Shown in pieces: positions 1 through 64,000 of a stretch of DNA of 64,000 nt. The stretch comes from Haladaptatus pallidirubidus (GTDB lineage Archaea; Halobacteriota; Halobacteria; Halobacteriales; Haladaptataceae): assembly GCF_020700235.1 (NCBI RefSeq), contig NZ_CP085301.1, positions 434,001 through 498,000 of the forward strand, written 5' to 3'. The notes under the pieces were generated by a model that saw only the letters and a list, made by a program, of their open reading frames with translations, did no database searches and was not told where the DNA came from. The stretch's first letter is position 1; each line of letters opens with the position of its first letter. The position numbers and the translations under genes were made by a program.

Positions 1-46
1 AATGAACTTCCTCAAACACGCCCACATCAAGAGCAGCCGGAAATAA
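1..46 (+). CDS. possible 3' tail of a truncated upstream gene
   Basis: The first bases can be read in one frame as a short tail ending in FLKHAHIKSSRK before a TAA at 44-46. The start would lie outside the window. With only 14 codons visible, neither coding status nor family can be judged. It is listed because the next gene starts 78 bp downstream and something must lie upstream. Confidence 0.22.
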   Translation, partial: MNFLKHAHIKSSRK

Positions 47-123
47 CCGACGGAAACCCGAACGTACCGGTTCCGTATCGAAACGTACGACCGACCTACG
101 CCGCCCGATGTCGGACAATTACT

Positions 124-762
124 ATGCACAACGCTGTCGTCCACCGTTTGATGCCATCAGTGGTCGTACACGTCGCGGTGGCGGGATTGCTCGCCACGTC
201 ACTACTTTCCGACCATTTCGATAGTCGAGCAGCGATAGTGGTGATGGTCGCCGCCGCGCTCCCCGACCTCGATACGCTGGTCGGGTTGTGGATTCCGGGG
301 GGACACAGAGCCGTGTTTCACACACTTCTTTTACCGATGGGGGCCGGAACGCTCCTGCTCACGGACAAAATCGGCGGAAGTTGGATTCGTCGGCGCTGGG
401 GGGCCTACGGGGTTCGAGTCGCGTGGGTGAGTCTCGTTTCGCTCCTGGTCGCGGGAATCGGACTGGATTTGGTTACCAACGGCGTGAACGCGTTCTATCC
501 GGTTCACGACCAGTTTTACAGCGTCTCCGGAAAGCTGCAGTTCTCGAATCAGGAGGGTGTCGTCCAGACGTTCATCCAACCGCAGGCCCACGGTTCGACG
601 GCGAACACGCACTACCGAACCGGATTCGACCTCGCACGGGGGCCCGACCCGGCGGAAAAAGAGCGCGTCTTTCCAATCGTCAGGAGCGGCCGACAACTCC
701 TGTTGGGCGCAATGAGTTTCGGTATCGTCGGCTTTCGCCTCTGGGAATCACGCAACAAGTAA
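124..762 (+). CDS. DUF457/YdjM-type membrane-bound metal-dependent hydrolase-like protein
   Basis: A 212-residue protein with several hydrophobic segments. The pattern is typical of the DUF457/YdjM family: an early His in a membrane segment, a PDLD motif near residues 47-50, and GGHRAVFHT near residues 59-67, which matches the family HR..xH motif. In bacteria this family is annotated as inner-membrane metal-dependent hydrolase, but a substrate is not established. The frame stays open to the left edge of the window, so the ATG at 124 is chosen as the first ATG in a sensible position. A second member of the same superfamily lies at 60083-60577. The C-terminal third (about residues 125-190) is hydrophilic and less recognisable. 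Confidence 0.7.
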   Translation: MHNAVVHRLMPSVVVHVAVAGLLATSLLSDHFDSRAAIVVMVAAALPDLDTLVGLWIPGGHRAVFHTLLLPMGAGTLLLTDKIGGSWIRRRWGAYGVRVAWVSLVSLLVAGIGLDLVTNGVNAFYPVHDQFYSVSGKLQFSNQEGVVQTFIQPQAHGSTANTHYRTGFDLARGPDPAEKERVFPIVRSGRQLLLGAMSFGIVGFRLWESRNK

Positions 763-786
763 GCCCTCCCCACATCGACAGAGAGT

Positions 787-1299
787 ATGGAAATCAGACC
801 CTACGACGGTACCGAAACCGACGCGAAGCAGTTGTGGAAACTCAAGCGCGGCTTCGAACTCGGACTCGGCGAAGGCACGGGCGCGGAGGACAAAGCCGAA
901 ATCTACAGCGAGAAACTGACCGACGACTACCGCGAGGAGTACCTCAACTGGGTCGGGCGATGCGTAGCGGACGACGAACGCTGCGTCACCGTCGCCGGAG
1001 ATAGTACAGACGACGGCCCCGAAGATGGCGAACTCGCGGGCTACGTGTTCGTTCTCCCCGCACGACTCGCGTTCATCTGGGATGCGGCGGTTCTCAACGA
1101 GATTTTCGTCCGACCCGAACACCGCGGAACCGGCGTCGCGGACGATTTGATGGACGCCGCAATCGAACTCGCTCGCGACCAGTCCCTTCCGCTGGACAGA
1201 CTCGTCCTCGACGTTGACCGAGAAAACGACCGCGCACAGTCGTTTTACGACCGTTACGGCTTCGAACATTGGGGCGAGATGGTCGCCAGAAAGCTGTGA
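787..1299 (+). CDS. GNAT-family N-acetyltransferase
   Basis: A 170-residue protein. The C-terminal half carries the GNAT acetyl-CoA-binding core: IFVRPEHRGTGVADDLMDAA (about residues 105-124) supplies the R-x-x-G-x-G/A pyrophosphate loop and following helix. The closing YDRYGFEHWGEMVARKL is the usual last strand pair. It would transfer an acetyl group from acetyl-CoA to an amine; the acceptor cannot be predicted. It starts 25 bp after the previous stop and could be cotranscribed with it. An acidic linker at about residues 75-85 is typical of halophile proteins. Confidence 0.88.
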   Translation: MEIRPYDGTETDAKQLWKLKRGFELGLGEGTGAEDKAEIYSEKLTDDYREEYLNWVGRCVADDERCVTVAGDSTDDGPEDGELAGYVFVLPARLAFIWDAAVLNEIFVRPEHRGTGVADDLMDAAIELARDQSLPLDRLVLDVDRENDRAQSFYDRYGFEHWGEMVARKL

Positions 1300-1493
1300 G
1301 TCGGATTTCGCAACTGAACCGAGAGCACGAGACTGAGTTGCACGAGATTCGATAGCACACCTCCAGGGTTATAAATCGTTCAAAATCCCATTCCAAATCG
1401 AGATATTTATTCGAGTCCGAGTTAATCTCTGTATAACGCCTGCCAACCCCCCGTTACTCTCTCCCCCCGGGGCGCGGCAGGAGGTTAGAAACA

Positions 1494-1721
1494 ATGTGGC
1501 AAGAGTACGTCTTCCTAGCGGGTAGTATCGTCATCATGATTTCGCTCATCCCGACAATTCGGGACGAAGAGGCGCGGGTACCGCTTCGAACCAGCGTTCC
1601 GTCGGTAGCCGTGTTGTTCGTGCAAACACTGGCATTCCTCTCGATGGGGCTGACGTTTTCCGCGGCCGGAACCGGGATGGGCTTCGGCCTGTGGACGCTG
1701 ATTGCGAAGTACAAATCCTAA
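1494..1721 (+). CDS. small two-helix membrane protein, unknown function
   Basis: A 75-residue protein with two hydrophobic stretches, near residues 6-22 and 40-70. Between them is a short polar loop containing RDEEARVPLRTSVPS. The start is well supported: a strong Shine-Dalgarno sequence, AGGAGGT at 1480-1486, sits seven bases before the ATG, and a TATA-like GTATAAC lies further upstream. It is therefore a leadered gene, unlike many neighbours. I do not recognise the family. It stands alone between a GNAT gene and a convergent minus-strand gene. Confidence 0.72.
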   Translation: MWQEYVFLAGSIVIMISLIPTIRDEEARVPLRTSVPSVAVLFVQTLAFLSMGLTFSAAGTGMGFGLWTLIAKYKS

Positions 1722-1753
1722 CGAATATCGAACCGCCGACACGAAACTCATTT

Positions 1754-1990
1754 TCACGATTCGTGTGTGAATAGTAGAATCCGGTCATCTTCTCGAACGA
1801 CGCAAAATCGCATCGAACCAGTCGGTTGAAAGCTGTGTTCTCGCTGTTCAGTTATCAGCACCTCGGCAAACGGTTCCTCGCACGACGGACAGACCACCGA
1901 ACCGCGGTTTTCGAACAGGGAGGTGTGTCCGACATCCCGCTTTAGTTTCAGGCGGTGGCGCATCGCGTGAACGTCGAACCGATCGGTCAT
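1754..1990 (-). CDS. small zinc-ribbon-like haloarchaeal protein (DUF7385-like)
   Basis: A 78-residue soluble protein. It has one clear CPSCEEPF metal-binding-type knuckle (about residues 35-42) and a second Cys near residue 63 (RFCVVRED). The overall pattern (start of the MTDRFDVHAMRHRLKLKR type, ending LLFTHES) resembles short haloarchaeal proteins catalogued as DUF7385, sometimes labelled flagella cluster protein from genome context. Nothing archaellum-related is nearby here, so that label should not be transferred. It is divergent from nothing and lies tail-to-tail with the small membrane gene upstream. Confidence 0.65.
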   Translation of the reverse strand: MTDRFDVHAMRHRLKLKRDVGHTSLFENRGSVVCPSCEEPFAEVLITEQREHSFQPTGSMRFCVVREDDRILLFTHES

Positions 1991-2016
1991 TGGTCGTTAC
2001 CATTTTCACGGCTCGC

Positions 2017-2604
2017 CTACCACTGCTCCCGCGTGATGGAGTAGCGGTGCGAATCGTACGTCGTCCCGTCGGGTCGGGTGCCAGCGTTTCGGATCAGAAT
2101 ATCATGCTGGCCGCCGAATCGTTCGACGTACTTCTCGATGGCTCGGCGCGATTTCTCGTTACCCGCTTCGTGGGTCACGGACACGAGTTCCAAATCGAGG
2201 CGGTCGAAGGCGAGTTCCACGAGCGCGGCGGCGCGCTCGCCTGAGTAACCCCGGCCCCAGAATCGCTTTCGAAGCCAGATGCCGAGGGTACCGGTTTGTT
2301 TCTCCCAGTCAATGGTCAGGCCGGTGTTGCCCGCGAACTCGCCCGCACCGTCTTCGCCGGATTTTGGGCGAACCACGTATGTCCCCCGAGAATCGTCCTC
2401 CCACGCTTCCTCGCAGTCAGTGACGAAATCGAGCGTTGCCTTCGGCGTGGCGTGGGGGTCCCACGTGAGATATTTCGTCTCCTCCTCGATTGCCTCGCGG
2501 TGCGAACAGAGTCGATACCAGTCGATAATATCGACGTTTTCGCGACACAGTCGTTCCAGCACCAGCCGATCCGTTTCGAGGCGTTCGGGGAAGAGGTCTG
2601 TCAT
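2017..2604 (-). CDS. GNAT-family N-acetyltransferase, RimJ/RimL type (copy 2 of tandem pair)
   Basis: A 195-residue GNAT protein of the RimJ/RimL (acetyltransf_3) type. It opens with FPERLETDRLVLERL and contains LGIWLRKRFWGRGYSGERAA at about residues 125-144, which is the acetyl-CoA-binding loop and helix. Its ATG overlaps the TGA of the upstream gene by four bases (2601-2604), so the two are translationally coupled. The neighbour at 2601-3248 is clearly a paralogue, sharing the WGRGYSGERA core and the AIEKYVE and R(Y)T/SITREQW tails. This looks like a local tandem duplication. RimJ/L enzymes acetylate protein N-termini or small amines; the acceptor here is unknown. Confidence 0.88.
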   Translation of the reverse strand: MTDLFPERLETDRLVLERLCRENVDIIDWYRLCSHREAIEEETKYLTWDPHATPKATLDFVTDCEEAWEDDSRGTYVVRPKSGEDGAGEFAGNTGLTIDWEKQTGTLGIWLRKRFWGRGYSGERAAALVELAFDRLDLELVSVTHEAGNEKSRRAIEKYVERFGGQHDILIRNAGTRPDGTTYDSHRYSITREQW

Positions 2605-3248
2605 GGCTCCGTGACCTCGTCACGGCTTTCTTTTTTCTCGCGGTTTTCCAGCCACTGTTCGCGCGTGACGGTGTAGCGGTGGGCGTCGCGGACGTCGTCG
2701 CCGTCTGGATACCAGTTGCGGAGTATCCCGTCATACTGGCCACCGTGTGCCTCGACGTACTTTTCGATGGCCCGTTTCGATTTCTCGTTGCCGTCGAAGT
2801 GATCTACGGCGACCAGTTCGAGGTCGAGCGTTTCGAACGCGAGTTCAATCAGTGCGTCGGCGCGCTCGCCGGAGTAGCCGCGCCCCCAGAAAGGTTTACG
2901 AAGCCCGATACCCAGCGTGCCCGTCCGACGCTCCCATTCGACGTTGATGCCGGCCAATCCGACGATTTCGTCGGTGCCAGTGTCGTGCGACGAAGTTCCT
3001 TTCTCACCTTCCTGTAGACGAATTAGGAACTCCGCACCTTCGCCTTCGGCGCGATTTTTCGCCGCGGCGTCGATGAAATCCTTCGTCTCTTTCGGCGTGG
3101 CGTGTGGTTCCCACGGGACGAATTCGGTAACCTCGTCGATGTCGGGTGCATCGTGTGCGTTGTGCTGATACAGCTCGAACACATCGACGTTCTCGTGCGT
3201 CAGCGCTTCCAGTACGAGGCGTTCCGTCTCGATGCGTTCGGGGAACAT
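2601..3248 (-). CDS. GNAT-family N-acetyltransferase, RimJ/RimL type (copy 1 of tandem pair)
   Basis: A 215-residue GNAT protein that starts FPERIETERLVLEAL and carries LGIGLRKPFWGRGYSGERAD around residues 132-151. It is the first gene of a two-gene minus-strand operon and overlaps its paralogue by an ATGA. Compared with the downstream copy it has an insertion with the sequence QEGEKGTSSHDTGTDE near residues 80-95 and a longer charged tail (ENREKKESRDEVTEP). The insertion and tail suggest the copies have diverged in substrate or partner. Confidence 0.88.
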   Translation of the reverse strand: MFPERIETERLVLEALTHENVDVFELYQHNAHDAPDIDEVTEFVPWEPHATPKETKDFIDAAAKNRAEGEGAEFLIRLQEGEKGTSSHDTGTDEIVGLAGINVEWERRTGTLGIGLRKPFWGRGYSGERADALIELAFETLDLELVAVDHFDGNEKSKRAIEKYVEAHGGQYDGILRNWYPDGDDVRDAHRYTVTREQWLENREKKESRDEVTEP

Positions 3249-3368
3249 AGCACGGACGACAGGTCACAGGGATAAGAATTTTCTGACAGATAGATATTCT
3301 CTCGCACACCGTCGCTTCACATTTCGATTTCCGTTCTCAGTCCTCTGTCCGGATCTCCTTTCTGCTCG

Positions 3369-3431
3369 TCAGTCCGTCAGAAACGCTTCTAGTTCCTCTT
3401 CGTTCATCTGCACTGCTTCGGAATCGCCCAT
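3369..3431 (-). pseudogene. 20-codon ORF resembling a truncated N-terminus (possible pyridoxamine oxidase-family remnant)
   Basis: On the minus strand an ATG at 3431 opens a 20-codon frame. It includes MNEEELEAFLTD and then a TGA. That phrase resembles the first helix of pyridoxamine 5'-phosphate oxidase-like (split-barrel flavin) proteins, which commonly begin in this way. No continuation is visible in any frame after the stop. It could be a decayed 5' end, a tiny peptide gene or chance. The rest of the 3249-3518 interval holds only the promoter region of the PhzF gene, with a GCATATTTC box about 30 bp before its ATG. Confidence 0.2.
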
Positions 3432-3518
3432 GGCACAGAAACTACGACCTGTCGAGCGAAAAGGTGCGGGACGAAATTCGGAGGTGCATATTTCAGGGTT
3501 CGGAGTGCAGATTCAGCT

Positions 3519-4403
3519 ATGCCCGACAACCCACTGCACGTCGTGGACGTGTTCGCCCAGGAAAAATACGCAGGTAACCAACTCGCGGTCGTTCACGAGG
3601 CCGCGACGCTGTCCGACGAGGGGATGCAGAAAATCACGCGGGAAACTAACTTCTCCGAGGCGACGTTCATCGAATCGACGGCCGAAGACGGCGGCTACGA
3701 CGTTCGGATTTTCGACCCAGCCGAAGAAATTCCGTTCGCGGGACACCCGACTCTCGGTACCGCGTTCGTGATTCGGGAGTTCGTCCGCGACGACCGGCCG
3801 GACGAACTGACGCTGAATCTGGGAGTGGGACGCGTTCCGGTTCACGTCGAACGGGACGAGGACGGGAACGAACTGTACTGGATGCGCCAAATCCCGCCGA
3901 CGTTCGATCGGACGTTCGACCGCTCGCTCGCGGCCCGCATCCTCGGACTCGACGAAGCGGACATCGATGACAACTATCCCGTTCAACTCGTTTCGACTGG
4001 ACTGCCGACGCTCGTCGTTCCACTGCGCTCGCTCGACACCGTCGAGCGAGCGCGAACGAACCGCGAACCGTACTACGAGGAACTCATCGACCCGCACGGA
4101 AACTTGAACGTGCTGCTCTTCGCGCCGGAAACCGAGGACGAAAACGACCTGCACGCGCGGGTGTTCGCCGATTGCGCCGGCGTCCCCGAAGACCCGGCGA
4201 CTGGGTCTTCGAACGGGTGTCTGGCCGCCTATCTCGTCGCCAACGGCTTCTTCGATTCGGACGAAATCAACGTTCGAGTGGAGCAGGGGTACGAGATGGG
4301 TCGTCCGTCGCTCCTCCACCTTCGGGCGACGAAGGGCGAGGATGGAATCGAAGTGGAGGTCGGCGGACGAGTGATTCCGATCGCGGAGGGGAACCTGTTG
4401 TGA
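3519..4403 (+). CDS. PhzF-family isomerase/epimerase
   Basis: A 294-residue PhzF-fold protein of the usual full length. The N-terminal HVVDVFAQEKYAGNQLAVV and NFSEATF (Glu47, the family general acid/base) are diagnostic. FAGHPTLGTAFVI at about residues 77-89 and DPATGSSNGCLAAYL at about residues 227-241 are the two conserved ligand-binding loops. PhzF itself isomerises dihydro-3-hydroxyanthranilate in phenazine synthesis. Most family members are uncharacterised, and no phenazine genes are nearby, so only a diaminopimelate-epimerase-like isomerase is claimed. It is monocistronic, with RfcL 74 bp downstream. Confidence 0.92.
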   Translation: MPDNPLHVVDVFAQEKYAGNQLAVVHEAATLSDEGMQKITRETNFSEATFIESTAEDGGYDVRIFDPAEEIPFAGHPTLGTAFVIREFVRDDRPDELTLNLGVGRVPVHVERDEDGNELYWMRQIPPTFDRTFDRSLAARILGLDEADIDDNYPVQLVSTGLPTLVVPLRSLDTVERARTNREPYYEELIDPHGNLNVLLFAPETEDENDLHARVFADCAGVPEDPATGSSNGCLAAYLVANGFFDSDEINVRVEQGYEMGRPSLLHLRATKGEDGIEVEVGGRVIPIAEGNLL

Positions 4404-4477
4404 GCGGTCAGTCTTTTTGGAGTCGCTCGGTTCAGCCTTCGCAACCACTAAACGCACCACCTGCATAGAACGACACA

Positions 4478-5947
4478 ATGGTAGACTGGACGGAGAAGTA
4501 TCGCCCGAGCACGCTTTCTGAAGTGCGCGGGAACAACAAGGCCCGGGACAAACTCCACGAATGGGCAAAGACGTGGGACGAACACGGGGACGCCGTTATT
4601 CTCCACGGCAGTCCCGGCGTCGGGAAGACCTCGGCGGCCCACGCGCTGGCGAACGACATGGGATGGCCGACCATCGAACTGAACGCCAGCGATCAGCGAA
4701 CCGGCGACGTAATACAACGCGTCGCGGGCGAGGCGGCCAAAAGCGGCACGCTAACCGGCGGCACGGCGGGCAGGCGAATCGTCATCATGGACGAGGCGGA
4801 CAACCTGACGCACAACGCCGACCGCGGCGGGTCGCGGGCGATTACGGATGTCGTGAAAACGGCGAATCAGCCGCTCATCCTCATCGCAAACGAGTTTTAC
4901 GACATGTCGAACTCCCTGCGAAACGCCTGTGAAACCATCGAGTTCCGCGACGTGTCGGCCCGAAGCATCACGCCGGTTCTCCGGGACATATGTCGCCAGG
5001 AGAACATTGAGTACGAACCGGAGGCGTTGGAGGCCATCGCCGAGAAAGACAGCGGCGACCTCCGCTCCGCGGTGAACGACCTGCAAGCGGTCGCGGCGTC
5101 GAACGGCAAGCTCACGGCCGACGACGTGGTGACGGGTCAGCGCGACACGACGAACGGTATCTTCGACTTTCTGGACGACCTCATCAAAAAGCAGGACGCG
5201 GAGGGCGCGCTGAAAGCCTCCTACGACGTGGACGAGACGCCGGACAACCTGCTCAACTGGGTGGAGGACAACGTCCCGAAGGATTACGAGGGCGAGGAAC
5301 TCGCGGACGCCTACGACTTCATGGCGAACGCGGACCGCTGGCTGGGTCGGGTTCGTGCCACGCAGAACTACCGCTACTGGCGCTACGCGACCGACAACGC
5401 GACCGCCGGAGTTGCGGCCTCACGGAGAGGGAAAAAGAGTGGATGGACGCGCTACGGACCGCCGAGCTACTGGCGCAAACTCGGCAGTTCGAAAGGAGCG
5501 CGGAACACCCGTGACTACATCGCCCGGCAAATCGCCGAAGAGAGCGGCATCAGCATGAGTACGGCCCGACGGGTCATGCCGTATCTCGCGGAGATGACTC
5601 ACCACTGCAAAAATCGGGAGTTGACTGTGGCCATGGCGGCGCGCTACGACTTAGAGGAAAAGCACATTTCGTTCGTCACGGGAAGTGGGAAAACGACGAA
5701 CAAAGTCCAGCAAATCGTCGAGGACGCCGAGGAGTTGAGAGAACAAGCCGCCGTCGAGCACTCGGGCGGGGCATTCGAAGGTAGCTTCGGTTCGAAATCG
5801 GACGATTCAGCGGAGAATGATTCGGAAGCAGAAACCGAGTCGGAGGGCGAAGATTCGGACGACGACGAGCCTGAAGAGGCCGAAAGCGAGAACGAAGGAG
5901 ACGCAGGTGGAGACGACGGGCAGGCCAGTTTCGGTGACTTCGTGTAA
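4478..5947 (+). CDS. rfcL: replication factor C large subunit
   Basis: The 489-residue large subunit of the archaeal clamp loader. The opening MVDWTEKYRPSTLSEVRGN is a signature of RfcL. The Walker A is GSPGVGKTS (residues 44-52) and Walker B is IVIMDEADN (about residues 103-111); this subunit's AAA+ domain is followed by the collar helices (about residues 235-400). The last 50 residues are an almost purely acidic Asp/Glu/Ser tail ending QASFGDFV, which resembles a PCNA-interacting (PIP) peptide. It would act with RfcS subunits, not in this window, to load PCNA at primer ends. It ends at a strong bidirectional hairpin. Confidence 0.96.
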   Translation: MVDWTEKYRPSTLSEVRGNNKARDKLHEWAKTWDEHGDAVILHGSPGVGKTSAAHALANDMGWPTIELNASDQRTGDVIQRVAGEAAKSGTLTGGTAGRRIVIMDEADNLTHNADRGGSRAITDVVKTANQPLILIANEFYDMSNSLRNACETIEFRDVSARSITPVLRDICRQENIEYEPEALEAIAEKDSGDLRSAVNDLQAVAASNGKLTADDVVTGQRDTTNGIFDFLDDLIKKQDAEGALKASYDVDETPDNLLNWVEDNVPKDYEGEELADAYDFMANADRWLGRVRATQNYRYWRYATDNATAGVAASRRGKKSGWTRYGPPSYWRKLGSSKGARNTRDYIARQIAEESGISMSTARRVMPYLAEMTHHCKNRELTVAMAARYDLEEKHISFVTGSGKTTNKVQQIVEDAEELREQAAVEHSGGAFEGSFGSKSDDSAENDSEAETESEGEDSDDDEPEEAESENEGDAGGDDGQASFGDFV

Positions 5948-6059
5948 AACCGAGGACGACTAGGGTTTCATACTACTACCCGACTGCAGACCCATCTGCT
6001 GTACCACTATTTCGAAAAGACAGATTTCCGCCCTGAAAACGGCAGGTCGTCCTTGGATT

Positions 6060-6088
6060 GGGCGGGCAGGCCGACGGCCTGCCCGCCC
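6060..6088. terminator. bidirectional hairpin terminator between convergent genes
   Basis: A perfect inverted repeat with 14-bp GC-rich arms (6060-6073 and 6075-6088) and one central A. It is followed on the plus strand by a T-rich run, TTTTTTGTTGT. It sits between rfcL, which ends at 5947 on plus, and the NhaC gene, which ends at 6205 on minus. That position and the T run suggest termination in at least the plus direction. The rest of 5948-6204 shows no gene. Confidence 0.6.
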
Positions 6089-6204
6089 TGCATTTTTTGT
6101 TGTCGTGTTTAACGGCTGTAATCGCCACACAGCCAAACGTATCACTGAACGCTGTTACCCGACGGTCGAAAAACAGACCATCGAAAATCGTCTAAAAATC
6201 GATT

Positions 6205-7878
6205 TTAGTACGGGAAGATGCGGAAGCCCTCCGGAAGCGTAATTCCGAGGAGGAGGAACAACGTGCCCGCAATCGTCGCGCAGATAATCGCGTACGGAAT
6301 CTGCGTTTTGACGTGGACGAGGTGGTCGCTCCCGCTGGTCGAGGACGCGAGCACCGTCGTGTCGCTGATGGGCGAACTGTGGTCGCCGAAGATGCCGCCG
6401 CTGAACACCGCGCCCATGACGAGTGGCAGGTTCGCGCCCGTCGAGAACGCCACGGGGATGGCGATGGGGAACATGATACCGTAGGTCGCCCACGAACTCC
6501 CGTCGGAGAAACTGACCATGCTGGTGACGAGGAACAGCGCGACAGGCACGAGGAAGGCCGGAACGCCGGAGAACCAGTCCGTGACGAAGTCCGAGATGCC
6601 GAGCACCGTTACGGCGTTCTGGATGGAACTGGCGAACATGAGAATGACCGCCGCGAGCAGGATTCCCTTGAATCCGCGCGTCATCGCCTCGGTGGCGTCC
6701 TTGTTGCTCGGAATGTCACCTTTCAGGCGATACAGAACGAACGCGACGACCAGCGCGGAGAAGGACGCGAGGCCGAGTTGGACACCGCCGATGTCGAACG
6801 ACCACTGGCCGCCCGCCGGGAGGATGAGTTGGTAGCCCCCCACCGAAAACAGGGTGTTCATCTGCGGGGCGGAGACGACCGGATTCGGTCGCCAGAACAT
6901 CGCGCCGAGGCCGACGAGAATCATCGTGGCGATTGGAATGGCGAAGTTGCGCCAGTCCGGGGTCGCGGTGTCCGCCATCTCGAACTCGTCCATCACGCGG
7001 GAAATCATGGGGTCGTGGTCGTCGCCGACGACGCCGCCGCCGTTTCTGGCCCGTTCTTCCTCGTCGGCCATGCCGAAGATGTTCGGAACGACCTGCCACG
7101 CGACCAGCGCGGCGACGATGAGCGCAGTCCACGAGTAGAACCCGAACGCGAGACTGTTGAAAAACAGGGGCCATATCTGGTCGGTCGCGGCCTGCACCGA
7201 GTCACCGTTTTGGGTAACGTACCCGCTCATGTCGGCGGGAAGCGTGTTCTGTGCCGCGGCCTGTTCGAGGCCGCCGCCGATGAAGCCGATGAGCGCGACG
7301 CCCCACGTCGAGTAGAAGGCGAGGCGGGCCGCCGGACTTCCGGCGCTGTCAACGTAGTAGGCGAGTTTTGCCCGCGAGACGTTGTACTTGTCCGTCAGCG
7401 GGCGCATCATCGAGCCGACGACGAGGCAGTTGAAGTAGTCGTCGATGTGGATGGCGATACCCGCCAGAAACGCCGCTTTCTCGGCGTCTTCGGGCGAGTC
7501 CGCTCGTTTCACCAGCGCTTCGAGAACGCCCCGAATCGCGCCGGAGCGAATCATTAGGCCGATCATCCCGCCGATTGCGAAGATGGCGAGCAGAACGTTT
7601 TCGACGTACCACGCGTCCGAAAAGAGAGGTGAGGTTGCGATGATGGTTGGGACGTGTTTTAATCCGAATATCGCGCCGAGAGTAGGGCCGAACGCTCCTC
7701 CAATCATATCCTGTGGAACGCCCGCAGATGCGGGCTTTAGCGCGCCGTAAACCGCACCGGCGCTGGCGACGCCGACGAACAAGCCGATGATAGCGTCGCG
7801 CGAATACCACGCGAGGCTAATCGCAAGTACGGCCGGGACGACAGATAGCCAACCCGCGCTGATTTGGTCGAGAGCCAT
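6205..7878 (-). CDS. nhaC: NhaC-family Na+/H+ antiporter
   Basis: A 557-residue integral membrane protein with about a dozen hydrophobic segments. The NhaC-family landmarks are present: AIHIDDYFNCLVVGSMMRPL (about residues 141-160), a GSSWATYGIMFPIAIP stretch and FSGGIFGDHSSPISDTTVLA (about residues 488-507). A hydrophilic loop follows MADEEERARNGGG near residue 280. The role is electroneutral or electrogenic exchange of Na+ (or an organic-anion pair in some relatives) for protons. A TTTATTCG box about 25 bp before the ATG suggests its own leaderless promoter, although it follows the amino-acid transporter genes by only 75 bp. A second family member lies at 55898-57502. Confidence 0.92.
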   Translation of the reverse strand: MALDQISAGWLSVVPAVLAISLAWYSRDAIIGLFVGVASAGAVYGALKPASAGVPQDMIGGAFGPTLGAIFGLKHVPTIIATSPLFSDAWYVENVLLAIFAIGGMIGLMIRSGAIRGVLEALVKRADSPEDAEKAAFLAGIAIHIDDYFNCLVVGSMMRPLTDKYNVSRAKLAYYVDSAGSPAARLAFYSTWGVALIGFIGGGLEQAAAQNTLPADMSGYVTQNGDSVQAATDQIWPLFFNSLAFGFYSWTALIVAALVAWQVVPNIFGMADEEERARNGGGVVGDDHDPMISRVMDEFEMADTATPDWRNFAIPIATMILVGLGAMFWRPNPVVSAPQMNTLFSVGGYQLILPAGGQWSFDIGGVQLGLASFSALVVAFVLYRLKGDIPSNKDATEAMTRGFKGILLAAVILMFASSIQNAVTVLGISDFVTDWFSGVPAFLVPVALFLVTSMVSFSDGSSWATYGIMFPIAIPVAFSTGANLPLVMGAVFSGGIFGDHSSPISDTTVLASSTSGSDHLVHVKTQIPYAIICATIAGTLFLLLGITLPEGFRIFPY

Positions 7879-7953
7879 ACCGTGTCTCTCAAATCGGCGA
7901 ATAAATGGGTTTCGACGCGGGGTAACTAACCCCTCGAAAAGAAAAATTATCCC

Positions 7954-8691
7954 TTAGTGGACTCGTGCGAGGAACTGTCTTGCACGCTCCGTTTCCGGAT
8001 TGGCGAAAAACTCTCGCGGTGGCCCCGACTCCACGATACGTCCTTCGGACATCAAAACGACGCGGTCGCCGACTTCGCGGGCGAATCCCATCTCGTGCGT
8101 GACGACGAGCATGGTCATTCCTTCCTCCGCCAGATTTCGCATGACTTCGAGCACTTCGCCGACCAGTTCCGGGTCGAGCGCGCTGGTCACCTCGTCGAAC
8201 AGCATGACGCTCGGATCCATCGCCAGCGCGCGGGCGATGGCCACGCGCTGTTGCTGGCCGCCCGAGAGCTGATTCGGATATTTGTGGGCTTGGTCGGAGA
8301 GACCGACGCGGCCTAACATAGCGTTCGCCCATTTTTCGGCATCGTCGTCGTCGAATCCTTTGACGACTTCCGGCGCGAGGGCGACGTTCTCCATCGCCGT
8401 TTTGTGCGGGAAGAGGTTGAAACTCTGGAACACCATCCCGATGTGCTGGCGGAGTTGGTTCACGTCCACGTCCGGGTCGGTGATTGCTTGTCCCTCGATT
8501 CTGATTTCGCCGTTCTGAATCTCTTCCAGCCGGTTCGTACACCGCAGGAGCGTCGATTTTCCGCTCCCGCTCGGGCCGACAACGACGACCACTTCGCCGT
8601 CACTGACGGCGAGGCTCACGTCTTTTAACACGTGCGTCTCGCCGAAATATTTGTCAACGTGGTCGAACTCGACTTCGGGAACGGCGCTCAT
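7954..8691 (-). CDS. glnQ: polar amino-acid ABC transporter, ATP-binding protein (GlnQ type)
   Basis: A 245-residue ATPase starting [18 protein letters not shown]. This start overlaps the permease stop as ATGA (8688-8691), so I prefer it to a longer in-frame start at 8796. Walker A is GPSGSGKST (about residues 38-46), the signature is [15 protein letters not shown], and Walker B is [14 protein letters not shown]. The sequence is the PAAT type ([21 protein letters not shown]) that energises import of glutamine, arginine or similar residues. It is the third gene of a binding protein-permease-ATPase operon on the minus strand. Confidence 0.95.
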
Positions 8692-9524
8692 CGTTCCGTC
8701 CCCCACATCGACCGCGTTTCCATCGTCCGCACGAGTTTTCCGAGCGGAACGGTGATGACGAGGTACGCCACGGAGACGACCACGATGGGCGTCCACGCGT
8801 CGAAGGTCGCGCTATTCACGTTCCGGAAGACGCTGATGAGTTCGGGAATCGCTAACACCGTCAGCAGCGAGGTGTCCTTGACGAGGATGACGAGGTCGTT
8901 GCCGATGGCCGCCAGCGCGTTCCGCCACGCTTGTGGCAGGATGACGAATCGCATCGAGTCGATGTACGACATGCCGAGCGACCGCGCCGCCTCGGTCTGG
9001 CCCTCGGCGACGGAATTGATACCGCCTTTCACTGCCTCGCCGATGTACGCGGTGTGATTCAGCGTGAGACCGATGATGGCCGCGGCGTAGCTCCAGTTGG
9101 ATATCGGGAACGCGCCGCTCGTCCAGAGCGCGGGAACTCCGAGATAGACGACGAACAACTGGAATAGAAGCGGCGTTCCGCGGAAGAACTCCACGTACAG
9201 GGTAGCGATGGACTGGGTGAAGCTCGTCTTAGAGACGCGGCCCAATCCGACGAGCACCCCGAAGGTGAGTGAAAGTACGCCGGAGATGAGGATTATTTCC
9301 AAGACAAGCAAAAGGGCTTCAACGAACTGCGGGATGATGGTTACCAGCAAGTCGTAATCGACGAACTGCGTCAAAATGAGAAGCAAGAAAAAGATGATTC
9401 CAGCCGTGAAGAGACCCGCTGCGGCGATGCCAATCCACCTGACGCGTCGATCGGTTAGGAACCCTTCTCCGCCCCCTGTCGGTTGTTCGATTCCTCTTTC
9501 GTCGGTGTACGTCTCGGCCATCAC
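8688..9524 (-). CDS. polar amino-acid ABC transporter, permease
   Basis: A 278-residue permease of the HisM/GlnP type. After a cytoplasmic N-terminus of about 30 residues it has a first helix, then the five-helix core. The EAA loop reads [20 protein letters not shown] (about residues 178-197), followed by [20 protein letters not shown], typical of PAAT permeases. The [17 protein letters not shown] phrase is also characteristic. A single permease gene suggests a homodimeric channel. It starts 15 bp after the binding-protein stop and overlaps the ATPase start by four bases. Confidence 0.94.
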
Positions 9525-9539
9525 GTGCTCCCGTGGCGA

Positions 9540-10376
9540 TTAGCCACTGGTCGTGCCCCCGTCGGTTCCCGCCGCGGCTTCGAAGTACTCGTTGTAGATT
9601 TCATCGTACGTGCTGTTTTCCTGAATCGTCGCCAGCGCGTCGTTCACTTGCTGTCGGAACTGGTCGTCGTCCCGTCGGAACGCGATGCCGTACTCCTCGG
9701 TGGTGAGCGTGAGGTAGGGCGGGGCGTCCTCGCCTTGTTCCTCGGCGGCACCCTCCCCTTGTAGAAGGATGGCTCGATCGTTCTGCTGTGCGAACTCGGC
9801 GTTGACCGTGTTGTCGTTGATAACCGCGGCGGCCTGATTGTTGCCGAGTGCGGCGAAGGCGTCGGGAATCTGGTCGTAGCTGTCGATGGTGAGGTTCCCG
9901 TCAAAACGCTGTTGCAGTTGTCTCGCGGCCTGTTCGCCGGTCGTCCCCTTCTGCACCGCGACCGTCTCCCCTCGCAGGTCTTGCAGATTGTTGATACCGC
10001 CGTCCCGCAGGACGAGGACGGTTTGGTACGCCGTAAAGTACGGGTCGGAGAAATCGACCTGTTGTGCTCGTTCTTCCGTAATCGTCATCGCGCTCATGAT
10101 GACGCGGAAGTTTCCGTTGTTGAGGCTCGGAATGATGGTGTCGAAGCTCGTCTGGACGAACTCGTACTGCCGATTCAACTCTCCTTGGAAAATTGCCTCG
10201 GCGATGTCCACGTCGAAGCCGACGAGTTCACCCGTTGCTGTTTGATACTCGAACGGTCGATACGGAATGTCGGAACCGATTCTGACCGTGCCTCCGTCCT
10301 GTGCGCCCGCATTCCCGGCGAGCGTCAGGCCGACGATAGCTCCGGTACTCCCCTTGAGAAAGGTCCGTCTGTGCAT
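9540..10376 (-). CDS. polar amino-acid ABC transporter, substrate-binding protein (Tat signal)
   Basis: A 278-residue family 3 periplasmic-type binding protein. The N-terminus MHRRTFLKGSTG is a twin-arginine signal. The mature core starts with VRIGSDIPYRPFEY and GFDVDIAEAIF (about residues 31-60). QVDFSDPYFTAYQTVL and EYGIAFRRDDDQFRQQVNDA are the lobe-2 landmarks. There is no lipobox Cys; the signal ends GNAGAQD, an AxA-type cleavage site, so membrane retention is not obvious. It heads the operon, with GGGGAG about 7 bases before the ATG as a ribosome-binding site. The ligand is probably a polar amino acid. Confidence 0.93.
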   Translation of the reverse strand: MHRRTFLKGSTGAIVGLTLAGNAGAQDGGTVRIGSDIPYRPFEYQTATGELVGFDVDIAEAIFQGELNRQYEFVQTSFDTIIPSLNNGNFRVIMSAMTITEERAQQVDFSDPYFTAYQTVLVLRDGGINNLQDLRGETVAVQKGTTGEQAARQLQQRFDGNLTIDSYDQIPDAFAALGNNQAAAVINDNTVNAEFAQQNDRAILLQGEGAAEEQGEDAPPYLTLTTEEYGIAFRRDDDQFRQQVNDALATIQENSTYDEIYNEYFEAAAGTDGGTTSG

Positions 10377-10470
10377 TGTAGTTCTCCCCCGATACTACAT
10401 GGTCAATCATCGTATAGAAAGCTACTATCGGTTTCTCGCACGATTTCGCTAAAACTTTCGCCGGGAGTTG

Positions 10471-10950
10471 TTAGTCGTCCGACGGATAACCCGCGGTCGA
10501 TTCGCTCGTCGAGGATGCGTCTTTGTCCGGTTCCTCGTACGCCCACAGCGTCGTCGCCAGCAACGCGGCGAAGATGACCATCGCGGCGGCGTGGTGGGCC
10601 ACCTGCGAGGCGGGGCCGTAGATGAGGACGGTCGCGCCGCCGAGGAGCAGTTGAACGGGGAGGACGACCAGCGCGATGGTGGACGCGACCCGGATTCGGG
10701 TGCTGTCGTAGTATTTCCACGCGCCGACCGTCGTTCCGAGGATGAAGAATCCGGTCACCATCGCCACGAGGCGGTGGAACCACTCGATGAAACTTGGAAT
10801 CGTCTGCGGAAGCAGGCCGCCGTCACAGTACGGCCATTGGGCGCTACAGGACAGGCCCGCTCCCGCCGCGGCGGTGTAGACGCCGAGCAGAATGAGGGCG
10901 AACGTCAAACTCGTCGTGAAGGCGGCGAATCGCCTGAATCGAGACCCCAT
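10471..10950 (-). CDS. ctaA: half-size heme A synthase / cytochrome oxidase assembly protein CtaA
   Basis: A 159-residue four-helix membrane protein. Helix 1 (about residues 11-30) is followed by the Cys pair loop CSAQWPYC (residues 35-42) and WFHRLVAM with a heme-ligand-type His (about residues 57-64). AHHAAAM near residue 118 supplies the second His. This is one half of the eight-helix bacterial CtaA, as in other archaea. It would convert heme O to heme A for aa3-type oxidase. GAGGTGA lies about eight bases before the ATG, so initiation is Shine-Dalgarno driven. The hydrophilic tail is acidic. Confidence 0.88.
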   Translation of the reverse strand: MGSRFRRFAAFTTSLTFALILLGVYTAAAGAGLSCSAQWPYCDGGLLPQTIPSFIEWFHRLVAMVTGFFILGTTVGAWKYYDSTRIRVASTIALVVLPVQLLLGGATVLIYGPASQVAHHAAAMVIFAALLATTLWAYEEPDKDASSTSESTAGYPSDD

Positions 10951-11206
10951 CAGGCGCTCACCTCGGTGCTGTCGTGTCGTGTCACGGTAATCCCCTTTTC
11001 CGTGGATTAGGAGGCGTCGTACTTAGGTCTGTCCGACTTTCCCGGAAACTGGGAGCGGAGGGAAGCAGTAGAGGTTAGTGTGAGAAGGGGGAATGGGGCG
11101 GAAGGTTCAGCAGGAACCGAACAGGACTGCGAGGCCACCAGCGGGCGGCACCGCGGCGGGCACTCTTCATTTACTGTAATTCAATAATAAGTTTTGTGGG
11201 AATAAT

Positions 11207-12349
11207 ATGTACTCTGACAATGAGCGCGACAGAAACAGGTTCAAGGGAGTCGAGAGCGACAAAGCGAGTATGTCGAAACTGGACCGTCTCGACGCGCTCC
11301 TCGACGCGCGCGACCTTCGGTCAGTCTGGTTCGCACGCCCGAACGATTTCGCGTGGCTCACCGGGGGGAACAACGTCATCGACCGCGAAGGCGACGTGGG
11401 AGTCGCCGCCGCCGGCTACGACGGCGAAGTCCTTCGTGTTATCACGAACAACATCGAAGCCCCGCGCCTGCGCGACGAGGAACTTCCGGACGAGGTGCCG
11501 GTAACCGAATACGATTGGTACGAAAAAAGCCTCACAGAGAGGGTCACAGAAGTAGCAAAAACGCCGGCAGGGGCGGATTTCGACGTGCCGGACTTCGAGT
11601 CGGTGGACGCCTCGTCACTGCGTCAACCGCTGACGCCAGAGGACATCGACACGTATCGCGCTCTCGGCCAGGAAACCGCCGCGGCGGTCGAAGCCATCTG
11701 CCGGGAGTTAGAACCAGAGGATACGGAACGGGAAGTGGCGTCAGCGGTTCGCGGCGCGCTCGATTCCAGAGGAATCGAGACGCCGGTTGCGCTGGTCGGC
11801 GGAAGCGAACGCGCGCAAAAATACCGCCACTACACACCGGACGATTCGAAAGTGGGCGAATACGCGCTCGTCTCCGTCACCGCGGAGAGGGCGGGACTCC
11901 ACGCCAGTCTAACCCGTACCGTGGCGTTCGACCCACCGGAATGGCTCGAATCGCGCTCCCGCGCCGCGGCGCGGGTCGAAGCGACGGCGCTCACGGCGAC
12001 ACAACGGGTCGGAATGGAAGGTGGGACGGGAAGCGAGGTATTTTCGGAAATCCGGTCGGCCTACGAGCAGGTCGGCCACGAAGGCGAGTGGAAAAATCAC
12101 CATCAGGGCGGGGCCGCGGGCTACGCCGGGCGGGAGTGGATAGCCACACCGACGACGGATGCGGACGTTCGACTTCCGATGGCGTTCGCGTGGAATCCGA
12201 CAGTACAAGGTGCAAAGAGCGAGGACACCGTCCTCGTCACCGAGAAGGGAATGGAAATTCTGACGGAGACCGGAAACTGGCCGACGGAGGCCGTCTCAGC
12301 AGTCGGAGGCGACGGGGCAATTCCGCGACCGACGGTGTTGCAATCGTGA
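11207..12349 (+). CDS. M24 (Xaa-Pro aminopeptidase-like) protein with degenerate metal site
   Basis: A 380-residue protein with the creatinase N-domain (about residues 22-140, containing WFARPNDFAWLTGGNNVI) and the pita-bread M24 domain. The two metal aspartates of M24 enzymes, normally 11 residues apart in a D...D-L-T-R-T context, are Ser223 and Ser234 here (LVSVTA and HASLTRT). The first metal Glu (usually EP) is Asn330 in WNP. The His (NHHQGG) and the last Glu (Glu339 in SEDTVLVT) remain. Metal-dependent peptidase activity is therefore doubtful. A TATA-like CAATAATAAG about 25 bp upstream supports a leaderless start at 11207; Met22 at 11270 matches relatives better and is possible. Confidence 0.85.
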   Translation: MYSDNERDRNRFKGVESDKASMSKLDRLDALLDARDLRSVWFARPNDFAWLTGGNNVIDREGDVGVAAAGYDGEVLRVITNNIEAPRLRDEELPDEVPVTEYDWYEKSLTERVTEVAKTPAGADFDVPDFESVDASSLRQPLTPEDIDTYRALGQETAAAVEAICRELEPEDTEREVASAVRGALDSRGIETPVALVGGSERAQKYRHYTPDDSKVGEYALVSVTAERAGLHASLTRTVAFDPPEWLESRSRAAARVEATALTATQRVGMEGGTGSEVFSEIRSAYEQVGHEGEWKNHHQGGAAGYAGREWIATPTTDADVRLPMAFAWNPTVQGAKSEDTVLVTEKGMEILTETGNWPTEAVSAVGGDGAIPRPTVLQS

Positions 12350-12421
12350 TTTCGACAACCGTCGAAGGCAAATTCGACGGATTCGGATAGATTTTTAGCG
12401 GAGGGCGGGAACGTAGGGGGC

Positions 12422-14680
12422 ATGGGACTCGACGAGGATTCACTCGACTACCACCGGAGCGACCCACCGGGGAAAATCGAGATTTCGACGACGAAGCCGA
12501 CGAACACACAGCGCGACCTGAGCCTCGCGTACTCGCCGGGCGTGGCCGCTCCGTGCGAGGAAATCGCGGTGGACGCCGGGAAAGCGTACAACTACACCGC
12601 GAAAGGAAATCTCGTCGGCGTGGTTTCGAACGGGAGCGCCGTACTCGGACTCGGCGACATCGGTGCGCAGGCCAGTAAGCCGGTTATGGAGGGCAAGGGT
12701 GTCCTGTTCAAGCGATTCGCCGACATCGACGTGTTCGACATCGAACTCGACCAGGCGAACCCTGATGACATCGTGCGAACCGTCAGCGCGATGGAACCGA
12801 CCTTCGGCGGTATCAATCTGGAGGACATCAAAGCGCCGGAGTGTTTCGAAATCGAGGAGCGACTCGGCGAGAAGATGGACATCCCCGTCTTCCACGACGA
12901 CCAACACGGTACCGCCATCATCAGCGGGGCCGCACTGCTCAACGCGACTGAAATCAACGGCAAAAGTCTGGACGAACTGGAAATCGTCTTCTCCGGCGCC
13001 GGTGCGAGCGCGATTGCGACGGCCCGATTCTACGTCTCGCTCGGCGCGCGCAAGGAAAACATCACGATGTGTGACTCCACGGGTATCATCACGCGGAACC
13101 GCGCCAAGCAGGGCGACGTAAACGAGTTCAAAACGGAGTTCGCCCGCGACGTTCCTGAAGGGAGTCTCGCGGACGCGCTTTCGGGCGCAGACGTGTTCGT
13201 CGGCCTGTCGGTCGGCGGCATCGTCAGTCAGGAGATGGTGCGTTCGATGGCCGACAACCCGATTATCTTCGCCATGGCGAATCCCGACCCGGAAATCGGC
13301 TACGAAGCGGCCCGGGAGGCCCGCGACGATATGGTCATCATGGCGACGGGGCGTTCCGACTACCCCAACATGGTCAACAACGTCCTCGGATTCCCGTTCA
13401 TCTTCCGGGGCGCGCTCGACGTGCGCGCGAGCGACATCAACGAGGAGATGAAGATCGCCTCCGCGCGGGCGCTCGCGGAGCTCGCTAAGAAGGACGTTCC
13501 GGACGCCGTCGTCAAAGCCTACGGCGACCAACCGCTCCAGTTCGGCCCGGAGTACATCATCCCGAAACCGCTCGACCCTCGCGTGCTGTTCGAAGTCGCA
13601 CCCGCAGTTGCGAAAGCGGCCATCGAAACCGGCGTCGCCAGAAGCGACCTCAACGTCGGCGAGTACGTCGAAACGCTCGAAGCGCGACTCGGCAAGTCCC
13701 GCGAGATGATGCGCGTCGTCCTGAACAAGGCGAAAAACGACCCTAAGCGCGTCGCGCTCGCGGAGGGCACCGACCGGAAGATGATTCGCGCGGCCTACCA
13801 GCTGCGCGAGCAGGGTATCGCGGAACCGATTCTCATCGGCGACCGCGCTGAAATCGAGGCCGAGGCGACGGACCTGGGCCTCGATTTCGACCCCGAAGTC
13901 GTCGACCCGGAGAACAGCGACCACGAGGCCTACGCCGACCGCCTGTACGAACTGCGCGGGCGCAAGGGGATCACCCGAAGCGAGGCCGCGGAACTGGTCG
14001 AGCGCGACAGCAACTACTTCGGGAGCGTGATGGTCGAACAGGGAGACGCCGACGCGATGCTCACCGGTCTCACCCACCACTATCCATCCGCGCTCCGACC
14101 GCCGTTGCAGGTTATCGGCACCGCTCCGGATGTGAACTACGCCGCGGGAGTGTACATGCTCACGTTCAAAAATCAGGTCATCTTCTGCGCCGACGCGACG
14201 GTGAATCAGGCCCCCGACGAGGACGTGCTGGCCGAAGTGACGAAACAGACCGCGAAACTCGCCCGGCGGTTCAACGTCGAACCGCGGGCCGCGCTCCTCT
14301 CGTACTCCAACTTCGGCAGCGTGGACAACGAAGGGACCCGCAAACCCAGAGACGCTGCACAGATACTCCGCGACGACCCCAAAGTCGATTTCGCCGTCGA
14401 TGGCGAGATGCAGGCCGACACCGCCGTCGTCGAGGAAATTTTGAACGGCACCTACGAGTTCTCGGAGTTGGACGAACCTGCCAACGTCCTCGTCTTCCCG
14501 AACCTCGAAGCGGGCAACATCGGCTACAAACTCCTTCAGCGTCTCGGCGGCGCGGAGGCCATCGGTCCGATGCTCGTCGGCATGGACAAACCCGTCCACG
14601 TCCTCCAGCGCGGGGACGAAGTGAAGGATATTGTCAATTTGGCTGGCGTGGCGGTCGTAGACGCGCAGCAGGACGAATAA
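12422..14680 (+). CDS. maeB: NADP-dependent malic enzyme fused to phosphotransacetylase domain
   Basis: A 752-residue protein. The malic enzyme N-domain and NAD(P) domain span about residues 1-400: [12 protein letters not shown], the NDDQHGTAI-type motif [16 protein letters not shown], and [18 protein letters not shown] as the nucleotide loop. A phosphate acetyl/butyryltransferase-like domain spans about residues 425-750 ([32 protein letters not shown]). It decarboxylates malate to pyruvate; the PTA domain in bacterial homologues is mainly allosteric, sensing acetyl-CoA. A TTTTTAGC box about 30 bp upstream suggests a leaderless transcript. With pckA at 43.7 kb it covers both routes from C4 acids. 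Confidence 0.96.
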
Positions 14681-14756
14681 CGCGGACGAGAGGACGCACA
14701 CCGCGGATTTTCGTATTTTTGTGGAAAGTGTTGCTATTTTGTCTCTATCTACTGCC

Positions 14757-15235
14757 GACTCCAATCAGATCGCACCATAGGGAAACCGGCAATCAGCCCC
14801 TGAAATTTGCTCCGAGATGGTGCTTCTTATTTCCGACTCCACTGAGACCGCACCGCCACGGCACTGGGCCACACCCTCCCCAACCGACGCTTGCGCTCAC
14901 TTCGTTCGCGCAATCGTCCACCGAAAGACTCCTGCTCGCTTGCGCTCCGCGGGCATGCGACTTCCGAGCCGTCGCTCACGAGAACTCCGTTCACGACGAC
15001 CTCGCATGGGCGAACCGGTGGTTCGCCTTCGCGCGCCAAGTGAAATTGGGTTTCAAATAGAGGCAAACCATGGTGGCGAGTGCGCCAACAATCCCGAGGA
15101 CTCACCGTCCGAGGGGTTGTCTGGGTTCGCACGAGGGATGAGTACCACAGCGACTGCAAGGAGCGGAACGGAATCGGTTGGGAGGACGTGGCCTGTAGAG
15201 GCGGTGGCGGTTTCAGTTGAGTCGTAATTATCTAG
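14757..15235. repeat. noncoding inverted pair of about 95-bp repeat half-elements
   Basis: After maeB there is about 650 bp without a convincing gene. At 14826-14920 and 15125-15235 lie two copies, in inverted orientation, of a roughly 95-bp unit. It has a CCTCCCCAACCGA / TCGGTTGGGAGGACGTGG core, a GAGTCG-type outer end and a GAGGGATGAG inner end. A shorter third copy begins at 14757 (GACTCCAATCAGATCGCACC). The same unit forms the arms of the palindromic element at 36405-36625, with the arms arranged the other way round. From 15235 to about 15345 the sequence turns AT- and A-rich, with no gene seen. Confidence 0.6.
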
Positions 15236-15334
15236 CGACCCGAAAAAAGAAGACTACCAGTGGAAATTCAAAATCCTCCTTTAAATCCTCTGAAAACAGT
15301 CTCCGAAAACAATCCAACAAAAAGCCAAACCTCT

Positions 15335-15754
15335 TCAACGAGGCCGTCCCGAAACCTGTTCTCTCGAAACTGACTCCGCTCCCCGTTCAGCCACCAGGAA
15401 CAGTGGTTTCACGGGTACCACTGTGTGCGTCTTCGCAACACCGCCGCCATGCCGCCGCCATTTGGTAGATGCATAGAGGACGTACACCTCCGGGCAACTA
15501 TCCCGAATTTCGTCCACCAACTCGGCAAACGCGTCGGAATCGAACCGCGCGTCCGAAACGAAATCCGTCTCGACGACCACCGAATCTCGCTGGGGAACTC
15601 TGTCGAGTTGGCCTTCGCAAATTTTCTCGAACTCGTGCGCGAGTCGAGGGAGGCCTGTGTCGAGCGGGAGTTTGACGTATGCCTGCCTGTAGTCCGGTCG
15701 GTTGGTCGTTCGCTTCCAGTACCGAATCAACGAGTTGAATATCCGCGTGCCCAT
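15335..15754 (-). CDS. hypothetical protein
   Basis: A 139-residue protein from ATG 15754; a GTG at 15766 would add four residues. The body VVVETDFVSDARFDSDAFAE and EIRDSCPEVYVLYASTKWRR (about residues 62-105) has the acidic, regular character of a real haloarchaeal protein, whereas the opposite strand does not. The N-terminus contains a possible amphipathic helix (RIFNSLIRYWKR). I do not recognise a family. It stands alone next to the repeat-rich interval, with the small zinc-finger gene transcribed divergently. Confidence 0.5.
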   Translation of the reverse strand: MGTRIFNSLIRYWKRTTNRPDYRQAYVKLPLDTGLPRLAHEFEKICEGQLDRVPQRDSVVVETDFVSDARFDSDAFAELVDEIRDSCPEVYVLYASTKWRRHGGGVAKTHTVVPVKPLFLVAERGAESVSREQVSGRPR

Positions 15755-15957
15755 CGCGTGCCACACCTTGGACAGTCCTCTCTGAGCGACGTTGTAGTCG
15801 TTTCGTTGTCGATATCATACCGATTGGTGATACGTCAGTGGTGATAGTAATACCTCGATACGCGGGTTTTGTTTCCGTCTGGGACGACATCATTGTTCCC
15901 GAATCACCCACGAAGGTGATGCGAGGGATTACCGTTCTGTCGCCCATCCATTCGGTC

Positions 15958-16074
15958 GTGTCTAACAGTACGGACGATACGGACGGTAACCACCGATGTG
16001 AAGCGTGTGGTGCGACGTTCGATACCGAGGACGAACTCCGAAAACACGTCCACGAGCAGGGTCTCGTAGACTGA
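15958..16074 (+). CDS. small C2H2-type zinc-finger protein
   Basis: A 38-residue protein from a GTG start at 15958. It consists almost only of one C2H2 finger: CEACGATFDTEDELRKHVHE, with Cys-x2-Cys and His-x-His ligands. An in-frame ATG at 15838 would add 40 residues that look unlike haloarchaeal coding sequence, so the short form is preferred. Haloarchaea encode many such one-finger microproteins, thought to bind nucleic acid or protein partners; the partner here is unknown. It ends 22 bp from the convergent RNase H gene. Confidence 0.62.
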   Translation: MSNSTDDTDGNHRCEACGATFDTEDELRKHVHEQGLVD

Positions 16075-16096
16075 AAGCGTCGGGTTCGTCGCCGAA

Positions 16097-16729
16097 TCAG
16101 TCGCTCGCGTGCCTGTTCGCCCGGGAGGGGGGCGGAATCTGCGTTTCGCAGGACTGCGGAGCGTCGGGGAGCAAACACCGCGCTGGTTCGCGGTTCACGT
16201 GAGCGTACTCGTCCGGCGCGTTCGCCAAGGGATGGGCGGGGTTGTGGTCGCTCCGAATTCGGGCAGCCCGGAGCTCGCCGAATCCGGCGATTCTGGCGCG
16301 GATGCCTCGCCAGTGGAACTTCCCCGGTGGTGGAACCGAGAACGGTTTCGGAGGTCGCCAGTCCAAGCGATTGAACGCGAGCACCGCGTTGTTGACGTTG
16401 GCTGCCAGTTGGTCGTGGTCAACTAACACGCCGACCCGCGCGTCGGCAGGGGCACGAACCGCCAGCACGTCGAGTCCGAGGTGGAGCGCTCGATATTCGG
16501 CGACGTTGTTGTCGGGAACGTCGTCGGGAATCGAGAGACGGGTGACCCGCCTGCCATCGCGGGTTTCGATGATGACACCGAGCCCGCCCGCTCCGCTGTT
16601 GTGACTGTATGAACCGTCGGTTGCGACGTAGAAATCACGATGATGCGTGTGCGGCGGATGGGCGATGTGCGGCGTGGGCGACTCGTCGAACAAGTCTCGC
16701 AATGAGGGGTGTCGGCCGTGAACGGCCAT
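16097..16729 (-). CDS. rnhA: ribonuclease H (RNase HI fold)
   Basis: A 210-residue protein with an RNase HI core at about residues 32-190. The first catalytic Asp is in FYVATDGSYSHNSGAGGLG, the Glu in NNVAEYRALHLGL, and the next Asp in VLVDHDQLAANVN. The fourth acidic or His position falls in the RSDHNPAHPLAN region. It would cleave RNA in RNA:DNA hybrids. The first 30 residues are Pro/His-rich and the last 40 basic and Pro-rich, both without known function. An AGTTAAGTAATC box lies about 30 bp before the ATG. Confidence 0.88.
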   Translation of the reverse strand: MAVHGRHPSLRDLFDESPTPHIAHPPHTHHRDFYVATDGSYSHNSGAGGLGVIIETRDGRRVTRLSIPDDVPDNNVAEYRALHLGLDVLAVRAPADARVGVLVDHDQLAANVNNAVLAFNRLDWRPPKPFSVPPPGKFHWRGIRARIAGFGELRAARIRSDHNPAHPLANAPDEYAHVNREPARCLLPDAPQSCETQIPPPSRANRHASD

Positions 16730-16829
16730 GGAAAACGGTTCGGTGTCTGATTACTTAACTGTGAGGTTACGTTCTGCATCGAACGTCCTGAGATTATAGG
16801 ATACGGGGAATGATGACTTGTACCACAGA

Positions 16830-16836
16830 TATATAA
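16830..16836 (+). promoter_or_regulatory. TATA box of the dipeptide transporter operon
   Basis: TATATAA centred 27 bp before the ATG at 16860. At this distance transcription would start at or next to the codon, giving a leaderless mRNA. This decides the binding-protein start in favour of 16860 over an in-frame codon at 16818. Confidence 0.6.
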
Positions 16837-16859
16837 CGGATTATGCGCCATATCAGGGC

Positions 16860-18455
16860 ATGCCCGACGAAGCAATGAATCGGCGGACGTATCTGAAATT
16901 TGCAGGCGGCGCAGCGGCGTCGGCGGCACTCGCTGGCTGTACCGGTGGCGACGGGAATCAAGACGGAACGAACACCGGAGACGGTGGAAACGGCGGTGGC
17001 GGACAGTCGGGTGAACTCGCGGTCACCATCACGCAGGGACAGATGCCATCGACGCTCGACCCGCACAACCACCGAGAGACGACCACCGATAACGTCGTCC
17101 TACAGGCTTACGAGGGCCTGCTCTCCCGCGATACGGAGGGCAAAATCGTCAACAAACTCGCGACAGAGTACGAGCGGGTGGACGACGGAACGGTGGAGTT
17201 CACCATCCGCGACGACGTACAGTTTCACAACGGCGACGACCTAACGCCCGAGGACGTTGCGTTCAGTATCAACCGCATCGTGCAGTCGGACACCGGTGGA
17301 TTGGAAAGCCCACAGAGCGACCAGCTTTCGGGCGTGACCGGCGCGGAAGTGGCGGACGGCAAGGTGCAAGTCTCCTCGGACGGCATCAACCCGATCGTGT
17401 TCGCACTGTTCGCATCCTACTGCGACGTGATGCAACAACAGTGGGTCGAGAACAACGACGGAAGTTTCATCGCTAAGAACATGAATGGAACCGGACCGTT
17501 CGAACTCCAGAACTATCGGGAGGACGTGAACGTCGTTTTCCAACGAAACGAAAACTACTGGCGAGATCCTGCGGCTGTGTCGGAACTCACCTTCAACGCG
17601 GCGAAGGAGTCGAGCACGCGGGTTAACCAACTCGTCAACGGCGAAACGGACCTCGTCGTCAACGTTCCGCCGCAGGATGCCGAGCGCGTGCGGGGTTCAA
17701 ACAACACCCGGCTCTCCGCGGAGGCGAGTACGCGCATCATCTACAACGCGATGCGGTACAACGTCGAACCGTTCTCCAGTGCGCAGTTCCGCCGGGCGAT
17801 GAACCTCGCCATCGACCTGCCGAGTATCATCGAAAACGTGCTCTCCGGCTTTGCCGACCCGACCGGACAACCCACGCTGGACGGGTTTACCGGCTACAAC
17901 AACAACGTCAACCCCTACGGCACCGACAGACAGGAAGCCGAGCGACTCGTCGAGGAGAGCGGTCACGCTGGCGCGAACATCACGCTTCACACGCCGGTCG
18001 GTCGGTACCTGAAGGACGTGGAAATCGCACAAGCGGTTTCCCAACAGATAAGCCAACTCAGCAACGTCAACTGCTCCGTCAACCAGCGCGATTTCAACTC
18101 GCTCGCGGGCGAGTTGTCCGACGGGAATCTCGACACGAGTCCGAAGTTCTACCTCATCGGCTGGGGGAACGCGACGTTCGACGCCAGCCAGACCATCATC
18201 CCGCTGCTGACGACGGACGGCGCGCTCACCTCCTACAGCAACGAGGAGGTTGACACGCAGATGAACGAAGCCCAAAATATGCCGGACGGTGATGAACGAA
18301 CCTCCAAGCTCCAGGAGGTGAACCAAATTCTCCACGACGACGCACCGTGGATCTTCCTGAACCGACAGTACAGCGTCTACGGCGTCAACGAACGCCTACA
18401 GTGGCAAGCACGGGCGGACGAACGCATCGAAGCGTACGCGATTTCACAAAAATAG
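16860..18455 (+). CDS. dipeptide/oligopeptide ABC transporter substrate-binding protein (Tat lipoprotein)
   Basis: A 531-residue family 5 binding protein. MNRRTYLKFAGG is a twin-arginine motif, and LAGC supplies the lipobox Cys, so the protein is exported folded and lipid-anchored. A Gly/Asn/Asp-rich linker follows the Cys. The core carries LDPHNHRETTTDNVVLQAYE and the family motif region with VEFTIRDDVQFHNGDDLTPEDVAFSI (quoted in part: FHNGDDLTPEDVAFS). FRRAMNLAIDLPSII is the usual lobe hinge. It is first in a five-gene operon; the ligand is probably a di- or oligopeptide. Confidence 0.95.
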   Translation: MPDEAMNRRTYLKFAGGAAASAALAGCTGGDGNQDGTNTGDGGNGGGGQSGELAVTITQGQMPSTLDPHNHRETTTDNVVLQAYEGLLSRDTEGKIVNKLATEYERVDDGTVEFTIRDDVQFHNGDDLTPEDVAFSINRIVQSDTGGLESPQSDQLSGVTGAEVADGKVQVSSDGINPIVFALFASYCDVMQQQWVENNDGSFIAKNMNGTGPFELQNYREDVNVVFQRNENYWRDPAAVSELTFNAAKESSTRVNQLVNGETDLVVNVPPQDAERVRGSNNTRLSAEASTRIIYNAMRYNVEPFSSAQFRRAMNLAIDLPSIIENVLSGFADPTGQPTLDGFTGYNNNVNPYGTDRQEAERLVEESGHAGANITLHTPVGRYLKDVEIAQAVSQQISQLSNVNCSVNQRDFNSLAGELSDGNLDTSPKFYLIGWGNATFDASQTIIPLLTTDGALTSYSNEEVDTQMNEAQNMPDGDERTSKLQEVNQILHDDAPWIFLNRQYSVYGVNERLQWQARADERIEAYAISQK

Positions 18456-18486
18456 GATGTCAGCAGCATTGAAGAGGTGTCACTAG

Positions 18487-19473
18487 ATGTCGATGGGTCG
18501 ATTCCTGTTCCGAAGAGGCGTGCAGGGGATATTCGTCATCTGGGGCGTCGTTACCGTGGTGTTTCTCCTCCGATTCATCACGCCCGGCAACCCGATTACG
18601 TTTATCGCACCGTTGGACGCGAGTCCGGAGTTGAAACAGCGAATCGCGGTCGAACTCGGGTTGAACAAACCGCTGTACATCCAGTACTTCGACTATCTCG
18701 TCAGCCTCCTTCAGGGCGATATGGGATACTCGTACATCTCGGGAACACAAGCGAGCACGCGCATCTTCAACCGCCTTCCGGCGACGTTGGAGCTCGCAGT
18801 CGCGGCGAGTCTCGTTGCGGTCATCATCTCGATTCCGCTCGGCGTGCTCAGCGCAACGCGACGTCACGAACCGGCCGACTACGCGGCGACGACGTTCTCG
18901 CTGGTCGGCATCAGCACGCCGAACTTCTGGCTCGGCATCATGCTCGTACTCCTGCTCGCCGTCGGCGGGCCGCTTCCGACGAGCCAACGCGGAATCGGGC
19001 TGTTTCCTGCAGTGGAGATGCTGTTTACCGAAGGTAATGCAAACGGACTGATGACGTGGTTGAAACACATTTTCCTCCCGGCGATAACGCTCGGAACGTA
19101 CTTCACGGCGCTCATCACCCGTCTGACGCGGAGCGGTATGCTAGACGAACTCGGCAAAACCTACATCCGCGCGTCGCGGGCGAAGGGATTGCCGGAGACG
19201 CTAGTTCGGTACAAACACGCGCTCAGGAACACCTTAGTTCCCGTCATCACCGTCCTCGGCCTGCAGTTGGGGACGCTCATCGGCGGGGCAGTTATCACGG
19301 AACAGGTGTTCGCGTGGCCGGGGCTCGGCACGCTCATCATCAACGCCATCAACGCTCGTGACTGGCCACTGATTCAAGGGTCGCTCATCGTCGTCGGAAT
19401 CGGATTCGTCGTCCTCAACATCTTCGTGGACGCGCTGTACGCCTACATCAATCCGCAGGTGGTATACGAATGA
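18487..19473 (+). CDS. dppB: dipeptide/oligopeptide ABC transporter permease (DppB type)
   Basis: A 328-residue permease with six hydrophobic helices. The DppB N-terminal FLLRFITPGNPITFIAP and LGLNKPLYIQYFDYL are typical. The EAA loop reads KTYIRASRAKGLPETLVRYK (about residues 222-241), followed by HALRNTLVPVITVLG. GAGGTG about nine bases before the ATG is a ribosome-binding site. Its stop overlaps the next start (ATGA at 19470-19473). It pairs with the DppC-type subunit to form the channel. Confidence 0.95.
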   Translation: MSMGRFLFRRGVQGIFVIWGVVTVVFLLRFITPGNPITFIAPLDASPELKQRIAVELGLNKPLYIQYFDYLVSLLQGDMGYSYISGTQASTRIFNRLPATLELAVAASLVAVIISIPLGVLSATRRHEPADYAATTFSLVGISTPNFWLGIMLVLLLAVGGPLPTSQRGIGLFPAVEMLFTEGNANGLMTWLKHIFLPAITLGTYFTALITRLTRSGMLDELGKTYIRASRAKGLPETLVRYKHALRNTLVPVITVLGLQLGTLIGGAVITEQVFAWPGLGTLIINAINARDWPLIQGSLIVVGIGFVVLNIFVDALYAYINPQVVYE

Positions 19474-20486
19474 TTTCGCCGCGCACGCTTCGGAACCTCA
19501 AACGCGAGTTCAGACAGAGCTTGCTGGCGAAAATTGGTATCATCGTCGTCATCTCGGTTATCCTGGTTGCGGCATTCGCACCGCTGTTGGCGCCGCACAA
19601 TCCACACCAGCAAAACCTGGACGATTCGAACCTCCCGCCGCTGGGTTTCAGCAAGCAAACGACGGAAACGAGCACGGAAATGGTGGATGGGAACATCGAG
19701 ATAGTTAACAACACGACATACGTCGAAGCACAGGCGTCCCATCCGCTGGGAACTGACCAACTCGGGCGCGATATGCTCTCGCGAGTCATTTACGGCGCGC
19801 GAACGTCGCTCCTCGTCGGCCTGTTCGGAACCATGCTCGCCACGCTCATCGGCGTGACGGTCGGTCTAGTCGCAGGCTACTACGGCAAACTCGTGGACGA
19901 CGCGCTGATGCGAAGCGCCGACATCATGCTGGCGTTTCCGTCGCTCGTCTTAGCTATCGCATTGGTCGGCCTGTTCAGAAGCGCGGTGGTGAATATCCCC
20001 GATCCGCTCGTAGCGTTGGGTATCGTCTCCGGAATGCCCGCGCAAATCAACCTTCCGGGGACGGTTATCGTCGTCGTCGCGCTCGTCAACTGGGTGTGGT
20101 TCGCCCGCGTCTCACGCGGCGAGGCGCTGACCGTCTCGAGCGAGGAGTACGTGAAAGCGTCCCGCTCCGTCGGGGCGCGCGACTCGTTCATCCTGCGTAA
20201 ACACATCCTGCCGAACAGCGTGACACCAATTATCGTGTTGGCGACCATCCAAATCGCGGCCATCATCCTGCTCGAAAGCGCACTGTCGTACCTCGGGTTC
20301 TCCGGAGTGAACCTCTCGTGGGGCTTCGATATCTCGCAGGGGCGAGATTATCTCGCCAGTTCGTGGTGGATTTCGACGGTTCCCGGCGTGGCAATCGTCA
20401 TCACCGTCATCGGAATCAATCTCATGGGCGATTGGTTGCGCGACGCGCTTGACCCCGGTATCGAAGGCGAAGGGGGCGGCGTATGA
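19470..20486 (+). CDS. dppC: dipeptide/oligopeptide ABC transporter permease (DppC type)
   Basis: A 338-residue permease. The long N-terminal extracellular loop after helix 1 contains APLLAPHNPHQQNLD and the DppC landmark HPLGTDQLGRDMLSRVIYGA (about residues 90-109). The EAA loop is EEYVKASRSVGARDSFILRK, followed by HILPNSVTPIIVLA. It overlaps both neighbours by ATGA (19470-19473 and 20483-20486), which implies coupled translation of the channel and ATPase subunits. Confidence 0.95.
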   Translation: MISPRTLRNLKREFRQSLLAKIGIIVVISVILVAAFAPLLAPHNPHQQNLDDSNLPPLGFSKQTTETSTEMVDGNIEIVNNTTYVEAQASHPLGTDQLGRDMLSRVIYGARTSLLVGLFGTMLATLIGVTVGLVAGYYGKLVDDALMRSADIMLAFPSLVLAIALVGLFRSAVVNIPDPLVALGIVSGMPAQINLPGTVIVVVALVNWVWFARVSRGEALTVSSEEYVKASRSVGARDSFILRKHILPNSVTPIIVLATIQIAAIILLESALSYLGFSGVNLSWGFDISQGRDYLASSWWISTVPGVAIVITVIGINLMGDWLRDALDPGIEGEGGGV

Positions 20487-21685
20487 GCGATCTGCTTCGC
20501 GTCCGCGACCTCTCGACGCGCTTTTTCACCGAGACAGGACAGGTCAACGCCTGCGAATCGCTGAGCTTTGACGTGCGGGAAGAGGAAGTGTTCGGCGTCG
20601 TCGGCGAATCCGGGTCGGGAAAGAGCGTCGCCGCTCTCTCCATCATCGACCTCGTGGAGTCGCCCGGCAAAATCACGTCGGGCGAGGTTTGGTATCGAAA
20701 CCCGACGCTCGCCGAGGAGACGAAATCAGACCGGCCGGAGGCCGTCGATGGCGAGTTCGTGGACATCCGCCAGTTGACGGTTCGCGAACGGCGCGCGCTC
20801 CGCGGACCGTCGTTCAGCATGATTTTCCAGGATCCGATGAGCAGTCTGAACCCGTCGATTACGGTCGGCGAACAGATTGCGGAAGCGGTCGAAGTCCAAC
20901 AGCGAGCGCGGTCGAACCCGCGTTCGACGCGCTCGCGAACGCAGGGCTACGGACTCACCAATCTGATTTCGAGTACCGTGCTTCCGTCGCAGGATTACGT
21001 CAGCGAAGCGAGCCACTCGAAAGCGGTTTCCCTGCTGGAGCAGGTCGGCATCCCCGACCCGGCAGACCGCGCCGAGGAGTATCCCCACCAGTTCTCCGGC
21101 GGGATGCTCCAACGAGCGATGATCGCCCAAGCGCTCGCGGGCGAACCGGATTTGCTCATCGCGGACGAACCGACGACGGCGCTCGACGTGACGATTCAGG
21201 CCCAAATCTTAGACCTCCTGCGCGATTTGCAGAAGGACACGGGTATGAGCATCATGCTCATCACGCACAATCTCGGCGTCGTTGCCCGGATGTGCGACCG
21301 CGTCGGCGTGATGTACGCCGGGGAGTTGGTCGAACGCGGGACGCTCGGAGACGTGTTCGACAGGCCGGTGCACCCCTACACGAAGGGTTTGCTCGGGTCG
21401 ATTCCGGACTTGGAAGACCCCGCACCGCGACTTCAACCGATAGAGGGGAACGTCCCCGACCTGCTGGATTCGGAGATGGAAGACCGATGTTACTTCGCCG
21501 ACCGCTGTCCGAAGGCGATGGAGGACTGTCTCTCCCATCCGTCGATGGACGATGCGAGCGGAAGCGACGAACACGAGGCGCGCTGTGTGCTCACCAAAAT
21601 GGAGTACGACCAGTCGCGCGCGCTGGCGAACGACCGGTTCGAGCAAGACTCGGGAACTGCCGAAAACAGAGGTGACAACAGATGA
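20483..21685 (+). CDS. dppD: dipeptide/oligopeptide ABC transporter ATP-binding protein (DppD type)
   Basis: A 400-residue ATPase. Walker A is GESGSGKSV (residues 41-49), the signature [20 protein letters not shown], and Walker [13 protein letters not shown]. After the ATPase core the oligopeptide-transporter C-terminal domain has the paired Cys motif ([14 protein letters not shown]), which in some relatives binds an iron-sulfur cluster. An insertion relative to short DppD proteins (about residues 138-180) separates the Q loop from the signature. It overlaps its neighbours by ATGA on both sides. Confidence 0.95.
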
Positions 21686-22995
21686 CTGACCCACTCCTCC
21701 GCGTCGATAGCCTCCGGAAATACTACTTCGAACAGGATACGCTGACCGACCGTTTGTTCGGACGAGAACCCAAAAGCGTGAAAGCGGTCGATGGCATCTC
21801 GTTCCACATTCAAGAGGGCGAAACGCTGGGTCTCGTCGGCGAATCTGGATGCGGGAAATCAACGACCGGTGAAACTCTGTTGAGCCTGCGCGAACCGACC
21901 GACGGGCGCGTCGAGTTCGACGGTCGAAACGTCTACGAGATGGACGATTTGACCGAGTTCAGAAAGCGCGCGCAGGTGGTCTTCCAAGACCCCTTCTCCA
22001 GTCTCGACCCGCGGATGACGGCGGGCGAAATCATCCGCGAACCGCTGGACGTTCACGGCGTCGGGTCGCGGAAGGAACGCAAAGAACGCGTACAAGAACT
22101 CATGGAGCGCGTCGGTCTCTCGGCGGGACAAATCGACCGTTATCCGCACGAATTCTCGGGCGGTCAGCGTCAGCGAATCGGGATTGCCCGTGCGCTCGCG
22201 CTCGAACCCGATTTCGTTGTGCTGGACGAACCCGTTTCCGCCCTCGACGTATCCGTGCAGGCGCAGGTGTTGAACCTCCTGCAAGACTTGCAGAACGATT
22301 TCGGTCTCACCTACCTGTTCATCGCCCACGACCTCTCCGTGGTTCGCCACATCTCCGACCGCGTGGCGGTGATGTACCTCGGCGAAATCGTGGAGGTCGG
22401 CCCGGTGGACGAAATCTACAACGATCCGCAACACCCCTACACGAAAGCACTGCTTGAGAGCGTTCCGCGCGCGGATACGAGCGAGCAAGAACGGGACATC
22501 CACACGCTTTCGGGCGACGTACCGTCGCCGCGAAATCCGCCGTCCGGCTGTCACTTCCGGACGCGGTGTCCCAACGTCATTCCGCCGCAGGACGTGGATA
22601 TTCAGCAGTCCGCGTACCGCGAGGTGATGGATTACCGCGAACGACTCGAATCGGACGAACTCAGCGTGGACGGCGTGCGCGAACTGGCCGCCGGTGTGGA
22701 CGAAAATCCGGCGGAACTGGATGACGAGGCGCTCAAGGCGGAGTTGTGGAACGAACTGTTCACGCATCGACTGGAGGGTGAAAATCGCGCCATTATCTCC
22801 GAATCGTTCGACCGTGTCGTCTCCGGCGACCGAAAAGGTGCAATCGCGGTGCTGAAAAAGCGGTTCGAGAGCGTCTGTGAACGAAAGCGACCGGTTCTCC
22901 AGAACCGCGACCATCCCGCCGCGTGCCATCTCTACGACCAACCAGACCCGACCCAGACGGAGTCCGAACGAGGAATCGAATCGTCCGCGGATTAA
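21682..22995 (+). CDS. dppF: dipeptide/oligopeptide ABC transporter ATP-binding protein (DppF type) with long C-terminal insertion
   Basis: A 437-residue ATPase, about 100 residues longer than bacterial DppF. Walker A is GESGCGKST (residues 53-61), signature [20 protein letters not shown] and Walker [13 protein letters not shown]. The C-terminal Cys domain is split: [11 protein letters not shown] at about residue 292 and [12 protein letters not shown] at about residues 393-415. Between them is an acidic helical insertion of about 95 residues. The two Cys pairs presumably still meet in the fold. It is the last gene of the operon. Confidence 0.94.
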
Positions 22996-23112
22996 CTGCA
23001 CGACCGACAGTAAATCGAATTCGATCGGTTTTTCGAACCGTCCACCGATCGAGTTCCACGTCGATTTCGGACGAAGAGTTATAAACGAAGGGGCACTACT
23101 AGATGAACCCTA

Positions 23113-23775
23113 ATGGTCGCCCGCGAGTATGACTTCTGGCTTCTCGATTTGGACGGGACACTCATCGACATCGAACCGACGTACGTCCGTTCCGTGTTCG
23201 ACCGCGTTAGCGACCGCCTCGGAAGGGAATTCACGGAGTATGAATCGGAAATCATCTGGCACGGGCTGGGCGGGTCGCGGGATGCACAACTGCGCGAGTG
23301 GGGTATCGACCCCCTGAACTTTTGGGACGCCTTCCACTCGATAGAAGACCCGCAACTTCGTGCTGAACACACGTTTTTGTACGACGATGCCGCGTTCGTC
23401 GCCGACTTGGACTGCCCGGTCGGATTGGTCACGCACTGCCAACAGTTTCTCACCGACCCAGTCATCGACCAACTGGGGATTCGAGACTGGTTCGACACCG
23501 TCGTCTGCTGCGACGAGCAATTGGGCTGGAAACCCGACCCCGCGCCGATCGAGTACGCGATGGCCGACATGGGCGTCGAACAGGCCAGCCGCGGCATTCT
23601 CGCGGGAGACGGGTCGAGCGACATCGGCGCGGCGTGGAACACCGGTCTCGACGCGATTCACGTCGAACGGCACGACCCGCACCGCCGGAACCAGTGCGTG
23701 CTGGGCGACTACCGAGTGAGCAGTTTCGACGAGCTATGGTCGAACGCCGGGCAGGTCGCCGAGTACACCGACTAA
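23113..23775 (+). CDS. HAD-superfamily hydrolase (phosphoglycolate phosphatase-like)
   Basis: A 220-residue HAD protein. Motif I is LLDLDGTLIDIEP (residues 10-22) with the nucleophile Asp; motif II is the Thr of GLVTHCQQF; motif III the Lys of GWKPDP; motif IV GDGSSDIGAA. The cap between residues 20 and 100 is the helical C1 type. The likely reaction is phosphate-monoester hydrolysis of a small metabolite. TTATAAA at 23079-23085 lies about 30 bp before the ATG, which supports this start and a leaderless message. Its 3' end overlaps the convergent MoeA gene by 42 bp. Confidence 0.9.
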   Translation: MVAREYDFWLLDLDGTLIDIEPTYVRSVFDRVSDRLGREFTEYESEIIWHGLGGSRDAQLREWGIDPLNFWDAFHSIEDPQLRAEHTFLYDDAAFVADLDCPVGLVTHCQQFLTDPVIDQLGIRDWFDTVVCCDEQLGWKPDPAPIEYAMADMGVEQASRGILAGDGSSDIGAAWNTGLDAIHVERHDPHRRNQCVLGDYRVSSFDELWSNAGQVAEYTD

Positions 23776-25644
23776 TTCCGAATCGAGCGCATTTTTCAAC
23801 TCCTCCATACCGTCCTTCCGTTCGCGCGCTGGATTCGCCAGCACGCGAACTCGTTCTTCGCCGAGCGAGACGAATCCCAAATCCAGCTTTTCGGCCGTCG
23901 AGCGCAGGCCGAGTCCGGCGTCCGAAGATCCGGCGGCGACTTTTCGGGCCGGGCTTTCGTGAGCTTTCACCGTCATCTCGAAACCCGAGATGGACTCCAC
24001 GAGTTCGTGGCGGGTCGTCCCGCGCTCGTCCGCGAGGTCGGCGACGGCGTTTCCGAGCGTCGTCCGCAGACCGGAGTCGGTTCCGCGGTTAACGAACGTG
24101 AGGTCGCGCTCGACCAAATCGGCGAGTCCCTCGATTACCTCGGGATTTCCGGCCGGGACGACCAGTCCCCACTCTCGGGAGTAGGACGCGAGTTCGGTTC
24201 CCTCACTCGCGTCCTCTGGCGTGTTTGTTGGTGCATCTGTTTCCGTATTCGTCGCAATCGCGAAATCCGGTACGCCGTTTCGAAGTCGGCGCAATCCCTC
24301 CCGACTGCCGAGCGCTAGATAGCGCGGCGAGTCGAGTTCGTCGAGGAGGCGCGAAAGCGCGGGGTCGTCCTCGCCGACACCGAAAACGGACGGCGGGCGC
24401 ACGTCCGGCGAAAACAGGCGCACTTCGACCGATTCACCTTCCGCGAGGTAGGCGGTATCCGGTTCGACGGTCACCACGCCGTCGGCCTCCACGAGGCTGG
24501 TCGTCGCGCCGCTTCCCTTGTCAACCGGGTAGGCCAGGGCGCGACCGTTTTCATCCTCGACCAAACCGGTCGGCATGAGTCGCATTCTGCCTTCCCCGTA
24601 GCGTTCTTCCACGGCCATTCGAGCGCCGATTGTGGCCGTGGTCGGTTCCGGCACGCCCGCCGCGTTTCGAATCGCCGGTGCGACGAACGTTCGGAAGATG
24701 GTCAGAGCGGAGACGGGATACCCCGGCAGGCCGACGTAGGCCGAACCCGGAAACCGCCCAACGAGCATCGGTTTTCCGGGTTTGACCGCGACGCCGTGCA
24801 ACAGGAGTTCGCCTTGGGCCTCGATGACGCGGTAAATCACGTCCACCGCGCTGGCGCTGGTCGAACCCGAAGAGAGGACGAGGTCGCATTCTTTCGCGGC
24901 CTCCAACAGCAGACGCTCCATCTCGTCGTAATCGTCGCCAGCGTGGGGGTAGAGGATTGGTTCGCCTTCCGCCTCCTCGACGGCGGTTGCGATAGTGTAG
25001 CTGTTCACGTCGTATATCTGGCCGGACTGGTCGGAGAGCGGATTGCCGGGTCGAACGAGTTCGTCGCCCGTCGAGATGATACCGACCCGAGGTTTGCCGC
25101 GAACCGGTACCTCGTCTACACCGAGCGCGGACAACAGGCCGATTTCGCGCACCGTGAGTCGCGCTCCGGGACCGAGTGCACGCTGTCCCGCGGACACATC
25201 CGCTCCCGCGAGCATGACGTGGTCTCCGGGCGCGAGCGAAGTACGGATTTCGACGCCGTCTTCTCGCTCATCCGTTCGCTCCACCATCACCACCGCGTCC
25301 GCACCGGAGGGCATCACGGCCCCGGTCGAAATTTCGACGGCTTCGCCGTCACCGACTTCGACTGCTGGCTTTTCCCCTGCGTGAACTTCGCCAACGAGGT
25401 CGAGAATCGCGGGGTCGGCCTCGTCCGCACCGAAGGTGTCCCGCGCCTGCACCGCGTAGCCGTCCATGCTCGCGCGGTCGAATCCCGGCACGTCGCGGTC
25501 GGCATCCAATCGTTCCGCCAGTACTCGCCCTCGCGCGTCCACGAGTGGAACGCGCTCGGTTTCGGGCGCGAGGTCGAGCGACGAGATAGCTTCGCGTGCG
25601 TCTTCGGGTTCTGCGAGGTCGCGGAACTCCTTGCGGTCGTTCAC
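23734..25644 (-). CDS. moeA: molybdopterin molybdenumtransferase MoeA with C-terminal binding-protein-like domain
   Basis: A protein of about 636 residues. The N-terminal 400 residues are MoeA: DVPGFDRASMDGYAVQARDT, SSGSTSASAVDVIYRV (MPT-binding), and HGVAVKPGKPMLVG. From about residue 430 to the end there is a periplasmic-binding-protein-like domain (PBP-like, PF12727 type: LALGSREGLRRL, FVNRGTDSGLR), which in homologues is thought to sense molybdate or tungstate. A GTG at 25644 overlaps the upstream TGA by four bases and gives MNDRKEF; a GTG at 25653 is also possible. It is the second of two MoeA genes. Confidence 0.92.
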   Translation of the reverse strand: MNDRKEFRDLAEPEDAREAISSLDLAPETERVPLVDARGRVLAERLDADRDVPGFDRASMDGYAVQARDTFGADEADPAILDLVGEVHAGEKPAVEVGDGEAVEISTGAVMPSGADAVVMVERTDEREDGVEIRTSLAPGDHVMLAGADVSAGQRALGPGARLTVREIGLLSALGVDEVPVRGKPRVGIISTGDELVRPGNPLSDQSGQIYDVNSYTIATAVEEAEGEPILYPHAGDDYDEMERLLLEAAKECDLVLSSGSTSASAVDVIYRVIEAQGELLLHGVAVKPGKPMLVGRFPGSAYVGLPGYPVSALTIFRTFVAPAIRNAAGVPEPTTATIGARMAVEERYGEGRMRLMPTGLVEDENGRALAYPVDKGSGATTSLVEADGVVTVEPDTAYLAEGESVEVRLFSPDVRPPSVFGVGEDDPALSRLLDELDSPRYLALGSREGLRRLRNGVPDFAIATNTETDAPTNTPEDASEGTELASYSREWGLVVPAGNPEVIEGLADLVERDLTFVNRGTDSGLRTTLGNAVADLADERGTTRHELVESISGFEMTVKAHESPARKVAAGSSDAGLGLRSTAEKLDLGFVSLGEERVRVLANPARERKDGMEELKNALDSELVGVLGDLPGVRP

Positions 25645-26852
25645 GCGGACCACTCCCAGTTGGCGACGGAAACCGTCTCACCTTCCGGAATTCCTTCTCG
25701 TTCTTCGGGGACTTCGACCCATCCGTCGGCCAGTGCGACGCTGGACAATACGCCGGAACCGCTGGCGCGCGTGGGGGTCGCGGTTCCATTTTTCATCGTG
25801 ACCCGGACGAACGACCGAACGCCGGGTTCGCTCCGGATTTTTCTGCCGAGCGTCGCGGTCGTCGTCGGCACGGAATCGAGCGGAAGGTGCCCGGCCCATT
25901 TCATCGCTGGGCGGAGGAACTGCACCGCGTTGATGATGCAGGCGACGGGATACCCCGGAAGCATCACGATAGGTGTTTCACCAACCTGGCCGAGCGCGAC
26001 CGGATGCCCCGGCTTGAGGGCGACGCCGTGAACGAGGATTTCGCCCAGTTCCGAAACGACTTCGGGGAGCAAATCGCGCTCGCCAACCGAGGAACCGCCG
26101 GTCGTGACGATGACGTCGCGATCGAGGTTCGACTCGATGGCGTCGCCGAGTGCATCCTCGTCGTCGGTGACAACGTCGCGGTAGGTCGCGTCGCCGCCCC
26201 AACGTTCGACGAACCGCGATACGGTCAACCCGTTCGTCTCGATTACTTCGCCGGGTTCCGGGTTGGATTCGACCAGTTCCTCCCCGGTCGGGACCACGGC
26301 GACTCTAGGGCGGTCGTACACGGTCAGTTCGCGTATGCCGACCGATTTCAGCATCCCGAGGTCGGAGGGCCGAAGGCGGTGGCCGGGTTCGTACAGCGAC
26401 TGTCCCTCCTCTACGTCCTCACCGATCGGGGCGACGTTTTTCCCCTCCGCGACGGCATCGAACACCTCGACTTCTTCGCCGAACTCGTCGGTTTGTTCTA
26501 TCATCACCACGGCGTCCGCGCCTTCCGGGAGCTCGCTGCCGGTGTGGACGCGAACCGCGGTGTGAGGTGCAAGTTCTTCGCCCCGTCGCAGGATTTCGGG
26601 CGACCGACCGCTCGCGCCGAAGGTGTCCTGCGCTCGCACCGCGAAACCGTCCATCGCGGCCCGCGGATAGTGGGGAACGTTTCGCGGGGCGACGACTGCC
26701 TCGGCGAGTACCCGCCCGTCCGCCGAATCGAGGGAAGCCGATTCGGTGCGGCCGTGTCCGGAAACCGCTTCGCGGAGTCGCTCGCGCGCGGCCGACACGC
26801 GAGTCGTCTCCTTGAATCCGGACCGTTTTCTGTCCGGTTGGTGGTCGCTCAT
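25641..26852 (-). CDS. moeA: molybdopterin molybdenumtransferase MoeA
   Basis: A 403-residue MoeA without the extra domain. Start chosen at MSDHQPDRKRSG (26852), because the upstream in-frame codons are uncharacteristic. Landmarks are HYPRAAMDGFAVRAQDTFG, VMIEQTDEF, TTGGSSVGERDLLPEVV and LVHGVALKPGHPVALG. It inserts Mo (or W) into adenylylated molybdopterin. Tandem MoeA pairs are common in archaea and may split Mo and W insertion; here the partner carries the binding-protein-like tail, this one does not. The gene is divergent from the GIDE-domain gene. Confidence 0.93.
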   Translation of the reverse strand: MSDHQPDRKRSGFKETTRVSAARERLREAVSGHGRTESASLDSADGRVLAEAVVAPRNVPHYPRAAMDGFAVRAQDTFGASGRSPEILRRGEELAPHTAVRVHTGSELPEGADAVVMIEQTDEFGEEVEVFDAVAEGKNVAPIGEDVEEGQSLYEPGHRLRPSDLGMLKSVGIRELTVYDRPRVAVVPTGEELVESNPEPGEVIETNGLTVSRFVERWGGDATYRDVVTDDEDALGDAIESNLDRDVIVTTGGSSVGERDLLPEVVSELGEILVHGVALKPGHPVALGQVGETPIVMLPGYPVACIINAVQFLRPAMKWAGHLPLDSVPTTTATLGRKIRSEPGVRSFVRVTMKNGTATPTRASGSGVLSSVALADGWVEVPEEREGIPEGETVSVANWEWSA

Positions 26853-26924
26853 ACGCGCCCATTCGAGTCGCCGGGCAAAAAGGAAGCGGGGAACACTTAT
26901 CACAGGATGGACAACAGTTCGAAT

Positions 26925-27707
26925 ATGTCCCTCCTCGATTACCCGTTCGTGCTGACGGTTCTCTGCGTCAGTTCGCTCGTCGGAGCCGTCATGCTCTGGT
27001 ACGGAAGCAAAGACATTCGAACCGCCTACCGAATCCTAACCAACGACCCGAACGACGTCCAATCGCTCGGCGACCGTACCCCCGTCGAAGTGGAAGGCGC
27101 CGCAAAAGCCGAAGACGGAGTCCTCCGTTCGCCGTTCATGGACACCGAGTGTGTGGCCTACGAGTACGAAGTAAAAGAGGAGCGAAACAGCAAGAACGGA
27201 CGCCACTGGCGCACCGTCGATTCGGGCCGAAACCACGTCCCGTTTCGCGTCGAGGACGAAACCGCCAGCGCGCTGGTCGACCCGCGCGGCGCGGATTTCC
27301 GGTTCAAATCTGAACGCTGCATCGACGTTCGCGGCGGGAACAAACCGCCCGAGCGAGTTCGAGAGTTCATCGCCGCGAACGATGATGTGGGTTGCGAAGA
27401 CAGAACGCTCGACCTCAAACTGTTCGGACTGAAAACCGGCAAGGACAGAAAGTACGTCGAAAAACGACTCGACCCCGGCGAAAGCGTCCACGTCCTCGGC
27501 GAAGCGCGCTACGATTCGACGGCGGGGAGCGAGGCGGGCGAAGTGAACACCGTCATCGGCCACGGCGAAAACGCCCCGCGATTCCTCATTTCGGACGCGG
27601 ACGAACGCGGCGCGGCGTGGCGCGTCGGGTGGGGTGGCCTGCCGTATGTACTTGGGGGAGCCGTGTTGTTGGGAATTGCAGGATTCATGTTAGTCGGGTC
27701 GTTGTAG
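26925..27707 (+). CDS. GIDE-domain membrane protein (MUL1-like, without RING)
   Basis: A 260-residue protein. One N-terminal helix (about residues 5-25) and one C-terminal helix (about residues 238-258) flank a soluble domain. That domain has the GIDE layout of mitochondrial E3 ligase MUL1: TPVEVEGAAKAEDGVLRSPF, CVAYEYEVKEER, VPFRVEDETASALVDPRGAD and the late LDPGESVHVLGEA. No RING finger is present. Haloarchaeal relatives are uncharacterised. TATA-like ACTTATCA about 27 bp before 26925 supports MSLLDYPF as the start; an ATG at 26907 is in frame. Function unknown. Confidence 0.8.
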   Translation: MSLLDYPFVLTVLCVSSLVGAVMLWYGSKDIRTAYRILTNDPNDVQSLGDRTPVEVEGAAKAEDGVLRSPFMDTECVAYEYEVKEERNSKNGRHWRTVDSGRNHVPFRVEDETASALVDPRGADFRFKSERCIDVRGGNKPPERVREFIAANDDVGCEDRTLDLKLFGLKTGKDRKYVEKRLDPGESVHVLGEARYDSTAGSEAGEVNTVIGHGENAPRFLISDADERGAAWRVGWGGLPYVLGGAVLLGIAGFMLVGSL

Positions 27708-27720
27708 TCGCCCCCTCGAA

Positions 27721-27894
27721 TCAGAACGACAGGCGGATGTTCGATTTCTGTGCGATCGAGATACCGATGCTAGAGCCGACCGCCGAAGGGATGTACGCCA
27801 ACCATCTGGATTCTCCCGTCAGAAATGTATCTAGAATGACGATGCTGACGTAGGAGATGGTCGCCCAGAGAACGAAAGCGGTTATGAATTTCAC
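27721..27894 (-). CDS. 57-residue membrane protein, GTG start
   Basis: A 57-codon frame from a GTG at 27894 to a TGA ending at 27721. An in-frame TAG lies six codons before the GTG, so the start is almost forced. It encodes two hydrophobic segments (ITAFVLWATISYVSIVIL and WLAYIPSAVGSSIGISIA), joined by DTFLTGESR, with a short basic end NIRLSF. Codon third positions are less GC-biased than in neighbours. No family is recognised. It lies tail-to-tail with the GIDE gene (13 bp) and just downstream of another small membrane protein on the same strand. Confidence 0.6.
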   Translation of the reverse strand: MKFITAFVLWATISYVSIVILDTFLTGESRWLAYIPSAVGSSIGISIAQKSNIRLSF

Positions 27895-27960
27895 AGTTCG
27901 TCTATCGTTCTACTCCGTCGTAATTGTTCTGAGAACTATGTTTTCGCTCGGCGGTCAAAC

Positions 27961-28197
27961 TCATTCGTTTCGGGAGCGCGATTCGGAGTCCTCCGAATCG
28001 CGCTCGTGTGCTGACGCGGACAGCATGACGACAACGAATCCGAACAGTAGCCAGACGAAGAATTTCGGGTCAAGCAGTGCGGTGTTGTGCAGTGCGGTGT
28101 TGTCGTAGTCAGTTAACGTTAGCAGGGCGGTTCCGACGATAGTAGTAATTCCGAAGACGACAACGGTTATAAGCGTCAATTTCGTCAGATACTCCAT
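27961..28197 (-). CDS. small two-helix membrane protein
   Basis: A 78-residue protein from ATG 28197: MEYLTKLTLITVVVFGITTI opens a first hydrophobic helix, and DPKFFVWLLFGFVVVMLSAS forms a second. The middle is polar (DYDNTALHNTALL) and the C-terminus very charged (HERDSEDSESRSRNE). AGAATATGA about 28 bp before this ATG suits a leaderless start; an in-frame codon at 28290 is less likely. Together with the 57-residue gene downstream it makes a pair of small membrane proteins. Function unknown. Confidence 0.62.
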   Translation of the reverse strand: MEYLTKLTLITVVVFGITTIVGTALLTLTDYDNTALHNTALLDPKFFVWLLFGFVVVMLSASAHERDSEDSESRSRNE

Positions 28198-28267
28198 GTG
28201 GTAATCTTCAGCCACAGTGTCATATTCTATCCGGGAGAAGAACTCATCATGAGACGCCGCACTGCGA

Positions 28268-28459
28268 TTGTGTTGTATATATCCTGCCATCGGTTCTCAT
28301 GCCGGAATCATCGCCGTGACGCTTCTCCGATTTCCCGACGTGATTGGAACGCAATCGTTCCGGCTCGTCCAACTCACTTTTGTCGCCATCTTTGGCTGTC
28401 TTCTGCACACCAAACGGGATGAACTGTTGGGTGGCAACGAAGTGGAGGCACAGCAATAA
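28268..28459 (+). pseudogene. possible remnant of a membrane protein
   Basis: A 63-codon plus-strand frame without a good start (TTG only). Its middle part (VQLTFVAIFGCLLHTKRDEL) looks like the last membrane helix and tail of a larger transporter-like protein. No upstream part is found. It may be a 3' fragment of a lost gene or chance. Confidence 0.25.
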
Positions 28460-28474
28460 CCACAAAGCATTACC

Positions 28475-28534
28475 GCGCGTCTCCCAGCTCGCGGTTACAC
28501 GGCTTACCAGGAGACGCGCACACGGCGCGTCTCC
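28475..28534. repeat. three copies of a GCGCGTCTCC motif in alternating orientation
   Basis: GCGCGTCTCC occurs at 28475-28484, its complement GGAGACGCGC at 28510-28519, and GCGCGTCTCC again at 28525-28534. Either adjacent inverted pair can form a 10-bp stem. The array lies 40 bp upstream of the Hsp20 gene and could be a terminator-like structure or a regulatory site. Confidence 0.5.
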
Positions 28535-28576
28535 CAGACCGCACCCTTTTTCGGCTTTGCCTCCCAAGATGGAGCC

Positions 28577-28933
28577 ATGTCAGCGCTTCGTGATGCGTTG
28601 CGGGAGCTTCCGGACGCCGTGTTCGCGGACTTATTGGAGAGCGAGGACGCCTATCTCCTCGTCATCGACATGCCCGGCGTCACCGAGGGGACGATCGATA
28701 TCGGCGTAACAGATGGCCGCCTCCAAATCGAAGCGCGGCGCGAGAAGGACGTGCCCATGGAGTTCGACTACCTGAGCGAGGAACGTTCGCTGTTCCTCGA
28801 CGCCGAGCTGCCCCTTCCGCCGGACTCGACCGGTTCGGGGGCGGAAGCGACCGTCTCGCGGGGCGTCCTCGAAATCACGCTCCCGAAACGGTCGTCGGCA
28901 CCTGACCACTCCGTGCCTATCAAAGGTCGATAG
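28577..28933 (+). CDS. Hsp20/alpha-crystallin-type small chaperone
   Basis: A 118-residue protein consisting of little more than an alpha-crystallin domain. The strands DAYLLVIDMPGVTEGTIDI, DGRLQIEARREKD and RSLFLDAELPLP lead to the family motif GVLEITLPKRS (about residues 96-106). The N-terminal arm is only about 20 residues and the C-terminal I-x-I tail is replaced by SVPIKGR. It resembles the short Hsp20 proteins of haloarchaea, including the GvpH type, but there are no gas-vesicle genes nearby. It is followed within 7 bp by the ABC1 kinase gene. Confidence 0.82.
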   Translation: MSALRDALRELPDAVFADLLESEDAYLLVIDMPGVTEGTIDIGVTDGRLQIEARREKDVPMEFDYLSEERSLFLDAELPLPPDSTGSGAEATVSRGVLEITLPKRSSAPDHSVPIKGR

Positions 28934-28939
28934 CGTCAG

Positions 28940-30613
28940 GTGGTCTCTCTGGCATCTCTCCGCGCGTACCGTCGGTTCTTCGTCGTCGCATGGCACTTCC
29001 TGCCGCTCCTGCTTAGCTACGCCCGCGACCGAAATCGGTTTTTCCTGTTCGGTCGCTCCCGCCAGGTAGACCGTGAAACGCGAATCGAGCGAGCAGACAC
29101 GCTCCTCGAATCACTCCTCACGCTGGGGCCGACGTTCATCAAACTCGGTCAACTGCTTTCGACCCGTCCGGACATCCTGCCGCCGGAGTACGTGGAGGAA
29201 CTCTCGAAGCTACAGGACGAGGTTCCGCCCGCCGACTGGGAGCGGGCACGGACGGTGTTGGAATCGGAAATCGGGTCGGTCGAGGAGACGTTCGCCGAGT
29301 TCGACACCGAGGCGATAAGCGGCGCCAGCCTCGGACAGGTGTACGCGGCGAAAATCGACGGCGAGGATGTCGCGGTCAAGGTTCGCCGCCCCGGCATCGA
29401 GGAACTGGTCGAAGCCGACCTGCGGGTGATCCGCTGGTCGCTTCCCATCCTGATGCGCTTTATCGGTCAGGGGCGGGCGTTTTCGCTCGAAAATCTCGCC
29501 GACGAGTTCGCCCGAACGATTCGAGAGGAGATGGACTACGGTCGGGAAGCGTCGATGCTCCGGGAAATTCGCTCGAACTTCGAGGGTGAAGACGACATCG
29601 CCATCCCGCGAGTTATCGACAGCCACTCCAGTTCGCGCGTTCTCACGATGGAATACATCGGCGGAACGAAAATTAACCACGTCGATGAACTGGACGAGAA
29701 GAATATCGACCGCCACGAACTCGCGGTGACCCTCCAGCGTGCGTACCTCCAGATGATAATCGAAGACGGCGTTTTCCACGCCGACCCGCACCCTGGCAAT
29801 CTGGCGGTCGAAGACGACGGCACCATCGTCTTCTACGACTTCGGTATGAGCGGGCGGGCGGACGAGTTCATCCAGGGTAAAATCGTGGACTTTTACATCG
29901 CGGTCGCGAATCAGGATATCGACGGGATTCTCGACGCGCTCATCGAGATGGGAACCCTCAGTCCGGAGGCCGACCGCGCGACGATGGGGAAGGTAATGGA
30001 GCTCGCAATCGAGGACGCCCGCGGGGAGGACATCGAAACCTACCGCGTCCAGCAAATCGTAGAGCAAGTGGAGGATACAATTTACGAGTTTCCGCTCCGC
30101 CTGCCGTCGAATCTCGCGCTCGTCTTGCGCGTGGCGACGGTCGTAGAGGGCGTCTGTGTCACGCTCGACCGCGAATTCGACTTTATCTCCGTGGCGACGG
30201 AGTATCTGACCGAGGAAGGCTACCGCGAGGAATCCATCAAGCAGTACGTCTCCGAGACGGGCGACCAACTGCAAGCCTCGGCCCAGTCAATAATTAGAAC
30301 GCCGCCGAAATTGGAGCGAACCTTAGACCGCATCGACCGCGACGACTTTTACGCCCGCGTCAGCATCGAGGACGACAACGACGTGTTCGACCTGCTGGCG
30401 AAGCGTCTCATCTACGGTATTTTGCTCGCGTTCGGCGGCCTGACGACGGCGGTGTTGTACGCGGCGGAGGCGGTTCCCGCCGCCGCGATTTCGGGCGTGA
30501 TTTCGCTGTTCATCGTCGGACTGCTCTACCGCTCGTTCCGCAAACGCAAGGGAATTCGGACGACGCCGCAGTTCACGCGGCAGAATCTACGAGAGCGACG
30601 CGGCGGGAAGTGA
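28940..30613 (+). CDS. ABC1/AarF/UbiB-family atypical kinase
   Basis: A 557-residue protein from a GTG six bases after the Hsp20 stop. The UbiB-specific KxGQ motif reads FIKLGQLLSTRPDILP (about residues 69-84). The Ala-rich loop is GASLGQVYAAKIDGEDVAVK. The catalytic and metal loops are FHADPHPGNLAV and VFYDFGMSG (about residues 282-305). Two hydrophobic helices lie near residues 490-530. Bacterial and mitochondrial members are ATPases needed for quinone biosynthesis; haloarchaeal members are presumed to act on membrane lipids or quinone. Probably cotranscribed with Hsp20. Confidence 0.92.
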   Translation: MVSLASLRAYRRFFVVAWHFLPLLLSYARDRNRFFLFGRSRQVDRETRIERADTLLESLLTLGPTFIKLGQLLSTRPDILPPEYVEELSKLQDEVPPADWERARTVLESEIGSVEETFAEFDTEAISGASLGQVYAAKIDGEDVAVKVRRPGIEELVEADLRVIRWSLPILMRFIGQGRAFSLENLADEFARTIREEMDYGREASMLREIRSNFEGEDDIAIPRVIDSHSSSRVLTMEYIGGTKINHVDELDEKNIDRHELAVTLQRAYLQMIIEDGVFHADPHPGNLAVEDDGTIVFYDFGMSGRADEFIQGKIVDFYIAVANQDIDGILDALIEMGTLSPEADRATMGKVMELAIEDARGEDIETYRVQQIVEQVEDTIYEFPLRLPSNLALVLRVATVVEGVCVTLDREFDFISVATEYLTEEGYREESIKQYVSETGDQLQASAQSIIRTPPKLERTLDRIDRDDFYARVSIEDDNDVFDLLAKRLIYGILLAFGGLTTAVLYAAEAVPAAAISGVISLFIVGLLYRSFRKRKGIRTTPQFTRQNLRERRGGK

Positions 30614-30703
30614 ACTTTCGGCACCGCTCTCGGCTCCGTTTCGGTGAAAAATGTCGGTCGGGTTCCAAATAGCTTTTCACGACACTATTCGAACAGCTAT
30701 ACT

Positions 30704-31069
30704 ATGTTCTCCAACATTCGGTCGTCTGCCACTGCGACCGAGAAAGAAAGCGGCTGGTGGCTGCTCATCCTCCCTGGATTGGTGACGACGACCGCCGTCG
30801 CAGTCACTTCGTTCGTGTTTGGTACCTCCTCATCAGCACTAGCGTCGCTTCCAGCACCCATTACGTTCATTTTCGGGATTTCGGTTCTCACCGCGCCCGC
30901 TCTCGTCGCAATCGGGGTCCACTTCGACCGGAAATACGTCGCGTCGGTGTCGGCGTGGGAACCGCGCTCGGAGTACATCCTCCTCGGAATCGCCATGTGG
31001 TTCGGTATCGGCATTCCGCTCGGTCTGCTGTATCTGTTCCGGCGGCACAAGTACGTCGGCGTACCGTGA
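30704..31069 (+). CDS. three-helix membrane protein, unknown function
   Basis: A 121-residue protein. MFSNIRSSATATEKESGWW precedes three hydrophobic helices (about residues 20-40, 47-70 and 90-110). A polar HFDRKYVASVSAWEPRSEYI linker and a basic end RRHKYVGVP follow. The ATG at 30704 is preferred over one at 30644. A CAAATAGC box lies about 34 bp upstream. No family recognised; the layout recalls small haloarchaeal proteins of unknown function that accompany transport or energy genes. Confidence 0.6.
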   Translation: MFSNIRSSATATEKESGWWLLILPGLVTTTAVAVTSFVFGTSSSALASLPAPITFIFGISVLTAPALVAIGVHFDRKYVASVSAWEPRSEYILLGIAMWFGIGIPLGLLYLFRRHKYVGVP

Positions 31070-31134
31070 TTTTCGACCTACACCTCGACTGCCCCATTCC
31101 GTAGCTTTTCCACCGCCCGCGAACAAGAGGCGGT

Positions 31135-32223
31135 ATGCAGATAGAACCGTTCAAACTGGAACGCTGGTTCGCGGAATACGAACACGAGGCGGACATCATG
31201 CTGGCCGAAAGCGGCATCCGAAGCATCGATTCCGACCGTTTCGACACGAACCCCGGCGAGCTGGGCTACGTCATCCCGACGAACGGTAGTCCGGAGTTTC
31301 GCGCCGAGGTGGGCGAACGCTACGACCGAACCGCCGGCGAAGTGCTGTTCACCTGCGGGACGCAGGAGGCGAACTTTCTGGCTTTTTTGAGCCTGTTGGG
31401 AGAGGGAGGCGAGGGAAGCAAGGAAGGCCACGCGGTCGTCGTTACGCCGACCTACCAAGCACTTCACGCCGTGCCGGAATCGCTCGGAGAGGTGAGTCGT
31501 GTCTGGCTCGAACCGCCCGAATGGGAACTCGACGTTGACGCGGTGGCCGACGCGATTCAGGAGAACACGCGGGTTATCGTGCTGAACAACCCGAACAACC
31601 CGACCGGGCGGTATCACCCGCAGGAGAAAGTCGAAGCCCTCTACGACCTCGCAGAGGACGCCGGGGCGTACCTGCTTTGTGACGAGGTGTACCGCCTGCT
31701 CGCGGACGACCCACTGCCTCCGGTGGCCAGTATGGGCGAACACGGCATCAGCACGACGAGCCTCACGAAAGCCTACGGACTCGCGGGGTTGCGATTCGGC
31801 TGGTTGGTTGGTGCTGAGGAAGTCGTGGAGGGCGCGTGGGAGTGGAAAGATTACACGACCATCTCGCCGGGTATCATCGACCAGCACGTCGCTCGGCAGG
31901 CCCTCAGCGAGCAAGAGGACGACATTCTGACCGAGAACCGCGAGTTGGCGAAGCGGAATCGAGACCGGGTGCGCGAGTTCGTGGACGAGCACGGACTGGA
32001 CTGGTACGACCCGGTCGGCGTGAACGGGTTCGTCTCGATTCCGGACGGGTTCGAAGACGGCGAGGCGTTCTGTCGCGGCGTCGTCGAGGAGGAAAGCGTG
32101 GTTCTCGCACCGGGTGGTTTGTTCGGGTACGACCGGTATTTCCGCATCGGATTTGGGCTCTCGGCGGAGGAGTTGGAAGATGGATTGGAACGTGTAGGGC
32201 GGTTCATCGACGGGACGCGGTGA
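31135..32223 (+). CDS. class I/II PLP-dependent aminotransferase
   Basis: A 362-residue fold-type I aminotransferase. NNPNNPTGRYH (about residues 145-155), the aspartate in YLLCDEVYR, the Schiff-base lysine in STTSLTKAYGLAGLRFGW (about residues 205-222) and the late YFRIGFG arginine are all present. The N-terminus MQIEPFKLERWFAEYEHEAD is the usual haloarchaeal form. It transfers amino groups between an amino acid and a 2-oxoacid; the substrate is unknown. The beta-helix gene begins 39 bp downstream on the same strand. Confidence 0.92.
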   Translation: MQIEPFKLERWFAEYEHEADIMLAESGIRSIDSDRFDTNPGELGYVIPTNGSPEFRAEVGERYDRTAGEVLFTCGTQEANFLAFLSLLGEGGEGSKEGHAVVVTPTYQALHAVPESLGEVSRVWLEPPEWELDVDAVADAIQENTRVIVLNNPNNPTGRYHPQEKVEALYDLAEDAGAYLLCDEVYRLLADDPLPPVASMGEHGISTTSLTKAYGLAGLRFGWLVGAEEVVEGAWEWKDYTTISPGIIDQHVARQALSEQEDDILTENRELAKRNRDRVREFVDEHGLDWYDPVGVNGFVSIPDGFEDGEAFCRGVVEEESVVLAPGGLFGYDRYFRIGFGLSAEELEDGLERVGRFIDGTR

Positions 32224-32262
32224 CCGGTTTTCGTACCGAAATACACCTGGTGCCGATACGTT

Positions 32263-33975
32263 GTGCCGTTTCGAGCGGTCTTGCAGAGTAGCAACGACAC
32301 CTGCATCGAAATCGACGCCGACGACGTCGATTTCGACGGAAACGGGCACCTCATCACTGGCGAGCAGGTGGCTGGAATCCCGGAAGGTCGACCGAAAACC
32401 AACGCCGTCGCGGCCGACAACCAGACGAACGTTACCGTACACAACGTCGAAATCGGCGAGTGGTGGTATTACGGCGTCCACTACACGAACGTCGACGATG
32501 GAACGGTACGCGACGCGACTATCACCAGAACCAACAACGGCGTCGAGTTCGACGCCAGCGACGACGGCACCGTTTCCAACGTCACGATCCGAGACGGTCT
32601 ACTCAGCGGCGTCGTGCTCAGCGAAACGACGGACACGACGGTGTCGGACGTGCGTTCGATCGAGAACGATGAACGCGGGATCTACCTCTTCCACAGCGAT
32701 AACAACGCGCTGAGAGACGTGACCGCCAACAGGAACAGGGGCATGGGTCGCGGCGGCGTTGTTCTCAGCGACAGTAATAATAATAGCCTGTCGAACGTGA
32801 CAGCTCGGGAAAATCCCGCCAACGGTATTCTAGTTTGGAACGGTGACGAAAACACGATGTCCGAGGTGACTACCGACGACAACGGCTACGGCGTCGTCAT
32901 CGAGGGGAGCCAAAATTCGGTGACGAACGCGACGGTGACGAAAAGCACCAACCAGGCCATACGGATCGAAGGGGCGGACAACGCGTTCCGAAACGTCGAC
33001 GCCAGTCCCAATACGGGTGGCGTTTTACTGCTCGGAGAGAACCAGACGCTGGTAAACACGACGGTCGGTGCCTTCGGTCTCGCGCAAGCCAGGAGGTTGG
33101 AAATCGGCGCTCGAAACAGCACGCTGAAAAACACCACCGTCAACGGCTCTGAAGGCACCGAGATTACCTTCAACGGTGACGCTGCCAACAACACGCTAAT
33201 TAACACGACGATTCCTAACTCCGAAGCTTCTGACGCGATTTTCCTCCTCGCTGGCACGACGAATAACACACTGATAAATACGTTTGTCAGTGGCGAATAC
33301 TACACGAACGCGTTCCGGTCGCTCGGAAACGACGACACCACCGCGATCAACTTCTCGCTCGAAACGGCCACTATCTCGTTCCGAAGTCGCGCCGTGGAAA
33401 TCGAGAAGACCCAAACCGTTCCGCCGTCGCCGGAGGGTTACCGAGACATCGGACAGTACGTGAACGTCACGAACACGAGCGAGGACTCGTCCATCGATCT
33501 CAAGGTTCACTACTCCGATGACGACGTGGCGCAGGCGGGTGTGGACGAGAGCACGCTTCGCATCTGGAAGTACGACGGGGGATCGTGGACGGAAGTGCCG
33601 CCTCCCAACGGGGTGAACACCGAAGCGAACGTCGTGTACGCGAATGTCACCAACTTCAGTGCGTTCGCGCCGCTCGGCGAACCGGCCGAATCGGACGAGC
33701 CGTTCCTCGACCCCCTCGTCATCGAACTCGGCAACGTCACAATCGCGGAAATCGGGCCACCGCAGGACCACGACGACGATGGTCTGTACGAGGATGTAAA
33801 CGGCGACTGTGAGTTGACCGGTGACGACGTCGCCGCACTCTCCCTCGTCGAAATCGCTCACGAACGGGGAGCGCTGGAGTTGACGGACGAGCAAGTGGCG
33901 GCGCTTGATTTCGACGGGGACGGACGGCTGACACAGCGAGACGTCGGTCGCGAGAGCACCGACGTTTCGGCCTGA
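32263..33975 (+). CDS. right-handed beta-helix protein with C-terminal dockerin-like segment, apparently N-terminally truncated
   Basis: A 570-residue protein from a GTG. Residues 15-360 are Asn/Thr-rich parallel beta-helix repeats (NosD/pectate-lyase-like: DGNGHLITG, NVTVHNVEI, GVVLSETTDTTVSDV). A beta-sandwich-like stretch follows (VNVTNTSEDSSIDLKVHYSD). Residues 505-565 resemble a dockerin: DVNGDCELTGDDVAAL and DFDGDGRLTQRDV are paired EF-hand-like Ca loops. Such proteins are exported, but no signal peptide is present, and the usual opening before DTCIEI is missing. The gene starts abruptly 39 bp after the aminotransferase. It is probably 5'-truncated. Confidence 0.75.
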   Translation: MPFRAVLQSSNDTCIEIDADDVDFDGNGHLITGEQVAGIPEGRPKTNAVAADNQTNVTVHNVEIGEWWYYGVHYTNVDDGTVRDATITRTNNGVEFDASDDGTVSNVTIRDGLLSGVVLSETTDTTVSDVRSIENDERGIYLFHSDNNALRDVTANRNRGMGRGGVVLSDSNNNSLSNVTARENPANGILVWNGDENTMSEVTTDDNGYGVVIEGSQNSVTNATVTKSTNQAIRIEGADNAFRNVDASPNTGGVLLLGENQTLVNTTVGAFGLAQARRLEIGARNSTLKNTTVNGSEGTEITFNGDAANNTLINTTIPNSEASDAIFLLAGTTNNTLINTFVSGEYYTNAFRSLGNDDTTAINFSLETATISFRSRAVEIEKTQTVPPSPEGYRDIGQYVNVTNTSEDSSIDLKVHYSDDDVAQAGVDESTLRIWKYDGGSWTEVPPPNGVNTEANVVYANVTNFSAFAPLGEPAESDEPFLDPLVIELGNVTIAEIGPPQDHDDDGLYEDVNGDCELTGDDVAALSLVEIAHERGALELTDEQVAALDFDGDGRLTQRDVGRESTDVSA

Positions 33976-34017
33976 ACCCGAACCGCGCATCGTTTTTTCG
34001 CCGACGGACGAGAACGG

Positions 34018-34647
34018 TCACACCCCGTCGTTCGCCTCCAGATACTCTTCGAGCAGGGATGGAAAATCCCGTCCCCTCAGATACCGCAGGCCGAAATCCT
34101 CGGCCCAGCCGATGATGCCGGTATCCTCAGTGACGACGCCCGCATCCAGTTCGCGGGCGAGGATGAGCAGATCGAAATCCTCACGGGAATCGAGGACGCC
34201 GCGCCGGAGGGTCGAGCGATACTCGCTTCGCAAGTCGGAGATGACCTCGCCGACGTTCGCCTCGCCGTCATCGAAGGCTTCTCGAACGGCGTTTTCGGAG
34301 ACGCGCAGACCCCGGTCAACTCGACTGCTCATCTCGTCGATGAACCGGTAGACGAGTTCGGCGGGAATCATCACCTCGAAGCGGGCGGGATTTTTCTTGA
34401 TAACCCACGTTTCCAGTTTTGAGAGGGTGGATTCCGAGATGTTGCGCTCTTGCAAAATGACGGTGAGTTCGTCGTGAACCGAGGGCGGGATATAACAGGA
34501 GATGTTGAGCGACAGTTTCGCTTGCGCAATCGAATCGAGCAGGCGGTCGATAGCCGATTCCAACCCCTCGTCTTCGTCTCGGATTTCCTCCGTGAGAAAG
34601 ACCGACGTATCGAGGACGAACCGCTGTTTCAGCGGATGTTCCGGCAT
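34018..34647 (-). CDS. RNA ligase partner protein (UPF0278, PIN domain)
   Basis: A 209-residue protein of the MJ_0950/UPF0278 family, starting [20 protein letters not shown]. The PIN-type acidic residues are Asp in VLDTSVF, Glu in the HDELTVI helix, and Asp in the late [20 protein letters not shown] stretch. Family members often sit next to a 3'-5' RNA ligase (Rnl3 type), hence the name. No ligase gene is adjacent here; the flanks are the beta-helix gene and a noncoding interval. Nuclease activity is inferred only. Confidence 0.87.
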
Positions 34648-34709
34648 GAGTGGCGATTCGTGCGAGAGGGCAAAAGTCCTTTCATGGGATATGTTCACAT
34701 CCATCATGA

Positions 34710-35080
34710 CTGAACTTCTGAAAAATGGTTATGCTGATCGGTGGCTAAGTAGCAACTGTCGCAGGAACCGGGAGGACTAACCGGGCGGTCTACATTCGAT
34801 TGGATGTAGATGCGGAGCAAAAACCAAGTGGTCGGTAACACGACACCGAGGTCAACGCTCCGACGGAGAACCGAAGTGACTCAGAAATCGTCTACAAAGA
34901 CGATTGTGAAGACCAAGTAACGGACGGCGTGAAAACGGCGTTCGTGAAACTGGTGGAAGCCAGCAGGGTCGTACGAGTCGCGGAAAACGTCTCTCGTCCG
35001 GGTTCTAATCGCGGTTCTTGCGTCTTTCTCGATACACTGCACCGCCGAGCGACAGCGCGCAGGCGCGACAGTTCCAAACG
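34710..35080 (+). other. gene-free interval with two clear hairpins, possible RNA
   Basis: About 400 bp without a convincing gene. Two perfect stem-loops are visible: TCTACAT..ATGTAGA at 34789-34810 and AATCGTCT-ACAA-AGACGATT at 34886-34905. The GTGGAAGCCAGCAGG phrase near 34960 loosely recalls the conserved end of haloarchaeal TnpB-associated elements, but no TnpB coding sequence is seen. I could not match it to SRP RNA, RNase P RNA or a tRNA. It ends at the IF-5A promoter. Confidence 0.35.
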
Positions 35081-35081
35081 G

Positions 35082-35087
35082 TTTATA
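35082..35087 (+). promoter_or_regulatory. TATA box of the IF-5A-agmatinase operon
   Basis: TTTATA centred 27 bp before the ATG at 35112. This spacing fits a leaderless transcript and rejects longer in-frame starts such as 34929. Confidence 0.65.
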
Positions 35088-35111
35088 CCGGAGCGAACGC
35101 AATCCCGCGGT

Positions 35112-35492
35112 ATGGCGAAAGAGCAAAAGGAAGTCCGCGAACTTCAAGAAGGAAACTACGTCATGATGGACGACGCCGCATGCGTCATCAACTCCTACAG
35201 CACCGCAAAGCCCGGAAAGCACGGTAGCGCAAAAGCCCGAATCGAGGGCAAAGGCGTTTTCGACGAGAAAAAGCGCAGTCTGAGCCAGCCGGTTGACGCG
35301 AAGATTTGGGTTCCGATTATCAACCGGAAACAGGGCCAAGTCGTCAGTGTCGAGAGCGAAACCGTCGCGCAGGTCATGGACCTCGAAACCTACGAGACTA
35401 TCACCATCAAGACGCCCGAGGGAATGGGTCTCTCACCCGACGACGAAATCGAGTACCTCGAAATGGACGACCAACGCAAAATCGAACGTTAA
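35112..35492 (+). CDS. eif5A: translation initiation factor IF-5A
   Basis: A 126-residue archaeal IF-5A. The modification loop is [10 protein letters not shown]; Lys36 in PGKHG is the residue that deoxyhypusine synthase would modify. The N-terminal SH3-like domain (residues 1-70) and the OB domain (about residues 72-126) are both complete. It binds ribosomes stalled at proline-rich and other difficult sequences. The stop TAA is immediately followed by the agmatinase ATG (no spacer), so the two are co-transcribed and probably co-translated. Confidence 0.97.
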
Positions 35493-36299
35493 ATGTTCCC
35501 CGGTGCGTCCACTGACCGCGGACAAGCGGACTTCGTGGTGGTGGGTGCGCCGCTTGACGTGTCCACCACGTTTCAGCCCGGAACGCGATTCGGTCCCGAA
35601 CGAATCCGGCGATTTGCCCGGACGTTCGACGACTATGACCATCGCACCGGGCTATTTTTTTCAGACCTTGCAGTTCACGACCACGGCGACGTCTACGCAT
35701 GGGACGACGCCGAAGAGTATTTAGAATACATCGAGGGCGTTCTGACCGACATCGTCTGGGACGACGCCTGCCCGCTTCTCCTCGGCGGCGAACACACCGT
35801 CACGCTGGCCGGAGTCCGGGCGACCGAACCGGACACCTTCGTCTGTCTCGACGCCCACCTCGATTTGCGAGCGGAGTACGACGGGAATCCATTGAGCCAC
35901 GCAACCGTCACCCGGCACGTTCTCGACGTGGCCGACCGCGCCATCATCCTCGGTGCCAGAACCGGAAGCGAGGAGGAGTGGAACCGCGCCGCCAAGTCCG
36001 ACGTGACCGTCGTCCCTCCCGAGGAGGTGGCCGACTGGGAACCCGATTTCGGGGGAACCACCTACCTCAGCGTGGACATCGACGGCGCAGACCCCGGATT
36101 TACGCCCGGCACCGGAACCATGGAACCCTTCGGTCTTTCCCCCAGAGAAATGCGCGACGTGGTTCGAGATGTTGCCGAGGAAACCGACGTCGTCGGCTTC
36201 GACGTCGTCGAGGTCAACGACCGCGACGACGGCCAAGCCGCTTCGCTAGGCGGGAAACTACTTCGAGAGTTTGTGTTCTCGCATGCTCACGATAGGTAA
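35493..36299 (+). CDS. speB: agmatinase / ureohydrolase-family protein
   Basis: A 268-residue arginase-family protein. All three metal motifs are present: GGEHTVT (His101), DAHLDLR (Asp120, His122, Asp124) and SVDIDGADPGFTPGTG (two Asp). Agmatinase converts agmatine to putrescine and urea. In haloarchaea the IF-5A modification may use agmatine-derived chemistry, so the tight coupling to the IF-5A gene is suggestive. The size and TGTMEP motif fit agmatinase better than arginase, but the substrate is inferred. Confidence 0.93.
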   Translation: MFPGASTDRGQADFVVVGAPLDVSTTFQPGTRFGPERIRRFARTFDDYDHRTGLFFSDLAVHDHGDVYAWDDAEEYLEYIEGVLTDIVWDDACPLLLGGEHTVTLAGVRATEPDTFVCLDAHLDLRAEYDGNPLSHATVTRHVLDVADRAIILGARTGSEEEWNRAAKSDVTVVPPEEVADWEPDFGGTTYLSVDIDGADPGFTPGTGTMEPFGLSPREMRDVVRDVAEETDVVGFDVVEVNDRDDGQAASLGGKLLREFVFSHAHDR

Positions 36300-36359
36300 C
36301 TGGAAAACGTAGACGAATCCGACTTTTTGATTTTTCCAGAGTAGTGACCAAACCACACG

Positions 36360-36667
36360 GCGCGATAATCAGCAGGGCTTCGGATTCCGAAGCCCTGCTG
36401 ATTATCGCGCGAGGGATGACTGAGTGAGTGAAACGAGCGAAGGAATCGGCTGGGGAGGGTGTGGTCCGGTAGCGGTATGATTGGAGTCGTGACTTACTAA
36501 CGACCTTTTGATTAGACTGCGTTGTAGCAAATCACGACTCTAATGAAAACCGCACCGCGACAGCCACGTCCTCCCCAACCGATTCGCTCACTCGCTTTCG
36601 CTCGTTCACTCATCCCTCGCGCGACTTCAGTGCAGAGCCTCGGACGTGAAGTCCTCGGCACTGCACC
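36360..36667. repeat. about 308-bp palindromic element: hairpin, inverted 95-bp arms, hairpin
   Basis: Three nested parts. First, 36360-36384 and 36386-36410 are a perfect 25-bp inverted repeat around one T. Second, 36405-36497 and 36529-36625 are imperfect inverted arms of about 95 bp. Both read TCGCGCGAGGGATGA.. GAATCGG.TGGGGAGG.. GAGTCGTGA towards the centre, around a spacer of about 30 bp. Third, 36631-36667 forms GTGCAGAGCC-tc-GGAC-loop-GTCC-tc-GGCACTGCAC with one A/A mismatch. No protein is encoded. The arms match the units at 14826-14920 and 15125-15235. The flanking DNA to about 36800 holds no gene. Confidence 0.75.
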
Positions 36668-36807
36668 AGCACGCGCCACAGTGGTAAGCTTAGATTCAAA
36701 GAGTTAGCACACACGACAGATCGACCGCTTCACGCAAAATATCGACTTCGTCTCGAAAAGTCGAATCAGGTTGTGTCAGATAGTCTCTGAAACCGAGCGG
36801 CGCGGGG

Positions 36808-36906
36808 TTAACTTCTGAACACGCGCCGAAGTTTGCTCACGATACGTCGCCTGAACCGTCGTGGCAGGCGTCGCCACGTAAACATAGCTTTTCGGAACTT
36901 GCCCAT
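36808..36906 (-). CDS. 32-residue strongly basic peptide
   Basis: A 32-codon minus-strand frame with a strong Shine-Dalgarno sequence, GAGGTG, eight bases before the ATG at 36906. A TATA-like CTATTTTTAC lies about 45-50 bp upstream. The peptide begins MGKFRKAMFTWRRLPRRF and contains 15 Arg/Lys and no Asp or Glu, which is extraordinary in an acidic halophile proteome. Hydrophobic residues alternate with basic ones, so a cationic amphipathic helix is likely. It could bind RNA, DNA or membrane. It is divergent from the Nif3-like gene and next to the palindromic element. Confidence 0.5.
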   Translation of the reverse strand: MGKFRKAMFTWRRLPRRFRRRIVSKLRRVFRS

Positions 36907-37035
36907 GATCAAACACCTCAGTTGCCGCTCGTCCCCCGAAAGGGGAGTAAAAATAGGCCGGGAACGGTCTTAACCGTGATGGCAGAAGGGAAGAAAGCCG
37001 GGACATACAAACCGACAGCGCGTGGAGGATGAGAC

Positions 37036-37797
37036 ATGAACCTCGCCGAACTCACGGAACGATACGACGACCGACTCCGGACGAGCGACTTCGCGGACGT
37101 AGACGCGAGCGCAAACGGGCTGCAAATCGGCCCGGACGACAAAAACGTCGAGCGCGTCGCCTTCGCCGTGGACGCAGCGGAAAAGACCATTGAGGACGCC
37201 GTAAAGTGGGACACGGACGCGCTGGTCGTCCACCACGGCCTGTCGTGGGGCGGCATCGAGCGCGTGACGGGGCGCGATTACAACCGAATTGCGCCGCTCA
37301 TCGAAAACGACGTGGCCCTGTACGTCTCGCACCTACCCCTCGATTCGCATCCGGAACTCGGCAACGCGGCCGGAATAGCCAACCTCCTCGGTCTCGACTC
37401 GCGGGAACCGTTCGGGAGCATGGGGCCGGAGCACATCGGCCGGTGCGGACGGGGCGAATTGACGGTCGAGGAAATCCGGAACCGACTGACCGACGAACTC
37501 GACACCGGCGGGCGGGAAATACAGGTGTTCCATTTCGGTCCCGAAACAATCGAGAACGTGGCCATCGTCACCGGAAGCGGCGCGGACTGGCTGGACGAAG
37601 CGGTGTCCGTCGGTGCCGACGCGCTGATTACCGGCGAAGGGAAACAGAAGGTGTACCACGAGGCGCGGGAAGCGGAACTCACCGTCTTCCTCGCGGGGCA
37701 CTACGCCACCGAGACCTTCGGCGTGCAGTCGCTCCAGTCGCTTGCGGAGGAGTGGAAGTTGGAAACGACGTTCATCGACGAGCCGACGGGACTGTAA
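37036..37797 (+). CDS. Nif3-like dinuclear metal centre protein
   Basis: A 253-residue Nif3/YbgI (DUF34) protein. The metal-ligand pattern is seen in VVHHGLSWGG (about residues 69-78), SHLPLDSHPELGNAAGIA (about residues 98-115) and the C-terminal HYATETFGVQSLQ. The single compact domain without the PII-like insertion is normal for archaea. Relatives bind two metal ions; suggested roles include GTP cyclohydrolase I activity and metal handling, none secure. GGAGGATGA six bases before the ATG is a strong ribosome-binding site, so this gene is leadered. Confidence 0.92.
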   Translation: MNLAELTERYDDRLRTSDFADVDASANGLQIGPDDKNVERVAFAVDAAEKTIEDAVKWDTDALVVHHGLSWGGIERVTGRDYNRIAPLIENDVALYVSHLPLDSHPELGNAAGIANLLGLDSREPFGSMGPEHIGRCGRGELTVEEIRNRLTDELDTGGREIQVFHFGPETIENVAIVTGSGADWLDEAVSVGADALITGEGKQKVYHEAREAELTVFLAGHYATETFGVQSLQSLAEEWKLETTFIDEPTGL

Positions 37798-38234
37798 CCG
37801 ATGAATCTATCGAGTTCCGACCGCTGAACTACCGCAAAATCGTGACTGAACTACTGGATAATTGCGACTGAACTACCCGATTTTTCGTGCTGATTTTTCG
37901 GAAATCGTCATACGATTTCATAGAAACAGGAGGTATTAAAAGGGGGGAGGACGAGGGTTCGGACGTGTCCTGCGGGTTTCAACGGTTCGAGAGAACCGCC
38001 GGGACTATCGGAGTCACGTTCCGGTCTCGCCGGATACGGGCCGCCGCCGACCGGCCCCGACAGCCGAGCCTTCGGGTTGCGGCTAATCGAAGCGTCTCTG
38101 GCGTCCGACTCCGCGTCACGCGCGCCCTTCGTGGCAGTCGGCAACACAGTTTCTCCACAGAACGACGGTTCGAGAGATATTAGCACGGCAACCGGAATAG
38201 GGATTATGCGGGAAGGCGCAGTGAACGTACTCGA
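37798..38234. other. gene-free interval before the Bat-type regulator
   Basis: About 440 bp. No frame looks like protein. The centre (about 37960-38160) is GC-rich and self-complementary in places (for example AGCCG..CTTCGG..CGGCT near 38060-38090). It could be a structured leader or a small RNA, but I match it to no known RNA. The end holds the likely promoter, GAGATATTAGC near 38172, of the regulator gene. Confidence 0.3.
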
Positions 38235-38900
38235 ATGAGTTTTATCGTCGAAATCGAAATTCCCGTCGACGCATTTCCGTTGGGTGAACTCATCCAACGG
38301 TATCCCGAGGCACACATCGAACTCGAACAGCTCGTCCCCGCGGATGACGGCTTACTCCCGTTTTTCTGGATCCGGAACGTCAGCGCGGACGAAATCGCAG
38401 AAACCGAGGAAGAAGAACCCGCACTCGAATCCGTCACCGTCCTCGACGATACAGGCGAGGCGCTGCTCTGTCGAATGACGTGGAACCGCAACCAGCCCGG
38501 ATTACAGGACATCATCGTGGACGGTCAGATGACGCTCCTCGGTGGAAGTGGGTCGTCGGATGGATGGCATTTCCAATTTCGGTTTGCCACCCACTCCGCC
38601 GCGAGCAGGTTGCGCGAAGAGCTTTCGGAGCGGGAAATTCCCTTCGAAGTGATACGCGTCTACTCGGTACGGGAGATGCGCGAACGACAGTACGACCTGA
38701 CCTCCGAGCAGTACGAAGCACTGGTCTCGGCGCATCAAGCGGGCTTCTTTGGAACGCCGCGACGGGCGACGTTGGCGGAAATCGCACAGGAGCTCGAAAT
38801 CTCTCCACAGGCGTTGTCGGCCCGGTATCGTCGCGGGTTGGATTCACTGCTCGGCAGCACGCTGTACGAAATCGATGATGATTCCTCATTGGACGTATAA
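38235..38900 (+). CDS. bacterio-opsin activator-type HTH regulator
   Basis: A 221-residue regulator. An N-terminal alpha/beta sensor-like domain (about residues 1-155) precedes an HTH_10 domain: YDLTSEQYEALVSAHQAGFF and RATLAEIAQELEISPQALSA, then RYRRGLDSLLGSTL. This is the Bat-type helix-turn-helix family abundant in haloarchaea. Ligand and targets are unknown. A HalOD1 protein is encoded 54 bp downstream and could act in the same pathway. A second Bat-type regulator lies at 41321-41977. Confidence 0.9.
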   Translation: MSFIVEIEIPVDAFPLGELIQRYPEAHIELEQLVPADDGLLPFFWIRNVSADEIAETEEEEPALESVTVLDDTGEALLCRMTWNRNQPGLQDIIVDGQMTLLGGSGSSDGWHFQFRFATHSAASRLREELSEREIPFEVIRVYSVREMRERQYDLTSEQYEALVSAHQAGFFGTPRRATLAEIAQELEISPQALSARYRRGLDSLLGSTLYEIDDDSSLDV

Positions 38901-38954
38901 ACCCTCGAACTCGTCAACCCAAACCGACCAACCGGCGACGCACTAACGAACGAT

Positions 38955-39221
38955 GTGAACAACCAATCCAACATGGGAAAGAGCGAAAGGGCTATCTGCC
39001 AGTTCGAAGGAAACGACCGACCTTCGGAAACCGTCCTCGAAGCGGTTGCGACGGTCGAAGAAACAGAACCGTGGAACCTCCAACCACCGTTGTACGGGTC
39101 GCTCGACCCGGACGCCCTCGATTCGTTGCTAATGAGTGAGACGCCCCCGGAGCAAGTAGCGTTCGCCTATCTCGGTCACGATGTGACGGTCGGATGCGAC
39201 GGCCACGTCATCGTCGAATAA
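38955..39221 (+). CDS. HalOD1 (haloarchaeal output domain) protein
   Basis: An 88-residue stand-alone HalOD1 domain: SETVLEAVATVEETEPWNLQ, PPLYGSLDPDALDSLL and VAFAYLGHDVTVGCDGHVIV follow the family layout. HalOD1 is found alone or after response-regulator receiver domains in haloarchaea and is presumed to act in signalling output. The start is a GTG at 38955; an ATG at 38973 is possible. It ends 38 bp before deoxyhypusine synthase. Confidence 0.83.
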   Translation: MNNQSNMGKSERAICQFEGNDRPSETVLEAVATVEETEPWNLQPPLYGSLDPDALDSLLMSETPPEQVAFAYLGHDVTVGCDGHVIVE

Positions 39222-39259
39222 TCGCGGCGTTCAAGCCGATCGCTCACACAGCATGGAGC

Positions 39260-40378
39260 ATGAGCGACCACGACGAGCAGGGCGAAAGTGAGCACGACGG
39301 ACAGGGCGAAAACGGCCATAGCGGCCACGACCACGGCGAACACCACGTTCACCGTGAGGAGTTCCACCACGACCCCATCGCTCACGCGGAAGTCCGATCG
39401 GGGATGACCGTCGGGGAACTGGCCGACGAGTACGGCTCCGCGGGCGTTGGCGCTGCGAACGTCCACAAGGCGGTGGACATCTACGCCGAAATGCTCGGCG
39501 ACGACGTGACCAACTTCTTCGGCCTCGCCGGCGCGATGGTTCCGACCGGAATGCGCAAAATCGTCGCCGACCTCATCCGCGACGGCCACATCGACGCGCT
39601 GGTGACGACCGGCGCGAATCTCACCCACGACGCTATCGAGGGAATCGGCGGGAAGCACCACCACGGAAGGGCACACCCTTCCTGCTCACACTCGCAAGAC
39701 TCGCGTGAACACGGACGGGACGGACAGGATGGAAAATCGATGCGCGAACACGACGAACAGCTGCGCGACGAGGAGGTAGACCGAATCTACAACGTCTATC
39801 TCCCCCAGGAGCATTTCGCGCTGTTCGAGTCCCACCTTCGCACCGAGGTTTTTCCCAACATCGAGGAGACGGTCAGCATCCAGCGCATGACCGAGGAACT
39901 GGGCCGTGCTACCAGCGAGGTGAACGAACGCGAGGGAATCGAGGAGGACGCCGGAATCGCGGCAGCGGCCTACGAAAACGACGTTCCAATCTACTGCCCC
40001 GCGGTGCAAGATTCAGTACTCGGCCTCCAGGCGTGGATGTACTCCCAGACGACGGATTTCACCTTGGACGCCCTGCGGGATATGACTCACCTCACCGACC
40101 TCGCGTTCGAAGCCGACAAATCAGGCGCGATGGTCGTCGGCGGCGGCGTGCCGAAAAACTACGTCCTTCAGACGATGCTCGTCTCACCCTCGGCCTACGA
40201 CTACGGCGTCCAATTGACGATGGATCCGCCGCAGACCGGCGGCCTCTCGGGAGCCACGCTGGACGAAGCGCGTTCGTGGGGCAAACTGGAAAAGGCGGCG
40301 CGTAACGTTTCCGTCTATGCTGATGCGACGATTACGCTTCCCCTCGTGGTGGCGGCGGCGCGCGAGCGAATCGAGTGA
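39260..40378 (+). CDS. dys: deoxyhypusine synthase
   Basis: A 372-residue homospermidine/deoxyhypusine synthase-family protein. The NAD-binding stretches FGLAGAMVPTGMRKIVADLI and VTTGANLTHDAIEGIGGKHH are present. The active-site lysine is Lys342 in SWGKLEK, and GGGVPKNYVLQTML is conserved. It would attach an aminobutyl (or agmatine-derived) group to Lys36 of IF-5A, encoded at 35.1 kb. The first 40 residues are rich in His, Asp and Glu, and a His-rich insertion (HHHGRAHPSCSHSQDSREHG, about residues 133-152) interrupts the domain. Start chosen at 39260, preceded by GGAG. Confidence 0.95.
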   Translation: MSDHDEQGESEHDGQGENGHSGHDHGEHHVHREEFHHDPIAHAEVRSGMTVGELADEYGSAGVGAANVHKAVDIYAEMLGDDVTNFFGLAGAMVPTGMRKIVADLIRDGHIDALVTTGANLTHDAIEGIGGKHHHGRAHPSCSHSQDSREHGRDGQDGKSMREHDEQLRDEEVDRIYNVYLPQEHFALFESHLRTEVFPNIEETVSIQRMTEELGRATSEVNEREGIEEDAGIAAAAYENDVPIYCPAVQDSVLGLQAWMYSQTTDFTLDALRDMTHLTDLAFEADKSGAMVVGGGVPKNYVLQTMLVSPSAYDYGVQLTMDPPQTGGLSGATLDEARSWGKLEKAARNVSVYADATITLPLVVAAARERIE

Positions 40379-40434
40379 AAATGTAAATCGTGGGGTAGCC
40401 TGTTGACCGCAATCCCAACACTTTTCAAATTTCT

Positions 40435-40446
40435 GAATAATTATTC
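40435..40446 (+). promoter_or_regulatory. AT-rich palindrome over the transcription start (possible operator)
   Basis: GAATAATTATTC is a perfect 12-bp palindrome ending five bases before the ATG at 40452. A plausible TATA (TTTTCAAATTTC) lies at about -27, so the palindrome would cover the transcription start, where a repressor could block it. Confidence 0.4.
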
Positions 40447-40451
40447 GGAAT

Positions 40452-41132
40452 ATGGCGTACGCACAACTCCCCCGTCGCGGTGCTATCCAGACGCTCAGTC
40501 AGGCGTTCGGATGGCTCGCCAGCAATCCGATTTTGCTCGTCCTCGGGTTCGTCCTCGGACTTCTGAGTGGTTTCAGAGAGATGTTTGTCCTCCTTTCGCT
40601 CGTCGGGATGTTGTTCGGTATCTTCGTCGATGGCGTCGCACACGTCTTCGCGGAGAACGAAGCGTTCGACGAACGGACCGATTTCGGCGACGCCGCCTCA
40701 CGAGTCGGGAGCAAGTATCTCACCCTGTTCGTGATGACCATCGTCTACGGCGTCATCGTCGTCATCGGCTTCATTTTCCTCATCATTCCGGGAATCTACT
40801 TGGCCCTTCGACTGTCGCTCGCGTTTCCGGCCTGCGTCATCGACGACAAAAACCTCACGAAGAGCCTCGAAACCAGTTGGGAAGTCGCCCCCGGCAACTT
40901 GCTGAAACTCTTCGGTATCTCGCTGTTGGCGGTCATCATCGGCTTCGGCGTCGGAATCGTCGGCGTTATCGGCGGTGGCGAGAGTTTCGATGTCATCCTC
41001 ATCGGTGTTTCAGTCCTGCTTACGACGTTCCTCCACCCCGCAATTCAACTGGCGTATGCGCGCGTCTATCTCGAAAACCGACCGACGGAAGACGAGATGG
41101 AGACGAACGAAACGGGCACGATGCCCGTCTGA
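40452..41132 (+). CDS. membrane protein, YciC/DUF7847-like
   Basis: A 226-residue protein with about five hydrophobic helices. The opening GAIQTLSQAFGWLASNPILL and the middle LIIPGIYLALRLSLAFPACV with the following ENxxxxKSLETSWE-like phrase DDKNLTKSLETSWEVAPGN resemble the UPF0259/YciC group and haloarchaeal DUF7847-like proteins. The function of these is unknown. It stands alone, with a palindromic possible operator over its start. Confidence 0.7.
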   Translation: MAYAQLPRRGAIQTLSQAFGWLASNPILLVLGFVLGLLSGFREMFVLLSLVGMLFGIFVDGVAHVFAENEAFDERTDFGDAASRVGSKYLTLFVMTIVYGVIVVIGFIFLIIPGIYLALRLSLAFPACVIDDKNLTKSLETSWEVAPGNLLKLFGISLLAVIIGFGVGIVGVIGGGESFDVILIGVSVLLTTFLHPAIQLAYARVYLENRPTEDEMETNETGTMPV

Positions 41133-41320
41133 GTTCGTCACGTCGGCGCGGACAGAGACAATCATTTTTTAGGAGTAGTACTGTAGTCGAGAGTGGCCGA
41201 TGACGAAAACAGGTGTTCCGAGCTAGTCTGGCGGCTGGTTGTGACGAACCCTATGAGTGCCGAGGCCAAACTAATATCGAGAGTGCGACTTTACGAGCGA
41301 CGTTCGTACACACGTGAAAA

Positions 41321-41977
41321 TCAACGAACGAGAGCACCGAACACGCGCTCCTCCACTTTCCGGAGGTGCTCGCCCACGGTCGTCGGGGCAATTCCGACAG
41401 CAGCTGCTACATCGTCGAGCGTGGATTGGCGAGACGCGCTGTAGTACCCTACCTCGACCGCTACTTCGAGCACTTCCCGTTGGCGCGTCGTTAAAAGTCT
41501 CGTGAGCGTCGCTTCGTCCGGTTCGTAGTCACCCGTTTCGACGACATCGAACGCGACAGCCGACTCCTCGACGGAGTCGCGGAACAACTCTCGAAAGGCA
41601 GCGTCGCTTCCCAGATAAGTTATCCGTAGCGAACCGTCGGCGGTAAAATAGATCGGTGTCTCGATAACGACGTTCGACTCGCGTTGACGTTCCAGCAGGC
41701 GTCGAGTTGCCTCCGTCGGTTCGAACTGACTGACAGCCATCCACCGGTTCCCTCCGGAAACGAGATAGTCGACAACGTACGGCGAGTTTCGCATTATCTC
41801 CTCGTATCGGCCCCGATCTCCGCTCCCCTCGGCGAACGACAGTACCGTGTCGTCGGCGAGATGTTCGACGTGGTGGATCGCTTCCCGCTCGATCTCCGAC
41901 TCTTTCGTGAGTTTCTCTCCGAGCGGGTGGAACGCACCGCCCTCGGCTGGATGAACGAGAACCGTGAGATATCGCAT
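41321..41977 (-). CDS. bacterio-opsin activator-type HTH regulator
   Basis: A 218-residue regulator from ATG 41977 (MRYLTVLVHPAEGGAFHP). TTTAAAA about 28 bp upstream supports this leaderless start over 42040. The N-terminal 150 residues form a Bat-associated sensor domain. The C-terminal LLTTRQREVLEVAVEVGYYS and ASRQSTLDDVAAAVGIAPTT are the HTH_10 domain, followed by VGEHLRKVEERVF. It is divergent from the FAD monooxygenase gene 160 bp away and is a good candidate for controlling it. Confidence 0.9.
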   Translation of the reverse strand: MRYLTVLVHPAEGGAFHPLGEKLTKESEIEREAIHHVEHLADDTVLSFAEGSGDRGRYEEIMRNSPYVVDYLVSGGNRWMAVSQFEPTEATRRLLERQRESNVVIETPIYFTADGSLRITYLGSDAAFRELFRDSVEESAVAFDVVETGDYEPDEATLTRLLTTRQREVLEVAVEVGYYSASRQSTLDDVAAAVGIAPTTVGEHLRKVEERVFGALVR

Positions 41978-42136
41978 ACGTATGATAAGAAACTCGGGGC
42001 GTTTTAAAGCAGCGTAGATAAGCGGCAGCCGGAATTTCACGGCTCGATGTGAACCGACAGATATGGAACGAGACCGTCGAACGCTGCGAACACCCCCGCA
42101 ACGACGAGACGCCCACCAGTTGTGCCAGGAGCACCG

Positions 42137-43336
42137 ATGACAACAGAAATACCCGACGTCGCTATCGTCGGAGGAGGGATCTGTGGACTAACCACGACAC
42201 TCGCGCTCGAACGACGGGGTTGGACTCCGACCGTATACGAGACCGCGTCCGAGTACCGACCCATCGGCGCCGGAATCCTGCTACAGACGAACGCGTTACT
42301 CGTTTTGGACCGCCTCGGAATCGCCGACCGCGTCCGAGAAGCGGGGGTTCCCCTCGAAGAAAGTTTGATTCGGTCCGCAAACGGACGAGTGCTGACTCGA
42401 TTCGATCTGAACCGAGTCGAACGGGCCGACTACGGCTACGGTTTCGTGGCGATACATCGCGCCGAACTACAGCGGATACTCCTCGACGAACTAGACGCCG
42501 AAGTCAGAACCGGAATGACGTGCGAAGCGGTGACAGACACGGAAGCGCCAGTCGTCCGATTTACCGACGGCACGCAAATTGAGCCCGACATCCTCATCGG
42601 GACGGACGGCATCAACTCCGTCGTCCGGGATGCCGTCGCGCCGAATGTCGAACCGCGAGCGCTGGACAGTATCGTTCATCGAGCCATCGCTACGGTAGAT
42701 TTACCTGAGCAGCACCGAACTCGAGGAATCGAGGTGTGGGGTGAGGGAACCTACGCCGGTGGTGCACCCATCGACGCCGATCGGTTCTACTGGTTCGCTA
42801 CGGCGCCGGAGTCCACCGCGGAGGGGCGAACCGACTCACGGCCGACGAAAGCGATGCTGCGCGAACTGTTTTCGGAGTACCCCGCTCCGATTCCCTCCGT
42901 CGTCGAGTCGCTTGATACCGATGCCGTGTTCAGTACCGGTTTGGCGGATGTCCCACCACTTGAACAGTGGCATCGCGGGTCAGTCGTCGTCGCCGGCGAT
43001 GCGGCCCACGGAATGTTACCGTTTGCTGGGCAAGGTGCGGCGCAGGCCATCGAGGACGCGCTCACGCTGGCCCACGAAATCACCGCGTACGGGGAGACGA
43101 CGGCGGCCTTCGAGGTATTCCAAGACGAGCGAAAACGCAGAGCCGATCGAATTCGAGCCGAGTCACACCGGCTCGGAGGTCTGAGTACGATCCAATCGCG
43201 GGTCGGGGCTCGAATACGAAATCTCGCTGTCGGAGCGCTTCCGGACGCAATTTTTCGACGAGCGCGTCGGCGACGAACATCGCGAACGTCACTTCCAGAG
43301 ACTACCGCCTCCGACCGACAATCCGATATCCGATAA
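42137..43336 (+). CDS. FAD-dependent monooxygenase (UbiH/PHBH type)
   Basis: A 399-residue class A flavoprotein monooxygenase. The dinucleotide fold is VAIVGGGICGLTTTLALERR (about residues 8-27). The DG motif is in GTDGINSVVRDAV and the GD motif in VVVAGDAAHGMLPFAGQGAA (about residues 281-300). The enzyme would hydroxylate an aromatic or ring substrate with NAD(P)H and O2; the substrate is unknown. Start at 42137, preceded by CAGGAG. A basic C-terminus (RRARRRRTSRTS) is unusual for the organism. The divergent Bat-type gene may regulate it. Confidence 0.92.
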   Translation: MTTEIPDVAIVGGGICGLTTTLALERRGWTPTVYETASEYRPIGAGILLQTNALLVLDRLGIADRVREAGVPLEESLIRSANGRVLTRFDLNRVERADYGYGFVAIHRAELQRILLDELDAEVRTGMTCEAVTDTEAPVVRFTDGTQIEPDILIGTDGINSVVRDAVAPNVEPRALDSIVHRAIATVDLPEQHRTRGIEVWGEGTYAGGAPIDADRFYWFATAPESTAEGRTDSRPTKAMLRELFSEYPAPIPSVVESLDTDAVFSTGLADVPPLEQWHRGSVVVAGDAAHGMLPFAGQGAAQAIEDALTLAHEITAYGETTAAFEVFQDERKRRADRIRAESHRLGGLSTIQSRVGARIRNLAVGALPDAIFRRARRRRTSRTSLPETTASDRQSDIR

Positions 43337-43713
43337 TAATAGCTCGTTCGAGCGCCGAGACCGACTTTCTAGCGATCGGAAACAAAGCGTATGAGCCGTT
43401 TGCGGCGGTCATCGGTCCGTTATCAAACCGGTATGCGGAACCTGATAGCGCAACGGCTCCGAAACGAATCCTACGCACCAGAATCTACATTGGAGAGCCA
43501 CCAACGACCGGTTTCGAGAGCAAATCAGGCGGTCCCTTCCACAGTGTAATCGACAACCAGACAACTCCACAAAATCCCATCTGTAAGCCAAAATACCGCA
43601 AATGTTTACTCAGTTCCGAAATCCTAATTCTACCAAAAATCGTGTTATGACACCACTAAGGCCGGTGTAAACCGTGCATAATTATAGGCGTCTATGCCGC
43701 TCTCATTAGTACG
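43337..43713. other. gene-free interval upstream of PEP carboxykinase
   Basis: About 375 bp that is more AT-rich than its surroundings. Both strands show only short frames of poor composition; a minus-strand hydrophobic phrase near 43530-43580 could be a decayed fragment. The last 40 bp hold the pckA promoter, with ATAATTATAGG at about -32. Confidence 0.35.
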
Positions 43714-45228
43714 ATGTCAGACAGTGGGCAGGCAGTCCGACCCCTGAAAGAGACGCTTCCTAATCCGGTAGAGGCAGACAATGTCATCTACAATCCGTCA
43801 CTCGAAGAGCTTCGCGAATTCTCGCGCGAGCTCGAAACCACGGCGGAGTTCGGCTCCCCGACCTACGTGAGCAGAGAACGTTCGCGCAACTCGGATAAGA
43901 CGAAAAACGCGATAGACGACGGGTTCGACTCGGAGGATTACACACACATAGAAAACGTGCTCGACTACGCACAGGAGAACGAAATCCTCTGCATCGACCG
44001 GCAAATGGGCCGCCACGCCGAGCACTCCTATCGATGCCGGTTGTACGTTCCCAAGGAGTACGGTCGCATCGCCCTCGCGTGGGCGAAGCTGTTCGAACCC
44101 GTCGAGGGTGAGGGCGAACCGGATTTCGTCACCGTACAGGTTCCGGAATGGGACGAAATTGCGATTCGAATCCTTCCCGAGGAAGGTCTCACTGCGGTTC
44201 TCGGAACCGACTACACCGGCGAGGCGAAAAAGTCGTTTCTCCGGCTGTTCATGTTCCACGCCAAACGTAAGGGCGGCCTCGGCCTCCACGCGGGAAGCAA
44301 ACGAGTGACGCTCCACGACGACGACGGCGAACTTCAGAACGTCGGACAGGCGTTCCTCGGACTCTCCGCGACCGGCAAATCGACGCTAACCGCCCACGGC
44401 CTCTGGTTCGACGAGGACGAGGGCGAGACGGCGACGATGCTTCAGGACGACGTGTGCGCCCTGCTCCCCGACGGTTCCATCGCGGGAAGCGAAGGCAACG
44501 GCCTGTACGTCAAAACCATCGGCCTGGACGCCGACGAACAGCCAGCCATGTACGACGCCGTGACCCACGAGTCCGCCGTCCTCGAAAACGTGGACGTGGC
44601 GGACGACGGCACCGTGGATTTCGACAGCGACCTCCACACCTCCAACGGTCGGGCGATCATCCTCCGCGACAATCTTTCATCTGCGGATGACGACATCGAC
44701 CTCGACGGGGTTGACCAAGTGTTCTTTATCACCCGCAATCCCGTCATGCCGCCGGTCGCCAAACTCTCATCTGAAGAGGCTGCGGTGGCGTTCATGCTCG
44801 GCGAATCCATCGAAACCAGCGCTGGCGACCCCTCTAAGGCAGGCGAATCCATCCGCGTGGTCGGGACCAACCCGTTCATCGTTGGGCCGAAAGGCGAAGA
44901 AGGAAATCGCTTCCGTACCCTCATCGACGACCTCGGCGTGGACTGTTTCGTCCTCAACACGGGCCACCTCGGCGGCAAGGACATCGGCGTCACTGAATCC
45001 GTGACGCTCCTCCGAGAAATCGCCCGCGGAACGGTCGAATGGACCGAAGACGAGGCCACCGGCCTCACGGTTCCGAGTTCGGTGCCCGACATCGGCATCG
45101 GGGAATTCGGCGTAGCCGACAACGTTTCCGACTACGAGACTGAACTGGAGAACCTGCGCACCGAACGACAGGTACACCTCGACACGTTCGACGACTTGGA
45201 CGAAGACATCAGGGACTCGGTTTACTAA
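43714..45228 (+). CDS. pckA: ATP-dependent phosphoenolpyruvate carboxykinase
   Basis: A 504-residue ATP-type PEPCK. The nucleotide loop is GLSATGKSTLTAHG (about residues 215-228), followed by the metal-binding acidic motif LQDDVCAL. QVFFITRNPVMPPVAKLS and the late NTGHLGGKDIGVTESV are family landmarks. The N-terminus (about 90 residues) is charged and halophile-specific. It converts oxaloacetate to PEP for gluconeogenesis. Monocistronic. Confidence 0.93.
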   Translation: MSDSGQAVRPLKETLPNPVEADNVIYNPSLEELREFSRELETTAEFGSPTYVSRERSRNSDKTKNAIDDGFDSEDYTHIENVLDYAQENEILCIDRQMGRHAEHSYRCRLYVPKEYGRIALAWAKLFEPVEGEGEPDFVTVQVPEWDEIAIRILPEEGLTAVLGTDYTGEAKKSFLRLFMFHAKRKGGLGLHAGSKRVTLHDDDGELQNVGQAFLGLSATGKSTLTAHGLWFDEDEGETATMLQDDVCALLPDGSIAGSEGNGLYVKTIGLDADEQPAMYDAVTHESAVLENVDVADDGTVDFDSDLHTSNGRAIILRDNLSSADDDIDLDGVDQVFFITRNPVMPPVAKLSSEEAAVAFMLGESIETSAGDPSKAGESIRVVGTNPFIVGPKGEEGNRFRTLIDDLGVDCFVLNTGHLGGKDIGVTESVTLLREIARGTVEWTEDEATGLTVPSSVPDIGIGEFGVADNVSDYETELENLRTERQVHLDTFDDLDEDIRDSVY

Positions 45229-45330
45229 ACGGCCCGTTCGCGGGTTTTCGAGCTGAAATCGAGATTTTCGGTTGTTTTTGAGGATAAAAAGAAACGAAAT
45301 CCGGGTAGTCGCTCGTCCGAGTAGACCCCG

Positions 45331-45834
45331 CTATTCCGAATCGAAACCGTTCATCACCGTTTCGAAATCCAACTCGGTGTCCACGGGTTCCGTGAAGACG
45401 AGTCGGTACCCATCGGGGTCTGCGAGCGTTACCTGCCGCGTGTTCCACGGCGTTTCTTCCGGCGCACTGACCACGGTTGTATCGTTCAATTGTGCGCGTT
45501 CGAACACGTCGTCCACTGTTTCGTTTTCCATGTTGAGGGTGAGCGACAGTCCGTGTCCGGCCAGTTCGGATGACGCTTGTGCAGTCTGCTCCGGATGTTC
45601 GGATTCGTCGGCGGGAACGAGCATCACATCCGCGTACTTGCGATAGCGAAGGTAAGCGATGCCCGGCAGTGGTGCGACTTCTCGAAATCCGGCGACCTCC
45701 CGACACCAGTCGGTCGAATCCTCCATGTCGGTCACCTCCATTCGGGCGAACATCGGTATCGGGTAAATGTCGATGTCGTTTGCTTCGTTCGATTGCGATT
45801 CTGTATCCGTCGGTTCGTCGTTTGGTGTCGGCAT
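45331..45834 (-). CDS. VOC/glyoxalase-family protein
   Basis: A 167-residue protein from MPTPNDEPTD (45834). After a 25-residue acidic linker it has one glyoxalase/bleomycin-resistance-type unit: MFARMEVTDMEDSTDWCREV, AYLRYRKYADVMLVPAD, then LSLTLNMENETVDDVFERAQ and VTLADPDGYRLVFTEP. Full activity needs two such units, so a dimer is expected. The reaction (isomerase, dioxygenase or resistance) cannot be told from sequence. It is convergent with pckA, separated by about 100 bp containing T-rich sequence. Confidence 0.85.
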   Translation of the reverse strand: MPTPNDEPTDTESQSNEANDIDIYPIPMFARMEVTDMEDSTDWCREVAGFREVAPLPGIAYLRYRKYADVMLVPADESEHPEQTAQASSELAGHGLSLTLNMENETVDDVFERAQLNDTTVVSAPEETPWNTRQVTLADPDGYRLVFTEPVDTELDFETVMNGFDSE

Positions 45835-46063
45835 CTGTCGTGATTTGTGGAACGTCGTCACTACGCAATGCGTAGGAACAGTTCCGAAAGCGGTGGCTCG
45901 ACCCACACCGAGTGGCGTGCTCGGTGCAGAACGAACGGAAACGAAAGAGACGGCGTTAAATCGCCATGGTAGATGTGTGTCCAGCAGAGATAGTATTTAT
46001 TCGTTTTGCCGGACGACTGAACATCCGAGAATCAGCTATCTTCCTCGCCCCCGTCTATGGCAT

Positions 46064-47278
46064 ATGAACGTCCACTTCGAGGATGCAACGTTCGACTACC
46101 AGACGCTCAGGGCCATGAGTTACGCAACCTATGGTGGGGCCGAACCGGGCGAATGTCTAGCCACGGTCGAAAACATCGGCGAGGGTGATTTCGAAGGATG
46201 GTTCACCGAATGGCGACGAACCGCCGACCGTGTCGCCGAAACGGCCCGAACCGCGCTCGACGGCAGGCACCGCGAAACCGCACGAGGGGCGTTTTTTCGG
46301 GCGCACAACTACTACCGAACCGCGGAGTTTTTCCTCGATTCGGACGACCCACGACGACTCCCGACCTACGAGCGAAGCAGGGAGACGTTCAGAAGCGCGC
46401 TCGGCTTGCTCGATACGCCCACCCAGCAGGTCGAAATTCCGTACGAAGATACTACTCTTCCGGGGTACTGGTTCGTTCCCGAGGCGAGCGATAACGACGG
46501 TGATGGAACCGAAAAATCGTTTCCGACCGTCGTCTGTCTCGGCGGGTTCGACTCGATTGCGGAGGAACTGTATTTCCTCTGTGGCGTTGCGACGGCGCTC
46601 GAACGCGGGTATTCGTGCCTCGTCTTCGACGGGCCGGGACAGGGCGCACCGCTTCGACTCGAAGGGCTGCGGGCGCGACCCGACTGGGAGGCCGTCGTCG
46701 GCCCAGTCCTCGATTTTCTCGAAGAAAAATCCGATGCGAACGAAACGCGCATCGCCCTCCTCGGCGCGAGCATGGGTGGCTATTACGCGCCGCGAGCCGC
46801 GGCGGGAGACGACAGGGTATCGGCCTGCATCGCGTTCGACCACTGTTTCGACCTCTGGTCTGCGTCGGCCCACGGACAGGAACGAATCGCGAATATCGTC
46901 GACCACGCCCCCGGCGCGGTCGTGAACGCATTGGCCTCGTTCGGCGCGCGATTCGATCCGGGAGCGCGCTGGCAGCTGGAGAATTCCAGTTGGGTGTTCG
47001 GCACCGACGCCGCCGCCCTCCGTCGGACGGTTCGGGAGTACTCGCTTCGCGACGTTGCAGACCGAATCACCTGTCCGACGCTCGCGCTAGCAGGCGAGGA
47101 CGACCACTTGATTCCATTGCCACTCGTCTACGAGTTCGTGGACGCCATCGCCGGGCCGACGACCCTTCGCGTGTTTCGCACGGAGGAGGGCGCGGGCGAA
47201 CACTGCCAACTCGGCAACCTTTCGCTGGCCCACGGAGAAATTTACGATTGGTTGGACGACCGTTTTTCGGGCGTCTAG
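46064..47278 (+). CDS. alpha/beta hydrolase with helical N-terminal domain
   Basis: A 404-residue protein. Residues 1-130 are helical and include RRTADRVAETARTALDGRHR and SRETFRSALGLLD. The hydrolase core has the nucleophile in LLGASMGGYYAPRAA (about residues 229-243), the acid in LALAGEDDHLIPLP and the His in GAGEHCQLGN. This arrangement is close to carbon-carbon hydrolases of the 2,6-dihydropseudooxynicotine type and related acylpeptidase-like enzymes. ATG 46064 is chosen; TATTTATTCG lies further upstream (about 45993). Confidence 0.87.
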   Translation: MNVHFEDATFDYQTLRAMSYATYGGAEPGECLATVENIGEGDFEGWFTEWRRTADRVAETARTALDGRHRETARGAFFRAHNYYRTAEFFLDSDDPRRLPTYERSRETFRSALGLLDTPTQQVEIPYEDTTLPGYWFVPEASDNDGDGTEKSFPTVVCLGGFDSIAEELYFLCGVATALERGYSCLVFDGPGQGAPLRLEGLRARPDWEAVVGPVLDFLEEKSDANETRIALLGASMGGYYAPRAAAGDDRVSACIAFDHCFDLWSASAHGQERIANIVDHAPGAVVNALASFGARFDPGARWQLENSSWVFGTDAAALRRTVREYSLRDVADRITCPTLALAGEDDHLIPLPLVYEFVDAIAGPTTLRVFRTEEGAGEHCQLGNLSLAHGEIYDWLDDRFSGV

Positions 47279-47314
47279 CGACTCTCACACACATCGTCGA
47301 ACGACCGTCGCCCC

Positions 47315-47740
47315 TCAGTCCGCGCTCTCTTCCCGAGTGAGTTCGTCGAGCGACGGGAGAACGTCGAGTTGCTGGAGCAACCCGAGGGCGTCGTAGTTTG
47401 TCCACATCTCGACGATGTTTCCGTCCTCGACGCGATACATCTCCATACCCGAGACGGTCACCCGTTCGCCCTCGTGGGTTCCACGAGCCGTGTATCGAAG
47501 CGACACGAGGTCGTCTTCGGCGAGCTCGATATCGACCCTGTACCGAGCGTCGGGAAAGGCCCGACGAAACGTCTCCACGTACTCCCGATACTCCTCCCGA
47601 CCCTGTTCTTCGTTCGGCGACGACGGGTCGTGGAGCACGAAGTCCTCGTCGTATATCTCGTCGATAATCTCCGTTTTCCCCTTCGACCAAATCTCCTCGG
47701 CGTCGCGCCGAACGAGTTTTTGGTTTGTTTCTGTAGTCAT
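47315..47740 (-). CDS. SnoaL-like polyketide cyclase / ester cyclase-family protein
   Basis: A 141-residue NTF2-fold protein. DAEEIWSKGKTEIIDEIYDE opens the fold; FRRAFPDARYRVDIELAEDD and GTHEGERVTVSGMEMYRVED are typical of SnoaL-like/ester cyclase proteins, ending NIVEMWTNYDALGLLQQLDV. Most members are uncharacterised; the family ranges from aldol cyclases to binding proteins. It is convergent with the hydrolase at 46.1-47.3 kb. Confidence 0.88.
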   Translation of the reverse strand: MTTETNQKLVRRDAEEIWSKGKTEIIDEIYDEDFVLHDPSSPNEEQGREEYREYVETFRRAFPDARYRVDIELAEDDLVSLRYTARGTHEGERVTVSGMEMYRVEDGNIVEMWTNYDALGLLQQLDVLPSLDELTREESAD

Positions 47741-47895
47741 ACTCTCCCCATCGGGAATCGTCGGATATCGTTATCAAACGTGGGGCCGACGCACACTGGT
47801 GTAGCGACGCGCCCACCGTCGGGGTGGCGGTGGTGACGGACTACGCTATCGAAACGTTCTTTTTAGTGGTCGAATAACTTCGCGCTCCGGCCGAA

Positions 47896-48429
47896 ATGGC
47901 AAACAGAAAAAGACCGCCGATGAACAGAATAATGGTTCTCGGTTCGCCCGGAGCGGGAAAGACTACGTTCGCTAAGCGGTTGGGTCGCGCACTGGACAGG
48001 CCCGTCACGCACCTCGACGCGCGGTTCTGGGAACCCGGATGGGAAAAGCCGAACCGCGACGACTGGGAGGAAACGCACCGGAATCTCATCGAGCGACCGA
48101 AGTGGATACTGGACGGGAATTACGGAAGTACCATCGACACGCGAATCGACGCGGCAGATACCGTGATTTTCCTTTCAGTCCCGCGGTACGTTTGTCTCTA
48201 TCGGATTCTCGAACGATGGTTTCGAAACCGTGGCGGGACGCGCGCCGATATGGCCGAGGGCTGTGAGGAGAAAGTCGATACGGAATTTTTGCGGTACGTC
48301 TGGAACTTTCCCGCGGAGAAGATCCCGGCGATGGAACGGAAGTTCGAACGGACGGGAGAGGATACGGCCGTGATTCGCCTGCATTCGAACGCGGAGTGGG
48401 ATGCCTTTCTCGCCCGACTCGAAGGATAA
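47896..48429 (+). CDS. AAA_18/FlaR-like P-loop nucleotide kinase-like protein
   Basis: A 177-residue P-loop protein. Walker A is GSPGAGKTT (residues 16-24), followed by FAKRLGRALDRPVTHLDARF and the WILDGNYGSTIDTRID phrase typical of the DNA topology modulation protein (FlaR) family. CLYRILERWFRNRGGTR supplies the lid region. It is adenylate-kinase-like; the substrate is not known. A TTTTTAGTGG box about 27 bp before 47896 suits a leaderless start; ATG 47920 is in frame. Confidence 0.88.
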   Translation: MANRKRPPMNRIMVLGSPGAGKTTFAKRLGRALDRPVTHLDARFWEPGWEKPNRDDWEETHRNLIERPKWILDGNYGSTIDTRIDAADTVIFLSVPRYVCLYRILERWFRNRGGTRADMAEGCEEKVDTEFLRYVWNFPAEKIPAMERKFERTGEDTAVIRLHSNAEWDAFLARLEG

Positions 48430-48444
48430 ATCGGAAGACACCGT

Positions 48445-49398
48445 TCAGACGATTCGATTGACCATGCGGTCGAGGGTACCTGCCGCGAGCGCATCGTAGT
48501 TGGCCACGATTATTTCTCGCCAGCGTCCCGGCTTGTGGGGCGTCGAACCGGCCATGTGCGGCGTGAGAACTGCGTTCGAGAGGTTCCACAGCGGCGAAGC
48601 GGGCGGGAGCGGTTCCGTCGAAAACACGTCGAGCCCGGCACCCCGAATCAGACGATTCTGGAGCGCGCGTATCAGGGCCGCTTCGTCCACTACGTCGCCG
48701 CGGGCGATGTTGACCAGCACAGCATCGCTCGGCATGAGTCGGAACTCCTCCGACCCGAGAAGTCCTTCGGTTTCGTCCGTCAGCGGACAAGCGAGGACGA
48801 CATAGTCCGCTCGACGAAGCACCTCGCGGTAATCGTCGGCGGGAAAACAGTCGTCGAGAATTGCTGGGGCAGTCTCGACGCTTCGCTTCGTTCCGATAAC
48901 CGTCATTCCGAGTCCAGCACTCAACTCCGCGACGCGGGTTCCGATTGCGCCGACGCCGATGATTCCGAGCGTCTTTCCGCGGAGTTCGCCGCCCTCGAAC
49001 CGTTCCCAGACGCCACGGGACTGTTGACGGACGCCGACGTGAAGGCGTCGTTCGAACGTCAGGAGAAACCACAGCACTTGCTCCGCGATTGGCTCGGCGT
49101 GAACGCCGGAGGCGTTCGTCAGGGCGATGTCCCGCGCTTCGAGTGCGTCTCGGTCGTAGCGGTCAACTCCGGCGCTGAGCACCTGCACCCAGCGAAGGTT
49201 TTTCGCCGCGTCGAGCATCTCCTCGGAGAGTCCCGCCGTGATGATTCCGTCGGCCCCGGGAAGCAGTTCGAACGCTTCTTCGGGCGTTCGGGCCCGAGCG
49301 AGGCCGCCGTCGGGAAGGTGACCATCGAGTTCGGCGTAGAGGTCGGATGCGGTGTCGGGCCTGAGGCGATGGGTTAGCAGGAGCGTCGGGTCGGTCAT
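48445..49398 (-). CDS. D-2-hydroxyacid dehydrogenase
   Basis: A 317-residue NAD-dependent D-isomer 2-hydroxyacid dehydrogenase. The nucleotide fold is KTLGIIGVGAIGTRVAELSA (about residues 141-160). The catalytic Arg is in NIARGDVVDEAALI, Glu in STEPLPPASPLW and His in TPHMAGSTPHKPG. It interconverts 2-oxoacids and D-2-hydroxyacids. ATG 49398 is preferred to GTG 49407. The gene ends 16 bp from the convergent kinase-like gene. Confidence 0.93.
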   Translation of the reverse strand: MTDPTLLLTHRLRPDTASDLYAELDGHLPDGGLARARTPEEAFELLPGADGIITAGLSEEMLDAAKNLRWVQVLSAGVDRYDRDALEARDIALTNASGVHAEPIAEQVLWFLLTFERRLHVGVRQQSRGVWERFEGGELRGKTLGIIGVGAIGTRVAELSAGLGMTVIGTKRSVETAPAILDDCFPADDYREVLRRADYVVLACPLTDETEGLLGSEEFRLMPSDAVLVNIARGDVVDEAALIRALQNRLIRGAGLDVFSTEPLPPASPLWNLSNAVLTPHMAGSTPHKPGRWREIIVANYDALAAGTLDRMVNRIV

Positions 49399-49511
49399 AC
49401 TGCTCACGACGGGAGACGGGGTGGTAGCGTTTTACTTCGCGGAAATCCGGGAAAAGCGACCGTTATGAAGGTAGTAATCGGTTTTTTAGGAAATGACGCC
49501 GAAATCTGGGG

Positions 49512-49546
49512 CCGAATCGTCTCCGCGATTCGCGGAGACGATTCGG
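49512..49546. terminator. perfect 17-bp hairpin downstream of a minus-strand gene
   Basis: CCGAATCGTCTCCGCGA (49512-49528) and its exact complement (49530-49546) with one T between. It lies 13 bp past the stop of the small membrane gene at 49559-49777 and upstream of the dehydrogenase. It could terminate the former, although no long T run follows on the minus strand. Confidence 0.45.
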
Positions 49547-49558
49547 AACGGTGGCCCC

Positions 49559-49777
49559 TCAGTTCAGCGTCTCCACTTCGTTCGTCAAATCCTGCGGCTC
49601 ATCGACCGGGCCGTTGACGAATAGGCCGTGGCCGATGATGGCACACGCGACGATGCCCGCCGAGATAGTCGCGACCGGGATCGAAACCGAGGTTAGCAAC
49701 CCGACGCCAGCCCCGACGGACATACTGACGGCGATACTGAGTAGGACGAGGTCGTAATACTGCCATTCGTATGCCAT
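49559..49777 (-). CDS. small two-helix membrane protein
   Basis: A 72-residue protein: MAYEWQYYDLVLLSIAVSMS begins the first helix, and IPVATISAGIVACAIIGHGL forms the second. The tail NGPVDEPQDLTNEVETLN is acidic and presumably cytoplasmic. The pattern is common among haloarchaeal proteins of unknown function. It is divergent from a frameshifted exported-protein gene. Confidence 0.65.
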   Translation of the reverse strand: MAYEWQYYDLVLLSIAVSMSVGAGVGLLTSVSIPVATISAGIVACAIIGHGLFVNGPVDEPQDLTNEVETLN

Positions 49778-49818
49778 GCGATACTGTTGTTCTTCTAGCC
49801 ACGAAAAAGTGGGGGCGA

Positions 49819-50063
49819 ATGGTCGGGAGTTCGACAGAGGGTCAGACGAAGAACGGATTCGTCGTCCTCGCGCTAGCGGTGCTGCTCACGTTCGGAGCCG
49901 CGACGGTCGATGTATCACTGAGCGTGTTTTCCGCAGCGAAACGCTCGATTCGGGCAACATCGTTGCCGGAACGGAGACGAACAGTGAATCGACCGAATCG
50001 GTTGCGATTTCGAACTCAACGACGATTCCAGCGGGAACGAATACCACCGTGGAAACCGGATAG
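49819..50063 (+). pseudogene. small exported protein interrupted by a frameshift
   Basis: From ATG 49819 one frame encodes KNGFVVLALAVLLTFGAATV, a signal-like helix, then DVSLSVFS. After about 49933 the sense continues in the next frame with SETLDSGNIVAGTETNSEST and ends TNTTVETG at TAG 50061-50063. One added base (TCCGaCAGC) would restore SVFSDSETLDSGNIVAG. That phrase resembles the start of mature SipW/TasA-type and related haloarchaeal exported proteins. The joined product would be about 80 residues. Either a real frameshift or an assembly error. Confidence 0.5.
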
Positions 50064-50161
50064 CAAAAATGCGTTCTCGTCGGGGGGTCGCGTTTCCGAC
50101 GCGATCGAAGACGGGATACTGACAGCGCGTCGTTCGAGTATCTAAAAATTGCGCCAGCTGC

Positions 50162-51715
50162 TCACCGAACTCGCGCTTCCCAGTGAACGGTTTCTGGCGA
50201 ATCGATCGGTTCACCGTCGATACCGACCACGGCGGCAGTGAACGTGTCGTCGCCGATTTCGGCCGGAAACGCCCGATTCGTGGATTCGGTTTGAAGCACG
50301 ACGCTCGTTGGCGGTTCCGCGAGTCCGTGTTGAATCGTCTCGCCGTCAGCGAGGGCTGCTCGACCGCCGTTTTCGGTCGCGTATCCGACGTTATCACGGA
50401 CGAGCGCCGGAGAGCTCGTGAATCGGAGCGCCGCGGGTTCGCCGAAGGTGTTGCCGACCACTTTCGTTCCCTCGTGTTCGCCCTCGATGTCGATGCCCAC
50501 GCGTTGCGCTGGCGCGTCCCGGTCGTCGTACACGTCGTTGTTCGATACTATCGCGTACCGGTATGGCTTCGTCCCGCCAGCGAGTCGAATCCCCGCCGCG
50601 TCGTCGCTGGCGACACCGTTTCGGAAGATGGAGTTTCCGGTGACGCGCAGATGGTCACCGCCGTTCTCGAATCGAATCCCCGACTGCCCGTTTTCGAAGA
50701 CGGTGGCGTTCGAGACGGAAACCGTTCCATCGACGGTCGCCGCGACGAACGCGCCACAGCCGTCGTTCCCCGAGAGTTGACAGTTCGCCACGTCGAGCAC
50801 TGTTCCAGCGCCGTCGAGCACCGCAACGCCGTGGACGCCGTTATCGACCGCGTGGCAGTCGGCGACGCGGTGTTCGCTCGCGGGCGGCGACGTGTCGTCC
50901 TTGTCGCTGATGACGAAGCCGTGTTCGTCGTTTTCGGTCGCCGAACAGCCGACGAACTTCACACACCTGTCCGCCGAGTCACGGAAACCGATGCGGTTTC
51001 CGCGTGCGGTACATCCCGTCGCCGTCATGAAACCGGCGTGAACGTTCTCGGCGTCGGGGCCTTGCGCTTCGAACATCACGCCGTTGTTCCCGTTGTCCGC
51101 GGCGTGGCAGTCCGAGACGACGACAGTTTCCGCCGAAAATCGACCCGCGCCGATGCCGATGCCGTTCGCCCCGATGTCACCGGGCGACCAAAGTCGCCCG
51201 TTCTGCTCGGCGATGCAACCGTGAACGAGACTATCGACCATGAAATCCGTCCCGATGCCGGTGGCGGGCGCGCCGTAGGCGTGGACCGAGACGATTCGAC
51301 ACCGTTTCACGTTTTGGAAATAGATGCACTTCTCGCCCGTGGAGTACGTCTCCCCGTCGCCGAGTGGCGAGCAATCGATGGTCATCGCCTCGACCGAGAG
51401 GTCGGTTAGCGGATCGTCCGGGGTTCCGAATCCTTCGAGCGCCGCATAGTCGTCCCCGTCAGCGAGCAGCGTCGTCGCGCCCATTCCCGCCCCGCGGAAT
51501 CGGACGCCGGAGCGAAGCGTCACGGGTGATTCGACGCGGTACGTTCCGGGCGGCAGATAGACGCTTCCATCGCCGTCCGCCGCCGCGACCACGGCGTCCT
51601 GAATCGCCGCCGCATCGGGAGTCGTTCCGTCGCCCGTCGCGCCGTACGCCGTCACGTCGTGCCGGCCAGCGAACGCGGCGTTTTCGGTCGATGTGTCGCC
51701 CAGTTCGTCGGTCAT
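50162..51715 (-). CDS. right-handed beta-helix (pectate lyase superfamily) protein
   Basis: A 517-residue protein. VTAYGATGDGTTPDAAAIQD (about residues 20-40) with GSVYLPPGTYRVESPVTL is the pectate_lyase_3/Pgh-type opening. About a dozen beta-helix coils follow (for example HGFVISDKDD, GVHGVAVLDGAG, NQSGIRFE-like NGQSGIRFENGG). The last 80 residues form a separate beta domain (VVLQTESTNRAF). No signal peptide is visible from the ATG at 51715, although this family is usually exported. A 48-residue hydrophobic frame overlaps its start. Confidence 0.85.
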   Translation of the reverse strand: MTDELGDTSTENAAFAGRHDVTAYGATGDGTTPDAAAIQDAVVAAADGDGSVYLPPGTYRVESPVTLRSGVRFRGAGMGATTLLADGDDYAALEGFGTPDDPLTDLSVEAMTIDCSPLGDGETYSTGEKCIYFQNVKRCRIVSVHAYGAPATGIGTDFMVDSLVHGCIAEQNGRLWSPGDIGANGIGIGAGRFSAETVVVSDCHAADNGNNGVMFEAQGPDAENVHAGFMTATGCTARGNRIGFRDSADRCVKFVGCSATENDEHGFVISDKDDTSPPASEHRVADCHAVDNGVHGVAVLDGAGTVLDVANCQLSGNDGCGAFVAATVDGTVSVSNATVFENGQSGIRFENGGDHLRVTGNSIFRNGVASDDAAGIRLAGGTKPYRYAIVSNNDVYDDRDAPAQRVGIDIEGEHEGTKVVGNTFGEPAALRFTSSPALVRDNVGYATENGGRAALADGETIQHGLAEPPTSVVLQTESTNRAFPAEIGDDTFTAAVVGIDGEPIDSPETVHWEARVR

Positions 51716-51858
51716 AGGATTCCGTTTCGGACGAACCGGCGAAATCGTTCCGGCCGGTTTCGGGGATTGACAGTCGTACAAAGCGTCACTAGAAGGAAGG
51801 CGTCACTAATTACGAGGGCACGGCTTGCGACGAGAAGTAGCAGTAACAGCAGTTTCAT
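51712..51858 (-). CDS. 48-residue hydrophobic peptide overlapping the beta-helix gene start
   Basis: A 48-codon frame from ATG 51858. It begins MKLLLLLLLVASRALVISDA, a signal-like or membrane helix, and ends in an Arg-rich tail (RPERFRRFVRNG). Its TGA overlaps the downstream ATG as ATGA (51712-51715), the usual coupling signal. TTATTTT lies about 34 bp and GGTGA about 11 bases before its ATG. It could be a leader peptide that couples translation. Family unknown. Confidence 0.4.
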   Translation of the reverse strand: MKLLLLLLLVASRALVISDAFLLVTLCTTVNPRNRPERFRRFVRNGIL

Positions 51859-51936
51859 CGACAATCCCTCACCCAGTTCCCAAAATAAGGCACGACAATC
51901 CTGCCTTCCGAACCGGAACCGACGAAATCGCCGAAA

Positions 51937-52593
51937 TCACACTCGAAGCAGGTCTCGAATTTCGCGAAGCCCCCGAACTTCGTACGTTGGATCGACCGAA
52001 AGTTCGTACTCCGCACGATGCGGCCTGCGGATGAACACGGAATCGAGGTCGGCGCTGTGGGCCGCGACCACGTCGCTTTCGCTGTCGCCGACGAAGAGGG
52101 CGGTGTCGACACCGATGTCGGAAAGCGCCTGCTCCAAAAAGTACGGTTCGGGCTTCTTCCGGTGGAACGCGTCGAGCGTCGGCGGCCTCCCGTAGTACGT
52201 CTCGAAATGCCTGCTGAGGTCGAAATGGTCGAGCATGAACTCGATGGTCGCGTGCTGGTTCGAACTGACGATTCCCATCGGGCGAGTGAACGACTCCAGC
52301 GCGTCCACGTCGTCGTAGGTCGTGGTTCGTCCCGCTTCGAGTTCGCGCAGTTGGGCGTCGGAGGCCGCGGTGTCGCGGGCCTCCCAGAACTCGGCCGGGT
52401 CGAAATCGTAGGCCTCGCACACCCGCTTTAAGTCGTCGGGGGTTACGCTACGCGACACCGCGTCCAGATGGTCGTCTTCTGGTTCCGTATCGAACTCGGC
52501 GAACGCGGACAGTGCGGCCTCGCGGAGGACGGTTCCGTTCGGCGGTTTCACCAGCACGCCGTCGTTGTCGAACAACACCGCATCGTAGCTCAT
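51937..52593 (-). CDS. HAD-superfamily hydrolase
   Basis: A 218-residue HAD protein from ATG 52593. Motif I is VLFDNDGVLVKPP with DxN in place of the usual DxD at the second position, as in some beta-phosphoglucomutase-like and other members. Motif II is the Ser of GIVSSNQHATI, motif III the Lys of FHRKKPEPYF, and motif IV FVGDSESDVVAAHSADLDSV. The second Asp of motif I acts as acid/base in phosphatases, so an Asn there may change the reaction. Confidence 0.88.
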   Translation of the reverse strand: MSYDAVLFDNDGVLVKPPNGTVLREAALSAFAEFDTEPEDDHLDAVSRSVTPDDLKRVCEAYDFDPAEFWEARDTAASDAQLRELEAGRTTTYDDVDALESFTRPMGIVSSNQHATIEFMLDHFDLSRHFETYYGRPPTLDAFHRKKPEPYFLEQALSDIGVDTALFVGDSESDVVAAHSADLDSVFIRRPHRAEYELSVDPTYEVRGLREIRDLLRV

Positions 52594-52673
52594 TTTCGAG
52601 ACGATTACTCGGAGAATAGTTATCGCTGGCGATTTCGATACCGTATTTGCTGTTTCGGCGGCCTTCGGTACCG

Positions 52674-52985
52674 CTATTCGACGGACACGACGTTCCACTC
52701 GTCGTCGGTCACGCGCTGTTCGGCCAGCGTCTCGCCGTCGCCGAGCAGGCGAAACGAAAACCCTTCGCCGTCGCGTTCGGTTTGGAGTCGCGTCGTCGTC
52801 ACGTCGGCCGTAACTTCGGTTCGCCGTTCGTCAGGAACCCAGTCGTCGCGCACCGCAGTCAGTCCGTAATCGGCGTACGCGAGGCTGGTCGATTCCTCGA
52901 TTGTACCGTCGGTTCTAACCTCCGCGACGATTTCCTCGGTCGGTTCGGTTTCCCGAATGACGAACGTGTAGGTCGTTCGTGACAT
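52674..52985 (-). CDS. hypothetical protein, probable all-beta fold
   Basis: A 103-residue acidic protein alternating short strands: TTYTFVIRETEPTEEIVAEV, TSLAYADYGLTAVRDDWVPD and GFSFRLLGDGETLAEQRVTD. It has neither signal peptide nor membrane helix. I recognise no family. Composition and the position between two ordinary genes on the same strand support it as real. Confidence 0.6.
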   Translation of the reverse strand: MSRTTYTFVIRETEPTEEIVAEVRTDGTIEESTSLAYADYGLTAVRDDWVPDERRTEVTADVTTTRLQTERDGEGFSFRLLGDGETLAEQRVTDDEWNVVSVE

Positions 52986-53042
52986 ACGAATCGTTTTCGT
53001 GCAGTCGCCTATCGCCGCAGGGGTTGCATTCGCAGGTCGTAT

Positions 53043-53351
53043 TTATTCCACCCGTTCGAGGACGATTCCGGCGGAAAATCCGCCGCGGTCGTCGGCTTTC
53101 TCGACTCGCAGTCGTTCCAGTTCGTCGGGCGAAACATCTGCGCGATCGGCCAGCGCGTACACGACCTCGAGTACGTCCGCCAGCTCTTCGGGGTCACCGG
53201 ATTCGTGGAACTCGGCGACCTCCTCGTCCAGTTTTTCGGCAAGCCTGCGTTCGTACTCGTCGCCGTCCGTGACGTTTGTTTTCGGCGTTTCACCGTTTTC
53301 CTCGATTATTTCGGGGATTCGGTCGCGGACGAGTTTGTCGTAACGGGTCAC
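53043..53351 (-). CDS. MazG-like nucleoside triphosphate pyrophosphohydrolase
   Basis: A 102-residue all-alpha NTP-PPase. The start TRYDKLVRDRIPEIIEENGE is typical of the phosphoribosyl-ATP pyrophosphohydrolase-like/MazG-like group. The metal sites are KLDEEVAEF (ExxE) and EELADVLEVVYALA (ExxD). It would clear aberrant nucleotides by splitting off pyrophosphate. The tail ADDRGGFSAGIVLERV is shared by relatives. Confidence 0.9.
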   Translation of the reverse strand: MTRYDKLVRDRIPEIIEENGETPKTNVTDGDEYERRLAEKLDEEVAEFHESGDPEELADVLEVVYALADRADVSPDELERLRVEKADDRGGFSAGIVLERVE

Positions 53352-53410
53352 ATGAAAAACGCCCGAGCGAACGAAAAAAAATACCGCCGTCGCCTCGCTT
53401 CGTCGTCCCG

Positions 53411-53585
53411 CTATCGCTGTGGTTCGAAGGCGGAGAGACTGCCGTCGTCGCTACCGGTGTAAACGCGCTCGTTGTTTGCGAAGGGGGGTGTTCTCACCGC
53501 GCCCCTCGACTCGAAACGTCTTCCTCCGTTCCGCGCGTCGAATCCAGCAGATAGACGCGGCCGTCGCTTGCGCCGACGTAAACCG
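53411..53585 (-). pseudogene. 3' remnant of a PQQ-like beta-propeller gene, frameshifted
   Basis: On the minus strand 53585 to about 53490 reads TVYVGASDGRVYLLDSTRG, one PQQ-type propeller blade. The frame then breaks near the RGA codons at about 53498-53500. The next frame continues GAVRTPPFANNERVYTGSDD and ends LSAFEPQR at TAG 53411-53413. The blade repeat (VY-G-x-DG-x-VY-x-LD) is unmistakable, but only about 58 residues remain and there is no start. It abuts the stop of the histidine kinase gene directly. It is a decayed end of a larger gene. Confidence 0.7.
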
Positions 53586-54644
53586 TTAGTTAGGATTTGA
53601 ATCCTCGCGATTTTCTTCGATATTTTCCGCGGGAATAGCCCTGAACCGTAGTTTGAACACCGCGCCCTCGTCGCCGTTTTCGACCCCGATGCCGCCGCCG
53701 TACTTCTCCAGCAGTCGGGCGACAAAAAAGAGGTCGAGGCCCTGCCCGTGGTGAAGCGGGCTGATTTCCTCCCGACCGAAGATTAAGTCGTGTTCGTTCG
53801 CAGAAATACCCGGGCCGTCATCAGCAACCGTCACTGTGGCGACCGAATCGTCGCTATCGAGACGAACCGAGACGGTTGGAACGGACGAGTCGTTGTGCTC
53901 GACGGCGTTTTCGAACACGGCTTCGATTGCGGTTCCGGCGGCGTCGTCGGCGGCGACGAAGACTGGATCAGTGCCGAGTTCTGCACTGAATTCCGCCTCT
54001 GGATACATTTTTTGAGCGGAACGGAGTTCGTCTCGGAGGAGTTCGTCGAGGCGAACAGGCGCGAGCGAGGGGTCGGTTCGCTCGGAGAGCAGTTCGTCCA
54101 GATTGCGAGCCGTTTCCGCGTACTTGATGATGGAGTCGATGCGGTTGCGAGCGGTCGAAAGCGACCGCACTAACTCCTCGTCTTCCAGTTCGTCGGCGAC
54201 GATATCCACGTGCCCGAGGATAACGTTCGCGTCGTTTCGCAAGTTATGCCGGAGGACGCGGTTCAGGATTCGAAGACTCTGTTCGTACTGTCGGCGCTCG
54301 GTGAGATCCGAAAAGAATCCGGCGTATCCGCGGAGTTCTCCGTCGATTCGAACAGGGACGCACGAACCGCGACCATAAACCATCCGCCCATCCTTCATCG
54401 TTGTCTCGAACCCGCCGACCCACGGTTCGCCCTTTGCCAGCGATTCTATCATCGCTTCGTATATCACCGGTTCGCTGAACAGGTTTATCGGCGTATCTCC
54501 GACAAGTTCGTCCCTACTGTAGCCGGTAAAATCGATACAGGCCTCGTTTACGTCCTGTATGACGAAATTCGAATCGGTGATAACGGCGGGATTTTTCGTC
54601 TCCCGGAAGGCGGTTTTGTAGATAGCCGACTCGAAACACTCCAT
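53586..54644 (-). CDS. PAS-domain sensor histidine kinase
   Basis: A 352-residue soluble kinase. A PAS domain covers about residues 8-120 (NPAVITDSNFVIQDVNEACI, GYSRDELVGD). The H box is NRVLRHNLRNDANVI with the phosphoryl-acceptor His133. The catalytic domain has N box VFENAVEHND, G1 ADDGPGI and G2-like GQGLDLFFV. There is no membrane helix, so it would sense a cytoplasmic signal. No response regulator is adjacent, as is common in haloarchaea. The final codons abut the propeller remnant. Confidence 0.93.
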   Translation of the reverse strand: MECFESAIYKTAFRETKNPAVITDSNFVIQDVNEACIDFTGYSRDELVGDTPINLFSEPVIYEAMIESLAKGEPWVGGFETTMKDGRMVYGRGSCVPVRIDGELRGYAGFFSDLTERRQYEQSLRILNRVLRHNLRNDANVILGHVDIVADELEDEELVRSLSTARNRIDSIIKYAETARNLDELLSERTDPSLAPVRLDELLRDELRSAQKMYPEAEFSAELGTDPVFVAADDAAGTAIEAVFENAVEHNDSSVPTVSVRLDSDDSVATVTVADDGPGISANEHDLIFGREEISPLHHGQGLDLFFVARLLEKYGGGIGVENGDEGAVFKLRFRAIPAENIEENREDSNPN

Positions 54645-54732
54645 GTCTCGATATGTAATCGAGAGCCGAAACGTATATTCTTATCGAGAGTACGTATCTT
54701 TTCGGATAGCTTTTATAAAATGTAGCAGAAAT

Positions 54733-54744
54733 GTTTTTATTATC
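54733..54744 (+). promoter_or_regulatory. TATA box of the terpene-synthase-like gene
   Basis: TTTTTATTATCC lies about 29 bp before the ATG at 54768, the spacing expected for a leaderless message. The promoter looks intact although the coding frame is interrupted. Confidence 0.5.
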
Positions 54745-54767
54745 CATACAGTAAAGAAGACACGAGA

Positions 54768-55751
54768 ATGCCCCGCCAACGGCTCGTCGACGAGCTACCG
54801 ATTCCTTCAGAACATCTGACAGAGATAGCAGCGGTAACGCTTCCCGATTCGGTTGCAAAGCTGTCAGATGAGTACGATACCGTTGTTGGCGACCGAGACA
54901 AGTTCCTCTGGCAGTGGATATACACGCTGTTCCCTTCGTTTACCCTTTCGTCCGTTCCGGCGGAATACGCGGAGACCGCTCGGACGCAGAAGACGATTCT
55001 CACGATGTTCGTAACCCTGCTGGACGACCTCGCGGAGAAGGGCAACGACCGAGAAACGCTGGAGGAGGCGTGTCAGATTCCGTATCGGCCCGAAACCGTA
55101 AATCCCGACAGGGAAGGTGTGAAAACGGAGCAGTTACGCTTCATCAAGCGGGTCTGGTCTGCCTTCGAAGACGGTATCGAAGATGCACCGAAGCACGACG
55201 AGTACAGGGATATCTTCGACTGCGATCTCCGGCAGACGCTGACCGCCATTGATTACTCCCGTGTGTTGAACGATCACGTCGAAATCGCAAATATGGCGGG
55301 AATAGAGCATTACGACCCGCACAATATGTTGATGTTTCCGTACGCTGACGTCGATTTGATGTTCTCGCCGTCGTTCGCCGCGAGCGACCTTTCGACGCTC
55401 CGGTCGGTCATCTGGGAATTGCAACGGATGGCTCGAATCGGTAACTAGACGACGACGTGGGAGCGCGAACTCGGCGAAGGAGATTACACGGCCGGGCCGG
55501 TCATCTACAGCCTCCAGGAAGGACTCATCTCGCTAGAAGATTTAAACCCCGACGACGACGATGCTATCGAGCGAGTGACGGAACAAATTCGGTCACACGA
55601 CATCGAAGACCGGTTCATCAACGAATGGGAACGGCGATACGAGGCCGTGAGGGAGCGACAAGAACGGGCGGACAGCGTCGATCTCGATTCCTTCGTAGAC
55701 GGGATGCGAACGGTGCTGGCGTACCAACTCGCGGCGCGCGGTCGGAAATAG
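54768..55751 (+). pseudogene. class I terpene-synthase-like gene with in-frame amber codon
   Basis: A 327-codon frame interrupted once by TAG at 55446-55448 (codon 227). Before it the protein has the first metal motif DDLAE (residues 86-90; DDxxE type) and helical character throughout. After it the same frame continues TTTWERELGEGDYTAGPVIY and stays coding-like to TAG 55749-55751. Around the amber codon the sequence is RIGN-stop-TTTWERE: Asn226, Thr230 and Glu234 match the NSE motif (N-D-x-x-S/T-x-x-x-E), and the stop falls on the second position. Without translation past it the second metal site is lost. A nonsense mutation (for example TGG to TAG) is likeliest. Confidence 0.72.
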
Positions 55752-55897
55752 CGCCATAGTGACAGATAATCAAATAATCCAGTGATAAATACGTGATTAT
55801 TGTACATAAACTATTAATTTAATATCAGATATAAAATGAAAAATTGATGGACGGATATAGAAAGTCACTTTTATGATGCCATGTGTACCCAATTGTC

Positions 55898-57502
55898 ATG
55901 GCATCAGATTTCGGAGCACTGTCGCTGGTACCACCGCTACTGGCCATCGTATTGGCCGTCACCACGCGGCGAGCGATGCTGTCGCTGTTCATCGGTGTCT
56001 GGGTTGGTGGCATCATCTACTCCGGTAGCCTCGGCGTCGCACAGATGTTCGACTGGATTATCTCGTCGATCGGCGAGAGCACGTTCAACGCGAAAATTCT
56101 CGTCTTTACCCTCCTGATAGGGGCCGGAATCGCGCTTATCTGGCGATTGGGCGGTGCGTTTGCCATCACGCGGTTCGCCACCCAGCGAATCGACTCGCAT
56201 CGTAGGGCGGGCATCACGACGTGGCTCCTCGGTCTTCTCTGGAACTTCGACGATTACGCCAACAACGCCATCGTCGGCAGTTCGATGAAAGACATCGCCG
56301 ACGAGATGAAGATGTCCCGCGAGAAACTGGCGTACATTCTCGACTCGACCGCCGCGCCGATGGCGACCATCGGGCTTTCCAGTTGGGTCGCGTTCGAAAT
56401 CGGACTGATACACACCCAGTACGAGGAACTCGGCATTCAGGGAGAGACCCCCACTGCGGCCACGACGTTCCTCCAGAGCATCCCCTTTAACATGTACGCG
56501 ATTCTCGCACTGGCGATGGTCGGCATCATCGTCATCACGCAGCGCGATTTCGGCGAGATGCTCACTGCCGAAAACCGCGCACAAACCACCGGAAACGTCA
56601 TTCGAGAAGAAGCTCAGCCACTACAGAGCATCAAGAAGGATTTGGGCGAACCCGCACTCGACGACGCACCCCTCCGGATGTTCCTCTTACCGGTTTTCGC
56701 GCTCGTCACCGTCGTCATCGGCGGGGCAGTGATAACGGGGTACGCCCCCGGACGGACGCCGATTGAGATGTTCGACAACACGGACGTCGCTGGCGCGCTC
56801 GTCTGGGGTTCGTTCGCCATGGTTGCGACGGGTATCGTCCTGTCGCAGGTTCACGGCGCGATGAGCTTAGACGAGACGATGGAAACCGTTCTCAACGGAT
56901 TCGGAACGATGCTTCCGGCGGTCAGTATTCTCGTGTTGGCGTGGTCTATCGGCTCCGTCGCCAGCGCGCTGGAAACCGGCGCTTACGTCACTGCGTACGC
57001 CGAAGGAGTCGTCTCACCACTCCTCCTGCCCGTCGTCATCTTCCTCATCTCCGCCTTCATCTCCCTCGCCATCGGCACGTCGTGGGGAACGATGTCGATA
57101 ATGACGCCGATAGTGATACCGATGGCGTGGAGTATCGGCGGCGAGTCGTCGCAGCTCATCGCAATTGCCGTGGGTGCGATGTTCAGCGGCGCTATCTTCG
57201 GTGACAACTGCTCCCCCATCTCCGACACCACGGTTCTCGCATCGACGTTTTCGGGGTCGGATCACATCGACCACGTCCGAACGCAGATGTACTACGCGGG
57301 AACCGTCCTCATCGCGACGGCGGCCATGTACCTACTGTACGGACTCACGAACGTCAATCCGCTCGTGCTCCTTCCGGTCGGCGTCGTAGTGTTGGTCGCA
57401 CTGGTCTACGCGTTTTCGGAGTGGGATGCAAATCGCAAGAATATCTCATCGAAACCGGCCGCGAAACGACAGTCGAAACCCGACGTGACTAGCGACGACT
57501 GA
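55898..57502 (+). CDS. nhaC: NhaC-family Na+/H+ antiporter (second copy)
   Basis: A 534-residue NhaC-family membrane protein from ATG 55898. TTTTATGA about 27 bp upstream supports this start. Landmarks match the 6.2-kb copy: NFDDYANNAIVGSSMKDIAD (about residues 115-134), GTSWGTMSIMTPIVIPMAW and FSGAIFGDNCSPISDTTVLA. Overall it is clearly a distant paralogue rather than a recent duplicate. The tail is basic-polar. The cation or organic partner cannot be told. Confidence 0.92.
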   Translation: MASDFGALSLVPPLLAIVLAVTTRRAMLSLFIGVWVGGIIYSGSLGVAQMFDWIISSIGESTFNAKILVFTLLIGAGIALIWRLGGAFAITRFATQRIDSHRRAGITTWLLGLLWNFDDYANNAIVGSSMKDIADEMKMSREKLAYILDSTAAPMATIGLSSWVAFEIGLIHTQYEELGIQGETPTAATTFLQSIPFNMYAILALAMVGIIVITQRDFGEMLTAENRAQTTGNVIREEAQPLQSIKKDLGEPALDDAPLRMFLLPVFALVTVVIGGAVITGYAPGRTPIEMFDNTDVAGALVWGSFAMVATGIVLSQVHGAMSLDETMETVLNGFGTMLPAVSILVLAWSIGSVASALETGAYVTAYAEGVVSPLLLPVVIFLISAFISLAIGTSWGTMSIMTPIVIPMAWSIGGESSQLIAIAVGAMFSGAIFGDNCSPISDTTVLASTFSGSDHIDHVRTQMYYAGTVLIATAAMYLLYGLTNVNPLVLLPVGVVVLVALVYAFSEWDANRKNISSKPAAKRQSKPDVTSDD

Positions 57503-57553
57503 GTGGGCAAAATTACGTCCGCGGTATTTTATCGTACTCTAACGTTTCCACGG

Positions 57554-58348
57554 CTATCCCAACGACACGTCGAGAAAGAGCATCACGACGATTCCGAGCA
57601 TCATCCCGAGGGTCGCCTCGCGTTCGTTTCCGCGGGCGTGCGTTTCGGGGACTATTTCGTCGCTGATGACGAACAGCATGCCGCCCGCGGCGAATCCCAT
57701 CGCGTAAGGGAGAATCGGCATCGCGACTTGTACCGCGAGGGCACCAAAAACGGCCAGCGGAATTTCGACCAGTCCAGCCCGGACGCCCGCGATTGCGGCG
57801 TAAAAGAGCGAGCCGAATCCGGCGTTCCGCGCCGCGACGGCGACGGCCAACCCTTCCGGAACGTTCTGAATCCCGATCGCCAGCGTCAGCGCGAGCGCGT
57901 CCCCGAGATTCCCCGCACCGAATCCGACGCCGACGGCGAGTCCCTCGGGCATGTTGTGAAGCGTGATAGCGACGATGAAGAGGAGGACGGAGGCGGTTCG
58001 CGGATCGCTAGTGCCGTTTTCTCGAACGTCCCCCGTGATAACAACGTGGACGTGGGGCACCCACTGGTCGGCCTGGTCTAAAACGAGGACGCCGAAAGCA
58101 AAGCCGACGATGACGGGAAACACGCCACCTGCCTCGATACCGGGGAGAATGAGACTCGTGAAACTGGCTGAAAGCATGACGCCCGCGGCGAATCCCAGCG
58201 CGGAATCCAAGGAGCGTTCCGACGGGTTTCGCCAGACGAGAACGAGCAGTGCGCCGAGCGTGTTGAGCGCCGCGATGATGATGCCGCCAGCGAGACCCCA
58301 CAAGACGCGATTTTGCCCGACGATTTCGACGAACAGGTCTTCTACCAT
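57554..58348 (-). CDS. ZIP-family metal transporter
   Basis: A 264-residue membrane protein from MVEDLFVEIVGQN (58348). ZIP helix IV reads ITLHNMPEGLAVGVGFG and helix V GIQNVPEGLAVAVAARNAG, carrying the His/Asn-x-x-Pro-Glu-Gly metal sites. A variable cytoplasmic loop with the short His motif VPHVHVVI precedes helix IV. The family imports Zn2+, Fe2+ or related divalent ions. It is convergent with the NhaC gene and divergent from a small zinc-ribbon gene. Confidence 0.92.
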   Translation of the reverse strand: MVEDLFVEIVGQNRVLWGLAGGIIIAALNTLGALLVLVWRNPSERSLDSALGFAAGVMLSASFTSLILPGIEAGGVFPVIVGFAFGVLVLDQADQWVPHVHVVITGDVRENGTSDPRTASVLLFIVAITLHNMPEGLAVGVGFGAGNLGDALALTLAIGIQNVPEGLAVAVAARNAGFGSLFYAAIAGVRAGLVEIPLAVFGALAVQVAMPILPYAMGFAAGGMLFVISDEIVPETHARGNEREATLGMMLGIVVMLFLDVSLG

Positions 58349-58464
58349 CGCACGAATCGTCCGGTCAGACGAATCGAGACGACAAAAAGCCGCGGTCGAA
58401 ACACAGGCCACTTCCAGCGCGGATGGACAGGGGGATTGAAATTCGCCGAGGTTGACGGGAACGT

Positions 58465-58608
58465 ATGGGGGTGTGTGACATCTGCGAGAAGCGTAAGTCA
58501 AAAGGAACGCAGTTGGTCGGCAGAACCGGGGAACTGTGGGTGTGTCGCGGCTGTATGATGCGGGCCGTCACCGGCAAGAAAGAGGAACTGTCGTTTATGG
58601 ACTGGTAG
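58465..58608 (+). CDS. 47-residue zinc-ribbon microprotein
   Basis: A 47-codon frame from ATG 58465 to TAG 58606-58608. MGVCDICEKRKSKGTQLVGR supplies Cys-x2-Cys, and LWVCRGCMMRAVTGK a second Cys-x2-Cys, spaced about 20 residues, so a four-Cys zinc ribbon is likely. The end is EELSFMDW. It lies 38 bp upstream of the alpha/beta hydrolase and divergent from the ZIP transporter. Role unknown; such microproteins often bind RNA or protein. Confidence 0.65.
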   Translation: MGVCDICEKRKSKGTQLVGRTGELWVCRGCMMRAVTGKKEELSFMDW

Positions 58609-58645
58609 CCGAGTTTTATGTCGCTCGTCGCCGTGGTGAAACGCA

Positions 58646-59593
58646 ATGACGAGCACACGGGCACGCGGGAAGTTCGACGGGTCGGAAGAGACACCCGAAC
58701 TGTCGCGTCTGCGGTACGCGAAGAACGACGCCGATTTCGAGAGCGAGGGAACGCGCTGTGCCGGGTGGCTGTACACGCCGGAGGGGAAAAAGAAACCGCC
58801 GGTCATCGTGATGGCACACGGCTTGGGCGGAGAGCGGACGTTCGGCCTACCGGAAATAGCGAAACGGTTCGTCGCCCGCGGATTTGCGGTCTTTCTGTTC
58901 GACTACCGAAACTTGGGCGACAGCGACGGTGAGCCGAGAAATCTCGTGAGCTTCTCCCGGCACGTCGCCGATTGGGAATCAGCCATCGACCACGTTCGGG
59001 GACTCGACGCCATCGACCGGCGGAAAATCGCACTGTGGGGCACGTCGTACAGCGGCGGGCACGTCATCGAAGCGGCCGCGGGCGACCACCGAATTGCCGC
59101 CGTCGTCGCGCAGGTTCCCTTCGTAGACGGCCGAGAGGAACTCCGCTCGGCGGGCATCAAAAAATCGCTGAAGGGGACGGTTTCGGGGCTGCGAGACCTC
59201 GTCCGAAAGTACACCTTTCGCAGCCCGCGAACAGTTCCGGTCGTCGGCGACCCCGACGAGTTCGCCGTGATAAACGCGCCGGGAGCGAAAGCCGGGTACA
59301 TGGACATCGTCCCCGACCCACCGGTGTGGGAAAACGAAGTTCCGGCGCGCGTGTTCCTCGACATTTCCCGCTACCGACCGATTTCGGTCGTCGAGGACGT
59401 GCCGTGTCCGCTGTTCTTGTTGGCAGGGCGGGACGACGAAGTCGTCTCCGCCTCGTCGGTGAAGGAGGCCGCGGAGACCGCTGATGCGACCTACGTCGAA
59501 CTCCCAATCGGCCACTTCGACGCGTACAATTCGGCGTTAGAGGAGGTTTTAGGCTACGAGATGGCGTTTTTCGACCACCATCTCCAAAATTGA
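58646..59593 (+). CDS. alpha/beta hydrolase
   Basis: A 315-residue serine hydrolase. VIVMAHGLGGERTFGLPEIA carries the oxyanion HG motif, and IALWGTSYSGGHVIEAAAGD the nucleophile Ser (about residue 134). The acid lies in LFLLAGRDDEVVSA and the His in LPIGHFDAYN. A helical cap with VRKYTFRSPRTVP covers the site. It resembles haloarchaeal dienelactone hydrolase-like or YcjY-type proteins; the ester or peptide substrate is unknown. GGTGA about six bases before the ATG is its ribosome-binding site. Confidence 0.9.
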   Translation: MTSTRARGKFDGSEETPELSRLRYAKNDADFESEGTRCAGWLYTPEGKKKPPVIVMAHGLGGERTFGLPEIAKRFVARGFAVFLFDYRNLGDSDGEPRNLVSFSRHVADWESAIDHVRGLDAIDRRKIALWGTSYSGGHVIEAAAGDHRIAAVVAQVPFVDGREELRSAGIKKSLKGTVSGLRDLVRKYTFRSPRTVPVVGDPDEFAVINAPGAKAGYMDIVPDPPVWENEVPARVFLDISRYRPISVVEDVPCPLFLLAGRDDEVVSASSVKEAAETADATYVELPIGHFDAYNSALEEVLGYEMAFFDHHLQN

Positions 59594-59661
59594 TAGATGA
59601 AGGGAATATATCCGAGAGTAAGAGTTGACTTTATATCGTTTGGTGTATTCTCGTATAATAT

Positions 59662-60057
59662 ATGACGATGAAACCATCTAACAATCTGAACCATTGTAAG
59701 ACATCGAACAATCGAAACGAAATCGTCTCGATCGAAGATATCTTCGACGTGCTTACTGCGCCAGAACGACGTGCGGTGCTGTACGCTCTGTGCAACCAAT
59801 CGAAGCCGATAGATGTAGACGAATTGAGTAGAAAGGTAGCGTCGGCGGACGTCGGCAACACGCGGAACTCTCCCGAGCAAATCAAACCCATCCTTCACCA
59901 CGTTCACTTGCCAAAACTCGAACAGTTCTCCCTCGTGGAATACGACCGCGATCTAGGTACTGTTGAAATAAAGCGACTGCCGCGGCGATTGAAGCGCTAT
60001 CTTCAATTTACCGCGGCGGATGAAATGGAAGCGTGTTTGGAGGATGTGACCGCGTAG
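59662..60057 (+). CDS. winged-helix DUF7344-like regulator
   Basis: A 131-residue protein. DIFDVLTAPERRAVLYALCN and PIDVDELSRKVASAD are the first helices of a winged helix, and LHHVHLPKLEQFSLVEYDRD the recognition and wing part, as in haloarchaeal DUF7344 proteins. TTTATATC at 59630-59637 lies about 29 bp before the ATG. The first 20 residues are Asn/Ser-rich and poorly conserved. Targets unknown. Confidence 0.85.
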   Translation: MTMKPSNNLNHCKTSNNRNEIVSIEDIFDVLTAPERRAVLYALCNQSKPIDVDELSRKVASADVGNTRNSPEQIKPILHHVHLPKLEQFSLVEYDRDLGTVEIKRLPRRLKRYLQFTAADEMEACLEDVTA

Positions 60058-60082
60058 TCGAAAACACGGTTGAAAGAACTGT

Positions 60083-60577
60083 TCAGCCGAGCGCGTGGCC
60101 GAGGAACCACGCGCCAGCGATGATGATAGTTCCACCAGCGAACAGTAGATAGTTCGCCTTCGGGTCGCTGGCCGGTGTGATGTCGAGCGTGAAATGCTTG
60201 TCCGAAACCGGCCAGAACGGGCGAATCCCCATCGGCGTCAACACGTCCGCGAGAAGGTGGGAGACGATGGTGAGCGTTCCGACCAGCAGTCCGAATCCGG
60301 CGAACCACAGTCCGACGGAGACGCCACCGTCGACTCCGGCGAGAACGCCAGCCGCGGCACCCGAAAGCAGTCCGACGAGGAGCGCGAAAGGAATCGAATG
60401 CGTCGGGCCGCGATGTTGGAGTCTGATCGTCTTCGAATCGAGGTCGGGAAGCATCGCCAACGCGAGGGAGAGACCGGCACCTAAAAACGCGCGGTCTGTC
60501 AGTCCGGCGGCAACGAGGACGCCGGCAATCGGCGCGTAGAGCGTGAGTGCAACGCCGAAATGACCGGGTCGATACAT
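60083..60577 (-). CDS. DUF457/YdjM-type membrane-bound metal-dependent hydrolase-like protein
   Basis: A 164-residue membrane protein: MYRPGHFGVALTLYAPIAGV starts with the family His. PDLD lies near residue 45, and HRGPTHSIPFALLVGLLSG (about residues 55-73) is the HRGxTHS motif. SHLLADVLTPMGIRPFWP is the third landmark. It is the same superfamily as the gene at 124-762 but shorter and closer to the consensus. Exact function is unknown. Confidence 0.85.
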   Translation of the reverse strand: MYRPGHFGVALTLYAPIAGVLVAAGLTDRAFLGAGLSLALAMLPDLDSKTIRLQHRGPTHSIPFALLVGLLSGAAAGVLAGVDGGVSVGLWFAGFGLLVGTLTIVSHLLADVLTPMGIRPFWPVSDKHFTLDITPASDPKANYLLFAGGTIIIAGAWFLGHALG

Positions 60578-60649
60578 GATTTTCGCAAGAGCCGAGCGGG
60601 GTTAACTCCGACGGAAACCGGTTTTACGAACCCACCCGTCTGAACTCGC

Positions 60650-61339
60650 ATGGACGGATTGACGGCGGTCGTCACGGGCGGCACGCGAGGAATCGGTCGG
60701 CAGGTAACGCGCGCCTTCGCAGAAGCGGGCGCGAACGTCGCTCTCTGCGGGCGTGACGCGGATGCAGTGGACGAAACGGTCGCCGCCATCGAAAACGCGG
60801 GCGGAACCGCCGTCGGACTCCGGGCCGACGTGCGTGACGAGTTCGACGTGGAGCGGTTGATGGAAACCGCGGCCCGGTTCGAAAACGACGGCATCGACGT
60901 GGTCGCGGCGAACGCCGGAATCTACCACGGAACGCCGGGCGAGACGCCGCTCGTCACCGAACCCTACGCCGCGTTCGACGACACGTTCCGAACGAACTGC
61001 CGCGGGGTGTTCACCGCGATTCGGGAGTCGCTACCCCACCTCTCCGAAAGCGCCAGAGTCGTCGTTCCGACCGGCGGAATCGGCCACGAGACAGAGGCAG
61101 GGTACGGTTCCTATGCCGTGTCGAAAGCCGGAGCGGAAGCACTCGTTCGCGGGTTTTCCGCGGAAATCGACCAGACGGTCGTCGGACTCGACCCCGGCGC
61201 TGTCGCCACGGAGATGATGGGTGGACGGGGTCGAGAGCCCGAAACAGTCGCAGAGATGTTCGTCTGGGCGGCGACGGACGCGAAGGACGTGAACGGCGAA
61301 ATAGTGGGACTGAAGCAGTGGCGACAAGCGACGCGATAG
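60650..61339 (+). CDS. short-chain dehydrogenase/reductase
   Basis: A 229-residue classical SDR. The dinucleotide motif is VVTGGTRGIGRQVTRAFAEA (residues 6-25), NAG is in VAANAGIYHG, and the catalytic Tyr/Lys are in YGSYAVSKAGAEALVRGF. An upstream Ser position is less clear (VVVPTGGIGHE), so the catalytic triad may be atypical. It interconverts alcohols and ketones with NAD(P)(H). Substrate unknown. Confidence 0.9.
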   Translation: MDGLTAVVTGGTRGIGRQVTRAFAEAGANVALCGRDADAVDETVAAIENAGGTAVGLRADVRDEFDVERLMETAARFENDGIDVVAANAGIYHGTPGETPLVTEPYAAFDDTFRTNCRGVFTAIRESLPHLSESARVVVPTGGIGHETEAGYGSYAVSKAGAEALVRGFSAEIDQTVVGLDPGAVATEMMGGRGREPETVAEMFVWAATDAKDVNGEIVGLKQWRQATR

Positions 61340-61756
61340 GGAGTAGAAGAGCAGTTGGGAGGGGTTTTTTATCGCCGATTTTTCGGGAGGGACGGCGTGG
61401 TTTGTGTGATCGCCGAAGCACGAACTACGCCGTTAGAGGCCGGGCGTGCCGTGACACGTCCGGCCAACCCAAATTCGACCCGCCGTTTTCGATGAAATCC
61501 ATCTTTCCCGTAAACGACACCATGACGAACATCCACTTGGCGGACGAATGTGGCGCACTCGCCCGCCTGCTGATCTGGTCGGACACGGACGAGTGAGCTC
61601 GGGCGTGGGTTGCGCGTAGCAGTTGGAAAAACTCACAATCTGTTCCAGTCGTTCCGAATCAGTAATAATGTGACAAATTATATACTGTTCTGCAATCCGT
61701 CACATCGTGCAGAGCCGAAACGTTAAGTCAGCAGTGTGAGAAATGGTGTCTACCTG
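61340..61756. other. gene-free interval before the coiled-coil/DedA operon
   Basis: About 415 bp. On the plus strand a 34-codon frame from 61492 (MKSIFPVNDTMTNIHLADEC) ends at TGA 61594-61596; its composition is plausible but there is no clear start signal, and an overlapping minus-strand frame exists. From about 61640 the sequence becomes AT-rich (ACAAATTATATACTG near 61673), which suits the promoter of the following operon. Confidence 0.3.
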
Positions 61757-62551
61757 ATGGCGAGCGAAGATGTGGAGCAGACGCACACGCCGAAGTTACC
61801 CGAGTCGGTAACTCGGTGGTTGGACGAGAAAGCAGCGGAACTCGACTGCTCACGTCAGCAACTGCTCTCGGAACTGCTCACGGCACATCGCACTCTCGAC
61901 GAGGACGACGCGATAGACGGCGAGCTCAACGCCGTACGCGAGGAGTTTACGTCGAAGCTGACCGATGTGCGAGAGCGCGTCGTGCAGGTCAAGCGCGAAA
62001 CGGACGGGAAAGCATCGACCGACCACGCCCACCCCGACCTGCGGGCTGAGTTGATCGAAGTCCAGCGCGCGGCGGAGGAAGTGGATGCACTCCGCGAACG
62101 CGTCGAGGAAAACCGCGAGCGCGTGGACAGCGGATTCGAGAACTACGAATCGGTGCTGGAGTACCTCACCGAGACGACCGACGAGTTGGAAAACCGACTC
62201 GACGTACTCGCGCGCGCGCTCGTTTCCGTCCGCGACCAGACGCGTACGCTCGCCACGCAAAACGCGACGCGGGCCGCGACGGCCGAACTCGCTCGGACGG
62301 CGAATCGAAACGGAATCGAGAGCGCAAAATGCTGCGAGTGTGGAACGGGCGTCACCATTTCGCTTCTAACCGAACCGTCCTGTCCGCACTGTAGCGCGAC
62401 GTTCGAGGGCGTCGAATCGAAACGGAGCTTTCTCGGGTCCGATCGACTCGTCGTCGGTCGGCCACCCGCAATCGAGGGAGAAACGATCGATTCCGACGTG
62501 GACGCGTCGGTGGACGAGGTCGAGGAGATGAGCGAGGAAGCGGATAGATGA
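61757..62551 (+). CDS. coiled-coil protein with C-terminal zinc ribbon
   Basis: A 264-residue protein. The N-terminus LPESVTRWLDEKAAELDCSR with QQLLSELLTAHRTLDEDD resembles a ribbon-helix-helix or short HTH. Residues 55-175 are a long charged coiled coil (LTDVRERVVQVKRETDGK, VEENRERVDSGFENYESV). The C-terminal CCECGTGV and CPHCSATF pair is a zinc ribbon. It is first in a three-gene operon with ATGA overlaps. No family name is secure; the layout suits a DNA-bound scaffold. Confidence 0.75.
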   Translation: MASEDVEQTHTPKLPESVTRWLDEKAAELDCSRQQLLSELLTAHRTLDEDDAIDGELNAVREEFTSKLTDVRERVVQVKRETDGKASTDHAHPDLRAELIEVQRAAEEVDALRERVEENRERVDSGFENYESVLEYLTETTDELENRLDVLARALVSVRDQTRTLATQNATRAATAELARTANRNGIESAKCCECGTGVTISLLTEPSCPHCSATFEGVESKRSFLGSDRLVVGRPPAIEGETIDSDVDASVDEVEEMSEEADR

Positions 62552-63012
62552 CGGGCGAAGATACCGCCGAGAGAGAAAGGAAAGGAAGAGACGAAACGGG
62601 CGGAAAGGGTAGAAAAGAAAGAATGGACGGGAGGGACGAACCACTCGCGAACCTCGCCAAGGGAGTGGAGGCGCGCCGGAATCGAAATCCGACCCGCGAC
62701 CGTGGCGAATTGGACGACGCCTTTACCGAAGAACGCGTTGGCGAGGCGGACGTGAACGACCCCTGGGCGGAGTTGGAAACCGAAGACAGCGGCGACCTCG
62801 TTGTCTCCGCACCGCGCGAGACGATCGAGGACGACCGCGACGTTCGCACGATTCCGAAGTCTACCTGCCGCGACTGTCCACATTTCGGCGACCCGCCGAG
62901 CGTCCACTGCACACACGATGGAACGGACATCCTCACGATGATCGATATCGAACAGTTCCGCGTGGCCGATTGCCCGATGGTCGTGGACGAAAAAACCCCG
63001 CTTACCGAATGA
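62548..63012 (+). CDS. haloarchaeal protein with Cys-rich C-terminal segment
   Basis: A 154-residue protein. The first 50 residues are very polar (GEDTAERERKGRDETGGK), probably disordered. An acidic middle with DPWAELETEDSG leads to a Cys/His cluster: STCRDCPHFGDPPSVHCTHD and VADCPMVV (about residues 108-147), a likely metal site. It overlaps both neighbours by ATGA (62548-62551 and 63009-63012), so it is part of one coupled operon with the coiled-coil and DedA genes. Function unknown. Confidence 0.75.
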   Translation: MTGEDTAERERKGRDETGGKGRKERMDGRDEPLANLAKGVEARRNRNPTRDRGELDDAFTEERVGEADVNDPWAELETEDSGDLVVSAPRETIEDDRDVRTIPKSTCRDCPHFGDPPSVHCTHDGTDILTMIDIEQFRVADCPMVVDEKTPLTE

Positions 63013-63533
63013 GTGGGCTCGCCGAAACGGCCGTGTCGCTCATCCAACAGTACGGCTTTCTCGCCGTGTTCGTGTTCGCGTTTTTAGAATCCTCGATGCT
63101 GTTTCCGCTTCTGCCGAGCGAACTCGTCGTTCCGACGGCGGCGGGACTGCTCGTCCGCGACCCCATCTCGTTCGCCCTGTTCGTCCTCGCGATGACGGTC
63201 GGAACGACCGTCGGCAGTTTACTTCCATACTTCGTCGGCCACGAGGGACACGGCGCACTCGACAGGTACGGACAGTACCTCCGCGTTTCGCCGGACGAAA
63301 CCGACCGCGCGAGTCGCTGGTTCCGCAGGTGGGGTGAACATTCCGTTCTCTGGGGGCGTTTTCTGCCCGTCCTGCGCTCCGTCATCTCGATTCCCGCCGG
63401 ATTCGCGGAGATGGGGTTTCGAAAGTTCGTTCTCTACACGACAATCGGCGCGTTCGCGTTCAACCTACTGGTCACCGGACTGGTGTACGCGGGCCGGGAC
63501 GACCTGCTCCACCTGCTTTCGGTGCTTCCGTAG
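63009..63533 (+). CDS. DedA-family membrane protein
   Basis: A 174-residue DedA/SNARE-associated protein from ATG 63009. FLESSMLFPLLPSELVVPTA (about residues 21-40) is the membrane-dipping E..P motif; GRFLPVLRSVISIPAGFAEM (about residues 116-135) is the conserved arginine-bearing motif. Four to five helices. Family members help flip polyprenyl-phosphate or phospholipids using ion gradients. Coupled by ATGA to the Cys-rich gene upstream. Confidence 0.92.
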   Translation: MSGLAETAVSLIQQYGFLAVFVFAFLESSMLFPLLPSELVVPTAAGLLVRDPISFALFVLAMTVGTTVGSLLPYFVGHEGHGALDRYGQYLRVSPDETDRASRWFRRWGEHSVLWGRFLPVLRSVISIPAGFAEMGFRKFVLYTTIGAFAFNLLVTGLVYAGRDDLLHLLSVLP

Positions 63534-63611
63534 GCCGTCTGTTTTCGGTGTACCGCTCTCGGCGCTGTCGTAGTACGTGGTGCTTTTGCGTCTCCGCACG
63601 CTATCGCGGGT

Positions 63612-63941
63612 ATGCAATTCTGCGACGACTGCGGTTCCATGATGAAATCCATGGGGTCGAAGATGGTCTGTGCGAACGACGACTGTCAAGCGACGACGGC
63701 AAAAGACGAAGAACGCGCGAAGGAGTTCGTCTCCACGGAGGAACAAGGCGATTCGGAAGTCATCGAAACCGAGGAGGGCGCGGATTTCGAGGGCAAACCG
63801 ACCGCCACGGACGTGACCTGCGACAAATGTGGCCACGGCGAAGCGTGGTACACCATCAAACAGACCGCCTCCGCCGACGAACCGCCAACGCGCTTTTTCA
63901 AGTGCAAGGAATGCGGTTATCGCTGGCGGGAGTACAACTAA
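63612..63941 (+). CDS. tfs: transcription factor S (TFIIS-like RNA polymerase cleavage factor)
   Basis: A 109-residue TFS. The N-terminal zinc ribbon has FCDDCGSMM and VCANDDC. After an acidic linker, the C-terminal TFIIS-type ribbon reads VTCDKCGHGEAWYTIKQTAS, with ADEPPT carrying the Asp-Glu pair that acts in the polymerase active site, and FKCKECGYRWREY. It rescues backtracked archaeal RNA polymerase by stimulating transcript cleavage. The remaining 59 bp of the window show no gene. Confidence 0.96.
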   Translation: MQFCDDCGSMMKSMGSKMVCANDDCQATTAKDEERAKEFVSTEEQGDSEVIETEEGADFEGKPTATDVTCDKCGHGEAWYTIKQTASADEPPTRFFKCKECGYRWREYN

Positions 63942-64000
63942 CTCGCACAGTTCTCGCAGTTTTTGACTTCAGACCGACGTTTTAGGTATCGGGACGACGA

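Follow-up and report, generated by a model that had tools for sequence, protein, structure and literature searches.

Organization of the locus

The interrupted gene lies within the window, the whole stretch of 64 000 nucleotides that was analysed from Haladaptatus pallidirubidus (C1:434001–498000, on a contig of 3.8 Mb in a source assembly of 6.27 Mb and seven contigs). Its frame contains a single in-frame stop at codon 227, beyond which it stays open for a further 100 codons up to a TAG at codon 328. The initial annotation had described a frame with a DDxxE motif at residues 86–90 that is cut once by an amber codon, and its coordinates and translation were confirmed. The read-through translation (residues 1–327) aligns over its full length with stop-free orthologues that are 87–92% identical, and homologues occur in 121 of the 392 sampled haloarchaeal genomes (39 of 86 genera); the interrupted frame is thus not a chance one. 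The distribution of this terpene-synthase-like family across the haloarchaea is patchy, and the window's genome carries no second copy of the gene elsewhere. The features of the locus are collected in Table 1.

The block upstream of the start codon, with its TATA-like element, is kept across the five genus sequences compared, being near-identical in loci L002, L031 and L032 and well conserved in L033. This conservation supports the earlier impression that the promoter is intact, and the block is probably the promoter of a leaderless transcript.

Table 1. Features of the terpene-synthase-like locus (window coordinates)
Feature	Position	Strand	Remarks
PAS/histidine-kinase ATPase gene, divergent neighbour	53586–54644	-	Syntenic in the genus
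Conserved upstream block with TATA-like TTTTTATTA (54734–54742)	54720–54751	+	Conserved in orthologues
Interrupted terpene-synthase-like frame	54768–55751	+	ATG at 54768–54770; single internal stop
5' part, codons 1–226 and premature TAG	54768–55448	+	
First metal motif DDLAE, residues 86–90	55023–55037	+	Asp86 and Asp87 invariant; Glu90 in at least 90%
Second metal motif (NSE-type), N226-x3-T230-x3-E234	55443–55469	+	Broken at 227
Premature TAG, codon 227	55446–55448	+	Trp (TGG) in intact homologues
Untranslated remainder, codons 228–327 and natural stop TAG	55449–55751	+	Natural stop is codon 328 (55749–55751)
Na+/H+ antiporter family gene (PF03553), downstream	55883–57502	+	Syntenic in the closest species

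Relationship to class I terpene synthases

The model of the H. litoreus orthologue, predicted with AlphaFold2 from an alignment with 27 relatives, is all-helical with a mean pLDDT of 92.3. Its top Foldseek matches are class I sesquiterpene synthases with a probability of 1.00, including 10-epi-cubebol synthase (7zrn) and T-muurolol synthase (9hqm), bacterial-type enzymes of the PF19086 kind with which it has the all-helical fold in common. The TM scores of these matches are about 0.55–0.60, with sequence identities of 12–15% and modest E-values (best 3e-4). The Pfam family PF19086 (Terpene_syn_C_2) is matched by 18 of the 28 family members (best E-value 2.3e-8), and several members, taken singly, fall below its gathering score. 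The window protein has no Pfam match, and searches of NCBIfam and of PDB sequences gave nothing useful for it; its placement comes solely from the fold prediction and from matches to other members of the family.

The intact orthologues carry both an aspartate-rich motif, DDxx(D/E), and an NSE motif, (N/D)Dxx(S/T)xxxE, in which the second place is taken by Trp rather than by the usual Asp. The spacing of 140 residues between the family's DDxxE and Nxxx(S/T)xxxE motifs is a further likeness to class I terpene synthases, from which the family differs in its low sequence identity and in the form of the second motif, NW[LVIT][TA]TWExE. Residues Asn226, Trp227, Thr230, Trp231, Glu232 and Glu234 are invariant in the 28-member alignment, which agrees with the initial assignment of Asn226, Thr230 and Glu234 to the second metal motif. 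Candidates for the diphosphate-sensor Arg are Arg43, Arg212 and Arg223, which are also invariant in the family; the C-terminal RY pair, at 291–292, is not. As far as fold and metal motifs are concerned, the predicted model and the alignment together make assignment of the family as class I terpene-synthase-like well supported. Among the papers searched, none describes a characterised enzyme of this type from haloarchaea; PMC8600319 mentions only predicted terpene clusters, in Halomicroarcula.

The codon at position 227

Residue 227 is Trp in all 43 of the aligned intact haloarchaeal homologues, and its codon is TGG in every homologue in which it was read in frame. Alignment of this codon had been proposed from the outset, together with the possibility that homologues naturally end here; the closest orthologues instead run uninterrupted through position 227. 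Since the Trp is invariant and is encoded by TGG, one G>A change accounts for the stop. Such a transition at 55447 would convert the Trp227 codon to UAG and end translation at residue 226, ahead of Thr230 and Glu234, so that the complete second metal motif is absent from the truncated window copy. The product would lack these Mg-binding residues and all of the helices that follow and, on the established class I mechanism, would be catalytically dead, with no turnover of a prenyl diphosphate.

The two parts could in principle be made as separate chains (226 and about 100 residues) that reassemble into one enzyme, and neither half contains any other stop. The first in-frame ATG, GTG or TTG past the stop is, however, a GTG at codon 270, downstream of Thr230 and Glu234, so the second metal motif would be missing from any chain restarted there, and no homologue matched as two chains divided at codon 227. 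A split gene or restart was rejected on the position of this first start codon, in line with the low rank that separate chains had been given initially, and we attach almost no weight to reassembly.

Constraint was compared on the two sides of the stop. Relative to H. litoreus, dN/dS is 0.079 overall, 0.081 for codons 1–226 and 0.073 for codons 228–327, as anticipated from the earlier remark that the remainder of the gene is not decayed. Three-point counts assign 23 nonsynonymous and 67 synonymous changes to the window branch, a ratio of 0.34, the same as that between the two sister species (0.36). From simple counting with a Poisson upper limit, the share of the branch that was unconstrained is at most about 5.5–7.5%. 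Because dN/dS is equal on either side of the stop, inactivation is confined to at most about the last 6–8% of the branch, or else the stop is a base-calling error. The undecayed codons past the stop fit a very recent inactivation, and a functional read-through or a base error would fit them too.

A base error in sequencing or assembly would mean that the true codon is TGG and the gene intact. One difference alone breaks the gene, there is no other decay on either side of it and the assembly shows 15% marker duplication, all of which speaks for such an error. Against it, the difference is a substitution, the sequence around it is neither repetitive nor a homopolymer, and the contig is 3.8 Mb long. 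Sister species have lost this gene as well (see below), which makes a real mutation plausible; we regard an error as improbable.

Decoding of UAG

Read-through of the UAG, whether by natural suppression or by programmed recoding, would yield full-length enzyme at a low or regulated level. The intact conserved promoter block and the purifying selection on codons 228–327, which is indistinguishable from that on codons 1–226, are both compatible with it. The search of the genome for pylS and suppressor tRNA genes that had been suggested at the start gave a different picture. In a profile search of the window's genome the best PylS matches scored 26.7 and 21.3 bits against a cut-off of 178, with one control genome over the cut-off and similar sub-cut-off matches in most control genomes. 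None of the 53 tRNA matches has a CUA (CTA) anticodon or a stop-reading anticodon of any kind, in a scan that other intron-bearing tRNAs could escape; an intron-bearing tRNA-Trp that the scan overlooked has the anticodon CCA. Near-cognate reading of UAG by tRNA-Trp(CCA) would require a second-position mismatch. A pattern match on contig C2, considered as a second, plasmid-borne tRNA-Trp that might act as suppressor, proved not to be a tRNA.

UAG also serves as an ordinary stop. TAG ends 13 of the 53 heuristically called genes of the window, the terpene-synthase-like gene among them, and UAG, UGA and UAA interchange at the ends of orthologous genes; in three relatives (H. litoreus, G123 and G392) the synthase gene itself ends in TAA. 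The in-frame UAG is shared with pyrrolysine recoding, from which the present case differs in that neither PylS over the cut-off nor a suppressor tRNA was found, that UAG is a normal stop and that the relatives have Trp at this position, not Lys or pyrrolysine. The intact relatives all have TGG, hence the UAG is not conserved. On the PylS, tRNA and stop-usage results, recoding was set aside as a working hypothesis, in keeping with its low initial ranking, and we consider read-through in any form very unlikely. It is equally hard to credit that the amber codon is read at a useful level without dedicated recoding machinery, in which case terpene-synthase activity would hinge on amber suppression.

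Two further observations concern the tRNA genes. A tRNA-like gene (G000:C1:236688–236772, minus strand; locus L137, L099) has as its anticodon arm a stem closed by a tetraloop, and is thus a tRNA-like gene without an anticodon. Its homologues across the haloarchaea have conserved acceptor, D and T arms and variable anticodon arms; 81 of 194 genomes gave matches, a large number of which are partial. The gene is similar to the 't-elements', tRNA-like sequences of Haloferax (PMC4326828), but there is no 5S rRNA within 1.5 kb of L137. Separately, tRNA-Thr(UGU) and tRNA-Leu(UAA) are present in extra gene copies beyond the main chromosome (G000 contigs C1, C2, C3, C4, C6 and C7), and these may be relics of elements that integrated at tRNA genes.

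Intact, broken and missing copies in related genomes

Intact orthologues occupy the same chromosomal place in four Haladaptatus-clade genomes, with identities to the window copy of 92% (H. litoreus, G394), 91% (G123), 87% (G392) and 75% (H. salinisoli, G395). In all four the PAS/histidine-kinase gene lies divergently upstream, and in the three closest the antiporter gene lies downstream. The H. halobius copy (L106, G393:C1:2032000–2048000) is at the same locus and is broken in other ways: it has TAG at Trp216, TGA at Arg223 and the substitution D87N, and a deletion has taken the 5' part of the kinase gene next to it, most of which is lost, together with the promoter between the two genes and approximately the first 20 synthase codons, start codon included. 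In G326, G396 and G397 the kinase, synthase and antiporter genes are all missing from the ~10 kb beside a conserved hydrolase gene. The nine genomes of the genus thus comprise four with an intact gene, two with a broken gene and three without it. Since the gene is broken or absent in sister species, it appears by this comparison to be dispensable in the Haladaptatus clade.

In the three genomes without the gene (loci L134, L136 and L135 of G326, G396 and G397, respectively), other sequence fills the ~10 kb from the left flank to the hydrolase gene, and at two of these loci the left flank is a MazG-like gene. This replacement marks the kinase–synthase–antiporter region as a variable block.

Outside this genus, a small haloarchaeal gene whose product may be related to the HalOD1 output domain, which it resembles, adjoins the synthase-like gene at 22 of the 46 loci of homologues, from several genera (many of L003–L021, and also L035, L036, L038 and L109, in the upstream flanks), compared with one such neighbour in unrelated loci of the window's genome. 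None stands beside the Haladaptatus copies. A regulatory link between the two genes is possible from this arrangement.

Probable inactivation of the gene and its implications

The window gene is very probably a strain- or species-level pseudogene that arose through a single G>A nonsense mutation. The change is one step from a conserved sense codon and intact orthologues are present at the same locus. The case resembles ordinary nonsense pseudogenes in the single base change to a stop, the intact syntenic orthologues and the repeated loss in sister species, and differs from them in that the window copy has no other decay so far. As no further decay is seen, the inactivation is probably very recent. 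The initial annotation had preferred a recent nonsense mutation, and the invariant Trp, the equal constraint on both sides of the stop and the independent breakage in a second species favour the same explanation. We infer from these comparisons that the base is real, that activity has been lost and that the need for the product has relaxed. The ancestral protein would have been a class I terpene-synthase-like enzyme, dispensable in the clade and lost repeatedly. Independent breakage or absence of this gene in sister species marks the case as ordinary gene loss rather than a new genetic code.

The value of the finding is modest, the stop codon itself being a matter of routine gene loss. Its interest lies in a terpene-synthase-like family of the haloarchaea that some species of the Haladaptatus clade keep under strong constraint and others have discarded, and in the natural loss-of-function pair that the window strain and H. 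litoreus provide for finding the product.
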